From the NCBI RefSeq assembly GCF_900258475.1, contig NZ_LT984887.1:1066354-1130353 (forward strand): a stretch of DNA of 64,000 bases. Reading direction: 5' to 3'. Origin of the DNA: Anaerococcus sp. Marseille-P3915 (GTDB lineage Bacteria; Bacillota; Clostridia; Tissierellales; Peptoniphilaceae). This document shows, piece after piece, positions 1-64,000 of the stretch; the stretch's first letter is position 1; every line of letters begins with the position of its first letter. The notes under the pieces were generated by a model that searched no databases, was not told where the DNA came from, and saw only the letters and a program-made list of their open reading frames with translations. The translations under genes and the position numbers were made by a program.

Positions 1-130
1 AGCCACGATTTCGCTACCCGTTCTTCTCTCCTAGATGTCGCCACCTAAAACTTCGGGGTCGCTATTAGATTCGTTGGTAACTACGCTCTGTAGGGAATTT
101 CACCCCAGCCTTAGGACATGCCCGTCATAC
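1..130 (+). ncRNA. Probable structured RNA, 3' part, family not recognised
   Basis: This block has no plausible coding frame and is clearly richer in G and C (about half) than the surrounding one-third-GC DNA, which in a low-GC genome is typical of structured RNA. Several short complementary segments are visible, including TCCTA near 26-30 against TAGGA near 113-117, and GGG..TTTCACCCC near 97-108. It runs straight into a strong terminator hairpin with a T-run in the plus direction, so a plus-strand RNA whose 5' part is outside the window fits best. A minus-strand reading is possible, but there is little room for a promoter. On the minus strand part of it resembles an FMN-riboswitch arm, but the rest of that motif is absent. 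Confidence 0.4.
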
Positions 131-163
131 AAGAAAAAGCAGGCAAAGGCCTGCTCTTTTTTT
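131..163. terminator. Bidirectional intrinsic terminator
   Basis: A 7-bp stem (AGCAGGC at 138-144 with GCCTGCT at 149-155) has a 4-nt loop. It is followed by CTTTTTTT on the plus side and by TTTTTCTT when read on the minus strand. It closes both the RNA-like block from the left and the symporter gene arriving on the minus strand. Confidence 0.8.
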
Positions 164-1466
164 AAAATGATATTCTAAAAATAATTGCGATCAAACATAA
201 GATAACTGCTAATGGAACATATAGGAATTTACCTATATTGTACCAAGTATTTCCGTATTGTTTTTTAGCACCTAGGTTAATTGCTCCAAGAAGCTGATCT
301 TTTTTCAAGATCCAGAACCAAGTTATAGCACCAATCATCGCCCCTATTGGTATAACGTAGATTGAGATAAAGTCCATAAATGGTCCCCAGCTGCTAATCA
401 TTTCCATATTTACACCTATAGCAAAAACGACAAGGCCTATTAAAAATAAAACTAGATTACGTTTTAATTTTGGATGCCTTTGCATGAGAGATTCTGCTAC
501 TACCTCAAACATATTTTGAAGGGATGATATACCACCAAAGACAACTGCAACATATAAGATAATAGCAAATACTCTACCAAAGCCCATATCTTGTAAGATT
601 GTAGGTAGGACTTGGAATAAGAGTCCTGGTCCACCTGCCTGGTCCATGTTGTAGACAATTATTGCTGGAATCATTACAAAAGAAGCAAGCATGGCTGCTA
701 CAGTATCTAGAAATCCTGTCATTTTTGAAGATGAAATTATGTCTTCATCATCAGATAGATAAGCACCTACAACTAGCATACCAGATCCAGTTACTGATAG
801 GGAGAAAAAGGCTTGGCCCATGGCCATAAGAATTGTTCCCCAATTTAGCATGTCTTTATCAAATCTAAACATGTACTTGTATCCCTCAAAGGCATTAGGA
901 AGAGTTAGGATCCTAATAGCAAGGATTACAAAAAGCACAAAGAAGGTCGGCATCATGATTTTATTAGATTTTTCAATAGTAGATGCACCACCAATACAAG
1001 AAAGTAGGGTAATAGCTATGATAAAAAAGTGGTAAGGAACCACTGAGAAAGGCTTCATAGAAAAACTATCAAAGTAGCTTGTCGTATCTACAGTTAAAAG
1101 TGAACCGGTTAGAGAATCTACCAAGGCTTTTAAAACGTAGGCAACAATTACTGCATAACCAATAGCAATCATTAGAGATCCAATAAGTGGAATGTAACCA
1201 ATAAATTTGCCTAAGATTGTATCTTCCTTGCGACTTTTAAATGCCTTTTGGTAGGCACCAAGAGTACCTGTGTGAGCATACCTACCTACTGCAAACTCAC
1301 TTGCAAGGCCACAGTAAGCAAAAATACTTATAAAAAATATGTAGGCAATTAAAAAAACTATTCCTCCCTTTTGAAACTTGTATGGAAAGCCCCACACATT
1401 TGCCATTCCCACGGCAGAACCAACCGCCGTTAGGATAAAACCTAATTTCGATGAAAATTTGTTCAT
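162..1466 (-). CDS. Sodium:neurotransmitter symporter family (NSS/SNF) transporter, copy 1
   Basis: This 434-residue membrane protein is a sodium-dependent amino acid importer of the LeuT/MhsT fold. The signature of TM1 is clear at the N terminus (GSAVGMANVWGFPYK), with the unwound helix that holds sodium and substrate; the usual GNVWRFPY is altered to ANVWGFPY, marking a distinct subfamily. About 11 hydrophobic segments are visible, as in bacterial NSS proteins. It is paralogous over its whole length to the gene just upstream (1622-2920). It has its own promoter (TTGAAT, 16 bp, TATAAT at 1555-1582), a 17-bp palindrome in the leader and AGGAG before the ATG. Substrate unknown; the trpS link of its paralogue hints at an aromatic amino acid. 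Confidence 0.85.
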   Translation of the reverse strand: MNKFSSKLGFILTAVGSAVGMANVWGFPYKFQKGGIVFLIAYIFFISIFAYCGLASEFAVGRYAHTGTLGAYQKAFKSRKEDTILGKFIGYIPLIGSLMIAIGYAVIVAYVLKALVDSLTGSLLTVDTTSYFDSFSMKPFSVVPYHFFIIAITLLSCIGGASTIEKSNKIMMPTFFVLFVILAIRILTLPNAFEGYKYMFRFDKDMLNWGTILMAMGQAFFSLSVTGSGMLVVGAYLSDDEDIISSSKMTGFLDTVAAMLASFVMIPAIIVYNMDQAGGPGLLFQVLPTILQDMGFGRVFAIILYVAVVFGGISSLQNMFEVVAESLMQRHPKLKRNLVLFLIGLVVFAIGVNMEMISSWGPFMDFISIYVIPIGAMIGAITWFWILKKDQLLGAINLGAKKQYGNTWYNIGKFLYVPLAVILCLIAIIFRISF

Positions 1467-1504
1467 AATAGCTCCTTATATAAAATTATTTATTTAACTT
1501 TATT

Positions 1505-1521
1505 TATACAAACTTTGTATA
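1505..1521. promoter_or_regulatory. 17-bp perfect palindrome, candidate operator
   Basis: TATACAAACTTTGTATA is perfectly symmetric about the central C at 1513. It lies about 35 bp downstream of the predicted transcription start and about 38 bp before the start codon of symporter copy 1, where a bound repressor could block elongation. The half-site is not one I can assign with confidence to a regulator family. Confidence 0.5.
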
Positions 1522-1554
1522 TATACTCCTATACTGGGATAAAGTATATTAAGT

Positions 1555-1582
1555 ATTATATAGCTTAAAAAACAAAATTCAA
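1555..1582 (-). promoter_or_regulatory. Sigma-A-type promoter of symporter copy 1
   Basis: Minus-strand TTGAAT (1577-1582) and TATAAT (1555-1560) are separated by 16 bp. This makes the first symporter a separate unit from the trpS-symporter 2 run, which ends at the terminator just upstream. Confidence 0.55.
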
Positions 1583-1597
1583 ATAAAATTTTTTATA

Positions 1598-1620
1598 TAA
1601 AAAAAGCTAGGCAAGCTAGC
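1598..1620 (-). terminator. Terminator after trpS-symporter 2
   Basis: GCTAG (1606-1610) and CTAGC (1616-1620) form a short hairpin, followed on the minus strand by TTTTTTT. It begins two bases after the stop codon of symporter copy 2. Confidence 0.6.
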
Positions 1621-1621
1621 T

Positions 1622-2920
1622 TTAATGACTTATTATCGACAAGATACAAATAATAATTACAAGAGGTGTATAAATGTACCTGCCAATCTTAATAAATTTT
1701 TCACTTTGTTTTTTCTTTGCTCCCTTATTTATTTCATTTAAAAGAACATTCTTATCCATAACATAGAACCAAATTATAGAACCAGATACTGCTCCTAGTG
1801 GGATTATATAGTAGAGGGTGATGTCCATAAAAGGCTCCCATACTCCAATTGGGTGGAGAAATACTCCTAGCATAAATACAAAGCTACCCACAAGGCCTAG
1901 GGCAAACTTATCTGATATTTTCAATTTCTTAACCAAAGTATCTCCGACAGATTCAAAGATATTTTGTAAAGATGTAAGTCCTGCCATAATTATGGCTAGA
2001 TAAAACAAACAAGCAAAGCCCCTACCTATTGGAATATTTGCAAATATAGTCGGTAGGATATGAAAGATTAGTTCAGGCCCCTTGGCATGGCCCATTTCAA
2101 AAACAACTATGGCTGGAACAATTATAAAGGCTGAAAGTAAAGCTACTAATGTATCAAATATAGCTGTAAGCTTTGAATCTACTATTACATCTTGATTATC
2201 AGCTAGCATCCTTCCCATAAAGATCATACCAAAACCAGTTATAGAAAGGGCAAAAAGCGCATCCCCCATGGCAGAAATCGCCGTACCTATAGAAAGGTTT
2301 TCAAGGTCAATCCTAAATAGCAAGCTATAACCTTCTTCAATTCTTTCAAGCCCACTCATCCTTATCATCACTATAATATATATGACTATCATAGTAGGCA
2401 TGAGGATGGAGTTTATTCTTTGCATTGATTTAAAGCCACCAAGACTCATTACTATCGCTACAATTACTATTACTAGGTGAGTTTCTATTACTGCGAAAGA
2501 CCTGGATGAGAAATTTTCAAACCAGATGCTTGAGCTTGTTGTGGCAAGTGTTCCATTTAAGGTATCTATGAAAGCCTTTGCCACGTAGGAAACTATAATA
2601 GTATAACCAATTGCTATGATAAGAGAAATTACCATAGGTATGTAACCATAAAAACTTGCTATTTTTGAGCTTTTGTAATTGGTCTTTATAGCTTTTTCAT
2701 AAGAACCTACAACTGATCCCTTGCCCATTCTGCCTATGGCAAATTCACTAGATAGGCCTACATAGGCGAAAAGACTTATAAAAAACAAATAAAATATCAA
2801 AAAGAAGAGTCCGCCCTTATGGAATTTATAAGGAAAGCCCCAAACATTGGCCATACCGACTGCAGAACCTGCAGCCGATAAGACGAATATGGTCTTGGAT
2901 TTAGTTTTTGGAAGCTTCAT
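1622..2920 (-). CDS. NSS-family sodium:amino acid symporter, copy 2, coupled to trpS
   Basis: This 432-residue NSS-family transporter is similar end to end to the neighbour at 162-1466 (same GSAVGMANVWGFPYKF TM1 signature, matching spacing of hydrophobic segments). Its ATG lies three bases after the trpS stop codon, and its ribosome binding site (AAGGA) is inside the last trpS codons, so translation is probably coupled to trpS. Family knowledge says sodium-driven import of an amino acid. The genetic coupling suggests tryptophan or another aromatic amino acid, but that is inference. The gene ends at a small hairpin terminator. Confidence 0.87.
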   Translation of the reverse strand: MKLPKTKSKTIFVLSAAGSAVGMANVWGFPYKFHKGGLFFLIFYLFFISLFAYVGLSSEFAIGRMGKGSVVGSYEKAIKTNYKSSKIASFYGYIPMVISLIIAIGYTIIVSYVAKAFIDTLNGTLATTSSSIWFENFSSRSFAVIETHLVIVIVAIVMSLGGFKSMQRINSILMPTMIVIYIIVMIRMSGLERIEEGYSLLFRIDLENLSIGTAISAMGDALFALSITGFGMIFMGRMLADNQDVIVDSKLTAIFDTLVALLSAFIIVPAIVVFEMGHAKGPELIFHILPTIFANIPIGRGFACLFYLAIIMAGLTSLQNIFESVGDTLVKKLKISDKFALGLVGSFVFMLGVFLHPIGVWEPFMDITLYYIIPLGAVSGSIIWFYVMDKNVLLNEINKGAKKKQSEKFIKIGRYIYTPLVIIICILSIISH

Positions 2921-2923
2921 AAC

Positions 2924-4009
2924 TTATCCTTGGTATTTTTTCTCTATTTCTGCTATAAGCTTTCTATCGTTGAAATAATCAATTCCCATGGCCGCTTTAA
3001 CTTGGTTAAGCTTCTCGCTTCCCTTGCTTCTGGCTTCCTCACTGCCCCTCTTAAGTATGTCAAAGACCTCATCTATGTGTTGTTCATAGTAGGCTCTTTT
3101 TTCCCTAATTGGGGCAAGTTCTTCTTCTAGGACCTTGATTAAAAATTTCTTGCACTTAACATCACCTAGGCCTCCCCTTTGGTAGTGGGCCTTTAGCTCG
3201 TCAAGATTTTTGTATTCTGGCAAATATTTTTCAAAATGACTATCATTTGAAAAAACATCTAGGTAGGTAAAGACAATATTTCCCTCAACCTTACCTGGGT
3301 CGTCGATATTGATATGGTCTGGGTCTGTATACATACTCATGACCTTTTTCTTTACATCTGCCTTAGTGTCTGCTAGGTAGATGGCATTGCCTAAGGACTT
3401 GCTCATTTTAGCTGCCCCATCTATGCCTGGCATGCGGCGGGCGATTTTTTGATCAGGGAGGACTGCCTTTGGTTCTATAAAGACCTGGCCATAGATATTA
3501 TTAAAACTTCTTGCTATCTCTCTTGCCTGCTCTAGCATTGGCTCTTGGTCCTCACCAACAGGCACTATATTGGCATCAAATAATAGAATGTCTGCTGCCT
3601 GGCTTACTGGATAGATTAAAAATCCTGCTGGAAGGCTGGTTTCAAAATTTCTTAGCTTTATCTCACTTTTTACAGTTGGATTTCTTTCAAGCCTTGATAG
3701 GGTTACAAGGTTTAGGTAGTAAAAAGTAAGTTCTGTTAGTTGTTCTATCTGTGACTGGACAAAAATCGTCACCTTTTCTGGGTCAAGACCAACACTTAAG
3801 TAATCAAGGGCAACCTCGATAAGGTTTTCACGAATCTTTGCTGGATTGTCAAAATTATCTGTTAGGGCCTGGCTATCTGCAATCATGACATACATCTTGT
3901 CAAAGTTTCCTTCATTTTGCATTTTCACCCTGTTTTTAAGACTACCTACATAATGGCCTAGGTGAAGTCTACCTGTTGGCCTATCGCCTGTTAAAATTAT
4001 ATCTCCCAT
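2924..4009 (-). CDS. trpS: Tryptophanyl-tRNA synthetase
   Basis: This class I aminoacyl-tRNA synthetase charges tRNA-Trp in the cytoplasm. The HIGH-type motif is in PTGRLHLGHYVGSL near the N terminus and the KMSKS loop is intact (AAKMSKSLGN). The length of 361 residues fits the family, with an extra stretch relative to compact TrpS. The frame is open up to 4102, but that extension reads into the MITE. The ATG at 4009 follows AGGGAG at good spacing and starts with the conserved GDIILTGDRPTG. The gene sits downstream of prfB with the MITE filling the gap, and is followed at once by a coupled transporter. No T-box is seen upstream, which is notable beside the two T-boxes elsewhere in the window. 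Confidence 0.95.
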   Translation of the reverse strand: MGDIILTGDRPTGRLHLGHYVGSLKNRVKMQNEGNFDKMYVMIADSQALTDNFDNPAKIRENLIEVALDYLSVGLDPEKVTIFVQSQIEQLTELTFYYLNLVTLSRLERNPTVKSEIKLRNFETSLPAGFLIYPVSQAADILLFDANIVPVGEDQEPMLEQAREIARSFNNIYGQVFIEPKAVLPDQKIARRMPGIDGAAKMSKSLGNAIYLADTKADVKKKVMSMYTDPDHINIDDPGKVEGNIVFTYLDVFSNDSHFEKYLPEYKNLDELKAHYQRGGLGDVKCKKFLIKVLEEELAPIREKRAYYEQHIDEVFDILKRGSEEARSKGSEKLNQVKAAMGIDYFNDRKLIAEIEKKYQG

Positions 4010-4034
4010 TTCTTCTCCCTTCATGTAAAAAAGA

Positions 4035-4187
4035 GGGACCGTCGCAGAATGAATAAATCGTCCCAAATCATTAGAGGAACCTCCACGAAAATTTTGCCTC
4101 AACGAGCCGGCAGGCTAGGCCAAAAATTTTCTATGAGAACCCTCTAATGATGGGACGATAGTTATTCATAGTTTTGCAACAGCCCCT
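4035..4187. mobile_element. Fold-back MITE, copy A
   Basis: This 153-bp non-coding element has terminal repeats ending in GGGGCTGTTGCA-like sequence (degenerate GGGACCGTCGCA on the left, perfect on the right). Subterminal arms TCGTCCCA..TCATTAGAGG and CCTCTAATGATGGGACGA pair, so nearly the whole element folds into one hairpin with a core containing GAGCCGGCAGGCTAGGCC. It is an inverted copy of 8225-8397. It fills almost all of the prfB-trpS gap: one end lies one or two bases from the prfB stop, the other about 25 bp from the trpS start. The ends match those of the IS1182-family element at 14133-15937. Confidence 0.8.
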
Positions 4188-4188
4188 A

Positions 4189-5299
4189 TTAATTTTCATT
4201 TTTTGCTAGATAAGCATCTATAAAGCCCTGGATATCGCCATCCATTACAGCTTCTACATTTCCCATCTCATAATTTGTCCTGTGGTCTTTGACCATGGTG
4301 TAGGGTTGGAAAACATATGATCTTATCTGGCTACCCCAGGCAATTTGTGAATATTTGCCTTGGATATCTTCTATTTTTTCTCTTTTTTCTTCTTCCTTAA
4401 TCTGGATAAGCTTTGATAAAAGAAGCTTCATTGCAGTTTCTTTATTTTGCATTTGGCTTCTTTCAGCCTGACTTGATGCGACTACTCCTGTTGGAATGTG
4501 GGTTATCCTTACGGCTGAGTCAGTCTTATTGACGTGCTGGCCGCCTGCCCCACTTGCCCTATAGGTGTCAATTCTTAGGTCTGATGGATCGATTTCTATT
4601 TCATTATCATCATCAAGCTCTGGAAAGACATCCACTGATGAGAAGGATGTGTGACGTCTTGACTGGCTATCAAATGGTGATATCCTTACTAGCCTGTGAA
4701 CGCCTTTTTCTGCCTTAAGATATCCGTAGGCATAAGGGCCTTGGATATAGAGGGTCGCAGACTTTATTCCGCCTGCTTCCTCATTGTTTATATCCTGGAC
4801 TTCTACCTTGTAGCCTCTTTTTTCGGCATATCTAGTATACATCCTATAAAGCATGTCTGCCCAATCTGTTGCTTCAAGACCACCAGCACCTGCATTTATT
4901 GATAGATAGCAGGAGTTTTTGTCATACTCACCATCTAGTTGGGTCTTTAGCTTCATAGATTTGATATCTTTTTCAAGCTTTTTGAGGTTATTGTCTACTT
5001 CCTCTAAAGTTTGAATCTCATCTTCATCGCTTAATTCAACTAGACCAATCAAATCTTCATTATCTCTTAGGCTTGCTTCTAGCTTTTCATAATCTTCTAG
5101 GTCGCTTTTCTTATCAGATAAGTCTGCCATTATCTTTGATGCCCTATCTGAATCATTCCAAAAATCTTCTTTGATTGATTCTTTTTCTAGGTCTGCAATT
5201 TCTTTTTTAAGACCAGCTGGGTCAAAGACTATCTCCGATTAAGTTTAAGATTTCGCTTAAGTTTTTGATTTCTTCTTTTAGTTCAAATATTTCTCTCAT
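4189..5299 (-). CDS. prfB: Peptide chain release factor 2, with programmed +1 frameshift
   Basis: RF2 ends translation at UGA and UAA. The ATG at 5299 opens a 25-codon frame ending at CTT TGA C (5221-5227). A +1 shift at CTT continues through GACCCAGCTGG into the long frame, giving about 369 residues, the normal RF2 length. The shift codon is number 25, as in Escherichia coli. The SPF stop-codon recognition tripeptide (RISPFDSQS) and the catalytic GGQ (GAGGQHVNKT) are present. The start codon lies one base after the secA stop, the common secA-prfB arrangement. Reading only from the internal ATG at 5130 would lose the N-terminal domain. The 3' end abuts MITE copy A. Confidence 0.95.
5221..5236 (-). 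promoter_or_regulatory. prfB: prfB programmed frameshift site
   Basis: Minus-strand CTT TGA C (5227 down to 5221) is preceded five bases earlier by an SD-like GGAG (5236-5233), the known RF2 autoregulation signal. When RF2 is scarce, the ribosome stalls at UGA and slips +1 from CUU to UUU. The in-frame UGA would otherwise look like a broken gene. Confidence 0.93.
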
Positions 5300-5300
5300 C

Positions 5301-8027
5301 TTATCTCTTTACATTTGATTTTGAAGCTTCACGTTCTAATCTACGACGTTCTGCCCTGTTAAGATTTGCCTCATCATCTGAATTATCTAATTCTTCTAGA
5401 CTTTCATCTTCTGGAACTAGGACTTGTTTTCTTTGGATGTTTTGTCTCATTTCAACATTCATCATAAACTTAACTGTGTCTTCTTGGATAGATCTAGTCA
5501 TCTCTTCATACATGTCGAAACCTTCGTTTGTGTAGGCTCTTACTGGATCTTCTTGACCCATAGCTCTTACTCCGATTTCTTTTCTCATTTGATCCATAGC
5601 ATCTATGTGATCCATCCATTTTTGATCTATTACCCTTAGAAGGATTACTCTTTCTACTTCTCTCATAGCTTCAGGGCCAAATGTTGCCTCTTTGTCAGCA
5701 TATTTTGCAAGAGTTGCTTGGGTTATATATTCAATCAGATTTTCTTGAGTGTATGAATTAATATTTTCAAAGTGTAGTTGGGTTACTGGTACTCCTAGTC
5801 CGTTTAGGTAGTTTAGAAGGGCAGTCATTTCCCAATTTTCTGGTTTTACTTGTGGGTTGGTAAAGCTAAATACCGCTTCTCTTATGATATTTTTGATCAT
5901 ATCGATAATAGTTTCTTTCATGTCTTCGCCCATAAGAACTTCACGTCTTTCGTTGTAGATTATAGTTCTTTGTTTGTTCATGACATCATCGTATTGTAAG
6001 ACTCTCTTTCTTGTTGCGAAGTTGTTTGCTTCTACTCTTGTTTGAGCCTTTTCGATTGATCTAGAAACTAATTTTGAAACTATTGGTTCATTTTCATCAA
6101 ATTTGTATGAATCAACAAATTTAGCTACTGCTTCACCACCATTTAGTCTGATTAGGTCATCCTCTAGTGATATGAAGAATCTTGACTTACCAGGGTCACC
6201 TTGTCTACCTGAACGTCCTCTTAACTGGTTATCTATACGTCTTGATTCATGCCTTTCTGAACCAATTATATATAGGCCACCAACATCTATTACTTCTTTT
6301 TCCTCAGCTTTTATTTCAGGTCTAAAGATATCTTTGTAGTGTCTATATTTCTTTCTGATATCAAGAATTTCTTGGTCATCTGTAGCTGAGAATGAATCAA
6401 CTTCTTCTAGTAATTCTTCAGAAGTTCCTTCTCTTCTTAGCCTTTGTTTGGCCATGAAGTCTACGTTACCACCAAGGGTTATATCTGTACCACGACCAGC
6501 CATGTTGGTTGCAATTGTAACTGCACCTAGACGACCTGCTTGAGCAACAATTTCTGCTTCTCTTTCGTGGTTTTTAGCATTTAGTACTGTGTGCTTGATG
6601 CCAGCTTTCTTTAGGGCATCTGATAATCTCTCACTTGCTTCAATTGAGATTGTACCAACAAGGATTGGTTGACCTGTTGCGTGAACCTTGTTTATTTCGT
6701 TGATAATGGCATTAAATTTACCACGTTCATTTATATAAACATAGTCTACATCATCAACCCTTTGTACTGGTCTATTTGTAGGAATTTCTACTACGTCAAG
6801 CTTGTAAATTTCATCAAACTCGTCTTCTTCTGTCTTTGCAGTACCAGTCATACCTGAAAGTTTATCATACATTCTAAAGTAGTTTTGGAAGGTAATTGTA
6901 GCTAGGGTCTTGCTTTCTGCCTTAACTTCTACACCTTCTTTTGCTTCTATAGCTTGGTGAAGACCATCTGAGAATCTTCTACCTTGCATGATACGTCCTG
7001 TAAATTCATCTACGATTTCTACTTCGCCATGGTTTACAACATAGTCAATATCTCTTGTCATTGTTGTGTTTGCCTTAAGGGCGTTGTTGATATAGTGAGA
7101 TAGCTCTAGGTTTTCAGAGTCTGATAAGTTTTCGATACCAAAGAATTGTTCAGCCTTCTTTGTACCTTTTTCTGTAAGGTTTGAAGTTTTTCTCTTCTCA
7201 TCTACTAAGAAGTCTACATCTTCTACCTTAAACTCCCTATCAAATGGGTCTATATCAGCATCCTCATTAGGATCGATTATCCTACCTTCAAGGGTTTGAA
7301 TAAATTCATTTGCCTTTTGATAGGTATCTGTTGATTCATCGCCTTGGCCTGAGATAATAAGTGGTGTTCTAGCCTCATCTATAAGGATTGAGTCAACCTC
7401 ATCGACTATAGCGTAGTTTAAGCCACGTTGTACCATGTCATCTTTGTAGATAACCATGTTATCTCTTAGGTAGTCAAAACCAAATTGGTTGTTTGTACCA
7501 TAGGTAATATCAGCGTTGTAGTTTTCTTTTCTTTCGCTATTTGTAAGTCCGTAAATAATACAACCAACACTTAGACCAAGCCATGTATGAACTTTACCCA
7601 TCCACTCTTGGTCACGCTTAGCTAGGTAGTCGTTTACTGTTACTACGTGGACACCCTTTCCTGAAAGAGCGTTAAGATAAGATGGAAGTGTTGCTACAAG
7701 AGTCTTACCTTCACCTGTTTTCATCTCTGCTATCTGTCCATTATGTAGTACAATACCACCTAAAAGCTGTACAGGATAATGTTTCATACCTAATACCCTG
7801 TCACTTGCTTCTCTAACTACAGCAAATGCTTCTACTAAAATATCATCTAATGTTTCGCCGTTTTTTAATCTTTCTTTAAATTCTACTGTTTTATGTTTTA
7901 ACTGATCATCAGTTAACTTTTGCATATCTTCATCTAGTGCTAGAATCTTATCGACAATCTTTTTATTTTGTTCGATTTCTTTTTGACTAAATGACTTAAA
8001 TAAATTAAATAATGCCAAATTTTTCAC
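5301..8027 (-). CDS. secA: Preprotein translocase motor ATPase SecA
   Basis: This cytoplasmic/membrane-peripheral ATPase drives proteins through SecYEG. Walker A (MKTGEGKT, about residues 102-109), the DEVDSILIDEARTPL box, GTDITLGGNVDF and the GRSGRQGDPGKSRFF motif VI are all present. At 908 residues it is longer than the roughly 840 typical of Bacillus, partly from an acidic insert after the ISG motif. The C terminus is charged (NRAERRRLERE) and lacks the cysteine-rich zinc motif found in many SecA tails, so SecB-type docking there is unlikely. It starts at ATG 8027 with a GGAAGG-like ribosome site. It precedes prfB by one base, so the two are co-transcribed. Confidence 0.97.
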   Translation of the reverse strand: MKNLALFNLFKSFSQKEIEQNKKIVDKILALDEDMQKLTDDQLKHKTVEFKERLKNGETLDDILVEAFAVVREASDRVLGMKHYPVQLLGGIVLHNGQIAEMKTGEGKTLVATLPSYLNALSGKGVHVVTVNDYLAKRDQEWMGKVHTWLGLSVGCIIYGLTNSERKENYNADITYGTNNQFGFDYLRDNMVIYKDDMVQRGLNYAIVDEVDSILIDEARTPLIISGQGDESTDTYQKANEFIQTLEGRIIDPNEDADIDPFDREFKVEDVDFLVDEKRKTSNLTEKGTKKAEQFFGIENLSDSENLELSHYINNALKANTTMTRDIDYVVNHGEVEIVDEFTGRIMQGRRFSDGLHQAIEAKEGVEVKAESKTLATITFQNYFRMYDKLSGMTGTAKTEEDEFDEIYKLDVVEIPTNRPVQRVDDVDYVYINERGKFNAIINEINKVHATGQPILVGTISIEASERLSDALKKAGIKHTVLNAKNHEREAEIVAQAGRLGAVTIATNMAGRGTDITLGGNVDFMAKQRLRREGTSEELLEEVDSFSATDDQEILDIRKKYRHYKDIFRPEIKAEEKEVIDVGGLYIIGSERHESRRIDNQLRGRSGRQGDPGKSRFFISLEDDLIRLNGGEAVAKFVDSYKFDENEPIVSKLVSRSIEKAQTRVEANNFATRKRVLQYDDVMNKQRTIIYNERREVLMGEDMKETIIDMIKNIIREAVFSFTNPQVKPENWEMTALLNYLNGLGVPVTQLHFENINSYTQENLIEYITQATLAKYADKEATFGPEAMREVERVILLRVIDQKWMDHIDAMDQMRKEIGVRAMGQEDPVRAYTNEGFDMYEEMTRSIQEDTVKFMMNVEMRQNIQRKQVLVPEDESLEELDNSDDEANLNRAERRRLEREASKSNVKR

Positions 8028-8441
8028 CTTCCAATTCTTTACTTATCCTACCCTTATTATACAAAATTTCAATCATTGCTAAGCTTTAAGTCTGTAAATA
8101 TATCCCATCTTTATTTGATGAAAATACCTTGTAAATTTTCCGTAAAATAAATAATAATTATTATAGTCCACCATTTATTATATAGGCTTAATTTACATTA
8201 TTCAATAGGAGTTTATAATAATATGGGGCTGTTGCAAAACTATGAATAACTATCGTCCCATCGCTAGAGGAAAGCCCGTCGGCTCTTTGAGACTCTTGTG
8301 AGAAATTTTTGGCCTAGCCTGCCGGCTCGTGGAGGCAAAATTTTTCACAAGGTTCCTCTGGCGATTTGGGACGATTTATTCATTCTGCAACAGCCCCATT
8401 TTTTATATATGTTATAAATAAATCTCAAAGATTTATAAAAA
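8028..8441. other. Intergenic region between hpf and secA
   Basis: This 414-bp gap holds a possible secA -10 element on the minus strand (TATAAT at 8056-8061; no convincing -35), an AT-rich stretch, MITE copy B (8225-8397), and a weak hairpin just behind hpf (AAATCT/AGATTT at 8420-8434). Nothing else is recognisable. Confidence 0.5.
8225..8397. mobile_element. Fold-back MITE, copy B
   Basis: This 173-bp element starts GGGGCTGTTGCAAAAC and ends GTTTATTC-like sequence then TGCAACAGCCCC, inverted with respect to copy A. It shares with copy A the ends, the TCGTCCCA/TGGGACGA stem and the core GGCCTAGCCTGCCGGCTCGT, but carries a longer central arm (AAATTTTT..CTTGTG against CACAAG). It has better preserved terminal repeats than copy A. 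No clear target duplication is seen. It lies downstream of hpf and upstream of secA. Confidence 0.8.
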
Positions 8442-8987
8442 TCATTTAGTTGGTACTATCATACCATAGTCGCCCTTTCTTCTCTTGTAGACGACTCTAA
8501 TTTCCATATCACTAGCATCTTGGTAAACAAAGAAATTATGATTCAATAGTTCCATTTGAAGGATAGCTTCCTCAGCACTCATTGGTTTGACAGGAATAGA
8601 TTTTTCTCTAGCAATTTTGATTTCTTCTTCATCTTGTTTTTCTTCGTCAGATTCATATAAATCTAATGCCTCAAATTTGATTGATTCTCCTGTCTTCCTA
8701 TCTCTTTGTAGTCTTGTCTTATGCTTTCTGATTTGTCTAACTAAGGCATCTATAACCCTATCGATAGCATTTTGGTAAGACTGATCTGCTGCTTCTGCAC
8801 GAAGGATTGTGCCATTGTCTAAAAATACAGTAGCCTCCACCTCAAAATCTACACCTTCCTTAGCAAATTTCAAATCAAGCTCTTCTTCTTCGTGGAAGTA
8901 TTTATCTAACCTATCAAATTTTTTCTCAGATTCTCTTGTGATGTCATCTGTTAGATTAAAATTCTTAGCTTTGATATTTAGTTTCAT
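8442..8987 (-). CDS. hpf: Ribosome hibernation promoting factor, long form
   Basis: The 181-residue protein has the N-terminal YfiA/HPF domain (about 1-100: beta-alpha-beta fold beginning MKLNIKAKNFNL) and a C-terminal dimerisation domain (about 125-181, KPMSAEEAILQMELL..FFVYQ). This is the long form that joins 70S ribosomes into 100S dimers in stationary phase in Gram-positives. An acidic linker joins the two domains. The ribosome site TAGGAGG before the ATG is strong. It is transcribed divergently from the S9 peptidase, with the two promoters within about 100 bp. Confidence 0.95.
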   Translation of the reverse strand: MKLNIKAKNFNLTDDITRESEKKFDRLDKYFHEEEELDLKFAKEGVDFEVEATVFLDNGTILRAEAADQSYQNAIDRVIDALVRQIRKHKTRLQRDRKTGESIKFEALDLYESDEEKQDEEEIKIAREKSIPVKPMSAEEAILQMELLNHNFFVYQDASDMEIRVVYKRRKGDYGMIVPTK

Positions 8988-9091
8988 AATAACCTCCTAT
9001 TGTCTTTTTATTTATATACCCACAAACCTTTTCCTCTAATCTTTTTTTTATTTTATCGTATAATATAAATATAATTTACAAAGGAGAATTT

Positions 9092-11014
9092 ATGACTGAA
9101 ATAAAAGATATTTTAAGCTACGACTTTCTTTCAGAATTAGTAGTTTCTAATGATGGCAAAAAAATCGCCTATAAAAAAACTAAAGCAAATGAAAAAGACA
9201 ATAAATACGACACAGATCTTTTCGTCTATGATAAGAAATTAGAAAAATCATACAGGCTAACAGATTCTGGAGCTAATCCTATTTGTAGCTTTAATAAAGA
9301 AAATAATTTAATCTATAAAAGATATACAGATGATAAAACTGATAGCTTCTACATCTCAGATGGGGCTGGTCTTGGAGAAGAACTCTTTAAGCTAGATCTT
9401 GATGTCAAATCTATCAAATGGCTAAGAGATGACATTTTCCTAATTTCTGCAAGCAAGAAAAAATCAAAAGAAGAAAAGGAGACAGATAAGGAAAATTCAT
9501 ACTTCAAAGAACTAACCACCCTTCCTTTCTGGTTTAATGGAGTAGGTTTCTTAAAAGATTCCACCACCTATTATTATCTTTACAAGCTTTCTGATAAGTC
9601 TCTTACAGAAATTTTAAAATCTGATAAAGATAATAGCGTAGGCATCCTTGATATAGATGACAATATTGAAAAAATCGTCTATACAAGAAATCATGAAGAT
9701 TCAAATAGGGTCATGGAGTTTCTTGATTCTATAATTCTAAAAGATTTAAAAACCGGCGAGGAAAAAATTCTAAGCGAGAAATCTCACTCAATTTATACAA
9801 TCAAATTTTTAGAAAATGAAATAGTTTTTGTAGGAAGCGATTTAAAATCAGGTGGAATAAATGAGGACTGCTTCATTTACAAAATAGATGGTGAAGGAAA
9901 AATCTCAAAAATAAATGACGATGATTTTGACAAGTCCTTTGGCAATTCCATAGGAACTGACGCCAGATTTGGGGCAGCTAAGACCTTCCAAGTCAAAAAT
10001 AATAGGCTATACTTTGTATTAACAGAAAAGGAAGAATCCAAGCTTTATTCTATAAACTTAAAAGGAGACCTCCGTTTAGAACTTGATGGTTGTGTAGAAG
10101 ATTTCTCTGTTACAGATGATGATATATATTATCTAGAAATGGCAAAAGATAGCCTAGCTGAACTTAAAGAAAAATCTACTGGCAAAAGCTTGGTTGAAAA
10201 TAAAATCAAAAGCCCTGTCTACCCTATAGAAGAATTTAAATTTGAATCTAATGGTGACAACCTAAAAGGCTATGTCCTCTTGCCAAAGGACTTTGATAAA
10301 AATAAAAAATACCCATGCCTACTTTCTGTTCACGGCGGACCAAAGACAGAATTTTCTGACATCTTCCACCACGAACACCAGACCTTTGCCTCAAATGGCT
10401 ATATAGTAATCTATACCAACCCACACGGCTCAAGCGGAAATGGGGTCAAATATTCAGACATAAGAGGTAAATATGGAGATATCGATTTTTCTGATCTTAT
10501 GAATTTTACAGACCTTGCCATAGAAAAATATCCACAAATAGATCCTGACAGAATGGCTATTTACGGCGGATCCTATGGTGGTTTTATGACCAACTGGGCA
10601 ATAGGACACACAGATAGGTTTAAGGCAGCTTGTGCCCAAAGGTCAATTTCAAACTGGACCAGCTTTTATGGGGTAAGTGATATCGGCTATTATTTTGCAA
10701 CAGACCAAACTGCATCAAACCCATACGATAGCCTTGATAAAATGTGGGACCAATCCCCAATCAAATACGCTGATAAGGTAAAAACCCCAACCCTCTTTAT
10801 CCATTCAGACGAAGACTACCGCTGCCCACTAGAGCAGGGCCTACAGATGTATAATAGGATAAAACTAAATGGAGTAGATACAAAGATGTTCCTATTCCAT
10901 GGAGAAAACCACGAACTATCCAGATCTGGCAAGCCAAAGGCAAGGATTAAAAGGCTTACAGAAATTAAAAACTGGTTCGATAGGTATTTAAAAGATGAAG
11001 ATATCAAAGAGTAA
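9092..11014 (+). CDS. S9-family serine peptidase (acylaminoacyl-peptidase type)
   Basis: The 640-residue cytoplasmic peptidase has an N-terminal beta-propeller region (roughly 1-370) and a C-terminal alpha/beta-hydrolase. The nucleophile is Ser494 in YGGSYGG, with Asp573 in HSDEDYRCP and His607 in GENHELS, forming a complete triad. This resembles YuxL/dipeptidyl-peptidase V or acylaminoacyl-peptidases that release short or blocked N-terminal peptides. A TATAAT at 9059-9064 and AAAGGAG just before the ATG support the start. It heads a three-gene overlapping unit with the YihY and 5-FCL genes. There is no signal peptide. Confidence 0.9.
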   Translation: MTEIKDILSYDFLSELVVSNDGKKIAYKKTKANEKDNKYDTDLFVYDKKLEKSYRLTDSGANPICSFNKENNLIYKRYTDDKTDSFYISDGAGLGEELFKLDLDVKSIKWLRDDIFLISASKKKSKEEKETDKENSYFKELTTLPFWFNGVGFLKDSTTYYYLYKLSDKSLTEILKSDKDNSVGILDIDDNIEKIVYTRNHEDSNRVMEFLDSIILKDLKTGEEKILSEKSHSIYTIKFLENEIVFVGSDLKSGGINEDCFIYKIDGEGKISKINDDDFDKSFGNSIGTDARFGAAKTFQVKNNRLYFVLTEKEESKLYSINLKGDLRLELDGCVEDFSVTDDDIYYLEMAKDSLAELKEKSTGKSLVENKIKSPVYPIEEFKFESNGDNLKGYVLLPKDFDKNKKYPCLLSVHGGPKTEFSDIFHHEHQTFASNGYIVIYTNPHGSSGNGVKYSDIRGKYGDIDFSDLMNFTDLAIEKYPQIDPDRMAIYGGSYGGFMTNWAIGHTDRFKAACAQRSISNWTSFYGVSDIGYYFATDQTASNPYDSLDKMWDQSPIKYADKVKTPTLFIHSDEDYRCPLEQGLQMYNRIKLNGVDTKMFLFHGENHELSRSGKPKARIKRLTEIKNWFDRYLKDEDIKE

Positions 11015-11972
11015 AAGTAAAGATTTTATAAAAAATCTAATAAATAGGCTCAAAGAACACGATATAATGACCTACTCGGCAGCCCTTTCCTTTTATTTCC
11101 TGCAAGCCTCCATCCCATTGATGATGGTAGTAGTGCAGGCAATATCAACCTTTCTAAAGGGCAATGAGACAGTCATTTATCAATTTTTGGACCTATTTCC
11201 AAAGACAAGTGCAGATTTAATCCTAAGAGCCCTAAATATAATAATTGAATCTAGCCAATCTGCAGCAGTCACTACCCTAACAGTGATTTTCGCCCTATGG
11301 TCAGCCACAAGTGGTGTAAATAAACTAATCATGGCCATAAACCACGCTTACGGCCTAAGTCATCAGTCAAAGGCCATCAAGCAAAGACTAATGAGTATTG
11401 TCTTTACAGTAGTATTTATTGTATTTATAATGTTTCTCTTAATCTTTCAAATTTATGGACCGCAAATTTTAAATATTTTAGACCACAAAATAATTGGTAC
11501 AATAAGTAATTTCTTTGGCAGTGATGTGGAGGCAATCATTGAGTTTCTATCATCGCCAATCTTTACCATCCTAACCCTAGCTGTCCCATTATTTTTGATG
11601 TCAGCAGCCCTTGGCATATTTTATAAGTATGCCCCAGGTAATTCAGAAAATAGGATACCATTTAAGCAAGCCCTTGCAGGTGGTGCCTTTACAACCATAG
11701 CAGTCTATGTAACAAGCTTTGCCTATGCATTTTTTACAAATAATTATTCAAATAAATCCCTAATCTATGGGGCCCTTTCTGGAATCCTCGCCCTCTTTAT
11801 CTGGCTACTAATTGTATCAGCCCTGCTCATTGTGGGAGCCGAAGTCATAGCAGCCTTTAGGGAAGGCTATAGAGACGAATATTTTGCCAAAGATTTAAAT
11901 GAAGAGGATGATAAGGAAAGTGTTATAGACAAGGCCTTTGAAGCAATAAAGGAAAAAATACATGAAAAGTGA
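10995..11972 (+). CDS. YihY/BrkB-family membrane protein
   Basis: This 325-residue integral membrane protein has about six hydrophobic helices after a lysine-rich start and the family hallmarks TYSAALSFYFLQASIPL near the N terminus and GALSGILALFIWLLIVS near the C terminus. Members were once called ribonuclease BN by mistake; the real function is unsettled. It overlaps the peptidase by 20 bp and the next gene by 11 bp, so the three are co-expressed. The charged cytoplasmic tail is rich in Asp, Glu and Lys. Confidence 0.85.
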   Translation: MKISKSKSKDFIKNLINRLKEHDIMTYSAALSFYFLQASIPLMMVVVQAISTFLKGNETVIYQFLDLFPKTSADLILRALNIIIESSQSAAVTTLTVIFALWSATSGVNKLIMAINHAYGLSHQSKAIKQRLMSIVFTVVFIVFIMFLLIFQIYGPQILNILDHKIIGTISNFFGSDVEAIIEFLSSPIFTILTLAVPLFLMSAALGIFYKYAPGNSENRIPFKQALAGGAFTTIAVYVTSFAYAFFTNNYSNKSLIYGALSGILALFIWLLIVSALLIVGAEVIAAFREGYRDEYFAKDLNEEDDKESVIDKAFEAIKEKIHEK

Positions 11973-12495
11973 GTTCAGAAGATTTTTCCTAAATCTCAGA
12001 CGAGAAATGGATGAAGAATATATAAAAAATATATCAGATAAGATTTGTGAAAATCTCCTTAAATCTGACATTTATAAGGATAGCCAGACAATCTTTGTCT
12101 ATGTATCCATGGCAAAAGAAGTGGAAACAAGAAATCTAATAAAAAAAGCTCTGGCAGATGGCAAAGATATCTATGTGCCAAAAATCATAGATAGACAAAT
12201 AAAGGCTTGTAAATTAAATGACCTAGATGATCTAGAGCTTGGTCTTTTTGGTATACCTACAAGTAGGGATAATGAATTTATAGAAAATCCAGACCTAACC
12301 ATCACCCCTGGCCTATCTTTTGATGAGGAAAAAAATAGGCTCGGCTATGGTGGCGGATATTATGACAAGTTTTTCGCCAAAAATAAAACAATAAAAGCTG
12401 GACTTATGATTTCAGATTTTCTATCCATAAAGCTTCCGATAGAAAATACTGATGTCAAAGTAGATTTTATAATCACAGAAGAAAAAATTTACTAG
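11962..12495 (+). CDS. 5-formyltetrahydrofolate cyclo-ligase
   Basis: The 177-residue ATP-dependent enzyme converts 5-formyl-THF to 5,10-methenyl-THF, salvaging the stored folate form. The signature GYGGGYYDKFF and the preceding PGLSFDEEKNRLG are intact, and the arginine-rich start RRFFLNLRREM is typical. It is the last gene of the peptidase-YihY-5-FCL run. Its neighbour downstream is a MetE-type methyltransferase that may also use a folate donor, but that gene has its own promoter. Confidence 0.92.
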   Translation: MKSEFRRFFLNLRREMDEEYIKNISDKICENLLKSDIYKDSQTIFVYVSMAKEVETRNLIKKALADGKDIYVPKIIDRQIKACKLNDLDDLELGLFGIPTSRDNEFIENPDLTITPGLSFDEEKNRLGYGGGYYDKFFAKNKTIKAGLMISDFLSIKLPIENTDVKVDFIITEEKIY

Positions 12496-12555
12496 ATCAA
12501 TTCCCTAATTATCAAGCTTTATTTCATACTTGCTAAGATTTTGTTAAAAATATAT

Positions 12556-12584
12556 TTGACAGAATAAAAAAAACTATGTATAAT
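12556..12584 (+). promoter_or_regulatory. Consensus promoter of the T-box/MetE-like unit
   Basis: TTGACA (12556-12561) and TATAAT (12579-12584) are both perfect and separated by exactly 17 bp. A promoter this strong in front of an attenuator is typical of T-box units, where control is at termination rather than initiation. Confidence 0.88.
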
Positions 12585-12589
12585 CGAAA

Positions 12590-12850
12590 CATAGAAAATA
12601 GACTATGAGAAGAAAAGTAGATTTAGTCAAGCACACCTAGAGAGACTACGTGTGGTGAAAGTAGTTTGGCAAGATTAGATTGAAAATGGCCTTTGAGTTT
12701 CTTATCCGATATTTAAGATAAGACGGATTCGCCCGTTATAGCGATAGGGTATGCTAGTACCCGATGAGTTATTAATTGTGAAATTAATTTGAAATTAAGG
12801 TGGTAACACGTGGCAAAGCCTCGTCCTTTACAGGACGGGGCTTTTTTTAT
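12590..12850 (+). promoter_or_regulatory. T-box riboswitch, probably methionine-specific
   Basis: The leader has the long stem I region with an AGAGAG segment, the T-box sequence AAGGTGGTAACACG (12797-12810) that pairs with the uncharged tRNA acceptor end, and a terminator AGCCTCGTCC/GGACGGGGCT followed by seven T (12815-12848). A candidate specifier triplet ATG (12686-12688, in GAAAATGGCC) fits methionine, agreeing with the downstream methyltransferase. Uncharged tRNA-Met would favour readthrough. The specifier is read by position, not by folding. Confidence 0.88.
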
Positions 12851-12937
12851 TACGCATTACCTACATGGAATATTTTCTAAGGCGCCTAAAGTTAGAATGT
12901 AACAAAAATTAGAAAATTATTAAAAGAGGTATAAAAA

Positions 12938-14089
12938 ATGTCAGAAAGATTTTTAATTGTAGGATCATTACTTAGAAACGAAGAATTACTAAAATATAAA
13001 AGAGAAATAGAAAAAAGAGATGATATATCATATCCTTTCTACGATGACTTTGAAGGATATAAGGAATGTGAAGATAAGGCTGTAGAAGAAGTAGTAGAAA
13101 AACAAATCGCAGCAGGCCTTACAGAAGTAACAGATGGTGAATATTCTAAATCCCTATGGCATCTAGACTTTGTTTGGGGACTTAAAGGCGTAGAAAGATA
13201 TATCAGAGAAAGCGGATATTTCTTTGAAGAAAAAGATTGTTGCAGCAAATTTGAAACCAGACGTGATATAGGCCTTAGATTTGTAGGCAAACTATCAGGC
13301 AAAAACCACCCATTCATAGACCATTTCAAAAGACTAAAGAAAATTGTAAATGGCAGGGCAGCCATCAAACAATGCATCCCTTCCCCATCTCACATCTTTG
13401 GTGAAGCTATTGGATTTGGATTTTTAGAAGACTCTTATTATAAATCAGAAGCAGACTTTGAAGCTGACCTCATCCAATCCTACAAAGAATTTTTGGATGA
13501 TTTTAAAGCCGCAGGTGGTGAAATTGTCCAATTTGACGATTGCCTATGGGAACAATTTGCAGATGAGGCTGAAAATGCTCAATTTGATGGCAAGGCAAGA
13601 AATGAGAAAAACCTAGCCCTAGCAGAAAAGTATATAGCCATAAACAACGAAGTCATCGACTATGGTCACAAGCTGGGACTTAAGGTCTACACCCACAACT
13701 GCAGAGGCAACTACGCATCTCGCCACTTCACAGATGGTTCTTATGATTCAATAGCAAATCTCTTCTTAAAGAAACAAAACTACGATAGGTTCTACCTAGA
13801 ATGGGATGATGAAAGAGCAGGCAGCCTAGAAAGCCTCAATGCCCTAAAAGATAAGGACTGCGAGATCGTCCTAGGCTTCTTATCATCAAAGACAAACATC
13901 CTAGATGATGAAGAAAGATGTCTAAAACTCCTAGAAGAAGCCAGCCAGATAATAGACAAAGACAGACTCTACCTCTCCCACCAATGCGGTTTTGCATCAT
14001 GCGATAATGGTAACGAACTAAGCGAACAAGAACAATGGGATAAAATTGCCCAAGGCCAAGAAATCGCCGCAAAATTCTGGAGCAAGTAA
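12938..14089 (+). CDS. MetE C-terminal-domain-like methyltransferase (YxjG/YxjH type)
   Basis: The 383-residue protein corresponds to the catalytic barrel of cobalamin-independent methionine synthase without the N-terminal half. The zinc ligands can be placed: His253 and Cys255 (THNC), Glu288 (YLEWDDE) and Cys350 (HQCGF). Family members transfer a methyl group to a thiol, probably homocysteine, but the methyl donor is uncertain when the N-terminal domain is missing. AAAGAGG precedes the ATG. Control by an apparent Met T-box ties it to methionine supply. The hairpin behind it coincides with the left end of the IS element. Confidence 0.88.
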   Translation: MSERFLIVGSLLRNEELLKYKREIEKRDDISYPFYDDFEGYKECEDKAVEEVVEKQIAAGLTEVTDGEYSKSLWHLDFVWGLKGVERYIRESGYFFEEKDCCSKFETRRDIGLRFVGKLSGKNHPFIDHFKRLKKIVNGRAAIKQCIPSPSHIFGEAIGFGFLEDSYYKSEADFEADLIQSYKEFLDDFKAAGGEIVQFDDCLWEQFADEAENAQFDGKARNEKNLALAEKYIAINNEVIDYGHKLGLKVYTHNCRGNYASRHFTDGSYDSIANLFLKKQNYDRFYLEWDDERAGSLESLNALKDKDCEIVLGFLSSKTNILDDEERCLKLLEEASQIIDKDRLYLSHQCGFASCDNGNELSEQEQWDKIAQGQEIAAKFWSK

Positions 14090-14138
14090 AATCACTCCTT
14101 ACTTATTAAATCTCTCCTTGTTATATAAAGAAGGTGAT

Positions 14139-14181
14139 GTTGCAGAATAGGTAAATCTATTCTGCGCATTGCTTTTTTTAT
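14139..14181 (+). terminator. Hairpin behind the MetE-like gene, shared with the IS left end
   Basis: GCAGAATAG and CTATTCTGC form a 9-bp stem, followed by GCATTGC and a run of seven T. It can end transcription of the MetE-like gene, yet it is also part of the IS end, since the MITE shares this sequence. Confidence 0.6.
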
Positions 14182-14300
14182 TATATATCTGTATCAAGCC
14201 ATTAATTTTTATAGAAGTTTTTAAGTTGAGAATGAATTTTTCCACATTTTTATTAAAAATAGGCTCACTTAATAGAGCTTATGAAATTAATATTTTTTTC

Positions 14301-15860
14301 TTAAGCAGCTTTGTATTTTATGATGTTTAAATCTTTATTTTCTATTTTTGATGACAGTTTATTTAAGTTTAGTGCTATTGATAAGAGGCATATTTCACTT
14401 ATTATATTTTCTTTTCCTCTATGGTGGAATCTGTTGTAGTTTAAGCCTGACTTTATTTTGGAAAATGCTCCTTCGGCTTGGATTGATCTATTTAATCTTT
14501 CTTCTATTCCTTGGTCAGATATTATGTTTTCTAATGATTCTTTCCTATATTTTTGGAAGGTTTCTGCTATGTAGATTCCTTTAGTTTTTTGACCATCTTT
14601 GTTCCAATCAAAACACCTATAGACCTTTGTAGTTGTTATATATCCACTTTTTCTTTTATTGTATCTGTCCTTGCATCTTATGAATTCTTTGCCTTCTTGT
14701 GATATATATTTGTCTTGACTTTCATCATAGATTAGACTTCCCTTAAATTCTTGCTCTTTTTTATATTTTCGTGTTTTTGATTGCTCATAGTTTGATGGTT
14801 TTATGTACGATGTTAGCTTATTTTCTTCTAGATATACATAGTTTTCTTCACTTTCATATCCTGCATCTGCTACTATTTTGTCTAGTTTGTTTGGATAGTT
14901 TTCTTGTAGTTTTTTTAAGAATGGTTTTAGGGTGTACATATCGTTTGTATGGTGGGATATATTTTCACCTATGATGAAACCTGATGCGCTTGCAAGCTGA
15001 ATGTTGTAGGCTGGCTTTAGTTGACCATTTCTCATGTGGTCTTCTTTCATTCTCATGAAGGTTGCGTCATGGTCTGTTTTTGAGTAGGAGTTTCTGTAAT
15101 CTCCCATTATTTCTAGGTGTTCTTGATAAGTTTCTAACTTATTTTTCCAATCTTTTAGTTGTTCATAGTCTCGTTGGAGTTGATGTTTTCTTTTTCCTTG
15201 ACCATGTACGAAGTTTATTTTCTTTTCTTTACATTTTTTACTTACTTGATTAAATACTATCTTTACTACTTCTAATACTAACGATGAGCTTAGGTCTTTA
15301 TTTAAATTTAAGTGTTTTATTATTCTAATTCTTAGTTTTTCTTGCCATTTTTCTATGCTTCCTCTCCAGACAAAGCTGTATCTGTTAGCATAGGCTTCTA
15401 TTTTCGTTCCATCTATGTAAATGCTTGATAGGTCTATTTGCTTTTCTTTTATTAATATTTGGACTATTTGCTTTAATAGGTTGGGTGCTAGTTTTACTAT
15501 TTTTTGTCTGAACCTATTTATGGTAGAGTGATCTGGCGGATTTTGTCCGTCTAGTAAATATTTTATTCTTAGATCATATTTGCATGATTTTTCTATTTCC
15601 CTTGATGAGAATATTCCTTCTGAATAGCAGAATATTACTATCTCTAGCATGGTTACTGGATTTACAGTAGGTTTCCTTCCAAATGATGAGTAGACTTTTT
15701 TTAGTTCTGTTAGGTCTATCCTTTCAATTATATTTTTTACTATCCTTAGTTTTATATCATCTTGGATGTATATTTCTGTGTTAAAGTTTAATTTTAATTG
15801 AATTGTATCACCAACTAGTGTAAGATTAGTTAATGATGATGTATTTGTAACGGTTTTCAT
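14301..15860 (-). CDS. IS1182-family transposase (DDE)
   Basis: The 519-residue transposase has the N-terminal DUF772-type domain (RKPTVNPVTMLEIVIFCYSEGIFSSREIEKSC) and a DDE core: Asp in YIDGTKIEAYANRYSFVW, Asp in IVADAGYESEENY, Glu in EGAFSKIKSGLNYNRFHHRG. It is uninterrupted, so it may be active. The ATG has no good ribosome binding site, a common way for IS elements to keep transposase low. A 14-bp hairpin (15876-15911) sits just upstream. Confidence 0.93.
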   Translation of the reverse strand: MKTVTNTSSLTNLTLVGDTIQLKLNFNTEIYIQDDIKLRIVKNIIERIDLTELKKVYSSFGRKPTVNPVTMLEIVIFCYSEGIFSSREIEKSCKYDLRIKYLLDGQNPPDHSTINRFRQKIVKLAPNLLKQIVQILIKEKQIDLSSIYIDGTKIEAYANRYSFVWRGSIEKWQEKLRIRIIKHLNLNKDLSSSLVLEVVKIVFNQVSKKCKEKKINFVHGQGKRKHQLQRDYEQLKDWKNKLETYQEHLEIMGDYRNSYSKTDHDATFMRMKEDHMRNGQLKPAYNIQLASASGFIIGENISHHTNDMYTLKPFLKKLQENYPNKLDKIVADAGYESEENYVYLEENKLTSYIKPSNYEQSKTRKYKKEQEFKGSLIYDESQDKYISQEGKEFIRCKDRYNKRKSGYITTTKVYRCFDWNKDGQKTKGIYIAETFQKYRKESLENIISDQGIEERLNRSIQAEGAFSKIKSGLNYNRFHHRGKENIISEICLLSIALNLNKLSSKIENKDLNIIKYKAA

Positions 15861-15875
15861 AAATACATTGTATCA

Positions 15876-15911
15876 GAAAAAGACGAGGATTTCACTTTCC
15901 TCGTCTTTTTC
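15876..15911. terminator. Insulating hairpin inside the IS right end
   Basis: GAAAAAGACGAGGA and TCCTCGTCTTTTTC form a perfect 14-bp stem with an 8-nt loop and T-runs on both strands. It lies between the IS right end and the transposase start, so it should stop transcription entering from the surface protein gene. It also acts as a terminator for that gene, whose own terminator is not visible. Confidence 0.7.
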
Positions 15912-15946
15912 TATGTTAGGACTTTTGCAACAGCCCCTTTCTTTAC

Positions 15947-18900
15947 CTAATTTTCTTCTTTTTTTCTACTAATATATAAGGCACCTGTTGATCCTACTAG
16001 AGTACATACAATACCAGCTACTGATTCTACACCTGTTTTGACGTTAGGTCTGTTAGTTTTTGGTATTTTTATAGAATTATTAGCCTTATTTTTCTTTCCA
16101 TCTAGCTTAGAGCTTTCCTCTTTAAGCTTAGGATCTTCTGCTTTAGTCTCAGATGGATCATTTGCTTTTGTCTTATCTGGATCTTTTGTACCTGGATTAT
16201 CAGGATTTTTCTCCTCTGGAAGCTTAGATTCATCAGAAGATGGAGTCTTTGGACTAATTTCTTCAGGACTTTCAGGAATATTAGGTTTATCCTCAGGTGT
16301 ACCTGGGGTTGGTGTTATTTCTCCTGGTGTTGTGCCACCTGGGGTTCCTGGTTGATCTGGAGTTGTTCCTCCTGGAGTAGTGCCGCCTGGGGTTGTGCCT
16401 GGTTTATCGTCTGGTTTATCTCCTGGTTTATCGCCTGGTTTATCGCCTGGTTTGTCGCCTGGTTTATCGCCTGGTTTGTCACCTGGTTTATCGCCTGGTT
16501 TGTCACCTGGTTTATCGCCTATTTTGTCACCTGGTTTGTCACCTGGTTTGTCACCTGGTTTGTCACCTGGTTTATCGCCTGGTTTGTCACCTGGTTTATC
16601 GCCTGGTTTGTCGCCTGGTTTGTCACCTGGTTTATCGCCTGGTTTATCGCCTGGTTTGTCGCCTGGTTTATCGCCTGGTTTGTCGCCTGCTTCATTGCCT
16701 TTCCAAACAGCTGTTAATGTGACATTTCCTGTGATGTCTATTTCACTTCCTGCAGCCTTAAGGTCTGTACCATCTCCTACTTTCCAGCCTGCAAACTCTT
16801 TGCCTTTTTCTGCTTCAAATGTTGGATTTGGTAGTTTATATTTTCCTTTTGGAACTGTTTGATCTGGCATTGTACCTGTTGCACCAGCTTCTGTTTTGAA
16901 ACTTACAGTGTAATTTCCTACTGGTGGGGTTTCAGGTGTTTTATCTTTCCAGATGGCTGTGATTACTGTGTCTTTGTCCACAGTTATTTCTGAGTTTGGA
17001 GATAATTTTTCTCCATTTACTTCCCATGTATCAAATTGTTTATTTTTTGGAGCAGTGAATCCATTGGATAGGAGTTTATAGGTTGAACCTTTTTTAAGTT
17101 CATCACCTGTCATTGTTCCAGATCCACCATTAGCGTCATAGCTTACTTTAACTGTTTCTGTAGCTTCACCTTTCCAAACTGCAGTTAGGGTGACATCTCC
17201 TGTGATATCTATTTCACTTCCTGCAGCCTTAAGGTCTGTACCATCTCCTACTTTCCAGCCTGCAAATTCTTTGCCTTTTTCTGCTGTGAATGTTGGCTTA
17301 GGAAGAGTGTATTTTCCTTTTGGTACTGTTTGATCTGGCATTTCACCTGTTGCACCAGCTTCTGTTTTGAAACTTACTGTGTAATTTTCTACTGGTGGGG
17401 TTTCAGGTGTTTTATTTTTCCAGATGGCTGTGATTACGGTATCTCCGTTTAATTTTATTGTGTCGCCTGCTTTTTTAGTTTCTCCATTTACTTCCCAGTG
17501 ACTAAATTCTTGGGTATCATCTGGAGATTTAAAAGCATTTGGTAATACTGTGTAGTCTGAGCCTTTGTCTTGGGTGGAGCCTGTCATTTCACCAGAACCA
17601 CCGTTTTTATCGTAGCTTACGTTGACTTGGATCTTTTTCCAGATGGCTTTGATTACAGTATCTTTATCTAATTTGATTTTTGTTCCAGCAGGAACTTCTT
17701 TTCCATTTACTTCCCATGCTTTAAATTCTTGGGTGTCATCTGGGGCCTTAAATGTATTTTCTAAGATTACATAGTCTGAACCTTTGTCTTGGGTGGAGCC
17801 TGTCATTTCTCCAGAACCACCGTTTTTATCGTAGCTTACGTTGACTTGGATCTTTTTCCAAATGGCTTTGATTACGGTATCTTTATCTAATTTGATTTTT
17901 GTTCCAGCAGGCACTTCTTTTCCATTTACTTCCCATGCTTTAAATTCTTGGGTGTCATCTGGGGCCTTAAATGTATTTTCTAAGATTACATAGTCTGAAC
18001 CTTTGTCTTGGGTGGAGCCTGTCATTTCTCCAGAACCACCGTTTTTATCGTAGCTTACGTTGACTTGGATCTTTTTCCAAATGGCTTTGATTACGGTATC
18101 TTTATCTAATTTGATTTTTGTTCCAGCAGGCACTTCTTTGCCATTTACTTCCCATGCTTTAAATTCTTGGGTGTCATCTGGAGCTTTGAAAGCATTTGGT
18201 AATACTGTGTAGCCTGATCCTTTGTCTACTTCAGCTCCTGTCATATCACCACTTCCACCGTTAGCGTTGTAGCTTACTTTTACTTTGATTTTTTTCCAAA
18301 TGGCTTTGATTTCGGTGTCTTTGTCAATTTTAATTGCTTTGTTTGCTTCAACTTTTTTATCGTCTATTTCCCAATGACTGAATTCTTGGGTGTCATCTGG
18401 TGCGGTGAATTTATTTTCTAGTACTGTATAGTCTGAACCCTTATCTACTTTTTTGCCATCCATAGTTCCTGAACCACCGTTAGAATCGTAAGTTACGTTG
18501 ACTTGGATCTTTTTCCAAATGGCTTTGATTACGGTGTCTTTGTCTATTTTTATCGCTTTATTTGCTTCAACTTTTTTATCGTCTATTTCCCAATGACTGA
18601 ATTCTTGGGTGTCATCTGGTGCGGTGAATTTATTTTCTAGTACTGTATAGTCTGAACCCTTATCTACTTTTTTGCCATCCATAGTTCCTGAACCACCGTT
18701 AGAATCGTAAGTTACGTTGACTTGGATCTTTTTCCAAATGGCTTTGATTACGGTGTCTTTGTCTATTTTTATCGCTTTATTTGCTTCAACTTTTTTATCG
18801 TCTATTTCCCAATGACTGAATTCTTGGGTGTCATCTGGTGCGGTGAATTTATTTTCTAGTACTGTATAATCTGAACCCTTGTCTACTTTTTTACTCTCCA

Positions 18901-21900
18901 TGCTACCGCTTCCCTTGTTGGCGTCGTAGCTTACGTTAACTTGGATATTTTTCCATGTAGCGATTAGGATTACATCACCTGAGATTTTATCTATTTTATC
19001 TTTAGCTTTTTTAAGTCCTTCTTGACCTTCAATTTTCCAGCCTGCGAATTCTTTATTCTTATCTGGTGTAAATGTAGGTTTTGGAATTACATATTCATCA
19101 CCTTTTTTGACAGTTACTGGGTCCATTGATCCGGTGGCGCCTTCTTCTGTTTGGAATGTTACCTTGAATTCTATTGGTTTCCAGATGGCTTTGATTACTT
19201 TGTCGCCGTCTACTGGTATTTCTTTATCTGGATTTAAAACATCTGGTCCATCACCTATCATCCATCCAGAAAATTTTTGGTTTTCGTTTGGCGGATTGAA
19301 GGTATCACCTTTTGGTAATTTATATTTTTCACCAATCTTTTTGATTACTACCTTATCATCACCCTTACCACCATTTGGTATAACAGTTACCTTATAGGTT
19401 TTTGTGGCTGTTGCTGTGAAGATATTATTATCAGCAGTGGCTATGAAGTTGTCTCCATTATTTTTGTCTTTCCATACTGGTTCAATATAGGTGTCTTGTG
19501 TAGTAACATTTATAGATTCAACAACTGATGAATTGATGTTTGGCAGTTTATATTCTTTTAGATTTGTTCCTGGTTTTACCTTGTATTTTGAGTAAGATAT
19601 TGGGTTTTCTTTATTTCCTTCAATTGCTCCACCACCAGTATTATCTACCTTTGTGCCTTCGCCTAGCTTAAATTCTACCTCTAACGCATAAGTAGGAGTC
19701 TTATCTCTAGTTATACTAGTAACATGGTTACTTACGTATAGATATTGATTGTCTACTATTAATTCTGATCCATCATCAAATTTCACAGAAATTTTACCAA
19801 CAAAATCTCCTTCTTTTTCAGTATTTCTTTTTTTATCGGTTGCATCAGTTATTGTTGCACCTTCTAAAAGTTTATTTATTCTTTCTTTATTTTCATCTTT
19901 TTTAACTTCTATACCTTTTGACCATTCAATATCTTCTCCAACCCATTTTCTGATTTCTACTGGGTCAAGGCCGCCTAGTTCTGTGACTTGGTCGGCTTTG
20001 GTTTTTGTTATTCTCTGTGTAGCTTTCTCTGATTCTTTTTTTTCAGAATTATCAACATATTCTCCATTATCTTTAACAAAAGCTATTACATCAGTATCAT
20101 TTTTGATCTTTAATTTATCTATTGTTATAAGACCTGTATTTGAATCAATATTAGCAAATTCGCTACCTGATTCAATAGACCATTTTTTTGTATCTAAATC
20201 TTGTTTAGCTACGATTGTCTTTTCTTGGCCATCTGTGCCTGTGTAGGTTACGGTATGCTCGATTATATCTGTGTCAGCTGGATTAGTGATTGGATTGACC
20301 GTGATGGATTTTTTGTCATCAGATTCTTTTATAGTTGGTGAATCTGGTCCAAGGTTTTTTACAAGGTCTTTGGCTAGGATTGTTACTGTTGGTACAGCTC
20401 CATCATTTAACTTATATGAACCATCTTCATTTTTTTCCGGAACAAATTTATAATCATTATTCGGGTCCCAAGTACCTGCTACATCATTACCACTAAATAT
20501 CTTGGCATTGCCGTTCTCATCTATTTGTATAACTGCTGGTACTCCATCCCAGTCTCCAGTTCCGTTTGGTAATTTAGATACGCCATTTACTGTATATGCT
20601 TTTCTTATGGCATCATCAATTGCTTTTTTGTCATCACCAGTTAATTTTCTAGGGTCTTTAACTTCTGTCTTTTCAGGTATAACTGGTTTAACAGTAGTAC
20701 TAGAACAAGATTTAAATTTATTTTTTTCTTTTACTGTAACACCGACTACTTGATCAAGTTTTAAGTCAGGGTTTGGAATTGTATACGTGAATTCTCCTGT
20801 TGTACCATCTACAGTTGCATCTACTGGATTGGATGTGTCTTTATCAACTAAACACTTACCTTCATCACAATAGCTACCTTTGACCGCATCGCTAAGTTTA
20901 AGAAGTAATTGAACTTTTATGCCGTCAAATGGTCCCTCGCCTGCTAGTTGTCCCTTAATTACATTGTCTACAATTGTAATACTGCCAAGAGTAGCTCCTC
21001 TTGAATAATCTGTAACTTGTTTTATTTTTAAGTTTGGAGCTTCAACTTGACCTGATGTTGATCCGTCTCTATAAGTTACTTCATAGTAGGCATGATCAGT
21101 ACCGTCAATAGAAAACTTAACTGATTTAATATCGCCGGCTATTGCAGTGTTTGCATCTTTAAACTTTTGAACAGCTTCTGCTTGTTCATCAGCGTTAACT
21201 TGGTTGGATGAGGTTTGTTCTATCCAAATTTCGCCTGTCGGCATTTTTAGCTTGTCTTCATTTTGTTTTGCAAGTGATTTCATCGCATTGGCAGTTGTCT
21301 CTGGTGAGTTTTGTCCATCAAACTCTTGATAAACAGTAACCGTATCTCCTTCTGCAATTGTAACTCCATCAGGTAAGTTTACACTCCAAGTTGTTCCACT
21401 TGTAGGTGTAACGGATACAGTGGCTTTCTTATTCCCACTACTATCCTTTAATGTTACATGAACTGTTCCTCTTGCATTCTTGCCATTAATTTTACCTCTG
21501 TGTACATTTCCTCCAGAGATAGTTTTTGTTCCGATAAATGCTTTTGTAACTGTCGGTGCTTCTATACCTGCTGTTACTGGATCGCCTACTAGTTCAGGAC
21601 CTATTTCAAGTTCGTTTACATCTTGGGTTTCTAGGCCATCAAGGTCTGTTTTCTTGGCCTCATCATCAACTAATGGTAGTGGTTTATCAGAGGTCTCATC
21701 GCTATCTAGAACCTCATCACTAGCCTCATCTTCCATAGCTGATAAGTTTGAGTCTATTTGGCTAATGTCAAGATCTTCTGCATGAGCCACAGGCATCGCC
21801 ATTACTAGTCCTAGCATACAAGATACTAGGCCTATGGATAGTTTCCTGGTGGCGTATATTGGTTTTTTGTTTATGTTTTGGGCCTTTCTTTCTAGGAGGA

Positions 21901-21925
21901 TTTTGGCCTTTTGATACTTTTTCAT
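15947..21925 (-). CDS. Giant LPXTG-like wall-anchored repeat protein (YSIRK-type signal)
   Basis: The 1992-residue surface protein starts with a long signal peptide carrying a YSIRK-like motif (YATRKLSIGLVSCMLG) and ending near AHA. An acidic stretch and Ig-like or beta-rich domains follow to about residue 890. Twelve tandem InlB-B/Flg_new-type repeats follow; the central seven are about 73 residues each (219 bp), two adjacent pairs nearly identical. Each holds a GSGxM turn and ends in a W-[EKV] and AIWKK pattern. Next comes a GDKP spacer (about residues 1746-1845) and a Pro/Thr-rich wall region. The sorting signal is atypical (PNVKTG, a hydrophobic segment, then SRKKEEN). Role probably adhesion; ligand unknown. 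AAAGG precedes the ATG. Confidence 0.9.
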   Translation of the reverse strand: MKKYQKAKILLERKAQNINKKPIYATRKLSIGLVSCMLGLVMAMPVAHAEDLDISQIDSNLSAMEDEASDEVLDSDETSDKPLPLVDDEAKKTDLDGLETQDVNELEIGPELVGDPVTAGIEAPTVTKAFIGTKTISGGNVHRGKINGKNARGTVHVTLKDSSGNKKATVSVTPTSGTTWSVNLPDGVTIAEGDTVTVYQEFDGQNSPETTANAMKSLAKQNEDKLKMPTGEIWIEQTSSNQVNADEQAEAVQKFKDANTAIAGDIKSVKFSIDGTDHAYYEVTYRDGSTSGQVEAPNLKIKQVTDYSRGATLGSITIVDNVIKGQLAGEGPFDGIKVQLLLKLSDAVKGSYCDEGKCLVDKDTSNPVDATVDGTTGEFTYTIPNPDLKLDQVVGVTVKEKNKFKSCSSTTVKPVIPEKTEVKDPRKLTGDDKKAIDDAIRKAYTVNGVSKLPNGTGDWDGVPAVIQIDENGNAKIFSGNDVAGTWDPNNDYKFVPEKNEDGSYKLNDGAVPTVTILAKDLVKNLGPDSPTIKESDDKKSITVNPITNPADTDIIEHTVTYTGTDGQEKTIVAKQDLDTKKWSIESGSEFANIDSNTGLITIDKLKIKNDTDVIAFVKDNGEYVDNSEKKESEKATQRITKTKADQVTELGGLDPVEIRKWVGEDIEWSKGIEVKKDENKERINKLLEGATITDATDKKRNTEKEGDFVGKISVKFDDGSELIVDNQYLYVSNHVTSITRDKTPTYALEVEFKLGEGTKVDNTGGGAIEGNKENPISYSKYKVKPGTNLKEYKLPNINSSVVESINVTTQDTYIEPVWKDKNNGDNFIATADNNIFTATATKTYKVTVIPNGGKGDDKVVIKKIGEKYKLPKGDTFNPPNENQKFSGWMIGDGPDVLNPDKEIPVDGDKVIKAIWKPIEFKVTFQTEEGATGSMDPVTVKKGDEYVIPKPTFTPDKNKEFAGWKIEGQEGLKKAKDKIDKISGDVILIATWKNIQVNVSYDANKGSGSMESKKVDKGSDYTVLENKFTAPDDTQEFSHWEIDDKKVEANKAIKIDKDTVIKAIWKKIQVNVTYDSNGGSGTMDGKKVDKGSDYTVLENKFTAPDDTQEFSHWEIDDKKVEANKAIKIDKDTVIKAIWKKIQVNVTYDSNGGSGTMDGKKVDKGSDYTVLENKFTAPDDTQEFSHWEIDDKKVEANKAIKIDKDTEIKAIWKKIKVKVSYNANGGSGDMTGAEVDKGSGYTVLPNAFKAPDDTQEFKAWEVNGKEVPAGTKIKLDKDTVIKAIWKKIQVNVSYDKNGGSGEMTGSTQDKGSDYVILENTFKAPDDTQEFKAWEVNGKEVPAGTKIKLDKDTVIKAIWKKIQVNVSYDKNGGSGEMTGSTQDKGSDYVILENTFKAPDDTQEFKAWEVNGKEVPAGTKIKLDKDTVIKAIWKKIQVNVSYDKNGGSGEMTGSTQDKGSDYTVLPNAFKSPDDTQEFSHWEVNGETKKAGDTIKLNGDTVITAIWKNKTPETPPVENYTVSFKTEAGATGEMPDQTVPKGKYTLPKPTFTAEKGKEFAGWKVGDGTDLKAAGSEIDITGDVTLTAVWKGEATETVKVSYDANGGSGTMTGDELKKGSTYKLLSNGFTAPKNKQFDTWEVNGEKLSPNSEITVDKDTVITAIWKDKTPETPPVGNYTVSFKTEAGATGTMPDQTVPKGKYKLPNPTFEAEKGKEFAGWKVGDGTDLKAAGSEIDITGNVTLTAVWKGNEAGDKPGDKPGDKPGDKPGDKPGDKPGDKPGDKPGDKPGDKPGDKPGDKPGDKPGDKIGDKPGDKPGDKPGDKPGDKPGDKPGDKPGDKPGDKPDDKPGTTPGGTTPGGTTPDQPGTPGGTTPGEITPTPGTPEDKPNIPESPEEISPKTPSSDESKLPEEKNPDNPGTKDPDKTKANDPSETKAEDPKLKEESSKLDGKKNKANNSIKIPKTNRPNVKTGVESVAGIVCTLVGSTGALYISRKKEEN
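16393..16692 (-). repeat. 12-bp tandem repeat encoding (GDKP)n
   Basis: About 24 copies of a 12-bp unit (coding Gly-Asp-Lys-Pro) are arranged in tandem with only a few changes, such as one GDKI and one DDKP. Because the unit is a multiple of three, slippage changes spacer length without breaking the frame, so the distance from the wall could vary between strains. Confidence 0.93.
17410..19195 (-). repeat. 219-bp tandem repeats in the surface protein gene
   Basis: The recurring segment TTTTTCCAAATGGCTTTGA appears at about 219-bp spacing (near 17641, 17860, 18079, 18292, 18511, 18730). Units at 18511-18949 and 17641-18078 are almost identical in DNA as well as protein, which points to recent unequal exchange. 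Flanking units are more diverged. Confidence 0.88.
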
Positions 21926-22096
21926 AATACTTTTTGCCTTTCTTTTTTAATACATATTATGCACACATTCTTATTCTCATCTTACCCTTTTATGTTTTTT
22001 TAGCAAGCTGTAACCCTTGACTTTTACAAATTTATAAAGGTTTTTTTCTTATCATGTTTAAGAGTTTTTTGATATATTTTGCTCATATTTTTCTAA

Positions 22097-22127
22097 AGTT
22101 AAAAGCACCCAGGCGAAGGGTGCTTTT
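22097..22127 (-). terminator. serS terminator
   Basis: AAAAGCACCC (22101-22110) and GGGTGCTTTT (22118-22127) form a 10-bp stem with loop AGGCGAA. On the minus strand it is followed by a short T-rich stretch. It begins about 13 bp after the serS stop. Confidence 0.8.
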
Positions 22128-22140
22128 ATATTGCAAAAGT

Positions 22141-23430
22141 TTATTTAACTGTTGGTTCGATTTTGTCTTTGCCGCCCATGTACATTTGTAGTGGGGCTGG
22201 GATTTTTACGCTTCCGTCTGCTTGAAGTAGGTTTTCTAAGAAAGCTATTAGCATTCTAGGTGGGGCTACTACTGTGTTGTTTAGGGTGTGGGCAAAGTAG
22301 TTGCCATCTTCTCCCCTTAGTCTGATGCCTAGTCTTCTGGCTTGGGCATCGCCTAGGTTTGAGCATGATCCTACTTCAAAGTATTTTTCTTGGCGTGGGC
22401 TCCATGCCTCAACGTCGCATGATTTTACTTTTAGGTCTGCTAGGTCACCTGAACAGCATTCGAGTGTCCTTACTGGGATTTCTAGGCTTCTGAAGAAGTC
22501 TACTGTGTTTTTCCATAGTTCATCATAGAAGGTTTTTGAGTCTTCTGGCTTACAGATTATTACCATTTCTTGTTTTTCGAATTGGTGGATACGGTATACA
22601 CCACGTTCTTCGATGCCGTGGGCTCCTACTTCTTTTCTAAAGCATGGAGAGTAAGAGGTCATCTTTAGTGGCATTTTTTCTTCTTCTGTTATTGTGTTTA
22701 TAAATTTACCTATCATTGAGTGTTCGCTTGTTCCGATTAGGTAGAGGTCTTCGCCTTCTATCTTATACATCATATCTTCCATTTCAGAAAAGCTCATTAC
22801 TCCTGTTACTACATCTGATCTTATCATAAATGGTGGGATGTAGTAGGTATAGCCCCTATCTATCATGAAGTCTCTTGCATAAGATAGGATTGCTGAGTGA
22901 AGTCTAGCTATGTCTCCTCTTAGGTAATAGAAGCCTGCACCTGATGTATTTCTAGATGCATCTAGGTCTATTCCTTCAAAGGATTCCATGATATCGATGT
23001 GGTATGGCACTTCAAAGTCAGGTACTAGAGGTTCTCCAAATCTTTCTATTTCGACATTTTCTGTATCATCCTTGCCTAGTGGTACTGTTTCGTCGATTAT
23101 TTGTGGGATGATTTGCATTCTTTTTTTGACTTCTTCATTGAGTTTTGCTGTTTCTTCCTCAATATGTACTAGCTGGTCGTTTATTTCTACTACATGGGCC
23201 TTGGTTCTTTCGGCTTCTTCCTTTTTGCCTTGGCCCATAAGTGCGCCTATTTCCTTAGATGTTTTGTTTCTTTCGCTTCTTAGTCTATCACCTTCGGTCT
23301 TATAGGAACGTAGTTTTTCGTCAAGCTCTAGGACTTCGTCTACTAGGACTAGTTTTTCATCTTGGAATTTCTTTTTGATGTTTTCTTTTACAAGTTCTGG
23401 ATTTTCTCTTAATAATTTAATATCTATCAT
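22141..23430 (-). CDS. serS: Seryl-tRNA synthetase
   Basis: This 429-residue class II synthetase charges tRNA-Ser. The N-terminal antiparallel coiled coil (about 25-100, rich in Lys and Glu) binds the long variable arm. Motif 2 (SPCFRKEVGAHG..RGVYRIHQFEK) and motif 3 (HTLNNTVVAPPRMLIAFLEN) are intact. AAGGAG precedes the ATG. It is controlled by the T-box just upstream and ends at its own terminator, so it is a single-gene unit. Confidence 0.97.
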   Translation of the reverse strand: MIDIKLLRENPELVKENIKKKFQDEKLVLVDEVLELDEKLRSYKTEGDRLRSERNKTSKEIGALMGQGKKEEAERTKAHVVEINDQLVHIEEETAKLNEEVKKRMQIIPQIIDETVPLGKDDTENVEIERFGEPLVPDFEVPYHIDIMESFEGIDLDASRNTSGAGFYYLRGDIARLHSAILSYARDFMIDRGYTYYIPPFMIRSDVVTGVMSFSEMEDMMYKIEGEDLYLIGTSEHSMIGKFINTITEEEKMPLKMTSYSPCFRKEVGAHGIEERGVYRIHQFEKQEMVIICKPEDSKTFYDELWKNTVDFFRSLEIPVRTLECCSGDLADLKVKSCDVEAWSPRQEKYFEVGSCSNLGDAQARRLGIRLRGEDGNYFAHTLNNTVVAPPRMLIAFLENLLQADGSVKIPAPLQMYMGGKDKIEPTVK

Positions 23431-23453
23431 TTCTACTCCTTAAAATAAAGCAT

Positions 23454-23640
23454 AAAAAAAGCCTCCCCCCAATTGGGACGAAGGTCTCGTGGTGCCACCC
23501 AAATTACACAAGCATAGCTTGCCTTAATTTCTATTTGCTCAAAGACGGATTCAATAATTCATGCAAGAGATTTCCACCAACCATCTCCTCTCTATGTGCA
23601 CTCCATACCTACTACTTCTTTTCATCGCAATATTTAATTA
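23454..23640 (-). promoter_or_regulatory. T-box riboswitch of serS
   Basis: The minus-strand leader contains AGTAGTAGGTATGG and AGAGAGGAGATGG stem I elements, the T-box GGGTGGCACCACG (23488-23500) and an imperfect terminator stem (TTCGTCCCAATTGGGGGGAGGC then seven T, 23454-23485). A TCT serine triplet in GAAATCTCTTGC (about 23568-23570) is a plausible specifier. Uncharged tRNA-Ser should allow readthrough into serS. Confidence 0.9.
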
Positions 23641-23774
23641 CTAATAATATACATTATAATTTAAAAAATGCAAGATGATAAGGATTTTAAAAATCATCTT
23701 TATATAAAATTAATAAAGAATTCACAATTTTATAAATATATAAGGGTATAATAATTTTACTATGGAGAATGAAT

Positions 23775-25643
23775 GTGAAAGAATTAACTAAACGAAGAAG
23801 AAAATATTATTATTTAAGTATCTTAAGAGCTTTTGCTCTTATAGCAGTGTCTACCTATCACCTTTTTGCCCACGCCTTCCCTGGAGGATTTCTGGCTGTG
23901 ATTGGATTTTTGTCCATGTCGGGTTTTCTGATGGAGATGACTAATGATAGGTTCCTAAGCCTTGAGGATATCTTGGCAAGTATTAAAAATAGAATAAAAA
24001 ATATTTTGCCGCCAATCATTTTTGTGATGGCTATAAGTTTGCTTATTAGTTTGATTTTTGCCAGGGAAATCTTTGATGATTCTGCAAAATCGAGCCTTGC
24101 TACGACCTTTTGCTTTGAAAATATCAGGCAAATCATTGCTGGAGCTTCATATTTTGATAGAAATGGTAATTTCAACCTTTTCATCCATCTTTGGTACATA
24201 TCGATTTATGTCCAATTTATCCTTATATTTTACCTACTAAAATTTATTGGCAGAAAGATAAATTCTGATTCGATTAAGCTTATCTTGCTTAGTATACTAA
24301 CTATCGGATCTATTGGACTTTCTTATTATTTGGCTAATAAGAATGTACCGATTATTAGAATTTATTATGGAACTGATACCAGGATCTATGCATTTTTCTT
24401 GGGGATGATTTTCTATCTACTTTATAAAAATTATGGAAGATATATGGAAATTTCAAAGCTAAGCCTAAAAATAATTGTGGGCGTGCTTGGGATTTTGTTA
24501 TTTGTACCGATGTTTTTTATAAATGGTGAAGATATAAATATCTACAAGACATTTTTCCTAATCTATACCCTAGCTTTTAACCTTTTGATATTTTTTATCT
24601 TTAAGCTAGAAAATAGCCTAGATAAGAGGGAGAGAAAGCTTGGCTGGGGCGGATCTATTTTGGTCTTTATAGGATCTAGGAGCCTACATTATTATATTTT
24701 GCAATATATAATCCAGGTTTTCTTCTCCTACTTCCTTATAAATATTTTTGATAATAAGATTATTTATTACGGCCTACAAATTGCCTGGATAATTTTCTTA
24801 GGAGAAATATCTCATGCAATCTTTTCTAGGAAAAAACTTAACAAATACCTAGTTATCATCCCTTTTGTAAGCCTTATTATCTTTAATATAATTTCACTTG
24901 CTATAGGCAATAAGAAAGAACAAGAAATGGCTGAGCTTAAGGCTAGATTTGAGCAAAGTCAGGAGGAGATTAAAAAGCATAACGAGCTTCAAAAGAAGAA
25001 AAATACCGAAAAAGACCCTAAAGCTCTTCCTAAAGAAGATGAAAAAGATAAGGAAGTAAGCAAAGATAAAAAAGAAAGCAAGAAGGCTGATTCTAACGAA
25101 GATTTCAAGGAAAAGGCCTATGATGATTTTGATTTTACTGAAAATGAGCTAGCCTATGTGAAGGATGTCAGTGTGAGTGCTGTTGGCGATTCGGTTTTGA
25201 TCAATATTGATAAGTACCTAAGAAACTACATGCCTAACCTCTACCTAGACGGCAAGGTTGGACGTGACATGCCTGAAGGACCTGGTATCTTGCAGGCCAT
25301 AAAGAATAATGTCGGTCTTGGCGATATTGTCCTTATTTCTCTAGGATCCAATGGGTCTGCCAACCACAATGATATGCAGGCTATAATGGATATAGCTGAT
25401 GGCAGGGATGTTTATTTTGTAAACACCAGCCACCTACAATCCTATATGGACAAGGTAAATAGCGACTTGGAAGCTTTTGTTAATGACAATCCAAAGGCCC
25501 ACCTAATCGACTGGAGGTCTTATGTAAAAGATAGGCCAGAATTACTCGCTGTTGATAGGACTCACCCAAATGTAGAAGGTAGCCAGGCCTACGCTGACCT
25601 AGTTATTAGAAAAATCTTAAATGAAAATAAAGTAAGACCATAA
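23775..25643 (+). CDS. OatA-like acyltransferase with SGNH domain
   Basis: The protein of about 622 residues has an acyltransferase-3 membrane domain with about ten hydrophobic helices (1-390; early YHLFAH) and a Lys/Glu-rich linker (about 400-455). The C-terminal extracytoplasmic SGNH hydrolase domain has GDSVLIN, SLGSNG and DRTHPN blocks. This is the OatA layout, which O-acetylates peptidoglycan MurNAc and confers lysozyme resistance; other wall glycans are possible. The ATG at 23769 is only one base behind GGAG; GTG at 23775 has proper spacing and is preferred. A TATAAT lies at 23747-23752. Confidence 0.85.
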   Translation: MKELTKRRRKYYYLSILRAFALIAVSTYHLFAHAFPGGFLAVIGFLSMSGFLMEMTNDRFLSLEDILASIKNRIKNILPPIIFVMAISLLISLIFAREIFDDSAKSSLATTFCFENIRQIIAGASYFDRNGNFNLFIHLWYISIYVQFILIFYLLKFIGRKINSDSIKLILLSILTIGSIGLSYYLANKNVPIIRIYYGTDTRIYAFFLGMIFYLLYKNYGRYMEISKLSLKIIVGVLGILLFVPMFFINGEDINIYKTFFLIYTLAFNLLIFFIFKLENSLDKRERKLGWGGSILVFIGSRSLHYYILQYIIQVFFSYFLINIFDNKIIYYGLQIAWIIFLGEISHAIFSRKKLNKYLVIIPFVSLIIFNIISLAIGNKKEQEMAELKARFEQSQEEIKKHNELQKKKNTEKDPKALPKEDEKDKEVSKDKKESKKADSNEDFKEKAYDDFDFTENELAYVKDVSVSAVGDSVLINIDKYLRNYMPNLYLDGKVGRDMPEGPGILQAIKNNVGLGDIVLISLGSNGSANHNDMQAIMDIADGRDVYFVNTSHLQSYMDKVNSDLEAFVNDNPKAHLIDWRSYVKDRPELLAVDRTHPNVEGSQAYADLVIRKILNENKVRP

Positions 25644-25647
25644 TAAA

Positions 25648-25718
25648 AGGCCTAGTGCAGTATGAAAAAAGCCATCATTTAATGACGGCGTTTTTCATTC
25701 ATATTTTGCACTAGGCCT
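25648..25718. terminator. Long two-part bidirectional terminator
   Basis: AGGCCTAGTGCA (25648-25659) pairs with TGCACTAGGCCT (25707-25718), enclosing a second hairpin (GAAAAAAGCC..GGCGTTTTTC). It separates two convergent genes and contains the stop codon of the KdgT-like gene in its right arm. T-runs lie on both sides. Confidence 0.75.
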
Positions 25719-26649
25719 ATTTTTTATTATTCATTTCATATACTTTTTTAACTAAAATTGGTGTAACAATAGATGTAATAACAACACCAAAAGCAATTGC
25801 TGCAGTTGAATTTGCTTTATATATTTCAAGGCTTGGATTAGTTGCTGCAATTATAGATGGTATAGATACACTCATACCAGCAATTGAGTTCATAGCAATA
25901 GAGTTTTTGCCGCTTAATTTTAGCACTTTTCGCTCGAAAATAAAGGATATAGGTAATAAAACTATATAAAAAACCATAGCAAGCAAAATACCTGTAAAAC
26001 CAGACTTGGCTGCTTCTATAATATTAATACCATAACCAAATGACCATCCCATAAGTGGAAGACTTAAGGCCAAGCCAGGTTTCATAAATTCTCCAAACTT
26101 CTTATCAATATTACCTAAAATAAGTCCCAAAACTAGGGGGATGAGTGTTGAAATGATATTCATCCAGTTAATAGGTGAGGATTGAATTAAGCCAAAGAGC
26201 AATAGCGGATAAGCTGGTGTACACATTATTGCAAGGATGCCAAAGCCAGCCTGATCAATGGCTGAGCCATATTCTCCCTCGAGTGCCAAATATAGGGAAG
26301 GATTGGTTGAGGCAAGGCCTACAATTATAGCAAGGGTAGATAGACCCAAGATTCCATCTAATCCAAAAAATTTAAAATATAAAAATCCAAATCCAATAAC
26401 TATAGCTGTTTTAACTAGGGCTAGAAGGCCTGTTCTTTTAAAAACTTGGCCAAGTGTTTTTAAATCAATTACAGCTCCTGAGCAAAAGCAGGTGAAGGCA
26501 ATAATATAAGTAAGCCCATCTTTTGTAAGCAAGGCCTGGGTCATACCTCCAATCATAAATAGATTAGGTGCTAGGGTATAAATAATAGCTGAAATCAGCA
26601 TTGGAACAAGCAACAAACCACCAGGAATTTTTTTCATAAAATCCATCAT
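25717..26649 (-). CDS. KdgT-family permease (2-keto-3-deoxygluconate type)
   Basis: This 310-residue protein has about ten hydrophobic segments and the family features PGGLLLVPMLISA near the start and GLASTNPSLYLALEGEYGS in the middle. KdgT proteins import 2-keto-3-deoxy sugar acids by proton symport. An AGGAG site precedes the ATG. No promoter is evident in the roughly 40 bp between the gene and the tRNA-Val terminator, so expression may depend on readthrough from the tRNA or the catabolic cluster upstream. The cluster enzyme at 26887 is a keto-acid reductase type, which suits such a substrate. Confidence 0.85.
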   Translation of the reverse strand: MMDFMKKIPGGLLLVPMLISAIIYTLAPNLFMIGGMTQALLTKDGLTYIIAFTCFCSGAVIDLKTLGQVFKRTGLLALVKTAIVIGFGFLYFKFFGLDGILGLSTLAIIVGLASTNPSLYLALEGEYGSAIDQAGFGILAIMCTPAYPLLLFGLIQSSPINWMNIISTLIPLVLGLILGNIDKKFGEFMKPGLALSLPLMGWSFGYGINIIEAAKSGFTGILLAMVFYIVLLPISFIFERKVLKLSGKNSIAMNSIAGMSVSIPSIIAATNPSLEIYKANSTAAIAFGVVITSIVTPILVKKVYEMNNKK

Positions 26650-26682
26650 AAGCTACTCCTTAAGTTTTATTTAAGAGATAGT

Positions 26683-26713
26683 AAATAAAAAAATACCCTT
26701 GGCCAAGCCAAGG
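26683..26713 (-). terminator. Terminator behind tRNA-Val
   Basis: CCTTGGC (26697-26703) pairs with GCCAAGG (26707-26713), followed on the minus strand by GTATTTTTTTATTT. It lies between tRNA-Val and the KdgT-like gene. Confidence 0.75.
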
Positions 26714-26729
26714 TGGTCAATATCTCTTA

Positions 26730-26805
26730 TGGTGGGAAGTACTGGGCTTGAACCAGCGACCTCCACGATGTCAACGTGGCGCTCTTCCAGCTGAGCTAAC
26801 TCCCC
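26730..26805 (-). tRNA. tRNA-Val (GAC anticodon)
   Basis: The minus strand folds into a full cloverleaf of 76 nt with encoded CCA. The acceptor stem GGGGAGT pairs with ACTTCCC (one G-T). The D arm has AGCTCAGCTGGAAGAGC, the anticodon stem CCACG/CGTGG holds loop TTGACAT with anticodon GAC (26770-26772), and the T arm has GGTTCAAGCC. It reads valine GUC and GUU codons. Confidence 0.96.
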
Positions 26806-26886
26806 ATGTATATATTATAATAACATTTAAATATAGATTTGTCAAAATAATTGGTCTGGCACAATTATTATACCAGACCTTCCTAC

Positions 26887-27897
26887 CTATCTTCCTAAGT
26901 TTTCTACTTCCTTAAAGATATTATCATCTACTTCAATTCCTGATTCTAGGTTTTTATTCTTTCTTAAAATTAGACCCTGACCAGGATATCTTGGGATTTT
27001 GCCCTCTTCTATTGGATGGGCATATGCAATTCTTTCTTTTATCTTCCTTATGGTCGCTTCATTTTCTTCCTTGGTTGAAAATATTTCTGGATCCATAGCT
27101 ATAAATATTTGTGAGCAGCCTGTACAGTTAAAGGCATCATCATCGTCCATATGGTAGGTTGACTTACCATTTGACAAAAGGGCTGCCATGGTATCTAGGG
27201 CAATTCCAAGTCCTGATCCCTTCCAATATCCTATTGGCAAAAGCCTTCCTGTTTCTTCTATCTTTGCTGGGTCATCTGTTATATTCCCATTAGAATCATA
27301 GCCACCTGGATAAGGTAATTTCTCTCCCTTTAGCCTTGTAGTTTCAAGCTTACCGTAAGAATACAATGACACAGCCATGTCCAGGCAAATATTGCCTGTG
27401 TCAGATGGAATGGCAATTCCTACCGGGTTATTGCCTAAGCTTAGCTCATCAGAACCCCAAAGAGGCAAGACTGATTCTGTATTAGTCCAGCACATTCCAA
27501 TTAGACCCTTATCAGCTATCATTTCCCCATAGGCTCCGCCACGCATCCAATGGGTGGTGTTTCTAAGGCTAACCATACCTATTCCATGATTTTGGGCAAG
27601 GTCTGTCACCCTTTCTACGCAGGCCATGGCATTAATAACACCAAAACCAAGATTTCCATCATAGACTTCACAGGCTCCCTTGGCTTTTTTAAGCTCAATC
27701 TCACCATCAAGATTAATAAGACCATCATTTATAAATTTAACAAGTCTAGGAATCCTATTAAGTCCATGTGAATTAACTCCCTTTAGGGTTGAATCGGCGT
27801 GAACTTCGGCCATGATTTCCGCTCTTTTTTCATCTACCTTATTATTTATTAGGGCAGCTTTTATGGTTTCCTTTAACATTTCATAAGATACTTTCAT
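26887..27897 (-). CDS. Malate/lactate-dehydrogenase-family oxidoreductase, diketogulonate reductase-like
   Basis: The 336-residue NAD(P)-dependent enzyme of the Ldh2/YlbC family has the conserved GVNSHGLNRIPRL near the N terminus, the mid NTTHWMRGGAYGEM and the ILPIGYWKGSG-type loop later on. The pattern is close to 2,3-diketo-L-gulonate reductase (DlgD/YiaK), including HGIGMVSLRN and the CWTN segment. It probably reduces a 2-keto acid or diketo acid. It overlaps the HExxH gene by 17 bp and has GGAGAAA before its ATG. It is the last gene of a four-gene unit. Confidence 0.88.
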   Translation of the reverse strand: MKVSYEMLKETIKAALINNKVDEKRAEIMAEVHADSTLKGVNSHGLNRIPRLVKFINDGLINLDGEIELKKAKGACEVYDGNLGFGVINAMACVERVTDLAQNHGIGMVSLRNTTHWMRGGAYGEMIADKGLIGMCWTNTESVLPLWGSDELSLGNNPVGIAIPSDTGNICLDMAVSLYSYGKLETTRLKGEKLPYPGGYDSNGNITDDPAKIEETGRLLPIGYWKGSGLGIALDTMAALLSNGKSTYHMDDDDAFNCTGCSQIFIAMDPEIFSTKEENEATIRKIKERIAYAHPIEEGKIPRYPGQGLILRKNKNLESGIEVDDNIFKEVENLGR

Positions 27898-28516
27898 CTT
27901 TTTCTCCTATAAGTTTATTAAATATGATTTCTTCTCCATTATAAGCTCTGGCTAAAAAATAATCTAAAAGTGCAGGATTAAAGTCCAAATCTAGAAATTC
28001 TTTAGCAAAAACCATAGCCCCTATTTCACTAGGGGACTTTAGTTTTACTTTCTTTTTAATAAACCCAAAAAGCTTGTAACTTACATAGATATTATCTGTG
28101 ATAAGCCTATCTTCTTCAAGCTTGTGATATATTTCATGGCAAGTTATAATCTCCTTAGGACTTACTTTGGAAAAAATTTGCTTATCTTCCTTTGCCATTT
28201 CATCTTCAAGGATTTTTATATTATCCTTATGAAATATTATCTTATTTGGACTTTCAAACAGAGCTAGGTCATATAGATTGAAGATATTTTGGCTAATGCC
28301 TTCTTCAAATACTAGGCCGTATTTATTTTTAAGGTCAGAAAGGCCAATCTTTTGCTCTTTCAACTCTTTGGCACAAAGACTAGCACAATGCATACTTTGC
28401 CTTATTATTTCATCCGAATTTTCTATCCTGTCCTTAAAAACATCAGCTTTTAAAAGATAGAAATAATAGAAATAATCATCTAACTTTAACAAACTTTTTA
28501 ATTTTTTATCTTCCAT
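27881..28516 (-). CDS. Unknown protein with HExxH motif
   Basis: I do not recognise this 211-residue protein as a named family. It has an HEIYH motif at residues 127-131 (sequence TCHEIYHKLEEDRL) with Glu164 (SEIGAMVFAKEF) well placed as a third ligand, the layout of a small zincin metallopeptidase. There is no signal peptide, so it should be cytoplasmic. The N-terminal half is rich in aromatic and acidic residues and contains Cys44 and Cys48. It overlaps its upstream gene by TAATG and its downstream gene by 17 bp, so it is locked into the catabolic unit. A peptidase, or a hydrolase using the same fold, is possible; the function is not shown by sequence. Confidence 0.75.
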   Translation of the reverse strand: MEDKKLKSLLKLDDYFYYFYLLKADVFKDRIENSDEIIRQSMHCASLCAKELKEQKIGLSDLKNKYGLVFEEGISQNIFNLYDLALFESPNKIIFHKDNIKILEDEMAKEDKQIFSKVSPKEIITCHEIYHKLEEDRLITDNIYVSYKLFGFIKKKVKLKSPSEIGAMVFAKEFLDLDFNPALLDYFLARAYNGEEIIFNKLIGEKDESIL

Positions 28517-30642
28517 TAAAGATCGTTTTTGGCTCCGACTAAGATTATATCTTCGTTTCCTTCTCTTAGTGATAGTTCTGAATCAAGGAGCATATTTAGC
28601 TGGTCTAGGCTTGTTAGGCCTTCAAAGTCTACGATTTTCGCACCTACACATAAGTAGAGGTCTGGGTTTAGCTTGATATCAGACTTAAAGACTGCAAGAT
28701 CATTCCACATATTGCCAGCAAGAGTTCTTGCTCCACCAGCTGTAGCTTTTGCTGCTACTGCATCTGCTCTTTGAAGCTTTATGAAGCCCTTCTTATCAAT
28801 AGCTCTAAGCTCTTTCTTGTTACCTTTTTGACTTGTATAAACTCTGAAGAATTCATTTTCTGTTTCTTTGTTGATTTGACTCTTTTCAACTCCAAAGCTT
28901 TCAGCAACTAGGTCTAGGGCCTCTTCTTCGGTGATTTCCTTAGAGAGGTCTTGACTTGCTATTTCTGTTGATCCTGTTGCTATGGCACGGACCTTGGATG
29001 TTTGCTGGTCAATTTCTATTTGAATTTCTACAGATTCTGGTGTTGCTCCTGATTTGATTACTTGATCGGTTGCTTCATTTCTTAAATCTATTATATCTTC
29101 TCTAGTTGGTTGAGGGATTACTCTTTCTACTACATCCCTTACCATAGCTAGAGCTACACCGATTGATGATATAATCTCTGCCTTATCTGCTAGGGTGTAT
29201 GGAACTCCAAGTTTGTCAGCTGCAAATGGTAGGAGGACTTTTGCTCCACCGCCACCACCGACTATGGTTGTTTGAGATTCTTCTACCCTATACTTATCCA
29301 TAAGGTCTAATATTACTTCATTTGTGGTTTTGGCTGCATCATCAAGCACTGCCCTTGCAGCGTCATCTCCACTCATACCCAAGAATTTACCAAGGACTTC
29401 GAAGCATCTTTTTGCTGATTCTGGATTTCCATAAGAATAGTCGCCTTCTTCGATAATTCCTAGGGCATTTGCTGCACAGGTTGTAGTAAGGGCGTAATCT
29501 TTGCCATTGGCCCTGATTGCTATATAATCTGCTGGGTCTCCCTTTGTTGGTGATAATTGAATTACTTCTGGATTTTCAAATTCCTTAGGATCAGTGAAGA
29601 CTACATAAGGAAGGTTGGCTATGTGGCAAGATCTTGGGCCTACTTTTACAATTTTCCCATTGTTAGCTCTTATCATTGATCCACCAGCAACACCTACTGT
29701 CCTAACGTCCATGGAGTTTACCATAGTTCTTTGACCACCAACTACCGCATAATCTATCATTGGTCTACCATTTTTGATAACTCCTATGTCTGTAGTTGTT
29801 CCGCCTACCTCAAAGAAAATACCATTTGATACCCTCAGGTACATAAGAGCTCCGACTGTCGATGCAGCTGGTCCTGAAAGCATGGTTAGTACTGGCCTAT
29901 TTCTCATCTCTTCGATATCCATTACGCCGCCATCTCCACGCATTATCATAAGGGGTGCTCCTATTCCTGCCTTCTTTACCGCATCTTCTGTTGAATCTGC
30001 AGTAGAAATCATCCTTGGAAGGATTGAGCCGTTGATTACGGCTGTTCTTGTTCTTCTAGTTAGGCCGTATAGTTTTGAAATCTCACTTGCTGCACAGACT
30101 TCTATGCCCTTTTCCTTGCCAAGTTCTTTGATAAGAAGCTCTTCATCCATTCCATCAACACCAAAGGTTTTTGATGCTGCTATTACTCCACATCCTTCAG
30201 CGATTAAATCATCCATTAGCTTTGATACTAATTCTCTTGAAAAATCTTTCCTATTGACAAACCTATAGGCAGTTGTGATTTTTCTTTTGCCTGATTCATC
30301 TAGGACTATGTCCTTAATTTTACCTTGAATTTTAGATAAAAATCCTACAAGGCCTCCATCAGCAATTCCGATCACTCCTACCTTGGCTACATCTCCTTCA
30401 ACTAGGGCATTTGTAGCTTGGGTTGTGGAATGAGCAATGAAAACCACTTCATCACTTGATATATTATTTTCGGTCAGACATTTTTTAAATGATTCTATTA
30501 CACCAGCACTTACTCCCAGCTCATGGTCGTGGGTTGTTGGAATAATACCAACTCCTACTATTTCATAAGTCTTATTATCTATAGCAACTGCCTTTGTATT
30601 AGTACCACCAACATCTATACCTACACGTATTTGTTTACTCAT
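28516..30642 (-). CDS. Hydantoinase/oxoprolinase-family protein (HyuA-type)
   Basis: The 708-residue cytoplasmic enzyme has an ASKHA-like phosphate binding start (VGIDVGGTNTKAVAIDN), a middle AASTVGALMYLRVSNG and a GGTTTDIG block, all features of HyuA N-methylhydantoinase/5-oxoprolinase subunits. These enzymes use ATP to open a cyclic amide. HyuA usually works with HyuB, which is absent here, so this is one of the single-chain members whose substrate is unknown. It begins 8 bp after the permease stop with AGGAG, and shares one base with the next gene. It sits in one operon with a permease and a keto-acid reductase. Confidence 0.85.
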   Translation of the reverse strand: MSKQIRVGIDVGGTNTKAVAIDNKTYEIVGVGIIPTTHDHELGVSAGVIESFKKCLTENNISSDEVVFIAHSTTQATNALVEGDVAKVGVIGIADGGLVGFLSKIQGKIKDIVLDESGKRKITTAYRFVNRKDFSRELVSKLMDDLIAEGCGVIAASKTFGVDGMDEELLIKELGKEKGIEVCAASEISKLYGLTRRTRTAVINGSILPRMISTADSTEDAVKKAGIGAPLMIMRGDGGVMDIEEMRNRPVLTMLSGPAASTVGALMYLRVSNGIFFEVGGTTTDIGVIKNGRPMIDYAVVGGQRTMVNSMDVRTVGVAGGSMIRANNGKIVKVGPRSCHIANLPYVVFTDPKEFENPEVIQLSPTKGDPADYIAIRANGKDYALTTTCAANALGIIEEGDYSYGNPESAKRCFEVLGKFLGMSGDDAARAVLDDAAKTTNEVILDLMDKYRVEESQTTIVGGGGGAKVLLPFAADKLGVPYTLADKAEIISSIGVALAMVRDVVERVIPQPTREDIIDLRNEATDQVIKSGATPESVEIQIEIDQQTSKVRAIATGSTEIASQDLSKEITEEEALDLVAESFGVEKSQINKETENEFFRVYTSQKGNKKELRAIDKKGFIKLQRADAVAAKATAGGARTLAGNMWNDLAVFKSDIKLNPDLYLCVGAKIVDFEGLTSLDQLNMLLDSELSLREGNEDIILVGAKNDL

Positions 30643-30650
30643 ATTTTCTC

Positions 30651-31958
30651 CTATCTACCAAAGAATACAAAAACTAAAAATAAATTTATAGCTGTGATCA
30701 ACCATGCCCAAGGTAGACCAGTTTTCATAAAATCTTTGACACTTACCTTACTGTAGTTTAATGCCCACAAGTTCCAAGACTGAGTTGGACAAGCAGAAAG
30801 GTTCATAGCTATGGTTGGTACATACATGAGAGTAAATAAGAAGGCTGTTGGGAAATCTCCTAAAGCATTTAAAACTCCTACTGTTGCAGCACCTGCACCA
30901 AATATTGTAAGTGGTCCCCTAAATAGGCCAAGTGGCGCCATAATCATAAAGGCTATGGCAAGGCCAAGGGTTGTTGTTGGCAAGATATCTCCTAGGATTG
31001 GGTCAAAGAAAGGAGCTGCTATACCAGAAATCTTATTAAACATTGGAAGAATAAATAAGAAACCTAATAGGGAAGCAACATCTATTACACCTTCATAGAA
31101 GGTAGAAGATATTATTCTTGACATCTCTGACCAAGACCTACCAATCATCTTACAAGTAGCAAGTCCAAATACAGCTCCTACTATAAAGGCAGGAATTGTT
31201 GGCACCTTGAAGGCTATTGATAAAAATGTTGGGATAATAGGAGTAAATAAAGCATACCATGGTACCCTATCCATATCATTAGCCTCATTTATGTCCACTC
31301 CCCAGGCCTTTCTCTTTCTTCTTCTTGATGAAGCAAAGACCTTCATATAAGTAAATAGCATTATTCCTATAACAACAAGTTGGACTGCCATTGCAGCAAA
31401 GGCCCAGCTTATGTATTGATCTGAATAGGTCATATCTTCAAAGATAGCCTGCATTTGACTAAATAAAACCGGGTTAAGGTACATACCACTACCAACACTC
31501 ATAAGATAAGCTGAAACCGCCAAGAACTTTGGCACACCAAGGCTAAGTAGGATAGGTAAAACAATAACACCTATAGCTACAACAGCACCAGCACCAAAGG
31601 TTGCTGTAAAAATGATACCGGTTACAAGAGATAAAAGAAGGGTAACAATAAGGGGATCATCTCCACCCAACTCTGTTACAGACTTTATAAGCTTGCTTGC
31701 TATGCCTGTATCTACCAATATCTTACCAAACCAAGAACCAAAGATAACATTAACCGCCGTAGCGCCCCATGATTCTGGTCCCTTTTGCAAAATTTCTGTC
31801 ATTCCGTCTGTAAGACTTATTTGACCACCCACTATACAAAGACCAAGCCATAAAACAGCCATGACAAAGAAACCAGTCATAAGGTTTCCGCCCTTGGCTG
31901 CATATACTGCAAGCCCTATATAGGTGATAATCAAAAGAATACCAATGATTAAATCCAT
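30651..31958 (-). CDS. GntP/CitMHS-like permease
   Basis: The 435-residue membrane protein has about 11-12 hydrophobic segments and a glycine-rich FTATFGAGAVVAIGVIVLPILLS region typical of GntP/CitMHS-type transporters of carboxylates. It is the first gene of the hydantoinase unit, with strong AGGAGG before its ATG. Its promoter carries a palindromic operator. By position it should import the compound opened by the hydantoinase-family enzyme, but that is inference. The precise family is uncertain. Confidence 0.75.
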   Translation of the reverse strand: MDLIIGILLIITYIGLAVYAAKGGNLMTGFFVMAVLWLGLCIVGGQISLTDGMTEILQKGPESWGATAVNVIFGSWFGKILVDTGIASKLIKSVTELGGDDPLIVTLLLSLVTGIIFTATFGAGAVVAIGVIVLPILLSLGVPKFLAVSAYLMSVGSGMYLNPVLFSQMQAIFEDMTYSDQYISWAFAAMAVQLVVIGIMLFTYMKVFASSRRRKRKAWGVDINEANDMDRVPWYALFTPIIPTFLSIAFKVPTIPAFIVGAVFGLATCKMIGRSWSEMSRIISSTFYEGVIDVASLLGFLFILPMFNKISGIAAPFFDPILGDILPTTTLGLAIAFMIMAPLGLFRGPLTIFGAGAATVGVLNALGDFPTAFLFTLMYVPTIAMNLSACPTQSWNLWALNYSKVSVKDFMKTGLPWAWLITAINLFLVFVFFGR

Positions 31959-31991
31959 ATAATCCTCCTATATATTTTATAATTCATTTTA

Positions 31992-32020
31992 ATTATAACT
32001 AATTAGTTAAGATTAGTCAA
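31992..32020 (-). promoter_or_regulatory. Promoter of the hydantoinase unit with internal palindrome
   Basis: Minus-strand TTGACT (32015-32020) and TATAAT (31992-31997) are spaced by 17 bp. The perfect 14-bp palindrome TAACTAATTAGTTA (31996-32009) lies in the spacer and overlaps the start of the -10, the classic repressor position. The 5' leader before the gene is about 30 nt. Confidence 0.75.
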
Positions 32021-32092
32021 TCTTTTTAAATTAGAAATAAGAATTACTATGTTTAATAGAATATACTTTTATTCTACTAATATTTTAAAATA

Positions 32093-32137
32093 ATAAGAGG
32101 CTTTATCCTTTTGTATTAAAGAAAATAAGCCTCTTAT
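32093..32137 (-). terminator. Hairpin behind the DUF4349 lipoprotein gene
   Basis: ATAAGAGGCTT (32093-32103) and AAGCCTCTTAT (32127-32137) form an 11-bp stem with a long 23-nt loop, followed on the minus strand by TATTTTAAAA. The T-run is weak. Confidence 0.55.
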
Positions 32138-32159
32138 CTTAAGTGTCAAAATTTTAAAA

Positions 32160-33050
32160 TTACTTTTTTGACTTAAATTTTTTTCTTAGCTTATAAAGTC
32201 CAAATCCTAAGGCCAAGATAATTATTATAAATGGCCAATACAAGAAAAATCCTACTATGACCTGAGAGAAAAATTCCTTGACAAGGCCAATAGAATCTCC
32301 CATTGCTTCCTTTATCCTAGATCCTAGGTCAGGATTGTTGGAATTTCTATTATAAGAATATACTTCATTTATGCCTACATTATAGGTATCGTAGGTCACC
32401 CTATCTTTTAGGTCAGCCTTTGCTTTTTTGAGATTATCTATTTCCCCTTGGGTTTCTATAATCTTGGCATTAATAACAAGGGTATCCTCTATATTATTAG
32501 AATTTTCCAAAAGCTCATTAAATTTTTCCAGCTGTTTTTCCTTTATTTCTAAATCCTTATCTGCATCCCTAAATGACTTTTCTAAGTTGTTAGAGTTTTT
32601 GGAAACATTTATAGTTTTACCCAGGCCTTCTAGGGTCTGGTCAAATTTTTCAGCACTTTCTTTTGGAATTTTTATGGTAAGTTCAGTGTTTCTTAAGTCC
32701 CTATCTTCATTGGTCCTATTAAAATATGTTGACTCAATTTCTACAAAACCTTCTAGCTTTGCTACTGATTTTTTTATAGTATCTAGGTCCTTATCATAGG
32801 ATGTAGTTTCAAGATCAATATATACAAATCTTTCTATATAATCATTTGAATCATCTGATAGGTCTGACCCTTCTCCATAATCCACGGCCTCATCTTTTGC
32901 CATATCAGCATATCTAGGATCATCAATTTCTGGTCTTGCCTCGTCTGCATATTCATTTGCAAGGTCTGCTTCACTATTATCTGGCTTCTGGCTAGCACAA
33001 GATATGAGGGAAAAAAGACATATCAATATTAGTAAGAAATTCTTTTTCAT
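32160..33050 (-). CDS. DUF4349-domain lipoprotein
   Basis: The 296-residue protein has a lipoprotein signal with lipobox LISC (Cys18). After a short acidic stretch it has the DUF4349 core: beta segments (YIERFVYIDLETTSY), then a heptad coiled coil of about 70 residues (KDLEIKEKQLEKFNELL..), and a C-terminal TM helix with a Lys-rich tail (KLRKKFKSKK). Having both a lipid anchor and a C-terminal helix would tether both ends of the extracellular part. Function unknown. It is a single-gene unit. Confidence 0.85.
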   Translation of the reverse strand: MKKNFLLILICLFSLISCASQKPDNSEADLANEYADEARPEIDDPRYADMAKDEAVDYGEGSDLSDDSNDYIERFVYIDLETTSYDKDLDTIKKSVAKLEGFVEIESTYFNRTNEDRDLRNTELTIKIPKESAEKFDQTLEGLGKTINVSKNSNNLEKSFRDADKDLEIKEKQLEKFNELLENSNNIEDTLVINAKIIETQGEIDNLKKAKADLKDRVTYDTYNVGINEVYSYNRNSNNPDLGSRIKEAMGDSIGLVKEFFSQVIVGFFLYWPFIIIILALGFGLYKLRKKFKSKK

Positions 33051-33120
33051 AGGATCCTCCTCTTTTCTTTTACTATACTAGCGTGGCAAACGATTGCAAA
33101 GGAAGATGAAAATAAATAAT

Positions 33121-33792
33121 TTAATCAACTAGACCATACAAAACTGAATCTATGGCCTTTTGTGGGATGCCTATGTCTTCAATTACGCATTTTTTCTTAT
33201 AGATTTCTCTTTCATAGATGCCCTTTTTCATCAGCTGCATAGTTACTATTAGGTCGCTATCGACCACTTCGCCTAGGTCCTGGCCAGTACTTGCATCAAG
33301 GCCTGATGGTATATCTATTGAAATTTTATATTTCATTACATTGTTGATGATAGATATTACTGTGGCGTATATTCCTGTGACTGGCCTATTTAAGCCCGTA
33401 CCAAAGATGGCATCTACAATTAGATTGACATTATTTAGGCGTCTTTCCATCTCTTCTAAATCTTTTATGCTTTGAACATAAAATATCTCTTCGCAAAGCA
33501 TCTGGCAAGATTCTAGATTTAGGCGGAATTCTTCACTTGCCTTTTCTAGATCGCCAAGTATATATATTTCTACATCCTTGTACCTAGCTAGGAGATTTCT
33601 CGCTAGGGCTAGGCCATCTGCCCCGTTATTTCCTACTCCGACAACTATTGCAAAGTATCCAAATTTGTTTAGATTAATGTGCTTAAGTACAGCTAGACTT
33701 GCCCTTTCTACAAGGCTTAGGGCTGGTACTTTTAGCACATTTATAGCATAAGAGTCGATTGCTCGCATTTTTTCTTTATCAACTAAAATCAT
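33121..33792 (-). CDS. nnrE: NAD(P)H-hydrate epimerase (YjeF N-domain only)
   Basis: The 223-residue protein has the YjeF_N Rossmann-like fold: VVGVGNNGADGLALARNLL and VDAIFGTGLNRPVTG. It interconverts R and S hydrated NAD(P)H so the dehydratase can repair it. In many bacteria this domain is fused to the dehydratase; here it stands alone and no dehydratase is in the window. It is the last gene of the replication operon, overlapping dnaI by 14 bp. Confidence 0.9.
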   Translation of the reverse strand: MILVDKEKMRAIDSYAINVLKVPALSLVERASLAVLKHINLNKFGYFAIVVGVGNNGADGLALARNLLARYKDVEIYILGDLEKASEEFRLNLESCQMLCEEIFYVQSIKDLEEMERRLNNVNLIVDAIFGTGLNRPVTGIYATVISIINNVMKYKISIDIPSGLDASTGQDLGEVVDSDLIVTMQLMKKGIYEREIYKKKCVIEDIGIPQKAIDSVLYGLVD

Positions 33793-34762
33793 AATCTGTC
33801 CCCTTTAGTCTAAGATCTTCCCCAAATATTTCATAGGTCTTTGAATTATTACCCAATATTCTAGAAAATATTCTAGGTCCATAAATCTCTTCTATTAAGG
33901 CTTCATCGAGATTGGATGATAGAATTATTGGTAGATTCTTATTCATCCTCTCATTTACAACATCAAATAGGTTTGATTGGTCGGTTGACCTGTGGGTTTC
34001 TGCGCCTAGGTCATCTATTATTAGAAGGTCACATTCAAAGATTAGGTCGTATTGGTTTTCCAAATTTCCCCTTCTATCTTCAAAGGCCCAATAGTAATCA
34101 TTTAAAAATTTAAAAAGTTTGGTTGATGTCATGTAGACTACTGAATAATTCCTATCCAATAGCTCTTTGGCTATGGAATTTATCAGGAAAGTCTTGCCTC
34201 TGCCTACTTTCCCTTGGATATAAATATTTCCGCTTTGTCTATCAAAATTGTCTATATATTTCCTTAAATCAGCTAGGATCATCTGCATATTTTCATAGGG
34301 GCTTATGTTTGCATATTCTGGATAAGGATTTTTGGAAAATAAATTGATATTAAAGGTCTTAAAATTTTCCCTATTTATGACTTGTCTTATGCCAGATCTT
34401 TTATAATTCTCATCTATTATGATTTGAGACCTGCATGAGCAAATTTCATTGCCCACAAAGCCTGTATCCTTACAGAGTGGATGGAAATATTTTTCCTCCA
34501 TGTAATCTACAGGGAAGCCTGCCTTAAGGAGCTCTTTGTGTTTTTCTCCTATTAAATTTTTAAGCTTATCTTCATTTGCCTTTGTGTCTAGGCCTTCTGC
34601 TGCTAGTCTTATACTATCAAAACCTACTTGCTTGATTAGCTTATCTAGAGCTCTTATCTTTGGGATTTTGTCATAGACTTCGTTTATAGCCTCTTCTTGG
34701 CGTCTTTTATTTTCTCTACGTCTTTCTTGTAAGATTAGACTTGCTTTTTCACTAGCCTTCAT
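33779..34762 (-). CDS. DnaI/DnaC-type helicase loader (AAA+)
   Basis: The 327-residue AAA+ ATPase has Walker A GKVGRGKTF and Walker B LLIIDDLGAE, and an N-terminal domain with a cysteine cluster (CKDTGFVGNEICSC) that binds zinc in DnaI proteins. It loads the replicative helicase at oriC or restart sites. It is in one operon with dnaB and a DnaD-domain gene, the same set as in Bacillus relatives, which supports loading of the DnaB encoded upstream. Confidence 0.92.
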   Translation of the reverse strand: MKASEKASLILQERRRENKRRQEEAINEVYDKIPKIRALDKLIKQVGFDSIRLAAEGLDTKANEDKLKNLIGEKHKELLKAGFPVDYMEEKYFHPLCKDTGFVGNEICSCRSQIIIDENYKRSGIRQVINRENFKTFNINLFSKNPYPEYANISPYENMQMILADLRKYIDNFDRQSGNIYIQGKVGRGKTFLINSIAKELLDRNYSVVYMTSTKLFKFLNDYYWAFEDRRGNLENQYDLIFECDLLIIDDLGAETHRSTDQSNLFDVVNERMNKNLPIILSSNLDEALIEEIYGPRIFSRILGNNSKTYEIFGEDLRLKGTDYDFS

Positions 34763-34763
34763 A

Positions 34764-35495
34764 TTAGTCCCTCTGATTTCTCAATCTCTCTAGTCTTCTA
34801 GCCCTTGCTGTTTGGGCAAGATTGTCGTTATCATTTCCTACATTTGAATCAGATTTTTTCCTATAGGTTCTTACTGTTCTGGATTTTTTAAGCTTGTTAC
34901 GTTCTTCCCTCATCCTGAGCTCATTTAGGCTATTTATGCCTTGATCTCTCCAGGTTTTTAGATAGCCCATTACATATTTTACATCTACGTTATTTGCTTC
35001 TCTTGCCTGTCTAAAGGCTTCTGTTACAAGCTCTGGATCTTGGTCATATTCTCCCAATGTCTCGTGGATCCTTGTTATGTCTGCTGGAGTGAGCTGCCTA
35101 TCTATTATTCTTTCGATATTTTCAAACATGATTGACTTTCTTTGAGCCTTGTCAAAGTTTAGTTCATTGTCATTTGTAGGCTCGCTTTCTCCAAAATACA
35201 TCTGCCTTAGGGAGATTATTTCTATAAAATTTGTCCCATCTGAGGCCTTTTTTTCTCTAAAGATGCCCATATTTATCCAAAAATTAACGGCTTTTTCAAA
35301 TCTTTCATCATCAAAGCTTAACTGTCTTTTAATCTTTGCTACATCGACTGTGCCATCATTATATATATCCTTATAAATTAGGAGATAAACCTTGATAGCA
35401 TCGCCATCTGCCATCTGAAGATAAGTATTTAAAAACATATTCTCAAAGGGGGTGGTGCCCATATCCAGTTTCAGTTCTTGCATTTCAAAGTTCAT
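34764..35495 (-). CDS. DnaD-domain replication protein
   Basis: The protein of about 243 residues has a winged-helix-like N-terminal part (FLNTYLQMADGDAIKVYLL) and a C-terminal DnaD domain (about 130-200, ADITRIHETLGEYDQDPELVTEAF..YVMGYLKTW). It remodels DNA and bridges DnaA to the helicase loader. Two ATGs occur; the one at 35495 (MNFEMQELK) has AAGGA at good spacing and is preferred. The basic tail (KKSRTVRTYRKK) can bind DNA. Confidence 0.88.
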   Translation of the reverse strand: MNFEMQELKLDMGTTPFENMFLNTYLQMADGDAIKVYLLIYKDIYNDGTVDVAKIKRQLSFDDERFEKAVNFWINMGIFREKKASDGTNFIEIISLRQMYFGESEPTNDNELNFDKAQRKSIMFENIERIIDRQLTPADITRIHETLGEYDQDPELVTEAFRQAREANNVDVKYVMGYLKTWRDQGINSLNELRMREERNKLKKSRTVRTYRKKSDSNVGNDNDNLAQTARARRLERLRNQRD

Positions 35496-36045
35496 TATAT
35501 TCATCCTTACTTATTTTCATATTCATTATCTTTGAATAGATTAGGCCCTTGGACATCTCAAAATATCTCTCATCTAAGTCTATGGCTTGGTTTTCAAAGA
35601 CTTCTCTCGTGTAGGAGGTCTTTTTAAAACCAGCCTTCTCGTAGGCCTTTATCGCCCTTTCATTAAAGAGGTTTACATCTAAATAGAGGGTCCTATATCT
35701 CATTTCTTCAAAAAATACTACAAAGATTTCTCTTATGGATTCGTATCCATAGCCGCAGGATACGTAATTTGCATCAAAGACTATGCCTAGTTTGGCTCTT
35801 TTTAGGATTGGATTTATATTTTTAAGGCCGATAAAGCCTATAAATCTGTCATCTTCTTTTCTTCTGACTGCAAAATATCTCTTGTTTGGCATGTTTATAT
35901 TGCCATACCAAAGCCTTAGCTCAAAGTCTGTGAGGTTGCCATAATTGTAGCCTATAAGTCTTGGGTCGGAAAAATTGCCCCAATTTTTTAGTTCTAAGGC
36001 ACTTTCTCTATCTATTTTATCTAAATATATTCTAGGCATTTTCAT
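35485..36045 (-). CDS. GNAT-family N-acetyltransferase
   Basis: The 186-residue GNAT-fold enzyme of the RimJ/RimL type has the C-terminal FNERAIKAYEKAGFKK acetyl-CoA binding and helix signature. The substrate is unknown. It overlaps dnaB by 14 bp and the DnaD gene by about 11 bp, embedding it within a replication operon. It might modify a replication protein or just be carried along; sequence does not say. Confidence 0.85.
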   Translation of the reverse strand: MKMPRIYLDKIDRESALELKNWGNFSDPRLIGYNYGNLTDFELRLWYGNINMPNKRYFAVRRKEDDRFIGFIGLKNINPILKRAKLGIVFDANYVSCGYGYESIREIFVVFFEEMRYRTLYLDVNLFNERAIKAYEKAGFKKTSYTREVFENQAIDLDERYFEMSKGLIYSKIMNMKISKDEYNEL

Positions 36046-37363
36046 CCCTGTGGCTTAAATTGATGAAGGTGGTGCATGGCTTGTTGAAATACAAATCAAC
36101 TGTACCAGTTGCTCCGTTTCTGTGTTTTGCAAAGATTAGCTTGGCTATGTTTGGCTCTACCTCTTCATCATAATAATCTTCTCTATATAGGAGCATTACA
36201 ACATCGGCATCCTGCTCGATGGCGCCTGATTCTCTCAGGTCTGATAGGATTGGCTTATGATCTGCTCTCTTATCTGCCTCTCTTGATAATTGGGCAAGGG
36301 AAAGTATAGGACAATTTAGTTCCTTGGATAAGGATTTTAGGCCCCTTGATATGGATGCTATTTCATTTTGCCTATTTTCTTGTCTACCATCAGCTTGCAT
36401 TAGCTGGAGATAGTCTATTACTACTAAATCAAGTCCCTTTTCTGCCTTTAGCCTTTTTAGTTTTGATTTCATTTCTGATAATCTTATGCCTGGGGTTTCA
36501 TCTACATAGAGGTCTGTTTCTACTATTTTTTTGGTAGCATCTATTAGAAGTGTCCAATCATCATCTCTTATAGATCCATTGATTATTGATTCTAGGCCTA
36601 CTAGGCTTACCATTGATAAGAGTCTTTGGTTTAGCTGATAGATTGACATCTCTAGAGAGAAGAAGGCTACAGATTTGCCTGCCTTAGCAGCATTCCACGC
36701 CATGGTTAGTCCAAGGGCAGTCTTACCCATAGCTGGTCTTGCAGCTAGTAATATTAGTTGGGAACTTTGGAGTCCCGAAAGTTTGTTATCTACAGCTTCA
36801 AGTCCTGTAGCAACTCCCGTTATTCTCCCATCTGCCAGGGTTAGTTCGTTGATTTGTCGTAGGGTATCATCCATGGTGTCTGCTACCCTTACTAGACCTT
36901 GGGAGTGGTTATCTTGTGATATCTCAAATATCCTATTTTCGGCACTAGCTAGGATGTCTGAAACATCATCGCTTTGCCTGTAGGATTTTTCTATTATATC
37001 TTCACTGGCCCCGATTAGACTTCTTAATAAGGATTTGGCCTTGACTGTTTTACAATAGGTGTCAATATTTGGAGTATAAAATGAGGAGAGGGTAATCTCA
37101 GTGATAAACTCCTCCCCTCCAACTTCTTGTAATATATTTTCGTTCGACAATTGAGATATAAGGGATACTACGTCTACCTTGATGTCTTTTTCAAACATGG
37201 TGACTATAGTCTTATATATCCTCTGTGTCCTTGAATCGTAAAAGTCTACAGGTTTTATTATTTGATTTGCACTATCAAAGCTTTCATTTTTCTTTAAAAT
37301 ACAGCCTATGATAGCCTGTTCTGATAAGAAGTCATAAGGTAGTGGCCTTAAGCCATCTGTCAT
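36032..37363 (-). CDS. dnaB: Replicative DNA helicase
   Basis: The 443-residue RecA-fold hexameric helicase unwinds DNA at the fork. The N-terminal helical domain starts PYDFLSEQAIIGCILKK. Walker A AARPAMGKTALG and Walker B LVVIDYLQLM are present with QNEIASISRGLKSLSKELNCP, and no intein is seen. It starts one base overlapping the rplI stop. The rplI-dnaB order is conserved in Firmicutes. Confidence 0.96.
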   Translation of the reverse strand: MTDGLRPLPYDFLSEQAIIGCILKKNESFDSANQIIKPVDFYDSRTQRIYKTIVTMFEKDIKVDVVSLISQLSNENILQEVGGEEFITEITLSSFYTPNIDTYCKTVKAKSLLRSLIGASEDIIEKSYRQSDDVSDILASAENRIFEISQDNHSQGLVRVADTMDDTLRQINELTLADGRITGVATGLEAVDNKLSGLQSSQLILLAARPAMGKTALGLTMAWNAAKAGKSVAFFSLEMSIYQLNQRLLSMVSLVGLESIINGSIRDDDWTLLIDATKKIVETDLYVDETPGIRLSEMKSKLKRLKAEKGLDLVVIDYLQLMQADGRQENRQNEIASISRGLKSLSKELNCPILSLAQLSREADKRADHKPILSDLRESGAIEQDADVVMLLYREDYYDEEVEPNIAKLIFAKHRNGATGTVDLYFNKPCTTFINLSHRDENA

Positions 37364-37812
37364 TATTCTGCCTCAGCTACCACGTTTACCTTAAGGTCTG
37401 CATTTACTCCTTCATAAAGTCTAGCGTTTAGTACGAATTCACCTACTCCATCGATTTTTTCGATTTCTTCGATTCTCTTTCTATCTATTTCGATTCCTTC
37501 TTTTGCTAGAGCTTCAGCAAGGTCTTTGTTTGTTACAGAACCAAATAGCTTTCCATCTTCTCCTACTCTTACCTTTTGTTCGATTGTTAGAGCTTCGATT
37601 TTTTCCTTAAGTGCTTCAGCTTCTTTTCTATTTTCAGCTTCTTCTGCCTTAAGTTGTTCTCTCATTTTTTCAAGTTCAGCCATATTATCTTTTGTTGCCT
37701 TTACAGCTAGGCCTTGTGGATCAAGATAGTTTCTAAAATATCCTGGCTTTACATCTACTAGGTCTCCCTTTACTCCAACTCTTACAATATTATCTGTTAG
37801 TATTACTTTCAT
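37363..37812 (-). CDS. rplI: 50S ribosomal protein L9
   Basis: The 149-residue protein has the N-terminal rRNA-binding domain (MKVILTDNIVRVGVKGDLVDVKPGY), a long connecting helix rich in Glu and Lys, and the C-terminal domain. Length is normal. It overlaps gdpP by 23 bp, so its ribosome site lies inside gdpP. Confidence 0.97.
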   Translation of the reverse strand: MKVILTDNIVRVGVKGDLVDVKPGYFRNYLDPQGLAVKATKDNMAELEKMREQLKAEEAENRKEAEALKEKIEALTIEQKVRVGEDGKLFGSVTNKDLAEALAKEGIEIDRKRIEEIEKIDGVGEFVLNARLYEGVNADLKVNVVAEAE

Positions 37813-39799
37813 TTTCTTCTTCCTCTCTTAAATATTCTTTTATTGCTTTTCTTAACATTTTTTCAGCATTTTCCATGCTCATCTCTAATTGGGTGGCTGC
37901 GGCTGTTAAGTGTCCGCCACCCCCAATGCGCTCTAGTATTAATTGTACCGATATATCGCCTAAGCTTCTACCTGATATGTGAATTTTATTGTTAGCCCTT
38001 GTAAGTACAAAGCTTGCGAGTACTCCCTTTATATTAAGAAGATCATCTGCAGCCTGGCTTGCAATAAGGGTAGAACCATCTATTTCCCTATTAAAGTGGG
38101 CAATAGCTATAAAATCCTCGACTATGACAGAATCTGCTATTACCTCTGACTTATATTTTACAATTTCAAAGTCATCTTTAAACATTCTTTTTATATATAC
38201 TGAGTCAGCACCCCATCTTTTTAGGATTGAGGCTGCCTCAAAGGTTCTTACACCTGTTTGGTAGACAAAGTTTTTAGTATCGACTGTTATACCTGCAAGT
38301 AGGGATTCTGCTACAGCAGTTCTTGCCTTAAAGTTTTCATCTAGATAAGATAAAATCTCTGTAACAAGCTCTGATGCCGATGATGCGTAAGGCTCTATAT
38401 AAGAAACTGTGGCATTTTTGATATAATCCTTACCCCTTCTGTGGTGGTCTATTATAAATATATTATCAGTCATATCCAGAAGTTTTGGGCCTTCTGTAGA
38501 ATTTTTTCTATGGTTATCTGTAACTATTATAAGGGACTGGGAAGATATTCTTCTTAAAGCTTCATCTTCAGTTAGAATATTATCCTTTAGCTCGCTAAGC
38601 TCATCTATAACCCTCGCATACATATTTTCTATAGGCTTTGTGACTTCATTTAGGATAATATAAACCCTCTTATTTATCGACCTTGCACCTTCATAAACAC
38701 CAAGTGCTGACCCAAATGAATCCATATCAGGATTATTGTGGCCCATAACATAAATATCAGGGCTTGATTCCATCATTCTCTTTAGTGATTGGGAAATGAC
38801 CCTTGATCTAACTTTAGAGTTTTTTTCAATTGCCTTAGTTTTTCCACCATAGTACTCATAATTATCTTCAAGTTTGACTACAGTTTGGTCTCCTCCACGA
38901 GATAGGGCAATATTTATAGCATCTCTTGAATCAGAATATATGTCAGATGGCTTTTCTCCAGCAAGGCCAACACCTATTGAAAGGGTTGGCGGAATGGAAT
39001 TGCCCTTGCTTATATCCCTGACCTTATCTAAAATCGAAAATTTATCATCACGAATTTCTTTATAATCCTGATACTCACTTATAATCATGAACCTGTCATT
39101 TTCATATTTCCTAATTAGGCAATCATAAGCTTTGAAATATTCATTAATCACCCTATCTATTTCACCTAATACCTGAGCTCTTTGGTCAGATTGGGCAGAA
39201 TTTCTTAGGTCATCATAATTATCTATAAAAACAGAATAAAAAACTAATCTTTTTGCCTTAAAAAGTTTTTTGATTGACTCATCATAAGTATTATCTATTC
39301 CATATAAGAAGGTTTGATTACTATCATCACCCTCATTAAAAATTGTAGAATAATAAAATTGAATAATCTTATCAGCTATATTAACATTTTGTGATTGTTT
39401 AATTTCCTCATTATCAAATTCTATTTCCGCAAAGTCAGGTATAATTGAATCGATGCTCTCGCCAATTAGCTTATGGTTTGGGAATAAGTCCCTAAAAAAT
39501 GAATTATGCCATTTTATTTTTCTATTTTCTTCTAAAATAGCAATTGGAAATGGCATTTCAAATACTACATTTTTGGTAATGGAATCAAATGAAAAGCTGA
39601 TATTATCAACATACTTCTGCAATTCCTTATCCCTTGTAGAATTTATGTTTTTCAAAAAGAAAAACAAAATAATACAAACAAGTATTCCTACAGCACCTAG
39701 GGTCTTATTATAGTAAAAAACTATTAGGGATGCAATTAGAGGAAAGGCCAAAATCAAGATTAAATTAGATCTACTAATAAATTTTTCATTATTTCGCAT
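37790..39799 (-). CDS. gdpP: c-di-AMP phosphodiesterase GdpP
   Basis: The 669-residue membrane-bound enzyme hydrolyses cyclic di-AMP. Two N-terminal TM helices are followed by a PAS-like domain, a degenerate GGDEF domain (SIGVGLAGEKPSD) and the DHH/DHHA1 catalytic module with GHNNPDMDSFGSALG, IVTDNH and IDHHRR. The GGDEF signature is not GGDEF, which suits a regulatory ATPase role. The order DUF2232-gdpP-rplI-dnaB matches Bacillus yybS-yybT-rplI-dnaC. Confidence 0.94.
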   Translation of the reverse strand: MRNNEKFISRSNLILILAFPLIASLIVFYYNKTLGAVGILVCIILFFFLKNINSTRDKELQKYVDNISFSFDSITKNVVFEMPFPIAILEENRKIKWHNSFFRDLFPNHKLIGESIDSIIPDFAEIEFDNEEIKQSQNVNIADKIIQFYYSTIFNEGDDSNQTFLYGIDNTYDESIKKLFKAKRLVFYSVFIDNYDDLRNSAQSDQRAQVLGEIDRVINEYFKAYDCLIRKYENDRFMIISEYQDYKEIRDDKFSILDKVRDISKGNSIPPTLSIGVGLAGEKPSDIYSDSRDAINIALSRGGDQTVVKLEDNYEYYGGKTKAIEKNSKVRSRVISQSLKRMMESSPDIYVMGHNNPDMDSFGSALGVYEGARSINKRVYIILNEVTKPIENMYARVIDELSELKDNILTEDEALRRISSQSLIIVTDNHRKNSTEGPKLLDMTDNIFIIDHHRRGKDYIKNATVSYIEPYASSASELVTEILSYLDENFKARTAVAESLLAGITVDTKNFVYQTGVRTFEAASILKRWGADSVYIKRMFKDDFEIVKYKSEVIADSVIVEDFIAIAHFNREIDGSTLIASQAADDLLNIKGVLASFVLTRANNKIHISGRSLGDISVQLILERIGGGGHLTAAATQLEMSMENAEKMLRKAIKEYLREEEENESNTNR

Positions 39800-40688
39800 T
39801 TTTCCTCCTTGATCTAAAATCTATAAATATATCTGCAAAACCAAAAAATAATAGTGGAATGAAGATAACTTGAAATAAAATTATCATAAAAAACCATTGA
39901 AAGGCTCTTGTCAAAGGCAGACTAGATTTTTTAAGCATGTAGTCAAAAAGACTTAGGCCGTTTGCTACAAGTATTATCATGCTAATAAATATGAGGTTTG
40001 AAAGTATATAAGTTCTCTCTATATTCATAAAGCTAGCAAGAAAATATATGATTACAAAGATAAGAGTAAGTCCTAATAAATCCTTAAACTCTACCCTAAT
40101 TTGGTCAAGTTCTTTTATATCTTCTACCCCCTTATCCATAAAGGATAAGTAATTTCTAATAAGTTTGATAGAAAGGACTGAATAAACCATGACTATCATA
40201 GAAATTAGAGAAGGATATAAGGCTACTGCCTTCTTGTAAATATCAAGGTCAAACCTATATGAATAAGAACTTTCGACCACTTGTTTAAAATCTAGTGCCA
40301 TTTTATCAATAGTAAGCTTATTTTCTATCATTTCTATCTTAAATAGAAAAATAAAAACCAAGCTTATAAGGACAAAGGCCAAAAATATTTGATATTTGTC
40401 TGGTATCTTTAAGCTAATTAAGATTACAAATATTAGCCCTACCAAAACTAAGGGGATATAGCTAGTATTTATTTGCTCTATATTTAAAAATACCAAGGCA
40501 CTTATATAAGTAAACCCCACCTTTACTAAGGCGGATAAGAAGCCATCCCTGAAGGATGTAAGGGCAAGTACCACTGGAATTAAAGCCATAAATATCAGGC
40601 TATATCTAGATAAGTACAGACTGATAAGGCTCAGGCAAGCAATAAATATAGCTCCTGTAATCTTATTTACGCTTTCTGTTAATGTCAT
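39789..40688 (-). CDS. DUF2232 (YybS-like) membrane protein
   Basis: The 299-residue membrane protein has about eight hydrophobic segments and is placed exactly where YybS is in Bacillus, in front of gdpP. It overlaps gdpP by 11 bp. Some relatives have been proposed to bind a ligand like an ECF-type S subunit; the function is unproven. It heads the eight-gene operon. Confidence 0.8.
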   Translation of the reverse strand: MTLTESVNKITGAIFIACLSLISLYLSRYSLIFMALIPVVLALTSFRDGFLSALVKVGFTYISALVFLNIEQINTSYIPLVLVGLIFVILISLKIPDKYQIFLAFVLISLVFIFLFKIEMIENKLTIDKMALDFKQVVESSYSYRFDLDIYKKAVALYPSLISMIVMVYSVLSIKLIRNYLSFMDKGVEDIKELDQIRVEFKDLLGLTLIFVIIYFLASFMNIERTYILSNLIFISMIILVANGLSLFDYMLKKSSLPLTRAFQWFFMIILFQVIFIPLLFFGFADIFIDFRSRRKNAK

Positions 40689-40765
40689 AAAATCTCCATA
40701 TAAAAATTTAGCAATTTTTACTATTATACTGTACTTTAAATTCCTATTTTAACAATATTTATAAA

Positions 40766-40811
40766 GGCTAGACTTGCCAATATATATTAAAAATATTGAC
40801 AAAGTCTAGCC
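40766..40811 (-). terminator. Hairpin behind the ccs genes
   Basis: GGCTAGACTT (40766-40775) pairs with AAGTCTAGCC (40802-40811), enclosing a secondary GCCAATAT/ATATTGAC stem. On the minus strand a short T-rich stretch follows. It lies behind the ResC gene. Confidence 0.6.
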
Positions 40812-40836
40812 GATTTTTAAAGTTATTTATTTTTTT

Positions 40837-41658
40837 CTAAGCGTAGGAATGTAGGGATGGAATAAAGGTATTTACGCCAATATAAGTGAAAACTACACAT
40901 ATAAAGCCAACTATAGCAAAGATAGCTGCTCTTTTTCCTTGCCAGCCTCTTGACCTTCTTAGATGTAGATAGATGGCATAGATTATCCATGTGATGAAGG
41001 ACCAAGTTTCCTTAGGATCCCAAGCCCAATACCTACCCCAGGCTGATTCTGCCCAGATGGCACCAGTAATCATAACCATACTCAAAAAGATAAAACCAAA
41101 GGCAATAATCCTATAGGCAATCTCATCTAGCTTTTCCTTTTCAGCTATGCCTTTATTAAAGGCATTATCTGAGAATTTATCTCTTAAAAGATACATAGCA
41201 GAAATACCAGCTGCAACAGCAAAGGCACCGTAGGAAAGAATTGCAAGAGTAACATGGATTGCAAGCCACTTGCTATCAAGGGCTGGCATTAGAGGTCTGA
41301 TTGTCTTATCTCTCATAGCTGCATAGCCGATTATTAAAAATAGAATCGGACTAACAAAGGTACCCATAGCTAGAAGTTTATACTTCTTTTCAAAAATTAA
41401 ATAGCAAAGGGCTATTCCCCAGGCAAAGGCGCTTGCAAATTCGTATTGGTTGGAAAGTGGGAGCCTTCCAGCATTTATAGTTCTTACAATTATAGCGAGG
41501 GTGTGGGATATAAAGGCGACCATCATGATATTTTTGCCTATTATCCCCCATTTTTCTGTCTTATTTACAAATAATATTATAAATAGAAACATGGCAATCA
41601 AATAGCCAAACAAGGCTAGGTAGAAAAGTAAATTTTCTATATTTAATAAATTAATCAT
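40837..41658 (-). CDS. resC: System II cytochrome c maturation protein ResC/CcsA
   Basis: The protein of about 273 residues is a membrane haem-handling protein with about eight helices and the haem-binding tryptophan-rich WGRYWAWDPKETWSF motif. It passes haem to apocytochromes with ResB. The alternative start 41673 is a TTG lying in the ribosome site; ATG 41658 follows GGAGAAG and is preferred. It overlaps resB by 8 bp. It is in the unit nrfA-resB-resC, fitting a dedicated maturation of the NrfA haems. Confidence 0.9.
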   Translation of the reverse strand: MINLLNIENLLFYLALFGYLIAMFLFIILFVNKTEKWGIIGKNIMMVAFISHTLAIIVRTINAGRLPLSNQYEFASAFAWGIALCYLIFEKKYKLLAMGTFVSPILFLIIGYAAMRDKTIRPLMPALDSKWLAIHVTLAILSYGAFAVAAGISAMYLLRDKFSDNAFNKGIAEKEKLDEIAYRIIAFGFIFLSMVMITGAIWAESAWGRYWAWDPKETWSFITWIIYAIYLHLRRSRGWQGKRAAIFAIVGFICVVFTYIGVNTFIPSLHSYA

Positions 41659-42922
41659 ATTTTTCTTCTCCAATAATTTTTTCTAATTTTTCCTTAGATA
41701 TCTTATCTTTTTTGGCATATTTTACGAATAGATAAGAAAAGTCGTCATCTTCTACCAGGATAAAATCCCTTGGATTGATGTAGAAGGATAGGAAGAGTCC
41801 AACCATTAGTAAGCCTGCTCCTATGAGGGCAATATTTTTACCTGGGTCATGGGCCACTTGCAAGAGGGTAAACATCTGAGGGTTATCAATCACAAAGCTA
41901 TACTCTTCCCATTTGATAGGCTCTCCTGGGTGGTTAAGGCCCATATCTACCCTTTCTCCATCATAAAATATAGCATACAAAGCTACAGGATGATGTAAAA
42001 ATGGTGACTTAGTTCTAGGTTTCATCATACTAGTTTCATCAAAGTCTGGATAAAAATCTACAAATTGTAGGGCGATTTTTTTATTATCAGCTATAAAGAA
42101 GTCACCCTTATAAATGAGTTTTTCTTCAAAAAACTTTTTATCCTTAAATAATTTAGCCTCATAGGCCCAGCCTGTTGAATTTTGGTAGATATTGAATCCA
42201 TCAAACCTAAAAGGCTTATTTACCATGGTGAGGCCCTCATCAAGTTTTTTATTATCCTTATCAAGGACTTCTAAACTTGTTATATATTGGTCAACTGTAT
42301 AGTCTTCTCTAAATAAAACATCGTATTGGTTAATTTTAATCTTTTTATCAGAATTTTGAAGATCTAGGATACTTCCAGGTACTCCATGTACAAATTCATC
42401 AAAGCCCTTGTAGCGACCAAAGGCGAAGGCTAGAATAATTATGATTATCGATAGATGGGTAAGCCATGAGCCCAAATGTCCTATCTTGCCATCAAACTTA
42501 TAATAAACTTTTTTCCCATCGATTTCAGTTTCTTTTGGGCTTTTGACCTTTAAGATTTCAAAAATATCAGAATCTTTTTTTATCTTTTCAAACTTCTGAT
42601 AATTCTTTAGCCTTACTTTTATATCTGGATCTTTAAAGGATTTTTCAAAAATTATCTTGAAGCGGTTTATGCTACAAAATAATAAATTTACCAGCAAAAG
42701 AAGGGTTAATAAAATATACCACCAAGACGAGTAAACCTTGTCAAAATCACATAAAATTATGATTTTCCCAAAAGATGGATAGGCTTCAAGGTAGAATCTT
42801 GGATCATTTCCTTGAGGAATTAGGGTCCCAATAATAGATGTCAGGGCTATTATTATTAGTAAAATAATCCCAGTCCTCATGGAATAGAAACTTTTTATAA
42901 TTTTTTTTATAATTTTTTTCAT
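41651..42922 (-). CDS. resB: System II cytochrome c maturation protein ResB/Ccs1
   Basis: The 423-residue membrane protein has an N-terminal Lys-rich segment, three early TM helices (about 15-35, 65-85, 150-175), a large extracytoplasmic beta-rich domain and a late TM helix (LIGAGLLMVGLFLSF). ResB with ResC attaches haem to CxxCH cytochromes outside the membrane. GAGG precedes the ATG. A hairpin separates it from nrfA. Confidence 0.9.
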   Translation of the reverse strand: MKKIIKKIIKSFYSMRTGIILLIIIALTSIIGTLIPQGNDPRFYLEAYPSFGKIIILCDFDKVYSSWWYILLTLLLLVNLLFCSINRFKIIFEKSFKDPDIKVRLKNYQKFEKIKKDSDIFEILKVKSPKETEIDGKKVYYKFDGKIGHLGSWLTHLSIIIIILAFAFGRYKGFDEFVHGVPGSILDLQNSDKKIKINQYDVLFREDYTVDQYITSLEVLDKDNKKLDEGLTMVNKPFRFDGFNIYQNSTGWAYEAKLFKDKKFFEEKLIYKGDFFIADNKKIALQFVDFYPDFDETSMMKPRTKSPFLHHPVALYAIFYDGERVDMGLNHPGEPIKWEEYSFVIDNPQMFTLLQVAHDPGKNIALIGAGLLMVGLFLSFYINPRDFILVEDDDFSYLFVKYAKKDKISKEKLEKIIGEEKYD

Positions 42923-42942
42923 TTTTTATCCTCAAAGTAAAA

Positions 42943-42959
42943 GGACTCTGTGGGAGTCC
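42943..42959 (-). terminator. Intercistronic hairpin between nrfA and resB
   Basis: GGACTC (42943-42948) and GAGTCC (42954-42959) form a 6-bp stem with a TTTT stretch downstream on the minus strand. It may lower expression of the maturation genes relative to nrfA. Confidence 0.55.
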
Positions 42960-42966
42960 ATTACTT

Positions 42967-44175
42967 TTATTCATATTTACTTAAAATTTCCATGCCTTGG
43001 TCTACTAGAGCTTCGGCTTCATCTAAGTTTTTATGAGCTTTATTTGAGTTATGGAAGCCTTCACCATTTTCTACCCAAACAAAATCCCATTTAAACTGAG
43101 CGTGTCTGTGAATCTCGTGTAGTTTATCCTTATCTTCTTTTGATAAGTCGCCTTTTTCGACATGGCTTGCAAATAGGTCAATGAATTTTTTAAGCTTATC
43201 GCTTACTTCATTTGTCCTATCATATACACCTTGCTGAACTTCTTCAACCCAAGCAATCATATCATCTTCACTCTTACCAGCGTGGCAAGATAGGCAAGAA
43301 TTCTTGATTGTCTCTTTGGATTTAAGTGGACTTGTCCAGTGGTGAGATTTAAATTTATTGCCCTTTTCATCTTCTACTATTGGCATGTGACAATCTATAC
43401 AAGAAAGTCCTGCAGCATCGTGGACTGATCCCATAAAGGTTTCAAACTCAGGGTGTTGGGCCTTAAGTAGTCCTGTGCCTGTAGCTGGGTGTTCCCAATC
43501 ATTAAAGTCAATTTCATCGTAATATTTTAGCATATCATCAGTTTCAAAACCGTACTTATAAGGTAAAATTACCTCTTTAGTTTCTGGATCTAGATAATAC
43601 TCTACGTGACATTGGGCACAAGATAGGCTATCAACCTTGGCATTGTTAGAATTGACCCTACCTTCATCAATTTGTTTTCTAAAGTGTTCTCTTGTTACCT
43701 GGACTGTACCGATATCATCCATATGGCAATCATAGCAAGAAATAGTCTGCATTCCAGGATGGTCTTTAACAAACTGATCAAAATCCATGCTATTTACATC
43801 TATGCCATCTTTTTCAAGGGCAGCTACAAAGTCAGCACTCTTACAAGCAAGACAAGATGCACCTGGCTTAGGTCTTTCGGTATTTATGGCATCTTCTAGA
43901 GCATATGTATGGCCCCTTGCCCTGTCGTATTGTTTGGCAAAGACATAACCATCATAAAATTCTCTAAGATTAGGATGAGCTTCTAGATAGTCAACTTGGA
44001 CAGAACCACCAAATTTTGTTTCGCTCATATCTGCATTGGCCTTATATGTGGCAAAAACGCCTGGATATGTATCTTTGTAATCTTCTGCTGTTTTTATTTC
44101 TTTATCTTGTGAACATGCACTAAGGGCAAGCAGAAGGCCTGAGGCTATAAAAACCTTTGCAATTTTCTTAAACAT
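42967..44175 (-). CDS. nrfA: Pentahaem cytochrome c nitrite reductase NrfA, lipoprotein form
   Basis: The protein of about 402 residues reduces nitrite to ammonium. It has the special active-site haem motif CLACK (Cys-x-x-Cys-Lys) plus four CxxCH sites (CYDCH, CAQCH, CIDCH, CLSCH), the CHVEYY tyrosine region, and a HHW segment near the active site. A lipobox (LSAC, Cys21) marks it as a membrane-attached lipoprotein. The usual electron donor NrfH is not adjacent. ATG 44175 follows AAAGGAG. Promoter: TTGTAT, 17 bp, TATAAT at 44217-44245. The products can support anaerobic nitrite respiration or detoxification. Confidence 0.93.
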   Translation of the reverse strand: MFKKIAKVFIASGLLLALSACSQDKEIKTAEDYKDTYPGVFATYKANADMSETKFGGSVQVDYLEAHPNLREFYDGYVFAKQYDRARGHTYALEDAINTERPKPGASCLACKSADFVAALEKDGIDVNSMDFDQFVKDHPGMQTISCYDCHMDDIGTVQVTREHFRKQIDEGRVNSNNAKVDSLSCAQCHVEYYLDPETKEVILPYKYGFETDDMLKYYDEIDFNDWEHPATGTGLLKAQHPEFETFMGSVHDAAGLSCIDCHMPIVEDEKGNKFKSHHWTSPLKSKETIKNSCLSCHAGKSEDDMIAWVEEVQQGVYDRTNEVSDKLKKFIDLFASHVEKGDLSKEDKDKLHEIHRHAQFKWDFVWVENGEGFHNSNKAHKNLDEAEALVDQGMEILSKYE

Positions 44176-44216
44176 ATGGGCTCCTTTCATAATTTCAAAT
44201 AATACTTCTTAATATT

Positions 44217-44245
44217 ATTATAAACTATTTTGTTACAATATACAA
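44217..44245 (-). promoter_or_regulatory. nrfA promoter
   Basis: Minus-strand TTGTAT (44240-44245) and TATAAT (44217-44222) are 17 bp apart. A short symmetric TTGTAACAA lies inside the spacer. It is not an evident Fnr site. Confidence 0.5.
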
Positions 44246-44325
44246 GAAAGTTTTTTATAAAGCTAAAATACATTTTATTCTAGGCCTAAACAGGTATAAT
44301 AAAGGAACAATAAGAGGAGTAAAGG

Positions 44326-46470
44326 ATGACAAATTTACAAACAAAAAACTATGATCTATCAATCATTTCTGATCCTCACGTTATAGATCAAAGTTTAATT
44401 GCAGATACTGAAAATTTAAGAAAAGAATTAAAAATAGAAAGAAAACTTGTAGTTGAGAGCGAGTACTTATTTAAAAAATCCTTGGAAATGGTGGATAAGG
44501 TTGCCAGTAAATTTTTAATCCTTTCTGGAGATTTGACCAAGGAAGGAGAATACCTAAGCCACAAGAAGGCTGCTAGTCTTATTGATGAATGGAAAAACAA
44601 AGACAAAGATCGCAAGGCCTTTATAATACCAGGTAACCACGACATAAATTCCAAAAAGGCCTACGATTATAAAAATGATGGCCCTGCCCAAATGACTAGT
44701 CCAAGAGACTTTGAAGAAATTTATAAATCTATCTATGAAGATGATTCTATATTAGAATTCTATAAGGATAGCCCAATTTTTAAAGCCTATCTAGCAGATG
44801 TAAACGAAAAATACAAGAGGGATGATAAATATTCCTACTATGCAAATGGCTATCTATCATACGTTGCAAGGGTTAAAAAAGATTTTAAATACGAAAATGG
44901 CCTAACTATCATCATGATTGATAGCTCAATTTACGCTGCAGATAAGGAACAAAAACACAGGGATGGGATCTGCAATGTAGTAGGATCTATCTCAAAAGAA
45001 CAACTAAGGTGGATTGCCGATAAGATTGATGAAGCCAAGGCCCGCAAGGATATGGTTATAGCTGTAAGTCACCACGCCTTTATCCCTAATTTTAGAAACC
45101 AAGAGCTAGTATTTTCTCCATTTATAATCAAAGAATACAAGACTAAGATAGAAGATAGAGACCCTAGATTAAATAATAAAACTCCTATAGAAGTCTTAGC
45201 TGATAATGGTATAAAATTCATCTTCACCGGCCACTTACACGAAAATGGTACAGCTAAGTTTACCACAGAAGAAGGAAAGCTTATCTACAATATACAAACA
45301 GGATCAACCATAACCTATCCCCTACCAATCAGACACCTAAAGATAGTAAACAAAACTGGTGAAAGCCATGGTTTTGAAATTTCTGTAAAGACCGAACTAA
45401 TTAGGGACTTTTCCTTTGTAGATGAAAAGAATGAGAAAAAATTTGTAGATGATGCCACAATCTACACTCTCGAAAATCAATTGTCCCTAAAGGAAGTAAT
45501 ATCAAATTATATAAGAATCCAGGCCAACAATCCAAAGCTTGAGGACCTAGATATAAAAAAGGAAATAATCAAGCAAATAAATTCCAATATGGATACCAAG
45601 CTTCCTTATAATAATTATATGGATGCCTATGTTTTTCCAAAAATAAGCCGCTTTTTCCCAATGAGAAAGCCTTTTGTGGGCAAAATCGAACTAATAGAAA
45701 AAAATGGCAAGCACAAAATTTTAATAAAGGCCATTGGCAATAGGATTCACATAAAATCTGATAATATAGAACTAGCCCTAGATGAGATTTTTAAACAGAT
45801 AGATAAGAAAATCCTCTATCCACCCCTTCTTATTTATTTTATAGAAAAAATCTTAACAAAAGAATTTAAAATGCCTATAGATAGCAAGGGCCACACCTTC
45901 TATGATTTTGCCAACTACATCTACCAATATCGTTCTACAAATAATGATAGGCCTGACTATGTGGATGCCATGATAGCTAGGCTTAATGATAAGTTTTACA
46001 ATATTATCAATGAACTAATTGATTATGCGGCAGATGAGATAAACGAAGCCTTTGACTATGTTACAAGCCATATAGTTTTTGAGATTGATGGATCTAAGGA
46101 TAAATTCTACGATACTCTAATCCAAACTGAAGGAATCACATCCAATATTTTTTATAAACACATGAGGTCAAAGGTTAATAATCTAAGAGATTTCCTAGAT
46201 TTCTTCTCAAGATTTATCACAAAAAAAGCACACATAAATGGTGTAGACCTTGCCAAAAAAATTGCCCACTCCCATTCTATAAGGAAGGTCAAGATGGATG
46301 TAAGTGATATGATGTTTGGCCAAAGATCTCTCCGTAAATTTATCACTGATATGATTGGTGAAATGAGTGAGGATATGGCAAAGATATACCAAAATGATCA
46401 AGATAATGATGTAGATTATTATTTCAACTATATAGAATACGATGATTTTGAGACAAAAAAAGACTCCTAA
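44326..46470 (+). CDS. Calcineurin-like metallophosphoesterase
   Basis: The 714-residue cytoplasmic protein has an N-terminal calcineurin-like domain (about 10-340) with the five metal-ligand blocks SDPH, GDLTKEG, GNHDIN, SHH and GHLHENG. The C-terminal 370 residues are helical and not assignable. There is no signal peptide. The ribosome site is good (AGAGGAGTAAAGG). A TATAAT lies at 44295-44300. It converges on the DUF1846 gene through a shared terminator. The substrate is not known. Confidence 0.85.
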   Translation: MTNLQTKNYDLSIISDPHVIDQSLIADTENLRKELKIERKLVVESEYLFKKSLEMVDKVASKFLILSGDLTKEGEYLSHKKAASLIDEWKNKDKDRKAFIIPGNHDINSKKAYDYKNDGPAQMTSPRDFEEIYKSIYEDDSILEFYKDSPIFKAYLADVNEKYKRDDKYSYYANGYLSYVARVKKDFKYENGLTIIMIDSSIYAADKEQKHRDGICNVVGSISKEQLRWIADKIDEAKARKDMVIAVSHHAFIPNFRNQELVFSPFIIKEYKTKIEDRDPRLNNKTPIEVLADNGIKFIFTGHLHENGTAKFTTEEGKLIYNIQTGSTITYPLPIRHLKIVNKTGESHGFEISVKTELIRDFSFVDEKNEKKFVDDATIYTLENQLSLKEVISNYIRIQANNPKLEDLDIKKEIIKQINSNMDTKLPYNNYMDAYVFPKISRFFPMRKPFVGKIELIEKNGKHKILIKAIGNRIHIKSDNIELALDEIFKQIDKKILYPPLLIYFIEKILTKEFKMPIDSKGHTFYDFANYIYQYRSTNNDRPDYVDAMIARLNDKFYNIINELIDYAADEINEAFDYVTSHIVFEIDGSKDKFYDTLIQTEGITSNIFYKHMRSKVNNLRDFLDFFSRFITKKAHINGVDLAKKIAHSHSIRKVKMDVSDMMFGQRSLRKFITDMIGEMSEDMAKIYQNDQDNDVDYYFNYIEYDDFETKKDS

Positions 46471-46489
46471 GCTTAGCTTAGGAGCTATT
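46464..46489. terminator. Terminator shared by converging genes
   Basis: CTCCTAAGC and GCTTAGGAG form a 9-bp stem (46464-46484) with loop TTA; a T-run follows on each strand. The stop codon of the phosphoesterase lies in the stem. Confidence 0.75.
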
Positions 46490-46490
46490 T

Positions 46491-47963
46491 TTATCTGTAA
46501 TCTTCTTCTGAAAAATCAGGATCTTGGGTGAAATTTAGGCCTAGTTTTCTAAGCATAGATTTTTGTGAATCATTTAGAATGACTGTTGAATGGGCATCTA
46601 GTCCCTTAAGTTTACCAATTTGCTTAATTGCCATGTGAGTTAAAGGATTAGTTGTCGCTGAGATTGAAAGAGCTATTAGCATTTCATTTACAGAAAGACT
46701 TGTCTCATCACTACCTAGCTCTTTTGTCTTTAGACTTGATACTGGCTCTATTATATGAGGAGAGATAAGTAAAATTTCATCATCAAGGCCTCCAAGCTTC
46801 TTAAGGGCATTTAAGATGCATGCTGCTGGAGCTGAAAGAAGGTTTGATTTCTTGCCTGTGATTATATTGCCATCTTCTAGTTCAATAGCAAAAGCATCAC
46901 TTCCTGCTCTTTTAGCTCTGTCTCTTGCGGCTAGGGCTACTTCCCTATCATCTGGACCTATCTCCATCTGGCTCATTAACATTTGAATCTTTTCTAAAGT
47001 ATGGACAGGGACCTTGGCTAGTCTGTAATCAACCAGGGTATTGTAGTATCTTCTGATAATTTCTGCCTTAGAAGCCTCACTTGCCTCATTTTCATCTACT
47101 ATGCAAAAGCCTACCCTATTTACTCCCATATCTGTTGGAGATTTGTATGGTGATGATCCCATTATCTTTTCAAACATCTTTTTTAAGATTGGGAAAGCCT
47201 CTACATCCCTATTGTAGGATACGGCTGATATGCCATAGGCCTCAAGATGGTAAGGATCTATCATATTTATATCATCAAGGTCTGCTGTTGCTGCTTCGTA
47301 GGCCATATTAACTGGATGTTTTAAAGGTAAATTCCAGATTGGGAAGGTCTCAAATTTGGCATAGGCAGCATTTACTCCCTTTTCATGGTCAAGATACATT
47401 TGTGATAAGCAGGTTGCCATCTTTCCTGAACCAGGACCAGGACCAGTAACTACTACTAGGGGTCTTTTGGTTTCGACATGGTCATTTTTACCAAAACCAT
47501 CTTCTGATATAATTGTGGCCAAATCATTTGGATAGCCTTTTATATCATAAGTTTTATAATTTTTAATACCTAAGTTATCAAGGTATTTAATGTATTTCTT
47601 GGCCTTTTCTTGTTCTTCATATTGGGTAATCACAATGGCAGATACCAAAAATCCAAAATCTTCGAGGGCACTTTTAAGCCTTATTGCCTCTGTATCATAA
47701 GAGATACCGTTATCTCCCCTAATCTTTGAGCTTTCTATGTCTTTGGCATTTATTGTTATGATTATTTCTGTCTTATCTTTAATATTTAGAAGCATTCGTA
47801 GTTTACTATCAGGCAAAAATCCTGGCAATACCCTAGAAGCATGAGCATCATCAAAGAGCTTGCCTCCAAATTCTAGGTAGAGCTTGTCAAAGTGGCTGAT
47901 TCTTTCAAGAATTTTTTCTGATTGTTCTTTTATATATTTATCGTTATCAAAAGCTAATTTCAT
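46491..47963 (-). CDS. DUF1846-family protein
   Basis: The protein of about 490 residues matches the DUF1846 family throughout (MKLAFDNDKYIKEQSEKILERI and VVTGPGPGSGKMATCLSQMY, a nucleotide-binding-like glycine loop). A structure is known for a member, but no function is settled. The first in-frame ATG (47975) contains the ribosome site GGAGGTAAGG; ATG 47963 is the real start. Confidence 0.85.
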   Translation of the reverse strand: MKLAFDNDKYIKEQSEKILERISHFDKLYLEFGGKLFDDAHASRVLPGFLPDSKLRMLLNIKDKTEIIITINAKDIESSKIRGDNGISYDTEAIRLKSALEDFGFLVSAIVITQYEEQEKAKKYIKYLDNLGIKNYKTYDIKGYPNDLATIISEDGFGKNDHVETKRPLVVVTGPGPGSGKMATCLSQMYLDHEKGVNAAYAKFETFPIWNLPLKHPVNMAYEAATADLDDINMIDPYHLEAYGISAVSYNRDVEAFPILKKMFEKIMGSSPYKSPTDMGVNRVGFCIVDENEASEASKAEIIRRYYNTLVDYRLAKVPVHTLEKIQMLMSQMEIGPDDREVALAARDRAKRAGSDAFAIELEDGNIITGKKSNLLSAPAACILNALKKLGGLDDEILLISPHIIEPVSSLKTKELGSDETSLSVNEMLIALSISATTNPLTHMAIKQIGKLKGLDAHSTVILNDSQKSMLRKLGLNFTQDPDFSEEDYR

Positions 47964-48007
47964 CCTTACCTCCATTTATTACTTAATGATTATACCAAGT
48001 TTTTCTC

Positions 48008-48036
48008 AAAAAAAAATAAGACGTAAAAATTTTACG
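48008..48036 (-). terminator. Terminator of the sugar transferase gene
   Basis: An 8-bp stem (ACGTAAAA with TTTTACGC, 48021-48036) is followed on the minus strand by CTTATTTTTTTTT. Confidence 0.75.
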
Positions 48037-48038
48037 CC

Positions 48039-48692
48039 CTATTCTGTTATTATTGTTTTTGCAGTGTTTAGCAAGATTAAGATATCATTTTTGATTGAAA
48101 GATTTTCTATATATTTTAATTTTAGGTCAATTTTTATAGGCAAAATCTTTTCTAAATAAATTTTCTCACTAGCTTCTATTGAATTATAATAGTCACTTTC
48201 GTTTCTAAATTCTATAGAGGCGTAGTCTGTAATTCCAGGTCTTACGGCAAAGATTACATCATAATAATTATCGTAGAGACCTACCATCTTTGGTGTCTCA
48301 GGTCTTGGTCCAACTAAGGACATATCTCCTGCTAGTACATTAAAAAACTGTGGCAATTCATCTATCTTCCATTTTCTTAAAAAGCCACCCACCCTTGTGA
48401 TACGCGGGTCATTTTTGACTGTGAGGTTGTCAAGATTTTTGTCTGCACCAACCATCATGGTCCTAAATTTGATAATGTAAAATGGCTTTTTGTCCTTGCC
48501 AAGTCTTTCCTGCCTATAAAATACAGGGCCTTTAGAGTCTAACTTGATAGCTAGGGCAATTATTCCCACCGGTATCAAGATTAGAATTATCACTAGTAGT
48601 GAAATCAAAATATCAAAGAGCCTTTTGAAAAATAGGCTGATTTTTTTATTATTCAGTTTTTGATATATTAAATCTTCATTAATTTTTTTCAC
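48039..48692 (-). CDS. Bacterial sugar transferase (undecaprenyl-phosphate glycosyl-1-P transferase)
   Basis: The protein of about 217 residues has one N-terminal TM helix followed by the conserved FYRQERLGKDKKPFYIIKFRTMM and DELPQFFNVLAGDMSLVGPRP. It moves a sugar phosphate to undecaprenyl phosphate to begin a wall polysaccharide. The frame is open to a TTG at 48734; GTG 48692 with GAGG upstream is preferred. It stands alone, with no other glycan genes nearby. Confidence 0.9.
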   Translation of the reverse strand: MKKINEDLIYQKLNNKKISLFFKRLFDILISLLVIILILIPVGIIALAIKLDSKGPVFYRQERLGKDKKPFYIIKFRTMMVGADKNLDNLTVKNDPRITRVGGFLRKWKIDELPQFFNVLAGDMSLVGPRPETPKMVGLYDNYYDVIFAVRPGITDYASIEFRNESDYYNSIEASEKIYLEKILPIKIDLKLKYIENLSIKNDILILLNTAKTIITE

Positions 48693-48758
48693 TTTTATCC
48701 TCAAATTTTGAAATCTCTCAATATTAAACTTCAAAATCTAAAATTGTCTAGGTCTAGC

Positions 48759-49937
48759 TTAGCTTTCAGGCCATCCTTCTGTCTTAAATTGATTTCCTTC
48801 ATGGTCAATCCACATTACCTCACAATTATTCTCTTTTGCAAATTTTAAACCATTTTCATAATCAAGTATGAAAAGATATGTGGATATGGTATCTGCAAGA
48901 GCTATATCATCTAAAATTACTGATACTGAGGTCCAATTTGTAGATGGATACAAGGTAGCTGGATCTATGATATGGTGGTATCTTTTACCATCTACTACGA
49001 AATATCTTTGATAATCACCACTTGTTACTACAGATGTATTTTTAAGGCTAACTACTGCAGAGTAAGGATTATCCTTATCTTCTAGGTCCGGGTTTTGGAT
49101 AGCTATCTTATAATAAGAATTTTCAGCTCCTGGATTATCTCCAATTAGCATATCATCCCCACCTACTGATAAGATACCATGTTTTAGGCCGGATTCCTTT
49201 AGTTTTTCACCAATGATTTTTGTGGCATAACCCTTACCAATGGCTCCGATATCTATTTTAACATCCTTATCATTTATATATACTGTAGAGTTTTCCTCAT
49301 CAATTTCTATAGCATCTATATCCTTATGCTTGCTTGCCTTTACCAGGTCATCTTCTGCTGGGATTGCTGCCTTGTCAGGATTATTGATTGACATTTCTCT
49401 AAAATCATGCCATAAACCTAAAAGTGATCCCATGGCTATATCTATCTTGCCATCTGTAAGCTTATACATTTCTTTAGAATATTTTGTTAAGTCTATAATT
49501 GCTTTATCGACCTTAACTGGCTTTATACCAGCATTTTGATTTATTGTATAGAAGTTGTTTACTCCTTCAAACTCATCGTAAGAGTTATAAAGCTTGTGAT
49601 ATATACTTAATTCTTCTTCTAGAATTCCTACTAATCTATCAAATTCTTCATCATTTTCTGTATAGGCTATGAAGCTTGTAATTGTGTCAAAATAATCATA
49701 TATATTTATCTGATTTTTTACAAGTTTTCCATCAATAGATGTTTCCTTAGTTTCTTCTTTACTTTCTTCCTTATTCTCTTCTTGGCCTACTTCTTCCTGG
49801 TTTGTAGAATTTTCATCATTTGTAGAATCATCTTCTACAGCTGTAAGTTTTGGCTTTGTTTCTTCTGTATTTTCTTTATTGTTAGCACAAGCTGTTAGTG
49901 TCAGCGCTAGTGCCAATAGTCCTATATATTTTCTCAT
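48759..49937 (-). CDS. apbE: FAD:protein FMN transferase ApbE, lipoprotein
   Basis: The 392-residue lipoprotein (lipobox LTAC, Cys17) has an acidic linker then the ApbE domain, with VGGDDMLIG and TSGDYQRYFVVDGKRYHHIIDP blocks. It attaches FMN covalently to threonine of extracytoplasmic target proteins. No target protein is in the window. It shares the ATGA start-stop overlap with the upstream gene, so it is the last gene of the five-gene unit. Confidence 0.92.
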   Translation of the reverse strand: MRKYIGLLALALTLTACANNKENTEETKPKLTAVEDDSTNDENSTNQEEVGQEENKEESKEETKETSIDGKLVKNQINIYDYFDTITSFIAYTENDEEFDRLVGILEEELSIYHKLYNSYDEFEGVNNFYTINQNAGIKPVKVDKAIIDLTKYSKEMYKLTDGKIDIAMGSLLGLWHDFREMSINNPDKAAIPAEDDLVKASKHKDIDAIEIDEENSTVYINDKDVKIDIGAIGKGYATKIIGEKLKESGLKHGILSVGGDDMLIGDNPGAENSYYKIAIQNPDLEDKDNPYSAVVSLKNTSVVTSGDYQRYFVVDGKRYHHIIDPATLYPSTNWTSVSVILDDIALADTISTYLFILDYENGLKFAKENNCEVMWIDHEGNQFKTEGWPES

Positions 49938-50404
49938 AGTATTTTATTTATGTTAATTGTCTCCATGTCTTTATTTATTGATAGGCCTTCTTCTTCAGCC
50001 CAATTTAAGAGAACGTCAGCTGCTACCTTATCCCTAAATTCATTCCATTCAGATTCTAGACCTAATTCATATACTGTGTCCAAAAACTCAGCTGCTGGTG
50101 CAATAAATTCTGCATTATCTATAAAGGCATCCCTATCTCTTTTACCTAGGCTTGAAATAAAGGCATCTCTTATGTCTGATCCATCTATTTCATCCTTGCC
50201 TGGCATTAATATATAATGCTCTACATCATCGTCTATGTCAATATAGGATTTTACTATATCCTCTCTTGTTTGAATTTCTTGATTTATCCTAATAAAATCA
50301 AGAGATTCTGTGTTTAACCACATATTTTTTAGATATGAGTCTTCATCTATCAAGGTCCATTTTTCTACTAACCAAGATAGGTTGATTGGTTTTCTATCTT
50401 TCAT
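49934..50404 (-). CDS. Small acidic protein of unknown function
   Basis: I do not recognise a firm family; the protein has 156 residues, many Asp and Glu, and resembles UPF0158-type small acidic proteins only loosely. It has no signal or membrane segment. It overlaps both neighbours (glgB and apbE) by ATGA, so it is translated with them. Confidence 0.7.
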   Translation of the reverse strand: MKDRKPINLSWLVEKWTLIDEDSYLKNMWLNTESLDFIRINQEIQTREDIVKSYIDIDDDVEHYILMPGKDEIDGSDIRDAFISSLGKRDRDAFIDNAEFIAPAAEFLDTVYELGLESEWNEFRDKVAADVLLNWAEEEGLSINKDMETININKIL

Positions 50405-52203
50405 ACTTCTCTTATCTTAAAAATAGCTACTTCATATTCCCAAAGCTCTATTTTAAGATTGTTTCCTTTCTTAACTTCTATCTTTCTTTGTTCGTATCTG
50501 TAGTCGCCATATTTACTTGATCTAGAATTTAAAACTTCCTCAAATTCCAAGTCTTCATCATAAGGTATTTCATATCCTCCTTGATAGACACCTGTCATAT
50601 TTAGGACAACTAAGAACCTATCCTCATCTGCCCTTCTCTCATAGGCAAATACAGAGTTTGTATTATCATCTACTACCTTCCACATAAAGCCTTCTTCTTC
50701 ATAATCATATTTATAAAAGGCCTTCTCATCTAGGTAAAGTTTGTTTAAATCTTTTATAAAATTGTGATAATCTCTGTGGATTGGATAGTCTAAATATTCC
50801 CATCTAATCCCTACATTTTCATTCCACTCTTCAAAAGTTGCAATTTCATTGCCCATGAAGTTTAAAAATTTGCCAGGATGGGTCATTTGATAGGCCATGA
50901 GGACTTTTAATTGCTTAAACTTATCTTCATAAGAGCCTGCCATCTTATCAACCATAGATTTTTTTAGGTGAACTACCTCATCATGGCTAAGTGGCAAGAG
51001 AAATCTCTCGTTTGGGAAATAATACATAGAAAATGTGATATTTCCTTGATAGTCCCTACGATTATATGAGTCGACCTTAAAATATCTAAGGGTGTCATTC
51101 ATCCAGCCCATATCCCACTTATAATCAAATCCAAGACCGCCTTCGCTTACAGGATGGGTTACCTTTGGATAATTTGAGGAATCTTCTGCAATTCTCATTA
51201 CATCTAGATGTGTTTTTTCTAGGGTTTCGTTTAGATTCTTAATAAAGAATATATTATCCTCGTGGACTCCTCTGTCAGAATTGCCATTATAAAATACCAT
51301 ATAAGATACAGCATCTATCCTTATCCCATCTAGGTGAAATTCTTCTATAAGATAGGTCATGGATGATTTCATAAAACTTCTGACATGTCCCTTTGAGTAG
51401 TCAAAGTTATTTGATCCCCATTCAGAATATTTTAAATCCATATATTCTGATTCATACATGGCTGTACCATCAAAATGATCTAGACCATAATAATCTGATG
51501 CATAATGAACAGCTACAACATCTAATATTACCCCAATATTATTTTGATGTAAAAGGTCTACGAATTTTTTAAAGTCTCTTACGCTTCCATACCTGTGACT
51601 AATTGCAAAAAATCCTGTTGATTGATAGCCCCAAGATGGATAAAATGGATATTCCGTAACTGGCATTATCTCTACATGGGTATAATTCATCTCTTTGATA
51701 TAGGCAATAAGCCTATCAACTATGTCTAAGAAATTTACTTGGTTTGTAAATCTTAAAAATGAAGATACGTGTAGCTCGTAGATATTTAGTGGCTTATCGT
51801 ATCTCTTATCCCTAGTTTTTAGGTATTCTGCATCATTAAAAACATAGTCATCTTCTACGATTTTTGAGGCAAAATCTCCCTCACCATCCATAGCATGGGC
51901 AAAGGGATCTGTCTTTTCCACCCAATTGCCATCTTTTACTACAACATATTTGTAATAGTCATTTACTTTTGCATCAAAATATCCAAAGAAATATCCGTAT
52001 TGGGCATTTTTGCTAAGCTCTCTTATATCCCAAGCTGTGAAGTCCCCCTTGATATATACCTTATCGGCATTTGGTGCATAGACCCTAAATTCGTAACCAT
52101 CACCTTTTTTGATTGGTCCCCAAATCTTGTGGCCAATACTTGAGTTACCATCAATATAATCTTTTATTTTGTCATAGTCTGTCGATAATATATTAACTTT
52201 CAT
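50401..52203 (-). CDS. glgB: GH13 1,4-alpha-glucan branching enzyme
   Basis: The 600-residue enzyme has a CBM48-like N-terminal domain (to about 100) and a GH13 barrel. Catalytic blocks are GVILDVVAVHY, GIRIDAVSYM (nucleophile Asp), MRIAEDSS (acid/base Glu) and LPLSHDEVVH. It makes alpha-1,6 branches in glycogen-like glucan. No glgC, glgA or glgP accompany it. It overlaps udk by 11 bp and the unknown gene by ATGA. Confidence 0.88.
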   Translation of the reverse strand: MKVNILSTDYDKIKDYIDGNSSIGHKIWGPIKKGDGYEFRVYAPNADKVYIKGDFTAWDIRELSKNAQYGYFFGYFDAKVNDYYKYVVVKDGNWVEKTDPFAHAMDGEGDFASKIVEDDYVFNDAEYLKTRDKRYDKPLNIYELHVSSFLRFTNQVNFLDIVDRLIAYIKEMNYTHVEIMPVTEYPFYPSWGYQSTGFFAISHRYGSVRDFKKFVDLLHQNNIGVILDVVAVHYASDYYGLDHFDGTAMYESEYMDLKYSEWGSNNFDYSKGHVRSFMKSSMTYLIEEFHLDGIRIDAVSYMVFYNGNSDRGVHEDNIFFIKNLNETLEKTHLDVMRIAEDSSNYPKVTHPVSEGGLGFDYKWDMGWMNDTLRYFKVDSYNRRDYQGNITFSMYYFPNERFLLPLSHDEVVHLKKSMVDKMAGSYEDKFKQLKVLMAYQMTHPGKFLNFMGNEIATFEEWNENVGIRWEYLDYPIHRDYHNFIKDLNKLYLDEKAFYKYDYEEEGFMWKVVDDNTNSVFAYERRADEDRFLVVLNMTGVYQGGYEIPYDEDLEFEEVLNSRSSKYGDYRYEQRKIEVKKGNNLKIELWEYEVAIFKIREV

Positions 52204-52822
52204 GAGTACTTCCTATTAAATTTTCTATATGCTTGGATAATATCTCGATTCCCTTGGTGTTTTTTGCTCCTCTTGGAATAATTATGTCTGCATATTTTTT
52301 GCTCGGCTCAACATATTTTTCATGCATCGGTTTTACTTGCTCTATATATTGGGTTAGGCAAGATTCTATAGATCTGCCCCTCTCCTTGGTATCTCTTAAT
52401 ATTCTTCTTTTTAGCCTAACATCACTATCAGCATCCACAAAGACCTTGGTATCTGTGATTTCCCTAATTTTTTTATCATAGAGAACCAGAATACCTTCAA
52501 TTAATATAATCTTTTTAGGGCTAATCTTTTTTGTTTCCTTGCTTCTAGTGTGGATAGTGTAGTCATAAATAGGCATTTCGATGTCATTTCCTTCTAATAA
52601 TTTATTTAAATCATCATAAAATAAATCATTGTCAAAGGCTTTAGGGTGGTCGTAATTTAGGCCAACCCTATCTTCAAAAGCCAAGTCATCATGGGCCTTG
52701 TAATAATTATCATGACCAATTACTACAAGATCGCTTTCAAATTCTTTGGCTAAAAGCTTTACTATCGAAGATTTACCACTAGCAGAGCCTCCTGCAACAG
52801 CTAAGATTTTAGGTTTAATCAT
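52193..52822 (-). CDS. udk: Uridine kinase
   Basis: The 209-residue P-loop kinase phosphorylates uridine and cytidine for salvage. Walker A is GGSASGKSS, with HDNYYKAHDDLAF and a later LKRRILRDTKERGR. It overlaps the dehydrogenase by ATGA and glgB by 11 bp. Confidence 0.9.
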   Translation of the reverse strand: MIKPKILAVAGGSASGKSSIVKLLAKEFESDLVVIGHDNYYKAHDDLAFEDRVGLNYDHPKAFDNDLFYDDLNKLLEGNDIEMPIYDYTIHTRSKETKKISPKKIILIEGILVLYDKKIREITDTKVFVDADSDVRLKRRILRDTKERGRSIESCLTQYIEQVKPMHEKYVEPSKKYADIIIPRGAKNTKGIEILSKHIENLIGSTHES

Positions 52823-53766
52823 AGTTTAATCTCGTTTTTGATTGTCCCTTCTAGGTATGAATATAAGTTGTCAAAGACAATATCCGCCCTTATTTGCATG
52901 GCTTCTTGGGTATAGAAGGCAACATGATTTGTCAAAAGAACATTTTTGGCATTTCTAAGTGGATAATCCTTTGGAAGTGGTGGTTCCATATCAAAAACAT
53001 CTATACCTGCACGGAGCTTATCTTCATTTAATAACTTGGCTAGGTAGTCATTGTCTACAACAGCCCCCCTTGCACAATTTATTAGTACAGCCTTATCTTT
53101 CATTAGGTCAAGCTCTTCTTTACCAAGGAAATGTTTGGTTTCTTTATTATTTGGTATATGAAGAGAAACTATATCAGCTTCCTTTAATAGGGTCTTTAGG
53201 TCAACGTATTCTACGCCAAGTGCCTTGATTTCTTCTTTTTCTGTCCTTGAATAAGCTATTATCTTGCAACCAAATACTTGTAAGATTTCGATAAGTTTTT
53301 TGCCTATATTTCCTGTACCGATTACACCAAAGGTCTTGCCCTTTATTAGGGAGCCTAAAAGGTAATTGTTTGTGTCCTCAAAGATATTTGCCTTGTTTTC
53401 GTTGAATTTTCTTAAGACACCAATTGTAAGTCCTATAACTAGCTCTGCTACAGAATCATCAGAATAACCTGAAGCATTTAGGACCTTTATGCCTCTTTCC
53501 TTGCAAGCATCAAGGTCTACATGGTCTACACCAGTAAAGGCTACATCTATAAGCTTAAGATTAGTCGCCTCAATTACCTTTCCACTTACTGGCTTGTTTG
53601 TAATTATGGCTATATCAGTATCTTTGAGTCTATCTATTTTTTCATCCTCATCCTTAGCACTCTCATTAAAATATTCAAATTCATGACCAAGGGCCTCTAT
53701 TTTTTCTTTTTGCTCTAAGATGTATGATTCTTTAACTTCTAATGGATCTATAAGACTAATTTTCAT
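52819..53766 (-). CDS. D-2-hydroxyacid dehydrogenase family protein
   Basis: The protein of about 315 residues has the NAD-binding GTGNIGKKLIEILQ and the conserved CARGAVVDNDYL and NHVAFYT parts of the 2-hydroxyacid dehydrogenase family. A 20-residue extension to 53826 is open, but AAGGAG lies just before ATG 53766. D-lactate or a related acid is a likely substrate. It heads the five-gene overlapping unit. Confidence 0.87.
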   Translation of the reverse strand: MKISLIDPLEVKESYILEQKEKIEALGHEFEYFNESAKDEDEKIDRLKDTDIAIITNKPVSGKVIEATNLKLIDVAFTGVDHVDLDACKERGIKVLNASGYSDDSVAELVIGLTIGVLRKFNENKANIFEDTNNYLLGSLIKGKTFGVIGTGNIGKKLIEILQVFGCKIIAYSRTEKEEIKALGVEYVDLKTLLKEADIVSLHIPNNKETKHFLGKEELDLMKDKAVLINCARGAVVDNDYLAKLLNEDKLRAGIDVFDMEPPLPKDYPLRNAKNVLLTNHVAFYTQEAMQIRADIVFDNLYSYLEGTIKNEIKL

Positions 53767-53920
53767 TAATATGCTCCTTATCGTTTCTTTAAAAAATCTC
53801 TTGCATTTATTATACTCTATTTGCAAATAAAGAAGTAATTATATTATGAAAAGCTATTTACTGACTTGAAAAAATGATCCTCTTGCGATAAATTGTTAAT
53901 AACAATAGAAAGGAATAAGT

Positions 53921-54325
53921 ATGGCGGTAGGAATAGCATTTGACAAAGGGCTTTGCGTAGATGCCCTAAAATATTATTGTGAAGTTTTTGACTTAGATTT
54001 TCCTGCAAATATAATCAGATATAGTGATTTTCAAAAATATAATTTACCAGCTGATTTAAAAGATAGGATTTATAGCTCATATCTAGATATTTATGATAAT
54101 AGGATATATTTTTATGATGTAACCAATGATGACGTATTACAGAAGGGTAATAACGTAAGAATCGTAATAGAAACAAGTTCTGATAATCTTTTCAGGGCCT
54201 ATATGAATTTTAGAAAGGACTCTAATGTTACCTTTGAGCCCCAGAAATTTAACAACAAATTATTTACAACCCTTATCGACAAATACCAAATAAGCTGGCA
54301 GTTTATTGCTGATATTAAGGACTAA
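53921..54325 (+). CDS. VOC/PhnB-like small protein
   Basis: The 134-residue protein has two repeats of a beta-alpha-beta-beta-beta pattern, with the C-terminal NNKLFTTLIDKYQISWQF matching the PhnB-type FGTLTDKFGVNWM block. No clear metal ligand set is seen. The ribosome site AAAGGAAT precedes ATG. It is isolated between two minus-strand genes. Confidence 0.7.
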   Translation: MAVGIAFDKGLCVDALKYYCEVFDLDFPANIIRYSDFQKYNLPADLKDRIYSSYLDIYDNRIYFYDVTNDDVLQKGNNVRIVIETSSDNLFRAYMNFRKDSNVTFEPQKFNNKLFTTLIDKYQISWQFIADIKD

Positions 54326-54327
54326 AA

Positions 54328-54371
54328 AAGACCCAAAGCCTATGATTTAGACTTTGCGGTCTTATTTTTTT
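54328..54371. terminator. Bidirectional terminator between VOC gene and tadA
   Basis: AAGACC/GGTCTT with CAAAG/CTTTG inside forms a hairpin between 54328 and 54363, with ATTTTTTTC after it on the plus strand and AAAAAAG before it. The tadA stop lies in it. Confidence 0.6.
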
Positions 54372-54831
54372 CTCTTAATTTTTTAAAAAAACTTTGCAAG
54401 ATTTCAAGCGATTCTTCTGCCATAAGTCCATAAGAAATTTCTGGCACATTTAGATGGGGGCTGTCTTGGTTAATGAAATTGGTTGAAAAGCATCCTCTTT
54501 TGGGATCTGTTTGACCAACTACAAGTCTTTTTATCCTTGAATGCATTATAGCTCCCGCACACATTATGCAAGGTTCTAAAGTCGTATAGATTGTGCATTC
54601 TTCAAGTCTAAAATCTCCGATTTTTTCTCCCGCTTGTCTTAGGGCATAGATTTCTGCGTGATTTAAGGCAGATTTGCCCTTGTAGGTGAAATTGTGGCCC
54701 CTACCTACAATTTTATCCTCAAAAACAACAACGGCCCCTATTGGGACCTCGTCTATTGCTTTTGCAAGTTTGGCCTCATAGAGGGCCTCATTCATAAAAA
54801 ATTTATCTTTTTCATTAAATATATCTTGCAT
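54340..54831 (-). CDS. tadA: tRNA-specific adenosine deaminase
   Basis: The 163-residue zinc enzyme converts A34 to inosine in tRNA-Arg(ACG). The zinc ligands are in NHAEIYAL and EPCIMCAGAIMHSRI. Its ATG is 15 nt after the 3' end of a tRNA-Arg gene on the same strand, with AAAGGAAA in between, so the two may share a transcript. Confidence 0.94.
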   Translation of the reverse strand: MQDIFNEKDKFFMNEALYEAKLAKAIDEVPIGAVVVFEDKIVGRGHNFTYKGKSALNHAEIYALRQAGEKIGDFRLEECTIYTTLEPCIMCAGAIMHSRIKRLVVGQTDPKRGCFSTNFINQDSPHLNVPEISYGLMAEESLEILQSFFKKLREKNKTAKSKS

Positions 54832-54845
54832 ATAAAATTTCCTTT

Positions 54846-54922
54846 TGGTGTACCGAAGAGGATTCGAACCTCCGACACCTGCCTTAGGAGGGCAGTGCTC
54901 TATCCAGCTGAGCTACCGGTAC
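54846..54922 (-). tRNA. tRNA-Arg (CCT anticodon)
   Basis: The 77-nt cloverleaf on the minus strand has encoded CCA. The acceptor stem GTACCGG pairs with TCGGTAC (one G-T). The anticodon stem CTGCC/GGCAG holds loop CTCCTAA with anticodon CCT (54886-54888), and the T arm has GGTTCGAATC. It reads AGG codons, not the CGN set edited by TadA. Confidence 0.96.
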
Positions 54923-54925
54923 ATA

Positions 54926-54949
54926 AAAAGCAAAATAAATTTGCTTTTA
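54926..54949 (-). terminator. dacA terminator
   Basis: AAAAGCAAA and TTTGCTTTT form a 9-bp stem, followed on the minus strand by TTTTTATG. It includes the dacA stop codon and ends only a few bases before tRNA-Arg. Confidence 0.65.
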
Positions 54950-56155
54950 TCTTGCTATTAATGTTTTTAGTAGAAAATCTGAGCTATCTTTGATAGTTCT
55001 GATTATTCTTGAGAAAAGTGTCGCCCTATCTAAAGCTTTTTTAGAATAAAGGCCAACTTTTTCATGTTCATCTTTGTATGATACCTCGACTTCACCTAGG
55101 TCTTCACCTTCTTTAATAGGTGCCTTGATGCCGTCTTTTATATTATACACCACTTTTGGATTTTCGCCTTCTTTTACTATCATTTTTATATCTTCTTTAG
55201 GAAAAAGCTCTATATATCCTTGTTTTACGGTTGGATCTTTTTTTGTAGCGGCTGCTACATTTGTATCAAGAACTGTCCTTTGTGAATAATATTTGCTTAC
55301 ATAATAGATTAAATCACTCATTACAAGGTTACGGGTATCTTTTTGATCTGCTCCCATAACTACACCGATAGTCCTGAAGGTATCTTTGCTATCAAGCTTG
55401 CTCATATCACAAGTTGTAACTAAGCAAAAGCCTGCCGCATCTGTTGTTCCTGTCTTTAAACCATCGACCCCTTCGATTTCATCCATTAAAGGTATGGTTG
55501 ATTTTTTATCTATGTCCTTAGCAGGATTTTTTATCTCTCTGATAGCTGTATAATCAAGGATTTGTGGGTAAGTTTTGATTATATGAGCACTTAACTTAAA
55601 TAAATCCCTTGCAGATGATGAATTTTGAAGACCATCTTCTGTTTCTATACCGCTAGCATTGTAGTATACTTGGCTTTCAAGACCTAGCTCTTTGGCCTTT
55701 TCATTCATTTTCCTAGCAAAGGCTGCCTCTGATACTTCTAGGGTATTGGCAAGAAGATAGGCACAGTCATTTCCACTTACGGCTATAAGACCTTCTATTA
55801 ATTCTTTGACAGTATAGGTCATACCATCTTTTACGCCAAGAGCTGAATATTCCCAACTAGTTAGCTTTTCGCTTTCGCTATCTGCTACAACCTTTGTATC
55901 TAGGCTAATTTTTCCTTCATCTATGGCTTCTTCTACTAATAAAAAAGTCATGAGTTTGCTAAGAGATGCCATTGGCATTGACTCATCAGCATTTTTTTCA
56001 TAATAGACTTCGCCTGTTTCCTCATTGGCAATTAGATAGGCTTTTACATTATCATCTAGCCCTACTATCTTATTTTGGCTAGCAGCCATGCTTGTTGGCA
56101 TTAGACCTATAAGTATTGCCGCAATTAGGCTTAGTATTTTAAATTTACTCTTCAC
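54947..56155 (-). CDS. dacA: D-alanyl-D-alanine carboxypeptidase (DacA/PBP5 type)
   Basis: The 402-residue low-molecular-weight penicillin-binding protein trims peptidoglycan stem peptides outside the membrane. It has a signal peptide ending near SMAA, the SxxK motif at Ser64-Lys67 (SLSK), SGN at 127-129 and KTG at 234-236. The C-terminal beta domain ends with an amphipathic membrane anchor (RIIRTIKDSSDFLLKTL). Confidence 0.94.
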   Translation of the reverse strand: MKSKFKILSLIAAILIGLMPTSMAASQNKIVGLDDNVKAYLIANEETGEVYYEKNADESMPMASLSKLMTFLLVEEAIDEGKISLDTKVVADSESEKLTSWEYSALGVKDGMTYTVKELIEGLIAVSGNDCAYLLANTLEVSEAAFARKMNEKAKELGLESQVYYNASGIETEDGLQNSSSARDLFKLSAHIIKTYPQILDYTAIREIKNPAKDIDKKSTIPLMDEIEGVDGLKTGTTDAAGFCLVTTCDMSKLDSKDTFRTIGVVMGADQKDTRNLVMSDLIYYVSKYYSQRTVLDTNVAAATKKDPTVKQGYIELFPKEDIKMIVKEGENPKVVYNIKDGIKAPIKEGEDLGEVEVSYKDEHEKVGLYSKKALDRATLFSRIIRTIKDSSDFLLKTLIAR

Positions 56156-56163
56156 TACTCCTC

Positions 56164-57000
56164 CTAGTTTAGAAAAGATTCTAACTTTTTATAATTATCC
56201 CTCAAAAGTTTAAGAGTTTTTACATCTATTGCCCTATCATAGCTAAATCCTAAGACATCTGCCTCTTGCATACCGATTTTTCTAAACAATATACAGGCCT
56301 TAAAGAGGGAATTGTAGATATTTAATGGATTGATGTCGTGGAAGGTATCTTCCAAGTCATCCTTATATTCTTTAACTAAGGTATGGGTAAATTCTCTGCC
56401 ATCTTTTCCTATATCACGTTTGCCATTAAATTTATTAATAACATGGATCCTTAGCATATTTATTAGCTCATTTCTTAGCTCATTCATCTTTATTGATGCA
56501 GCTAGATAATTGTTTTCTTTAAGATAAAGGGATACTTCTATTGCGTAGGCAAAAAAGTTTTTGACTGTCTTTTCAAATTCATATTCTTTTATCGAGCTTA
56601 AACTATAGTCATCATTAGCAGCAAGCCTTTCGCTTCCTGGTTTGTTATATAAAAATTCTATATCATTTGGAAGAGTTTTTATAAAGGATTCTGCTATATC
56701 ACTTGCTATAATTGATTCTGATATCTTGATATCATCTTCTTTGTATAAGTCTATAGTTGTATAGGTAAACTTATTTTTGTCGATTTCTGCTATATCTTTG
56801 CTTCTTTTGCTAAAGATCACATCTTCAAATAGACTTTCAAATTCCTCTTCAAGTTTGCCTATTATTACATTGTTAACTATAGTATAAATGTGATAAAATT
56901 CATCATTGTTATATCTTTTGATATAAAAAATAGATTCTATCGACTCATTTTTATTGGCATAATCTTTTATTCTTTGTGAAATATCATTTCTCATTTTCAC
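56164..57000 (-). CDS. Nucleotidyltransferase-like protein, AadE-related
   Basis: This 278-residue cytoplasmic protein resembles the C-terminal helical part of aminoglycoside 6-adenylyltransferases (LRNELINMLRIHVINKF, then GKDGREF). The N-terminal catalytic GSR..DYD pattern is not present in clear form, so it is a distant or inactive relative. Resistance should not be assumed. It overlaps the Nudix gene by 17 bp. Confidence 0.55.
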   Translation of the reverse strand: MKMRNDISQRIKDYANKNESIESIFYIKRYNNDEFYHIYTIVNNVIIGKLEEEFESLFEDVIFSKRSKDIAEIDKNKFTYTTIDLYKEDDIKISESIIASDIAESFIKTLPNDIEFLYNKPGSERLAANDDYSLSSIKEYEFEKTVKNFFAYAIEVSLYLKENNYLAASIKMNELRNELINMLRIHVINKFNGKRDIGKDGREFTHTLVKEYKDDLEDTFHDINPLNIYNSLFKACILFRKIGMQEADVLGFSYDRAIDVKTLKLLRDNYKKLESFLN

Positions 57001-57574
57001 ACCAACTTTCTATAAAGCGTTTTAATAACCTTGCAGTGAGTCCCCATATGACAGGCTCTGTGTCATAAAAGGAAAGCTCACTTACACCTGCCACAAATTT
57101 ATAGTCTATACCATTTGGTATTTTCTCAAAGGGAAAGCCTTGTGGAAAATTTAATCTATATGGACAAACATAGGTTACAGGCGGGTTGGATTTTAGAAAA
57201 TCAATATCAACTGTAAATATCGTTTCTACTTCTTTATTATACTTTATTTCATCGAAATTTTTATTAATTCTTCCATAAAAACTCTTGATATAACTATTGG
57301 AAGATGTTAGAATTGTCGATGAATATCCTAAATACTCAATATCATCCTCATCTAAGAGGAGTTCTTCCATAGTCTCTCTTATGGCTGCATCCTTAAAATT
57401 TTCACCTTCTTCAAGACCACCACCCGGAAATGATACCTCACCAGGCTGTCTAACTAGTTTGCTTCTTTTTTCAAATAGTATATGGTCTTTGCCATTTACT
57501 TCTATTATAGGAATGAAGACTGCATAAAAAGATAATTTTTCATAAAAGTCATCATCTACTTTTAAATATTTCAT
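56984..57574 (-). CDS. Nudix hydrolase, CoA pyrophosphatase type
   Basis: The protein of about 196 residues has the Nudix box GGGLEEGENFKDAAIRETMEEL and the RQPGEVSFPGG segment of NudL/CoA pyrophosphatases. It may cleave CoA or acyl-CoA. The frame opens further upstream; ATG 57574 has AGAGG before it and the conserved start. Confidence 0.87.
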   Translation of the reverse strand: MKYLKVDDDFYEKLSFYAVFIPIIEVNGKDHILFEKRSKLVRQPGEVSFPGGGLEEGENFKDAAIRETMEELLLDEDDIEYLGYSSTILTSSNSYIKSFYGRINKNFDEIKYNKEVETIFTVDIDFLKSNPPVTYVCPYRLNFPQGFPFEKIPNGIDYKFVAGVSELSFYDTEPVIWGLTARLLKRFIESWCENEK

Positions 57575-57657
57575 ATAAACCTCTAATAAAATCATATATA
57601 AATTGAGTGATAAAGTCAAGTTTAATAGTATAATAAATTGTCATGAAAGGAGATTTT

Positions 57658-58065
57658 ATGTTTAAAGAATTTAAAGAGTTTATATCACGTGGAAATGTGA
57701 TTGATATGGCTATAGGTATCATCATGGGTTCTGCCTTTACTGCTATTGTAAAAAGCATGGTTGATGATCTACTAATGCCAATTATAGCCGGCCTTACTGC
57801 TGGTGTTAATTATGAAGACCTTGTAATAAATATTGGTGGGGCTAGCCTTAAAATCGGCAACTTTATAAATGCTATTATTTCATTTTTAATCATTGCCTTT
57901 GTAATGTTCTTGATAGTTAAAGCCATAAATTCTCTACACAAAAAAGAAGAGAAAGAAGTGACTACAAAAGATTGTCCTTACTGCCAAAGTGAAATTGATA
58001 TCAAGGCTAGTAGATGTCCACACTGTACATCTAAGCTTGAAAACTATTCAAACGAATTAGAATAA
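57658..58065 (+). CDS. mscL: Large-conductance mechanosensitive channel with zinc ribbon
   Basis: The 135-residue channel has the amphipathic start MFKEFKEFISRGNVIDMAIG, TM1 and TM2, then a C-terminal tail in which Cys106-x2-Cys109 and Cys120-x2-Cys123 form a zinc ribbon instead of the usual coiled-coil end. The pore releases solutes under osmotic downshock. AAAGGAG precedes ATG 57658; an earlier in-frame ATG is inside the ribosome site. Confidence 0.94.
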   Translation: MFKEFKEFISRGNVIDMAIGIIMGSAFTAIVKSMVDDLLMPIIAGLTAGVNYEDLVINIGGASLKIGNFINAIISFLIIAFVMFLIVKAINSLHKKEEKEVTTKDCPYCQSEIDIKASRCPHCTSKLENYSNELE

Positions 58066-58069
58066 TTTA

Positions 58070-58106
58070 AAAGTCCCGATCTTAGTTTTCTAAGTCGGGA
58101 CTTTTT
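58070..58106. terminator. Bidirectional terminator
   Basis: AGTCCCGA..CTTAG pairs with CTAAG..TCGGGACT with a TTTT loop, followed by TTTTTC on the plus strand and by AAATTATT-type sequence on the minus. It serves both mscL and topA. Confidence 0.8.
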
Positions 58107-60164
58107 CTATCTTTTCTTCTCTTTTACATAGTCACAGGCTGAGCATTTTATCTCGTCTGTCTTTCTATTTTTCTTATGGATTAGGAGATTGCCGCATTCT
58201 GGGCATTTTTCACCTGTTGGTGGATCCCATAGGGCGTAGTCACAATCTGGGAAATTATTGCAACCATAAAATCTCTTACCCCTCTTTGATACCTTCTCTA
58301 TTATCTCTCCATCCTTACATTTTGGACATTTGACTCCAGTTGTTTTTATTATTGACTTGGTAAAGTCACAATCTGGAAAACCAGTGCATCCAATAAATTT
58401 ACCATTGCGTCCGTGCTTTATGGCCAAAGGCTTGCCGCATTTTGGACATTTTTCATCAAGGACCTTATCTTTTACCTTATAATCTGTAGTGTCTTTCTTG
58501 ACATTTTCCATATCCTTGCTGAAATCCTTATAAAAAGCTCCTAGGACATCCTTCCAGAAAACTTCATTTTCTGCTATCTTATCCAATTGACTTTCCATTT
58601 CAGCTGTAAATTCTACATTTATTACATCGTCAAAATTTTCTTGGAGGAAGTCATTTACAGTTTTTCCTAACTTTGTAGGATATATTGACCTACCATCTAG
58701 CTCGACGTAATTTCTTGACATAATTTGGTTGATTGTTGCTGAATAGGTTGATGGCCTACCGATTCCAAATTCTTCTAGGGTCTTTACTAACGATGCTTCT
58801 GTATATCTTGCAGGTGGATTTGTAAAGTGCTGGTCTTTTTCAATCTTTGTAGCACTTATGACATCCCTTTCATTTAAGTCTGGCAAAATATTTTCATTAT
58901 CAAGATTTCCTGATAACTTATTAAAACCATCAAAGATTGTAATTTTACCATTTGACCTAAAGATTAAACCATTATTATCAAAGCTAATTTGTGTTGAAAG
59001 ATATTCGTAATCTGCCATCTGGCTTGCTACTACCCTAGACCAGATTAGCTTATAGAGCTTATATTGTTGGTCTGATAAATAGGCCTTTAGGCTTATTGGG
59101 TCCCTGTAGATGGATGTTGGTCTTATAGCTTCGTGGGCATCTTGGCTGCCCTTTTTCTTTGCTCCATAGGTCTTACCCTTAGAGGCATACTTTTCTCCAT
59201 ACTTTTCCTTGATATATTTGAGGGATTCGCCTACTATCTCGCTTGAAATCCTTGTGGCATCTGTTCTCATGTAGGATATTAGACCTACAGTTCCCTCATG
59301 GCCAATGTCTATACCCTCGTAGAGCTGTTGGGCTAATTGCATGGTAAATTTGGTTGAAAAACCAAGCTTATTAGATGCATCTTGTTGGAGAGTTGAAGTT
59401 GTGTATGGGGCCTGAGCCTTACGTCTTTTCTTTGTTTTTGTAACATTGACTACTTCAAATTTATCCTTGTCAATCTTATTTAAGACCTTATCAGCTCCGG
59501 ATTCGTTTGAAACTTTCATTTTTTTACTCTTTGATCCATAAAACTCAGATTCAAAGTCTATATTTTCATATTTATGTTTGGCCTTGATGGTCCAATATTC
59601 TTCTGGGATAAATTTATCGATCTCATCTTGCCTATCTACTACTAGCTTGAGGGCAATGGATTGAACACGACCTGCTGATAGGCCTGCCTTGACTCTCTTC
59701 CAAAGGATTGGACTTATTTCATAACCTACTATCCTATCCATGACCCTTCTTGCCTGTTGGGCATCTACAAGGTTCTTGTCGATTTTCCTTGGGTTTTTGA
59801 TAGCATTTAGGACGTTATTTTTAGTTATTTCATGAAATTCCACCCTATTTTTCGCCTCTGGATCTAGACCTAAAAGAAATTGCAAGTGCCAGCTTATGGC
59901 CTCACCTTCCCTATCAGGGTCTGTCGCAAGATAAATATTATCAGCATTATCAGCTTCTTTTTTTAATTCATTAATAGTTTTCGCCCTGCCCCTTACTTTT
60001 ATGTATTCAGGTTCAAAGTTATTTTCTATATCAACTCCAAATTTAGACTTAGGCAAATCTCTTAGGTGGCCTACTGTGGCCTTTACCTTATAATTTCTGC
60101 CTAGCATTTTTGAAATTGACCTAGCCTTGGTTGGCGACTCAACTATTACTAGATTTTTTGCCAA
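58107..60164 (-). CDS. topA: DNA topoisomerase I
   Basis: The 685-residue type IA enzyme relaxes negative supercoils. The Toprim start (LVIVESPTKARSISKMLG), ATDPDREGEAISWH and the catalytic SYMRTDATRIS tyrosine are present. Three C-terminal zinc fingers follow (CPKCGKPL..CTGFPDC, CPKCKDGE..CNNFPDC, CPECGNLL..CSAC). It follows dprA by four bases. Confidence 0.97.
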   Translation of the reverse strand: MAKNLVIVESPTKARSISKMLGRNYKVKATVGHLRDLPKSKFGVDIENNFEPEYIKVRGRAKTINELKKEADNADNIYLATDPDREGEAISWHLQFLLGLDPEAKNRVEFHEITKNNVLNAIKNPRKIDKNLVDAQQARRVMDRIVGYEISPILWKRVKAGLSAGRVQSIALKLVVDRQDEIDKFIPEEYWTIKAKHKYENIDFESEFYGSKSKKMKVSNESGADKVLNKIDKDKFEVVNVTKTKKRRKAQAPYTTSTLQQDASNKLGFSTKFTMQLAQQLYEGIDIGHEGTVGLISYMRTDATRISSEIVGESLKYIKEKYGEKYASKGKTYGAKKKGSQDAHEAIRPTSIYRDPISLKAYLSDQQYKLYKLIWSRVVASQMADYEYLSTQISFDNNGLIFRSNGKITIFDGFNKLSGNLDNENILPDLNERDVISATKIEKDQHFTNPPARYTEASLVKTLEEFGIGRPSTYSATINQIMSRNYVELDGRSIYPTKLGKTVNDFLQENFDDVINVEFTAEMESQLDKIAENEVFWKDVLGAFYKDFSKDMENVKKDTTDYKVKDKVLDEKCPKCGKPLAIKHGRNGKFIGCTGFPDCDFTKSIIKTTGVKCPKCKDGEIIEKVSKRGKRFYGCNNFPDCDYALWDPPTGEKCPECGNLLIHKKNRKTDEIKCSACDYVKEKKR

Positions 60165-60168
60165 ATTC

Positions 60169-61254
60169 TCACTCCTTTATGGTAAATTCGTTATTTCCAA
60201 TATTTTCGATTATATCTTTAAGCTCCAAACTCGTAAGCAAAAAGTTTATTACATCTATTTCTAAATCCAAATTTAATGATAGGTCATCTGGATTTGAGTT
60301 TGGGTTATTCTCAATATATCTTACTACAGCCTCTTCATCCTTATCAAGGGCAGAATAATCTATTTGTCTTTTTGTGGCCTTCCTATCTAAAAGATAATCA
60401 AGCTCTTCAAGGATATCATCGGCATTTGTTATAAGTTTTGATCCTTCCTGTATTAGCATATTTGTGCCCTTTGAATAAATGGAATTGATATTGCCAGGAA
60501 CGGCAAAAACTTCCTTGCCTTGTTCTAGGGCACACCTAGTTGTAATCATTGTTCCTGACTTCTCCTTAGCTTCTATAACAACAGTTGCCAGAGAAATCCC
60601 TGATATTATCCTATTTCTCCTCGGAAAATTGTAGGCTAAAGGCTGAGTTCCTAGGGGAAATTCTGAAAGAATTAAGCCTTCTTCAGCAATTTTTTCGTAC
60701 AAAAACTTATTGGCCTTGGGGTAAATCTCATCAATCCCACAGCCAATCACCCCGATTGTCCTGCCTCCCACATCAAGTGTTGCCTTATGGCACATGGCAT
60801 CTATCCCATAAGCAAGGCCTGATACTGTGGTTAATCCTGCTGCTGACACCTGACTGGCTAGGTTTTTGCAGGCCCACTTACCATAGTCCGTACACTTTCT
60901 AGCACCAACAAAGGCAATAGACTTACTATCATTTTCCTGATCAAGCCTTCCCTTATAATAAAGGATGGCTGGTCTATCGTCTATATATCTGAGGTTTTCT
61001 GGATAGTCATCATCAAGGATTGTAACATAATTTATTCCAAGCCTCTGGATTTTTTCATAATATTTTTCAAAGGCCTCGAGGTTTTTGTAGTCAAATATCT
61101 TTTCATAAAGCTTATCGAATAAATTGGAAAAATATGGCCTATCCTTTTCGAAAAAATCCTCAAGTAGATTTTCTTCATACAAGTCAAGGATGGTCATATT
61201 ATTTATGTATATAAAGTTTAAATATAATAAAATTTCTCTCTTATCAAAACGCAT
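60169..61254 (-). CDS. dprA: DNA processing protein DprA
   Basis: The 361-residue single-strand DNA-binding protein loads RecA in natural transformation. The Rossmann-like core has AFVGARKCTDYGKWA, VSGLAYGIDAMCHKATL and NFPRRNRIISG. A C-terminal winged-helix-like part follows. It sits in the conserved rbgA-rnhB-yraN-dprA-topA run. No other competence genes are here. Confidence 0.95.
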   Translation of the reverse strand: MRFDKREILLYLNFIYINNMTILDLYEENLLEDFFEKDRPYFSNLFDKLYEKIFDYKNLEAFEKYYEKIQRLGINYVTILDDDYPENLRYIDDRPAILYYKGRLDQENDSKSIAFVGARKCTDYGKWACKNLASQVSAAGLTTVSGLAYGIDAMCHKATLDVGGRTIGVIGCGIDEIYPKANKFLYEKIAEEGLILSEFPLGTQPLAYNFPRRNRIISGISLATVVIEAKEKSGTMITTRCALEQGKEVFAVPGNINSIYSKGTNMLIQEGSKLITNADDILEELDYLLDRKATKRQIDYSALDKDEEAVVRYIENNPNSNPDDLSLNLDLEIDVINFLLTSLELKDIIENIGNNEFTIKE

Positions 61255-61591
61255 TTTCTATGTAATTTATCTTTCTTGTATCAAGGTAAACTTCGCACAC
61301 ATCATAGCGGCTGATGAAGTCAAACATCTTATTTTCCGCTAAAAAGGCCTGGCTTGCCTTGATAATTCTCTGTTGCTTATAAAAATCCACAGCCTCTGCT
61401 GCATAGGCGAAGTTATCACTCTTTCTAGTCTTAACCTCAACAAAGGCAAGGGTTTGGTCCTTGAAGGCAATTATATCAATTTCCCCAAAGGTCTTGGAAA
61501 AATTCCTAGCAAGTATCCTATAGCCATTTTCTAGCAAATATTTTTCAGTGAGATTTTCTCCAAAATCTCCAATATTTCTCTTAAGTGTCAT
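61244..61591 (-). CDS. YraN/UPF0102-family protein
   Basis: The 115-residue protein has an endonuclease-like fold with the GEIDIIAFKDQTLAFVEVKTR active-site pattern (D..E-x-K). A role in DNA repair or uptake is suggested in the family. It overlaps rnhB by 4 bp and dprA by 11 bp. Confidence 0.9.
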   Translation of the reverse strand: MTLKRNIGDFGENLTEKYLLENGYRILARNFSKTFGEIDIIAFKDQTLAFVEVKTRKSDNFAYAAEAVDFYKQQRIIKASQAFLAENKMFDFISRYDVCEVYLDTRKINYIENAF

Positions 61592-62211
61592 ATGAAAGAT
61601 AGCTGCCTTTCGTGAAATTTCCTAAGGAAGGTCTGCCTATGGATGGGTGTTTCTCCAAGCCTTTCAAGGCCTTCATAGTGGGCCTTTGTCCCGTAGCCAA
61701 AATTTGTCTCAAAATGGTAGCCCGGATAAATTTTTGCAAAATTAATCATGATATCATCCCTTCTTATCTTGGCTAAAATTGAGGCACAGGAGATGGCATA
61801 TTCGTTAAGATCTCCCTTTACAATGTTTAATTGGGGAATAGGGGTATTAATCCTTTCAGCATCGATTAAGACTATATCTGGGACAATTTCAAGGCCATTT
61901 AGAGCATCTTCCATGGCCCTATGGGTTGCTTCCTTTATATTAAGCTGGTCAATCTTATGATTATTGGCATAGCCATAGGAATATGCTAGACAGTCTTTGA
62001 GGATTTTCTCCTTTAAATCTAGCATTTTCTTGCGGCTTAGCTTTTTAGAATCGGTGACCCCCTCTATGTGAGAATCCTTTTTCATAATCACAGCACAGGT
62101 CACAACTGGCCCTGCCAAAGGCCCCCTGCCCACCTCATCTATACCTGCTAGGTAGTCATATTTTTCATATATTTCTTTTTTTATGTCATCATTGTATTCT
62201 GAATATTTCAT
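61588..62211 (-). CDS. rnhB: Ribonuclease HII
   Basis: The 207-residue enzyme removes ribonucleotides from RNA-DNA hybrids. The catalytic acidic residues sit in GIDEVGRGPLAGPVV and in the later VLIDAERIN. It overlaps rbgA by 4 bp. Confidence 0.95.
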   Translation of the reverse strand: MKYSEYNDDIKKEIYEKYDYLAGIDEVGRGPLAGPVVTCAVIMKKDSHIEGVTDSKKLSRKKMLDLKEKILKDCLAYSYGYANNHKIDQLNIKEATHRAMEDALNGLEIVPDIVLIDAERINTPIPQLNIVKGDLNEYAISCASILAKIRRDDIMINFAKIYPGYHFETNFGYGTKAHYEGLERLGETPIHRQTFLRKFHERQLSFI

Positions 62212-63050
62212 ATCTTCTCAAGGGTAATTCTTCCAAGCTTGCCAGTTCTAAAGTCATTTAGGATAATTGTCGCAGTCCTTGTATAGTCGAAATCTCCACC
62301 AGCTATGAGGGCCCCACGCTTTTTAGCTATTGCTTCATATATTTCAATGGCCTTGGCATTTGGATCTATCCCATACCTTTCTACAAGATTTTCTGGATAT
62401 AAGTTCTTCATCTCATCTAGGAAATATAGGGTCAAGTCTTCTATATTTAGGATTTCATCCTTAATAGCATTAGTAAAAGATAAGTGAAGACCTGTCCTAT
62501 CGTCAAATTTTGGCCACAAAACCCCAGGAGTATCTAAAAGCTGGATATTAGCATCAGTCCTTATCCATTGCTTAGTTTGAGTAACACCTGGACGGTTGCC
62601 AACCCTTGCCCCCTTTTTCTTTGATACATTATTAATAAAGGTAGACTTGCCAGAGTTTGGAATCCCAACAATCATCATCCTAATTAGGGGATTGTCAATG
62701 TTTTTTTCCTTATGTTTGTCAAACTTATCCTTCAAGACCACTCTTGCATGGTCATAAATTCTCTTAGTATTGATTTTCTCCTTAGAATTAAGCAAGATAG
62801 CCTCAATCCCCTCATCATGAAAATGCCTAATCCACTTTTGATTTTCAACAGGGTCTGCCAAATCAGCCTTATTCATAATCATAAGTCTAGGCTTGGTCCC
62901 AAGTATATCATCAAACATAGGATTTCTAGAAGATTCAGGAATCCTCGCATCAATTATTTCAAGAACTATATCGACAAGCTTCAGATTTTTCTCTATTTCT
63001 TCCTTGGTCTTTTTCATATGACCAGGAAACCAATTTATATTAAGTGCCAT
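62208..63050 (-). CDS. rbgA: Ribosome biogenesis GTPase RbgA/YlqF
   Basis: The 280-residue circularly permuted GTPase acts late in 50S assembly. Its motif order is G4 (MNKADL), G1 (GIPNSGKSTF), then G3 (DTPGVLWP), with the C-terminal RNA-binding domain. ATG 63050 opens the conserved NWFPGHMKK start. It heads the rbgA-rnhB-yraN-dprA-topA unit. Confidence 0.96.
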   Translation of the reverse strand: MALNINWFPGHMKKTKEEIEKNLKLVDIVLEIIDARIPESSRNPMFDDILGTKPRLMIMNKADLADPVENQKWIRHFHDEGIEAILLNSKEKINTKRIYDHARVVLKDKFDKHKEKNIDNPLIRMMIVGIPNSGKSTFINNVSKKKGARVGNRPGVTQTKQWIRTDANIQLLDTPGVLWPKFDDRTGLHLSFTNAIKDEILNIEDLTLYFLDEMKNLYPENLVERYGIDPNAKAIEIYEAIAKKRGALIAGGDFDYTRTATIILNDFRTGKLGRITLEKI

Positions 63051-63150
63051 ATCTATCTCCTAACTACTACCTTCTATTATACATAAGTATTGTAAAATTG
63101 CATTTTATCTATTTATAAGTCTATAAATATTATATCAAAAATGTATAAAT

Positions 63151-63197
63151 AAAAAAATACCACAGTTTTAAAGTAAAATTCTTACTTAACTGTGGTA
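63151..63197 (-). terminator. Terminator of the ABC exporter gene
   Basis: TACCACAGTT (63158-63167) and AACTGTGGTA (63188-63197) form a 10-bp stem with an inner AAGTAA/TTACTT pairing, followed on the minus strand by TTTTTTTATTT. Confidence 0.8.
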
Positions 63198-63202
63198 ATT
63201 TC

Positions 63203-64000
63203 TTATATTTTATTTACAGACTTTTCTATAGTTTTTTTATCCTTAATTTCAATAATCTTATCGTAATACTTGCTATAGTCAATATCCCTCCTATGGGAAA
63301 TTGATATTAGGGTCTTATCTAGCCTTGCAAAAATTTCTTCAATCTCACTTGCCATTTTTAGGTCAAGGGCAGATGTTGCTTCATCTATCAAGATGATTGG
63401 GCTATCCTTATAGAGGGCCCTGGCTATTTCAATTCTTTGCATTTCCCCACCAGAAAGGTTTGACCCTGCATCTTTTATAATTGTCATGTAGCCTTTTTCA
63501 AGATTATTTATAAGAGGCTCAAGTCCTGACTTCTTGATGGCTTGATTAAGCTTGTCACGGTCAATCTCATCTTCATTTTCAAAAAGGACAATATTGGCTA
63601 GGATAGTATCCCTAAATATCATTGGTTTTTGAGCTACAATAGAGATTTTCTCGTATATTTCCTCACGACTTAGGTTCATTATATTATTATCCATAATGAA
63701 AATATCTCCAGAATTTTGGCTGAGTTCCTTGGTAATAAGTTTAAAAATTGTAGACTTACCAGTCCCGCTTGCTCCGCTTATGATTAGGTGGTCATTCTTA
63801 TTTATCCTAAAGGAAGCCCCTGATAAAATCTCTTTGGCCCCATAGGAAAAGTCAACTTTTGAAAATAATATGTCTGACTTTTCTTCAAAAATTTCTTTAT
63901 TCTGACCTTGCTCACCTTCAAATTTATCTTCCCTATAAGAATAATCTTCCAAAATCCTTTCCCTAATTTTCTTAGTTGAAATTATATTGCCATAGCTATC
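63203..64000 (-). CDS. ABC exporter subunit, C-terminal ATP-binding part (5' end outside)
   Basis: The frame is open from the right edge, so the gene is cut and the nearer TTG at 63952 is not a real start. The visible part is a linker followed by a nucleotide-binding domain with Walker A (SGASGTGKST), LSGGEMQRIEIARALY signature, Walker B (ILIDEAT) and an ISHRRD switch histidine. The linker length fits a fused membrane-ABC half transporter, whose TM part is beyond 64000. Substrate unknown. Confidence 0.9.
   Translation of the reverse strand, partial: DSYGNIISTKKIRERILEDYSYREDKFEGEQGQNKEIFEEKSDILFSKVDFSYGAKEILSGASFRINKNDHLIISGASGTGKSTIFKLITKELSQNSGDIFIMDNNIMNLSREEIYEKISIVAQKPMIFRDTILANIVLFENEDEIDRDKLNQAIKKSGLEPLINNLEKGYMTIIKDAGSNLSGGEMQRIEIARALYKDSPIILIDEATSALDLKMASEIEEIFARLDKTLISISHRRDIDYSKYYDKIIEIKDKKTIEKSVNKI

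Follow-up and report, generated by a model that had tools for sequence, protein, structure and literature searches.

What does a HyuA-like protein do when the gene that follows it encodes not HyuB but a protein with an HExxH motif? The question is raised by four genes on the minus strand (31958-26887) of a 64,000-nucleotide stretch of Anaerococcus sp. Marseille-P3915 DNA, here called the window. They form a single tight operon encoding a DcuC-like permease, a HyuA-like protein, the HExxH protein, and a YiaK-type reductase; the permease and HyuA genes lie 8 bp apart, the HyuA and HExxH genes overlap by 1 base, and the HExxH and YiaK genes by 17. We propose, with a probability of about 0.42, that these genes form a peripheral module feeding a sugar-acid derivative into hexuronate/2-keto-3-deoxygluconate catabolism, with ATP activation by HyuA and a metal-dependent partner in place of HyuB. 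The features of the locus are as follows.

31992-32020, minus strand: sigma-70-type promoter upstream of the permease (TTGACT-17-TATAAT, 11 of 12 consensus matches)
31996-32009, no strand assigned: perfect palindrome TAACTAATTAGTTA, a possible operator, in the promoter spacer and 2 bases into the second hexamer
30651-31958, minus strand: DcuC/IT-superfamily-like permease, 435 aa (ORF list, family profiles)
28516-30642, minus strand: HyuA-like ASKHA protein, 708 aa (ORF list, Pfam, fold comparison, alignment)
27881-28516, minus strand: HExxH protein, 211 aa (ORF list, alignment, predicted fold)
26887-27897, minus strand: YiaK-type 2-keto-acid reductase, 3-dehydro-L-gulonate 2-dehydrogenase family (family profiles, closest solved chain)
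26853-26879, minus strand: terminator-like stem-loop 3' of YiaK and of the four-gene operon (sequence scan)
26817-26845, minus strand: promoter-like site of tRNA-Val(gac) (sequence scan)
26730-26805, minus strand: tRNA-Val(gac), outside the module (tRNA call)
26697-26713, minus strand: terminator-like stem after tRNA-Val(gac) (sequence scan)
25717-26649, minus strand: KdgT-family permease, a neighbour outside the conserved module (PF03812 profile)

An overlapping four-gene unit behind an operator-bearing promoter had been predicted, and the reading frames, tight spacing, promoter, and palindrome were all present in the sequence. Promoter-like sites were about as common across the region as in shuffles (27 vs 23.8). 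The 12-bp core of TAACTAATTAGTTA has its sole exact copy in the window here, and the palindrome differs from the operator found at the cassettes of relatives. By eye, no regulator-like gene was recognised adjoining the cassette among the ORF translations of the window, and its operon contains no sugar kinase gene. The permease is only weakly DcuC (28.6 bits, cut-off 100), and a homologue was found at 72 of the 74 loci whose sequence extends 1,400 bp or more beyond the 5' end of HyuA, usually as the gene immediately preceding it; permease, HyuA, and HExxH are the conserved core. The reductase matched PF02615 and exceeded the cut-off of the NF009750 (YiaK) equivalog (361.5 vs 316 bits), and its closest solved chain was E. 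coli YiaK (1nxu).

The HyuA-like protein contains PF05378 and PF01968 (63.4 and 221.9 bits, over the gathering cut-offs). In structure comparisons, its core fold matched those of acetone carboxylase beta, acetophenone carboxylase alpha, N-methylhydantoinase, and caprolactamase (Z 29.3, 24.3, 21.5, and 20.6, respectively), and the matches to the best chains of the hydantoinase/ketone carboxylase family spanned 505-511 residues. With this family (N-methylhydantoinase, 5-oxoprolinase, CapAB, and the acetone and acetophenone carboxylases), it shares both domains, the ASKHA core, the Gly-rich motifs, and Asp10, a phosphate-site residue that aligns with catalytic Asp11 of CapA and is conserved in 39/39 HyuA-like sequences. 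However, of the two catalytic CapA aspartates (Asp11 and Asp295), only the Asp11 equivalent is kept: Glu278 aligns with Asp295, and this residue is Glu in 38/39 sequences. N-methylhydantoinase, caprolactamase, and acetophenone carboxylase all have Asp at this position in the chains aligned, as do 6/6 other HyuA-family proteins of related genomes, and the Asp295-to-Ala mutant of CapA is described as almost dead in the available part of the published account. The cassette also differs from the family in the loss of the HyuB/beta subunit, with the HExxH gene next in line, and in an extra C-terminal region of HyuA (~570-708), which none of the matches listed covers. According to the accessible parts of PMC8453981 and PMC5214803, HyuA relatives act with a second subunit, which binds metal in caprolactamase and both ketone carboxylases.

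The HExxH protein had been left unassigned, and the profile search returned no family for it at E 0.001. H127, E128, and H131 are invariant in 46/46 family members, and E164 is present in 90% or more. The predicted model best matched PprI/IrrE (Z 7.9, below Z 8; 110 residues, rmsd 2.9), followed by the minigluzincins abylysin and selecase (Z 4.7); a Foldseek search with the same model returned no hit with an E-value of 0.001 or lower. PF06114 did not match the window's protein; with a threshold of E 0.1, it was found in 2/46 members (best E 0.003), one of which scored 17.8 bits against a cut-off of 22. Pfam matches of any kind at this threshold were few and weak across the 46. Judging from the predicted fold, the protein best resembles an IrrE/ImmA-like gluzincin. 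It shares the HExxH motif and the downstream Glu with the IrrE/PprI-ImmA (M78) proteins and minigluzincins, whose folds its predicted model may overlap, but it pairs with HyuA instead of an XRE regulator.

We then examined HyuA/HExxH co-occurrence in 299 genomes drawn evenly across the phylum. The HyuA subfamily was present in 14 genomes; 13 of these, and no others, also had the HExxH family, and in the remaining one, 378 bp separate the end of the HyuA gene from a contig end. The expectation that the genes would recur as a unit and not lie scattered in all relatives was borne out, and cassette genes were also clustered in Chloroflexota, Streptomyces, and haloarchaea. Across 64 loci, the HExxH distance matrix tracked that of HyuA when the permease was controlled for (partial r 0.56, reached by 0/999 permutations), whereas its correlation with the permease, HyuA being controlled for, was a mere 0.12 (41/999 permutations). 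At 3/73 loci with 900 bp or more of downstream sequence, there was neither an HExxH-family gene nor an HExxH ORF, and none lay beside HyuA at one Selenomonas and one Deinococcus locus; one genome has HExxH relatives and no HyuA match. These counts show that the HyuA-HExxH pairing is near-obligate.

The absence of HyuB from the locus had also been noted, and it extends to whole genomes: PF02538 was detected in 0/61 genomes searched, the window's own included, while 6/14 control genomes were positive. Five of the 61 carry other HyuA-family proteins, likewise without HyuB, and in two of these the protein adjoins a DUF917-like gene. The six HyuA proteins at L021-L026 are likewise not canonical HyuAB proteins: their genomes lack HyuB, and L021 and L022 have the DUF917-like neighbour. 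Because other HyuA types also occur without HyuB, its absence is weaker evidence that HyuB has been replaced in the cassette. Listeria innocua has an annotated HyuA-DUF917 pair (QMF10_RS01330-01335) in which a HyuA-family protein likewise lacks HyuB and lies next to a permease and a different second protein; it differs from the cassette in its shorter HyuA (~517 aa, 27-34% identity over the first 340-540 residues), in having DUF917 instead of HExxH as the partner, and in having a cytosine permease.

The genomic company of the cassette points to sugar acids. In the main HyuA clade (the Lys17 clade, 83 loci; neighbours by tblastn at 1e-10), homologues of YiaK, UxuA, YhcH, KDG kinase, EDA, HxlA, or HxlB were found at 59/83 loci, and by eye no amide- or nitrogen-specific genes were recognised among the recurrent neighbours. 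The partners vary (YiaK/UxuA, HxlA/HxlB, an FAD oxidoreductase, or a regulator alone), so a single fixed pathway is not proven. The YiaK-type reductase is common to the window's operon and the E. coli yia/2,3-diketogulonate and uxu pathways, and YhcH/YiaL, UxuA, and KDG-kinase- and KDPG-aldolase-like genes occur at other cassette loci. In contrast to the E. coli pathways, in which uptake is by TRAP or PTS, the cassette has a DcuC-like permease and the HyuA/HExxH pair.

A shared operator suggests a regulatory link to the uxu pathway in three relatives. TGTAANCGNTTACA, a rare operator of the LacI type that belongs to the uxu (glucuronate-mannonate) operon, is carried by the permease in three of the five cassette-bearing Anaerococcus genomes (G006, G018, and G023); G006 and G018 have it twice each, at the cassette and before the uxuB-like gene and uxuA. 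It is absent from the cassette in G016 and in the window's genome, where the single copy sits at lacI-uxuA. Among 19 genomes of the genus, it was present in 8/9 with UxuA and 0/10 without, and in 8/8 genomes having both, a copy lay within ~3 kb of uxuA. Outside the genus, the operator pattern occurred in 5/12 genomes, all of them lacking a UxuA match, and its reversed control in 6/12, so the pattern is informative within the genus alone. The site resembles the cre box consensus, and CcpA catabolite control was therefore considered; the wider pattern had 5-9 strand hits in each genome, and the reversed control 3-8. Exact copies of the operator sit at uxu/glucuronide genes and, in three of five genomes, also directly before a lacI-family gene; a local LacI repressor appears to fit the shared operator better than CcpA.

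A comparable gene set has been reported from a gut Lachnospiraceae species. According to the available portion of PMC11581127, Ruminococcus gnavus FXV78_RS16940-16965 is a single operon encoding HyuA, a hypothetical 'peptidase', YiaK, UxuA, YhcH, and one further hypothetical protein, and it was the most induced with agaro-oligosaccharides (log2FC 4.14-4.35); its likeness to the cassette is one of annotations alone, and that portion proposes no function for HyuA or the 'peptidase'. No other paper on this gene set was found in the literature searched. A connection between this operon and hexuronate catabolism would be a testable one.

Taken together, these observations suggest the following route. 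The permease would import an anionic sugar-acid derivative, and the HyuA-like protein may activate a carbonyl of this compound with ATP through the phospho-enol or phospho-imidate chemistry of the HyuA relatives. The IrrE-like partner could provide the metal site that completes cleavage in place of HyuB. A released keto acid would then be reduced by YiaK, and the product might enter the mannonate dehydratase-KDG kinase-KDPG aldolase route directly or, in species with YhcH, after anomerisation. More tentatively, the pair may represent a new two-component class of ATP-dependent enzyme, with members in Bacillota, Chloroflexota, Actinomycetota, and haloarchaea, in which a HyuA-type ASKHA kinase works with an IrrE-like zinc protein that is unrelated to HyuB and stands in for it, opening a sugar-acid derivative beyond the known uronate pathways. 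If true, the ATP-activation module of the HyuA family has been recombined with another, zincin-like hydrolase, which would give a handle on genes of gut and soil bacteria named just 'hydantoinase/oxoprolinase family protein' and 'hypothetical protein'. Opening of isoascorbate would yield 2-keto-D-gluconate, and reduction of the latter at C2 could supply UxuA with D-mannonate; we considered L-ascorbate and isoascorbate (erythorbate) on these chemical grounds alone and do not claim either as the substrate.

IrrE-type zincins are often proteases acting on regulators, and the HExxH protein might instead be a regulatory or maturation protease in the style of ImmA/IrrE that cleaves or processes HyuA or a regulator, leaving the chemistry to HyuA alone. 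Its best structural match accords with this, as does its divergence: in four other genus members, identity to the window protein was 42-43%, compared with 78-84% for HyuA and the permease, and such fast divergence relative to its neighbours would be unusual in a subunit sharing an active site. We nevertheless consider a protease rather unlikely, as the HExxH gene stays with HyuA while co-located regulators vary (LacI, GntR, and IclR), the distance matrices link it to HyuA and not to the permease, and no regulator-like gene was seen by eye beside the window's cassette. HyuA could also be an ASKHA activator or chaperone of another enzyme or of the permease, and not a substrate kinase. Its fold does resemble those of component A of 2-hydroxyglutaryl-CoA dehydratase (1hux) and diol dehydratase reactivase (2d0o), at Z 17.7 and 17.5, respectively, and Asp285 is Asn in 21/39 sequences; however, the hydantoinase/ketone carboxylase matches extend further, to over 500 residues, and score higher (Z 20-29), and the sole constant neighbour is the permease, with no constant client enzyme. 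We regard a reactivase-like role as improbable.

That the cassette is a true ATP-dependent lactamase or hydantoinase acting on a cyclic amide (hydantoin, 5-oxoproline, or a sugar lactam) would fit the domains and core fold of HyuA, and the two-subunit relatives are cyclic amidohydrolases in the part of PMC5214803 available; a sugar-acid lactam would suit both the amide and the sugar-acid readings. Against this stand the absence of HyuB, the replacement of the second catalytic Asp by Glu, the hexuronate regulon of the relatives, and the lack of nitrogen-metabolism genes recognised by eye among recurrent neighbours, and we regard a cyclic amide as improbable. The original prediction of import, ring opening, and reduction gained support for its sugar-acid or keto-acid setting, from YiaK, UxuA, YhcH, the KDG-kinase- and KDPG-aldolase-like genes, and the hexuronate operator in three relatives, but not for cyclic-amide opening. 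HExxH paralogues lie near ROK kinases and, judged by eye, murein-recycling-type genes at two loci (L039 and L040); they prompted muramic acid lactam as a candidate substrate, which was dropped because these loci lack HyuA.

The KdgT-like permease had been predicted beyond a tRNA as part of the same pathway. Its position was correct, and it reached PF03812 (296 bits), with 136.5 bits against the TIGR00793 equivalog cut-off of 453.8. However, KdgT is probably a separate unit outside the operon, because terminator-like stems and a tRNA with its own promoter-like site intervene, and because a search of the 18-20 kb around the cassette in four other genus members revealed no KdgT homologue. On these grounds, it was rejected as a pathway member. 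By eye, two members of the genus that lack HyuA were seen to have KdgT-like genes close to YiaK.

Four open reading frames (ORFs) lie in tight order on the minus strand of the window, and the original prediction was right to treat them as a gene block:

31958–30651, minus: permease ORF, weak DcuC family match
30642–28516, minus: HyuA-like protein ORF, PF05378 and PF01968
28516–27881, minus: HExxH protein ORF, 211 aa, no family match
27897–26887, minus: reductase ORF, PF02615, YiaK equivalog NF009750 above cut-off
32020–31992, minus: promoter ahead of the permease, 11/12 consensus matches
31996–32009: perfect 14-bp palindrome within the promoter, covering part of the spacer and extending two bases into the second hexamer

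An 8-bp gap separates the permease from HyuA, followed by overlaps of one base (HyuA/HExxH) and 17 bases (HExxH/reductase), and a terminator-like stem lies 3′ of the reductase gene. The KdgT gene (PF03812 matched, TIGR00793 cut-off missed) is positioned beyond this stem and beyond tRNA-Val, which has a promoter-like site and a terminator-like stem of its own. Because these elements intervene, KdgT, previously counted in a ring-opening/keto-acid pathway, is probably a bystander. An OafA-like acyltransferase gene (PF01757, 23769–25643) was located between serS and the cassette. Homologues with 51% identity, with serS nearby, also flank the cassette at loci L030 and L031, so the cassette occupies a common chromosomal position in three species. 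The window also contains a T-box leader (12596–12831, plus strand, 120 bits).

The four-gene order was found in five of the 31 genus genomes, the window's own included (G000, G006, G016, G018, and G023), and another member, G029, has a variant cassette with a 44% identical HyuA. Identity to the window in the four other members was 80–83% for HyuA, 78–84% for the permease, 62–72% for YiaK, and 42–43% for the HExxH protein. We scanned 84,980 species genomes for HyuA loci and analyzed 86 loci (the best 80 minus two duplicates, plus the window's own locus and the genus loci), in 79 of which HyuA was called. The closest named locus among the best 80 was that of Anaerococcus marasmi (HyuA 83%). Clustering placed a HExxH-family gene in 68 of the 73 HyuA-called loci with at least 900 bp downstream; L077 and L116 had a HExxH ORF within 2.5 kb, and three loci (L069, L096, and L098) had neither. 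Of the 74 HyuA-called loci that extend 1,400 bp or more upstream, 72 had the permease.

In an even draw of 299 genomes of the phylum, the HyuA subfamily (E ≤1e-120) was detected in 14 and the HExxH family (by profile, E ≤1e-3) in 13, two of these matches (G138 and G312) spanning only between roughly one quarter and one third of the profile. All 13 fell within the 14, an overlap with a chance of ~7e-22 under random placement, although the genomes are not independent. In G089, which has HyuA and no HExxH match, HyuA ends 378 bp from the contig end. Twelve of the 13 pairs shared a contig and strand, with distances ranging from a few bases to 3.7 kb, and the two genes of G299 were on different contigs. 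Across 64 loci, HExxH distances correlated with HyuA distances at 0.56 when the permease was controlled (0/999 permutations), and with permease distances at 0.12 when HyuA was controlled (41/999 permutations). The HyuA–HExxH pairing is thus near-obligate, and this pair, together with a regulon link, is of main interest here, both lying beyond a single-sequence view.

HyuB (PF02538), the usual second subunit of HyuA, was detected in none of 61 related genomes and in 6 of 14 control genomes. Other HyuA-family proteins (28–34% identity) occurred in five of the 61, and these five also lacked HyuB. This second HyuB-less HyuA type adjoins a DUF917-like gene, judged by eye, at L021 (408–3051) and L022 (955–3670), and a DUF917 gene at L154 (2902–5545). 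A DUF917 neighbour is annotated on a Listeria innocua plasmid, and in Listeria a cytosine permease accompanies the pair. The DUF917-paired HyuA proteins indicate that partners of the HyuA module are not confined to HyuB. What is peculiar to the cassette HyuA is therefore its HExxH partner, not the mere absence of HyuB.

The HExxH protein matched no family in a Pfam/NCBIfam-type profile scan. When 46 relatives were scanned singly (E up to 0.1), Pfam matches were sporadic, the best being a topoisomerase domain (7.9e-4) and the best zincin matches PF01435 (1.3e-3) and PF06114 (3e-3). H127, E128, and H131 were invariant in all 46, E164 and F170 were kept in at least 90%, and the HExxH motif was present in 75/75 clustered members of 175–330 aa. 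An AlphaFold2 model (pLDDT 86, alignment of 11 sequences) aligned best to PprI/IrrE (Z 7.9, 110 residues, 2.9 Å), followed by a mycobacterial regulator (Z 7.0) and abylysin and selecase (Z 4.7); Foldseek listed nothing at E 0.001 or better. At L039 (11686–12393) and L040 (8456–9145), HExxH paralogues without HyuA have, by eye, ROK-type kinase and DUF523-like genes as neighbours, and this zincin family may serve a different purpose there.

The predicted HyuA model (pLDDT 83.8) aligned over 505–516 residues (Z 20–29) to acetone carboxylase, acetophenone carboxylase, N-methylhydantoinase, and caprolactamase chains, and none of the six aligned chains extends past residue 566. The HyuA family uses ATP to activate a carbonyl, giving a phosphoenol or phosphoimidate (PMC5214803), and caprolactamase needs CapA Asp11, CapA Asp295, and the CapB metal ligands, the activated lactim being thought to travel through a tunnel to the CapB metal site (PMC8453981). 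The cassette retains the Asp11 counterpart (Asp10, invariant in the subfamily), whereas CapB/HyuB is missing and the Asp295 counterpart is Glu in 38/39 subfamily members; this position is Asp in three aligned solved relatives and in 6/6 other HyuA-family proteins from related genomes. Residue 285, an Asp following the second Gly-Gly-Thr motif in the window's protein and in 17 other members, is Asn in 21/39. At L037, in another genus of the family (G034, 9509–10799), only the C-terminal ~210 residues of HyuA are left (62% identical), adjoining a HExxH gene and missing the ASKHA part, which reflects either decay or, possibly, a link between the C-terminal part of HyuA and the HExxH protein.

On the simplest reading, the HExxH protein would supply the metal site in the absence of CapB/HyuB. 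We tentatively give the whole mechanism a probability of roughly 0.4. The main rival holds that the HExxH protein is a regulatory protease, in keeping with its fast divergence and its resemblance to IrrE.

The originally proposed pathway is partly right: its sugar-acid context is well supported by recurrent neighbours, and ring opening is a hypothetical step. Over the available stretches of the 86 loci, we counted LacI-type (34) and GntR-type (28) regulators, PfkB KDG-kinase-like (29), YiaK (22), KDPG-aldolase-like (21), and UxuA (10) families, and SIS isomerase (20), YhcH (20), and HxlA/KGPDC-like (16) families. When single representatives were scanned, family cut-offs were passed by mannonate dehydratase, YhcH, HxlB (184 bits against 160), and a second YiaK (486 bits); the kinase, aldolase, and HxlA representatives fell below theirs. 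At a separate site in the window's genome, a LacI-family gene, uxuA, glucuronate isomerase, KDPG aldolase, and a KDG-kinase-like gene lie in a row. UxuA was present in 6/6 genus genomes with this HyuA versus 11/25 others (chance of 6/6, ~0.017). In a genus member without HyuA (L132, 6132–18619), YiaK lies, by eye, beside TRAP transporter, YhcH-like, ketopantoate-reductase-like, and glucuronate-isomerase-like genes, and a similar reductase is probably served there by a different importer. A study of R. gnavus describes as a single operon genes that resemble the cassette by annotation: YhcH, mannonate dehydratase, hydantoinase, a hypothetical labelled 'peptidase', 3-dehydro-L-gulonate 2-dehydrogenase, and one further hypothetical (PMC11581127). 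These were the most induced genes on 0.1% agaro-oligosaccharides (log2FC 4.14–4.35, treated cells at 72 h versus controls at 48 h), and table and Discussion conflict over the assignment of locus tags (PMC11581127).

Directly ahead of the permease start in G006, G018, and G023 we found TGTAAGCGATTACA. Genome-wide, G006 and G018 each had two copies of TGTAANCGNTTACA, one at the cassette and the other ahead of a uxuB-like gene and uxuA. G023 had four (one at the cassette, two before lacI-uxuB-uxuA, one before a GPH-type transporter), as did G016 (one at uxuB-uxuA, two before a GPH transporter and beta-glucuronidase, one before a lacI-family gene), and the window's genome had one, at lacI-uxuA. 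The reversed control pattern had no matches in these five genomes. Among 19 of the 31 genus genomes searched, the site was present in 8/9 with UxuA (G004 excepted) and 0/10 without; a copy lay within ~3 kb of uxuA in all eight site-bearing genomes (reversed control, 0 matches). Outside the genus, the pattern was found in 5/12 genomes, none with a UxuA match, and the control in 6/12, so it has no regulon meaning there. In three close relatives the cassette thus seems to be part of the hexuronate regulon through this putative operator. The window's own cassette has a different palindrome and no TGTAANCGNTTACA-type site, and we infer its membership from these relatives' sequences.

Residue 17 splits HyuA into two types, Lys in 83 loci and Asp in six (L061, unreadable at this position, is left out). 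A sugar-acid gene homologue was nearby in 59/83 Lys17 loci (tblastn 1e-10), and a FAD oxidoreductase accompanied Asp17 in 5/6 loci by tblastn and in L123 by eye. Farther afield, HyuA in Deinococcus lies next to genes for a FTR1-type permease and for a protein that lacks HExxH, and Selenomonas has the order FAD oxidoreductase, transporter, HyuA, with no annotated HExxH gene adjoining HyuA. Streptomyces NBC_01237 carries HyuA and a 200-aa HEAVH protein flanked, by eye, by a FAD-type oxidoreductase and a DcuC-like permease. Haladaptatus and Halostagnicola plasmids show the annotated order citrate transporter, HyuA, hypothetical (171–173 aa); the hypotheticals bear HELAH and HELGH, and a FAD-dependent oxidoreductase gene (PF12831 in Haladaptatus) lies close by.
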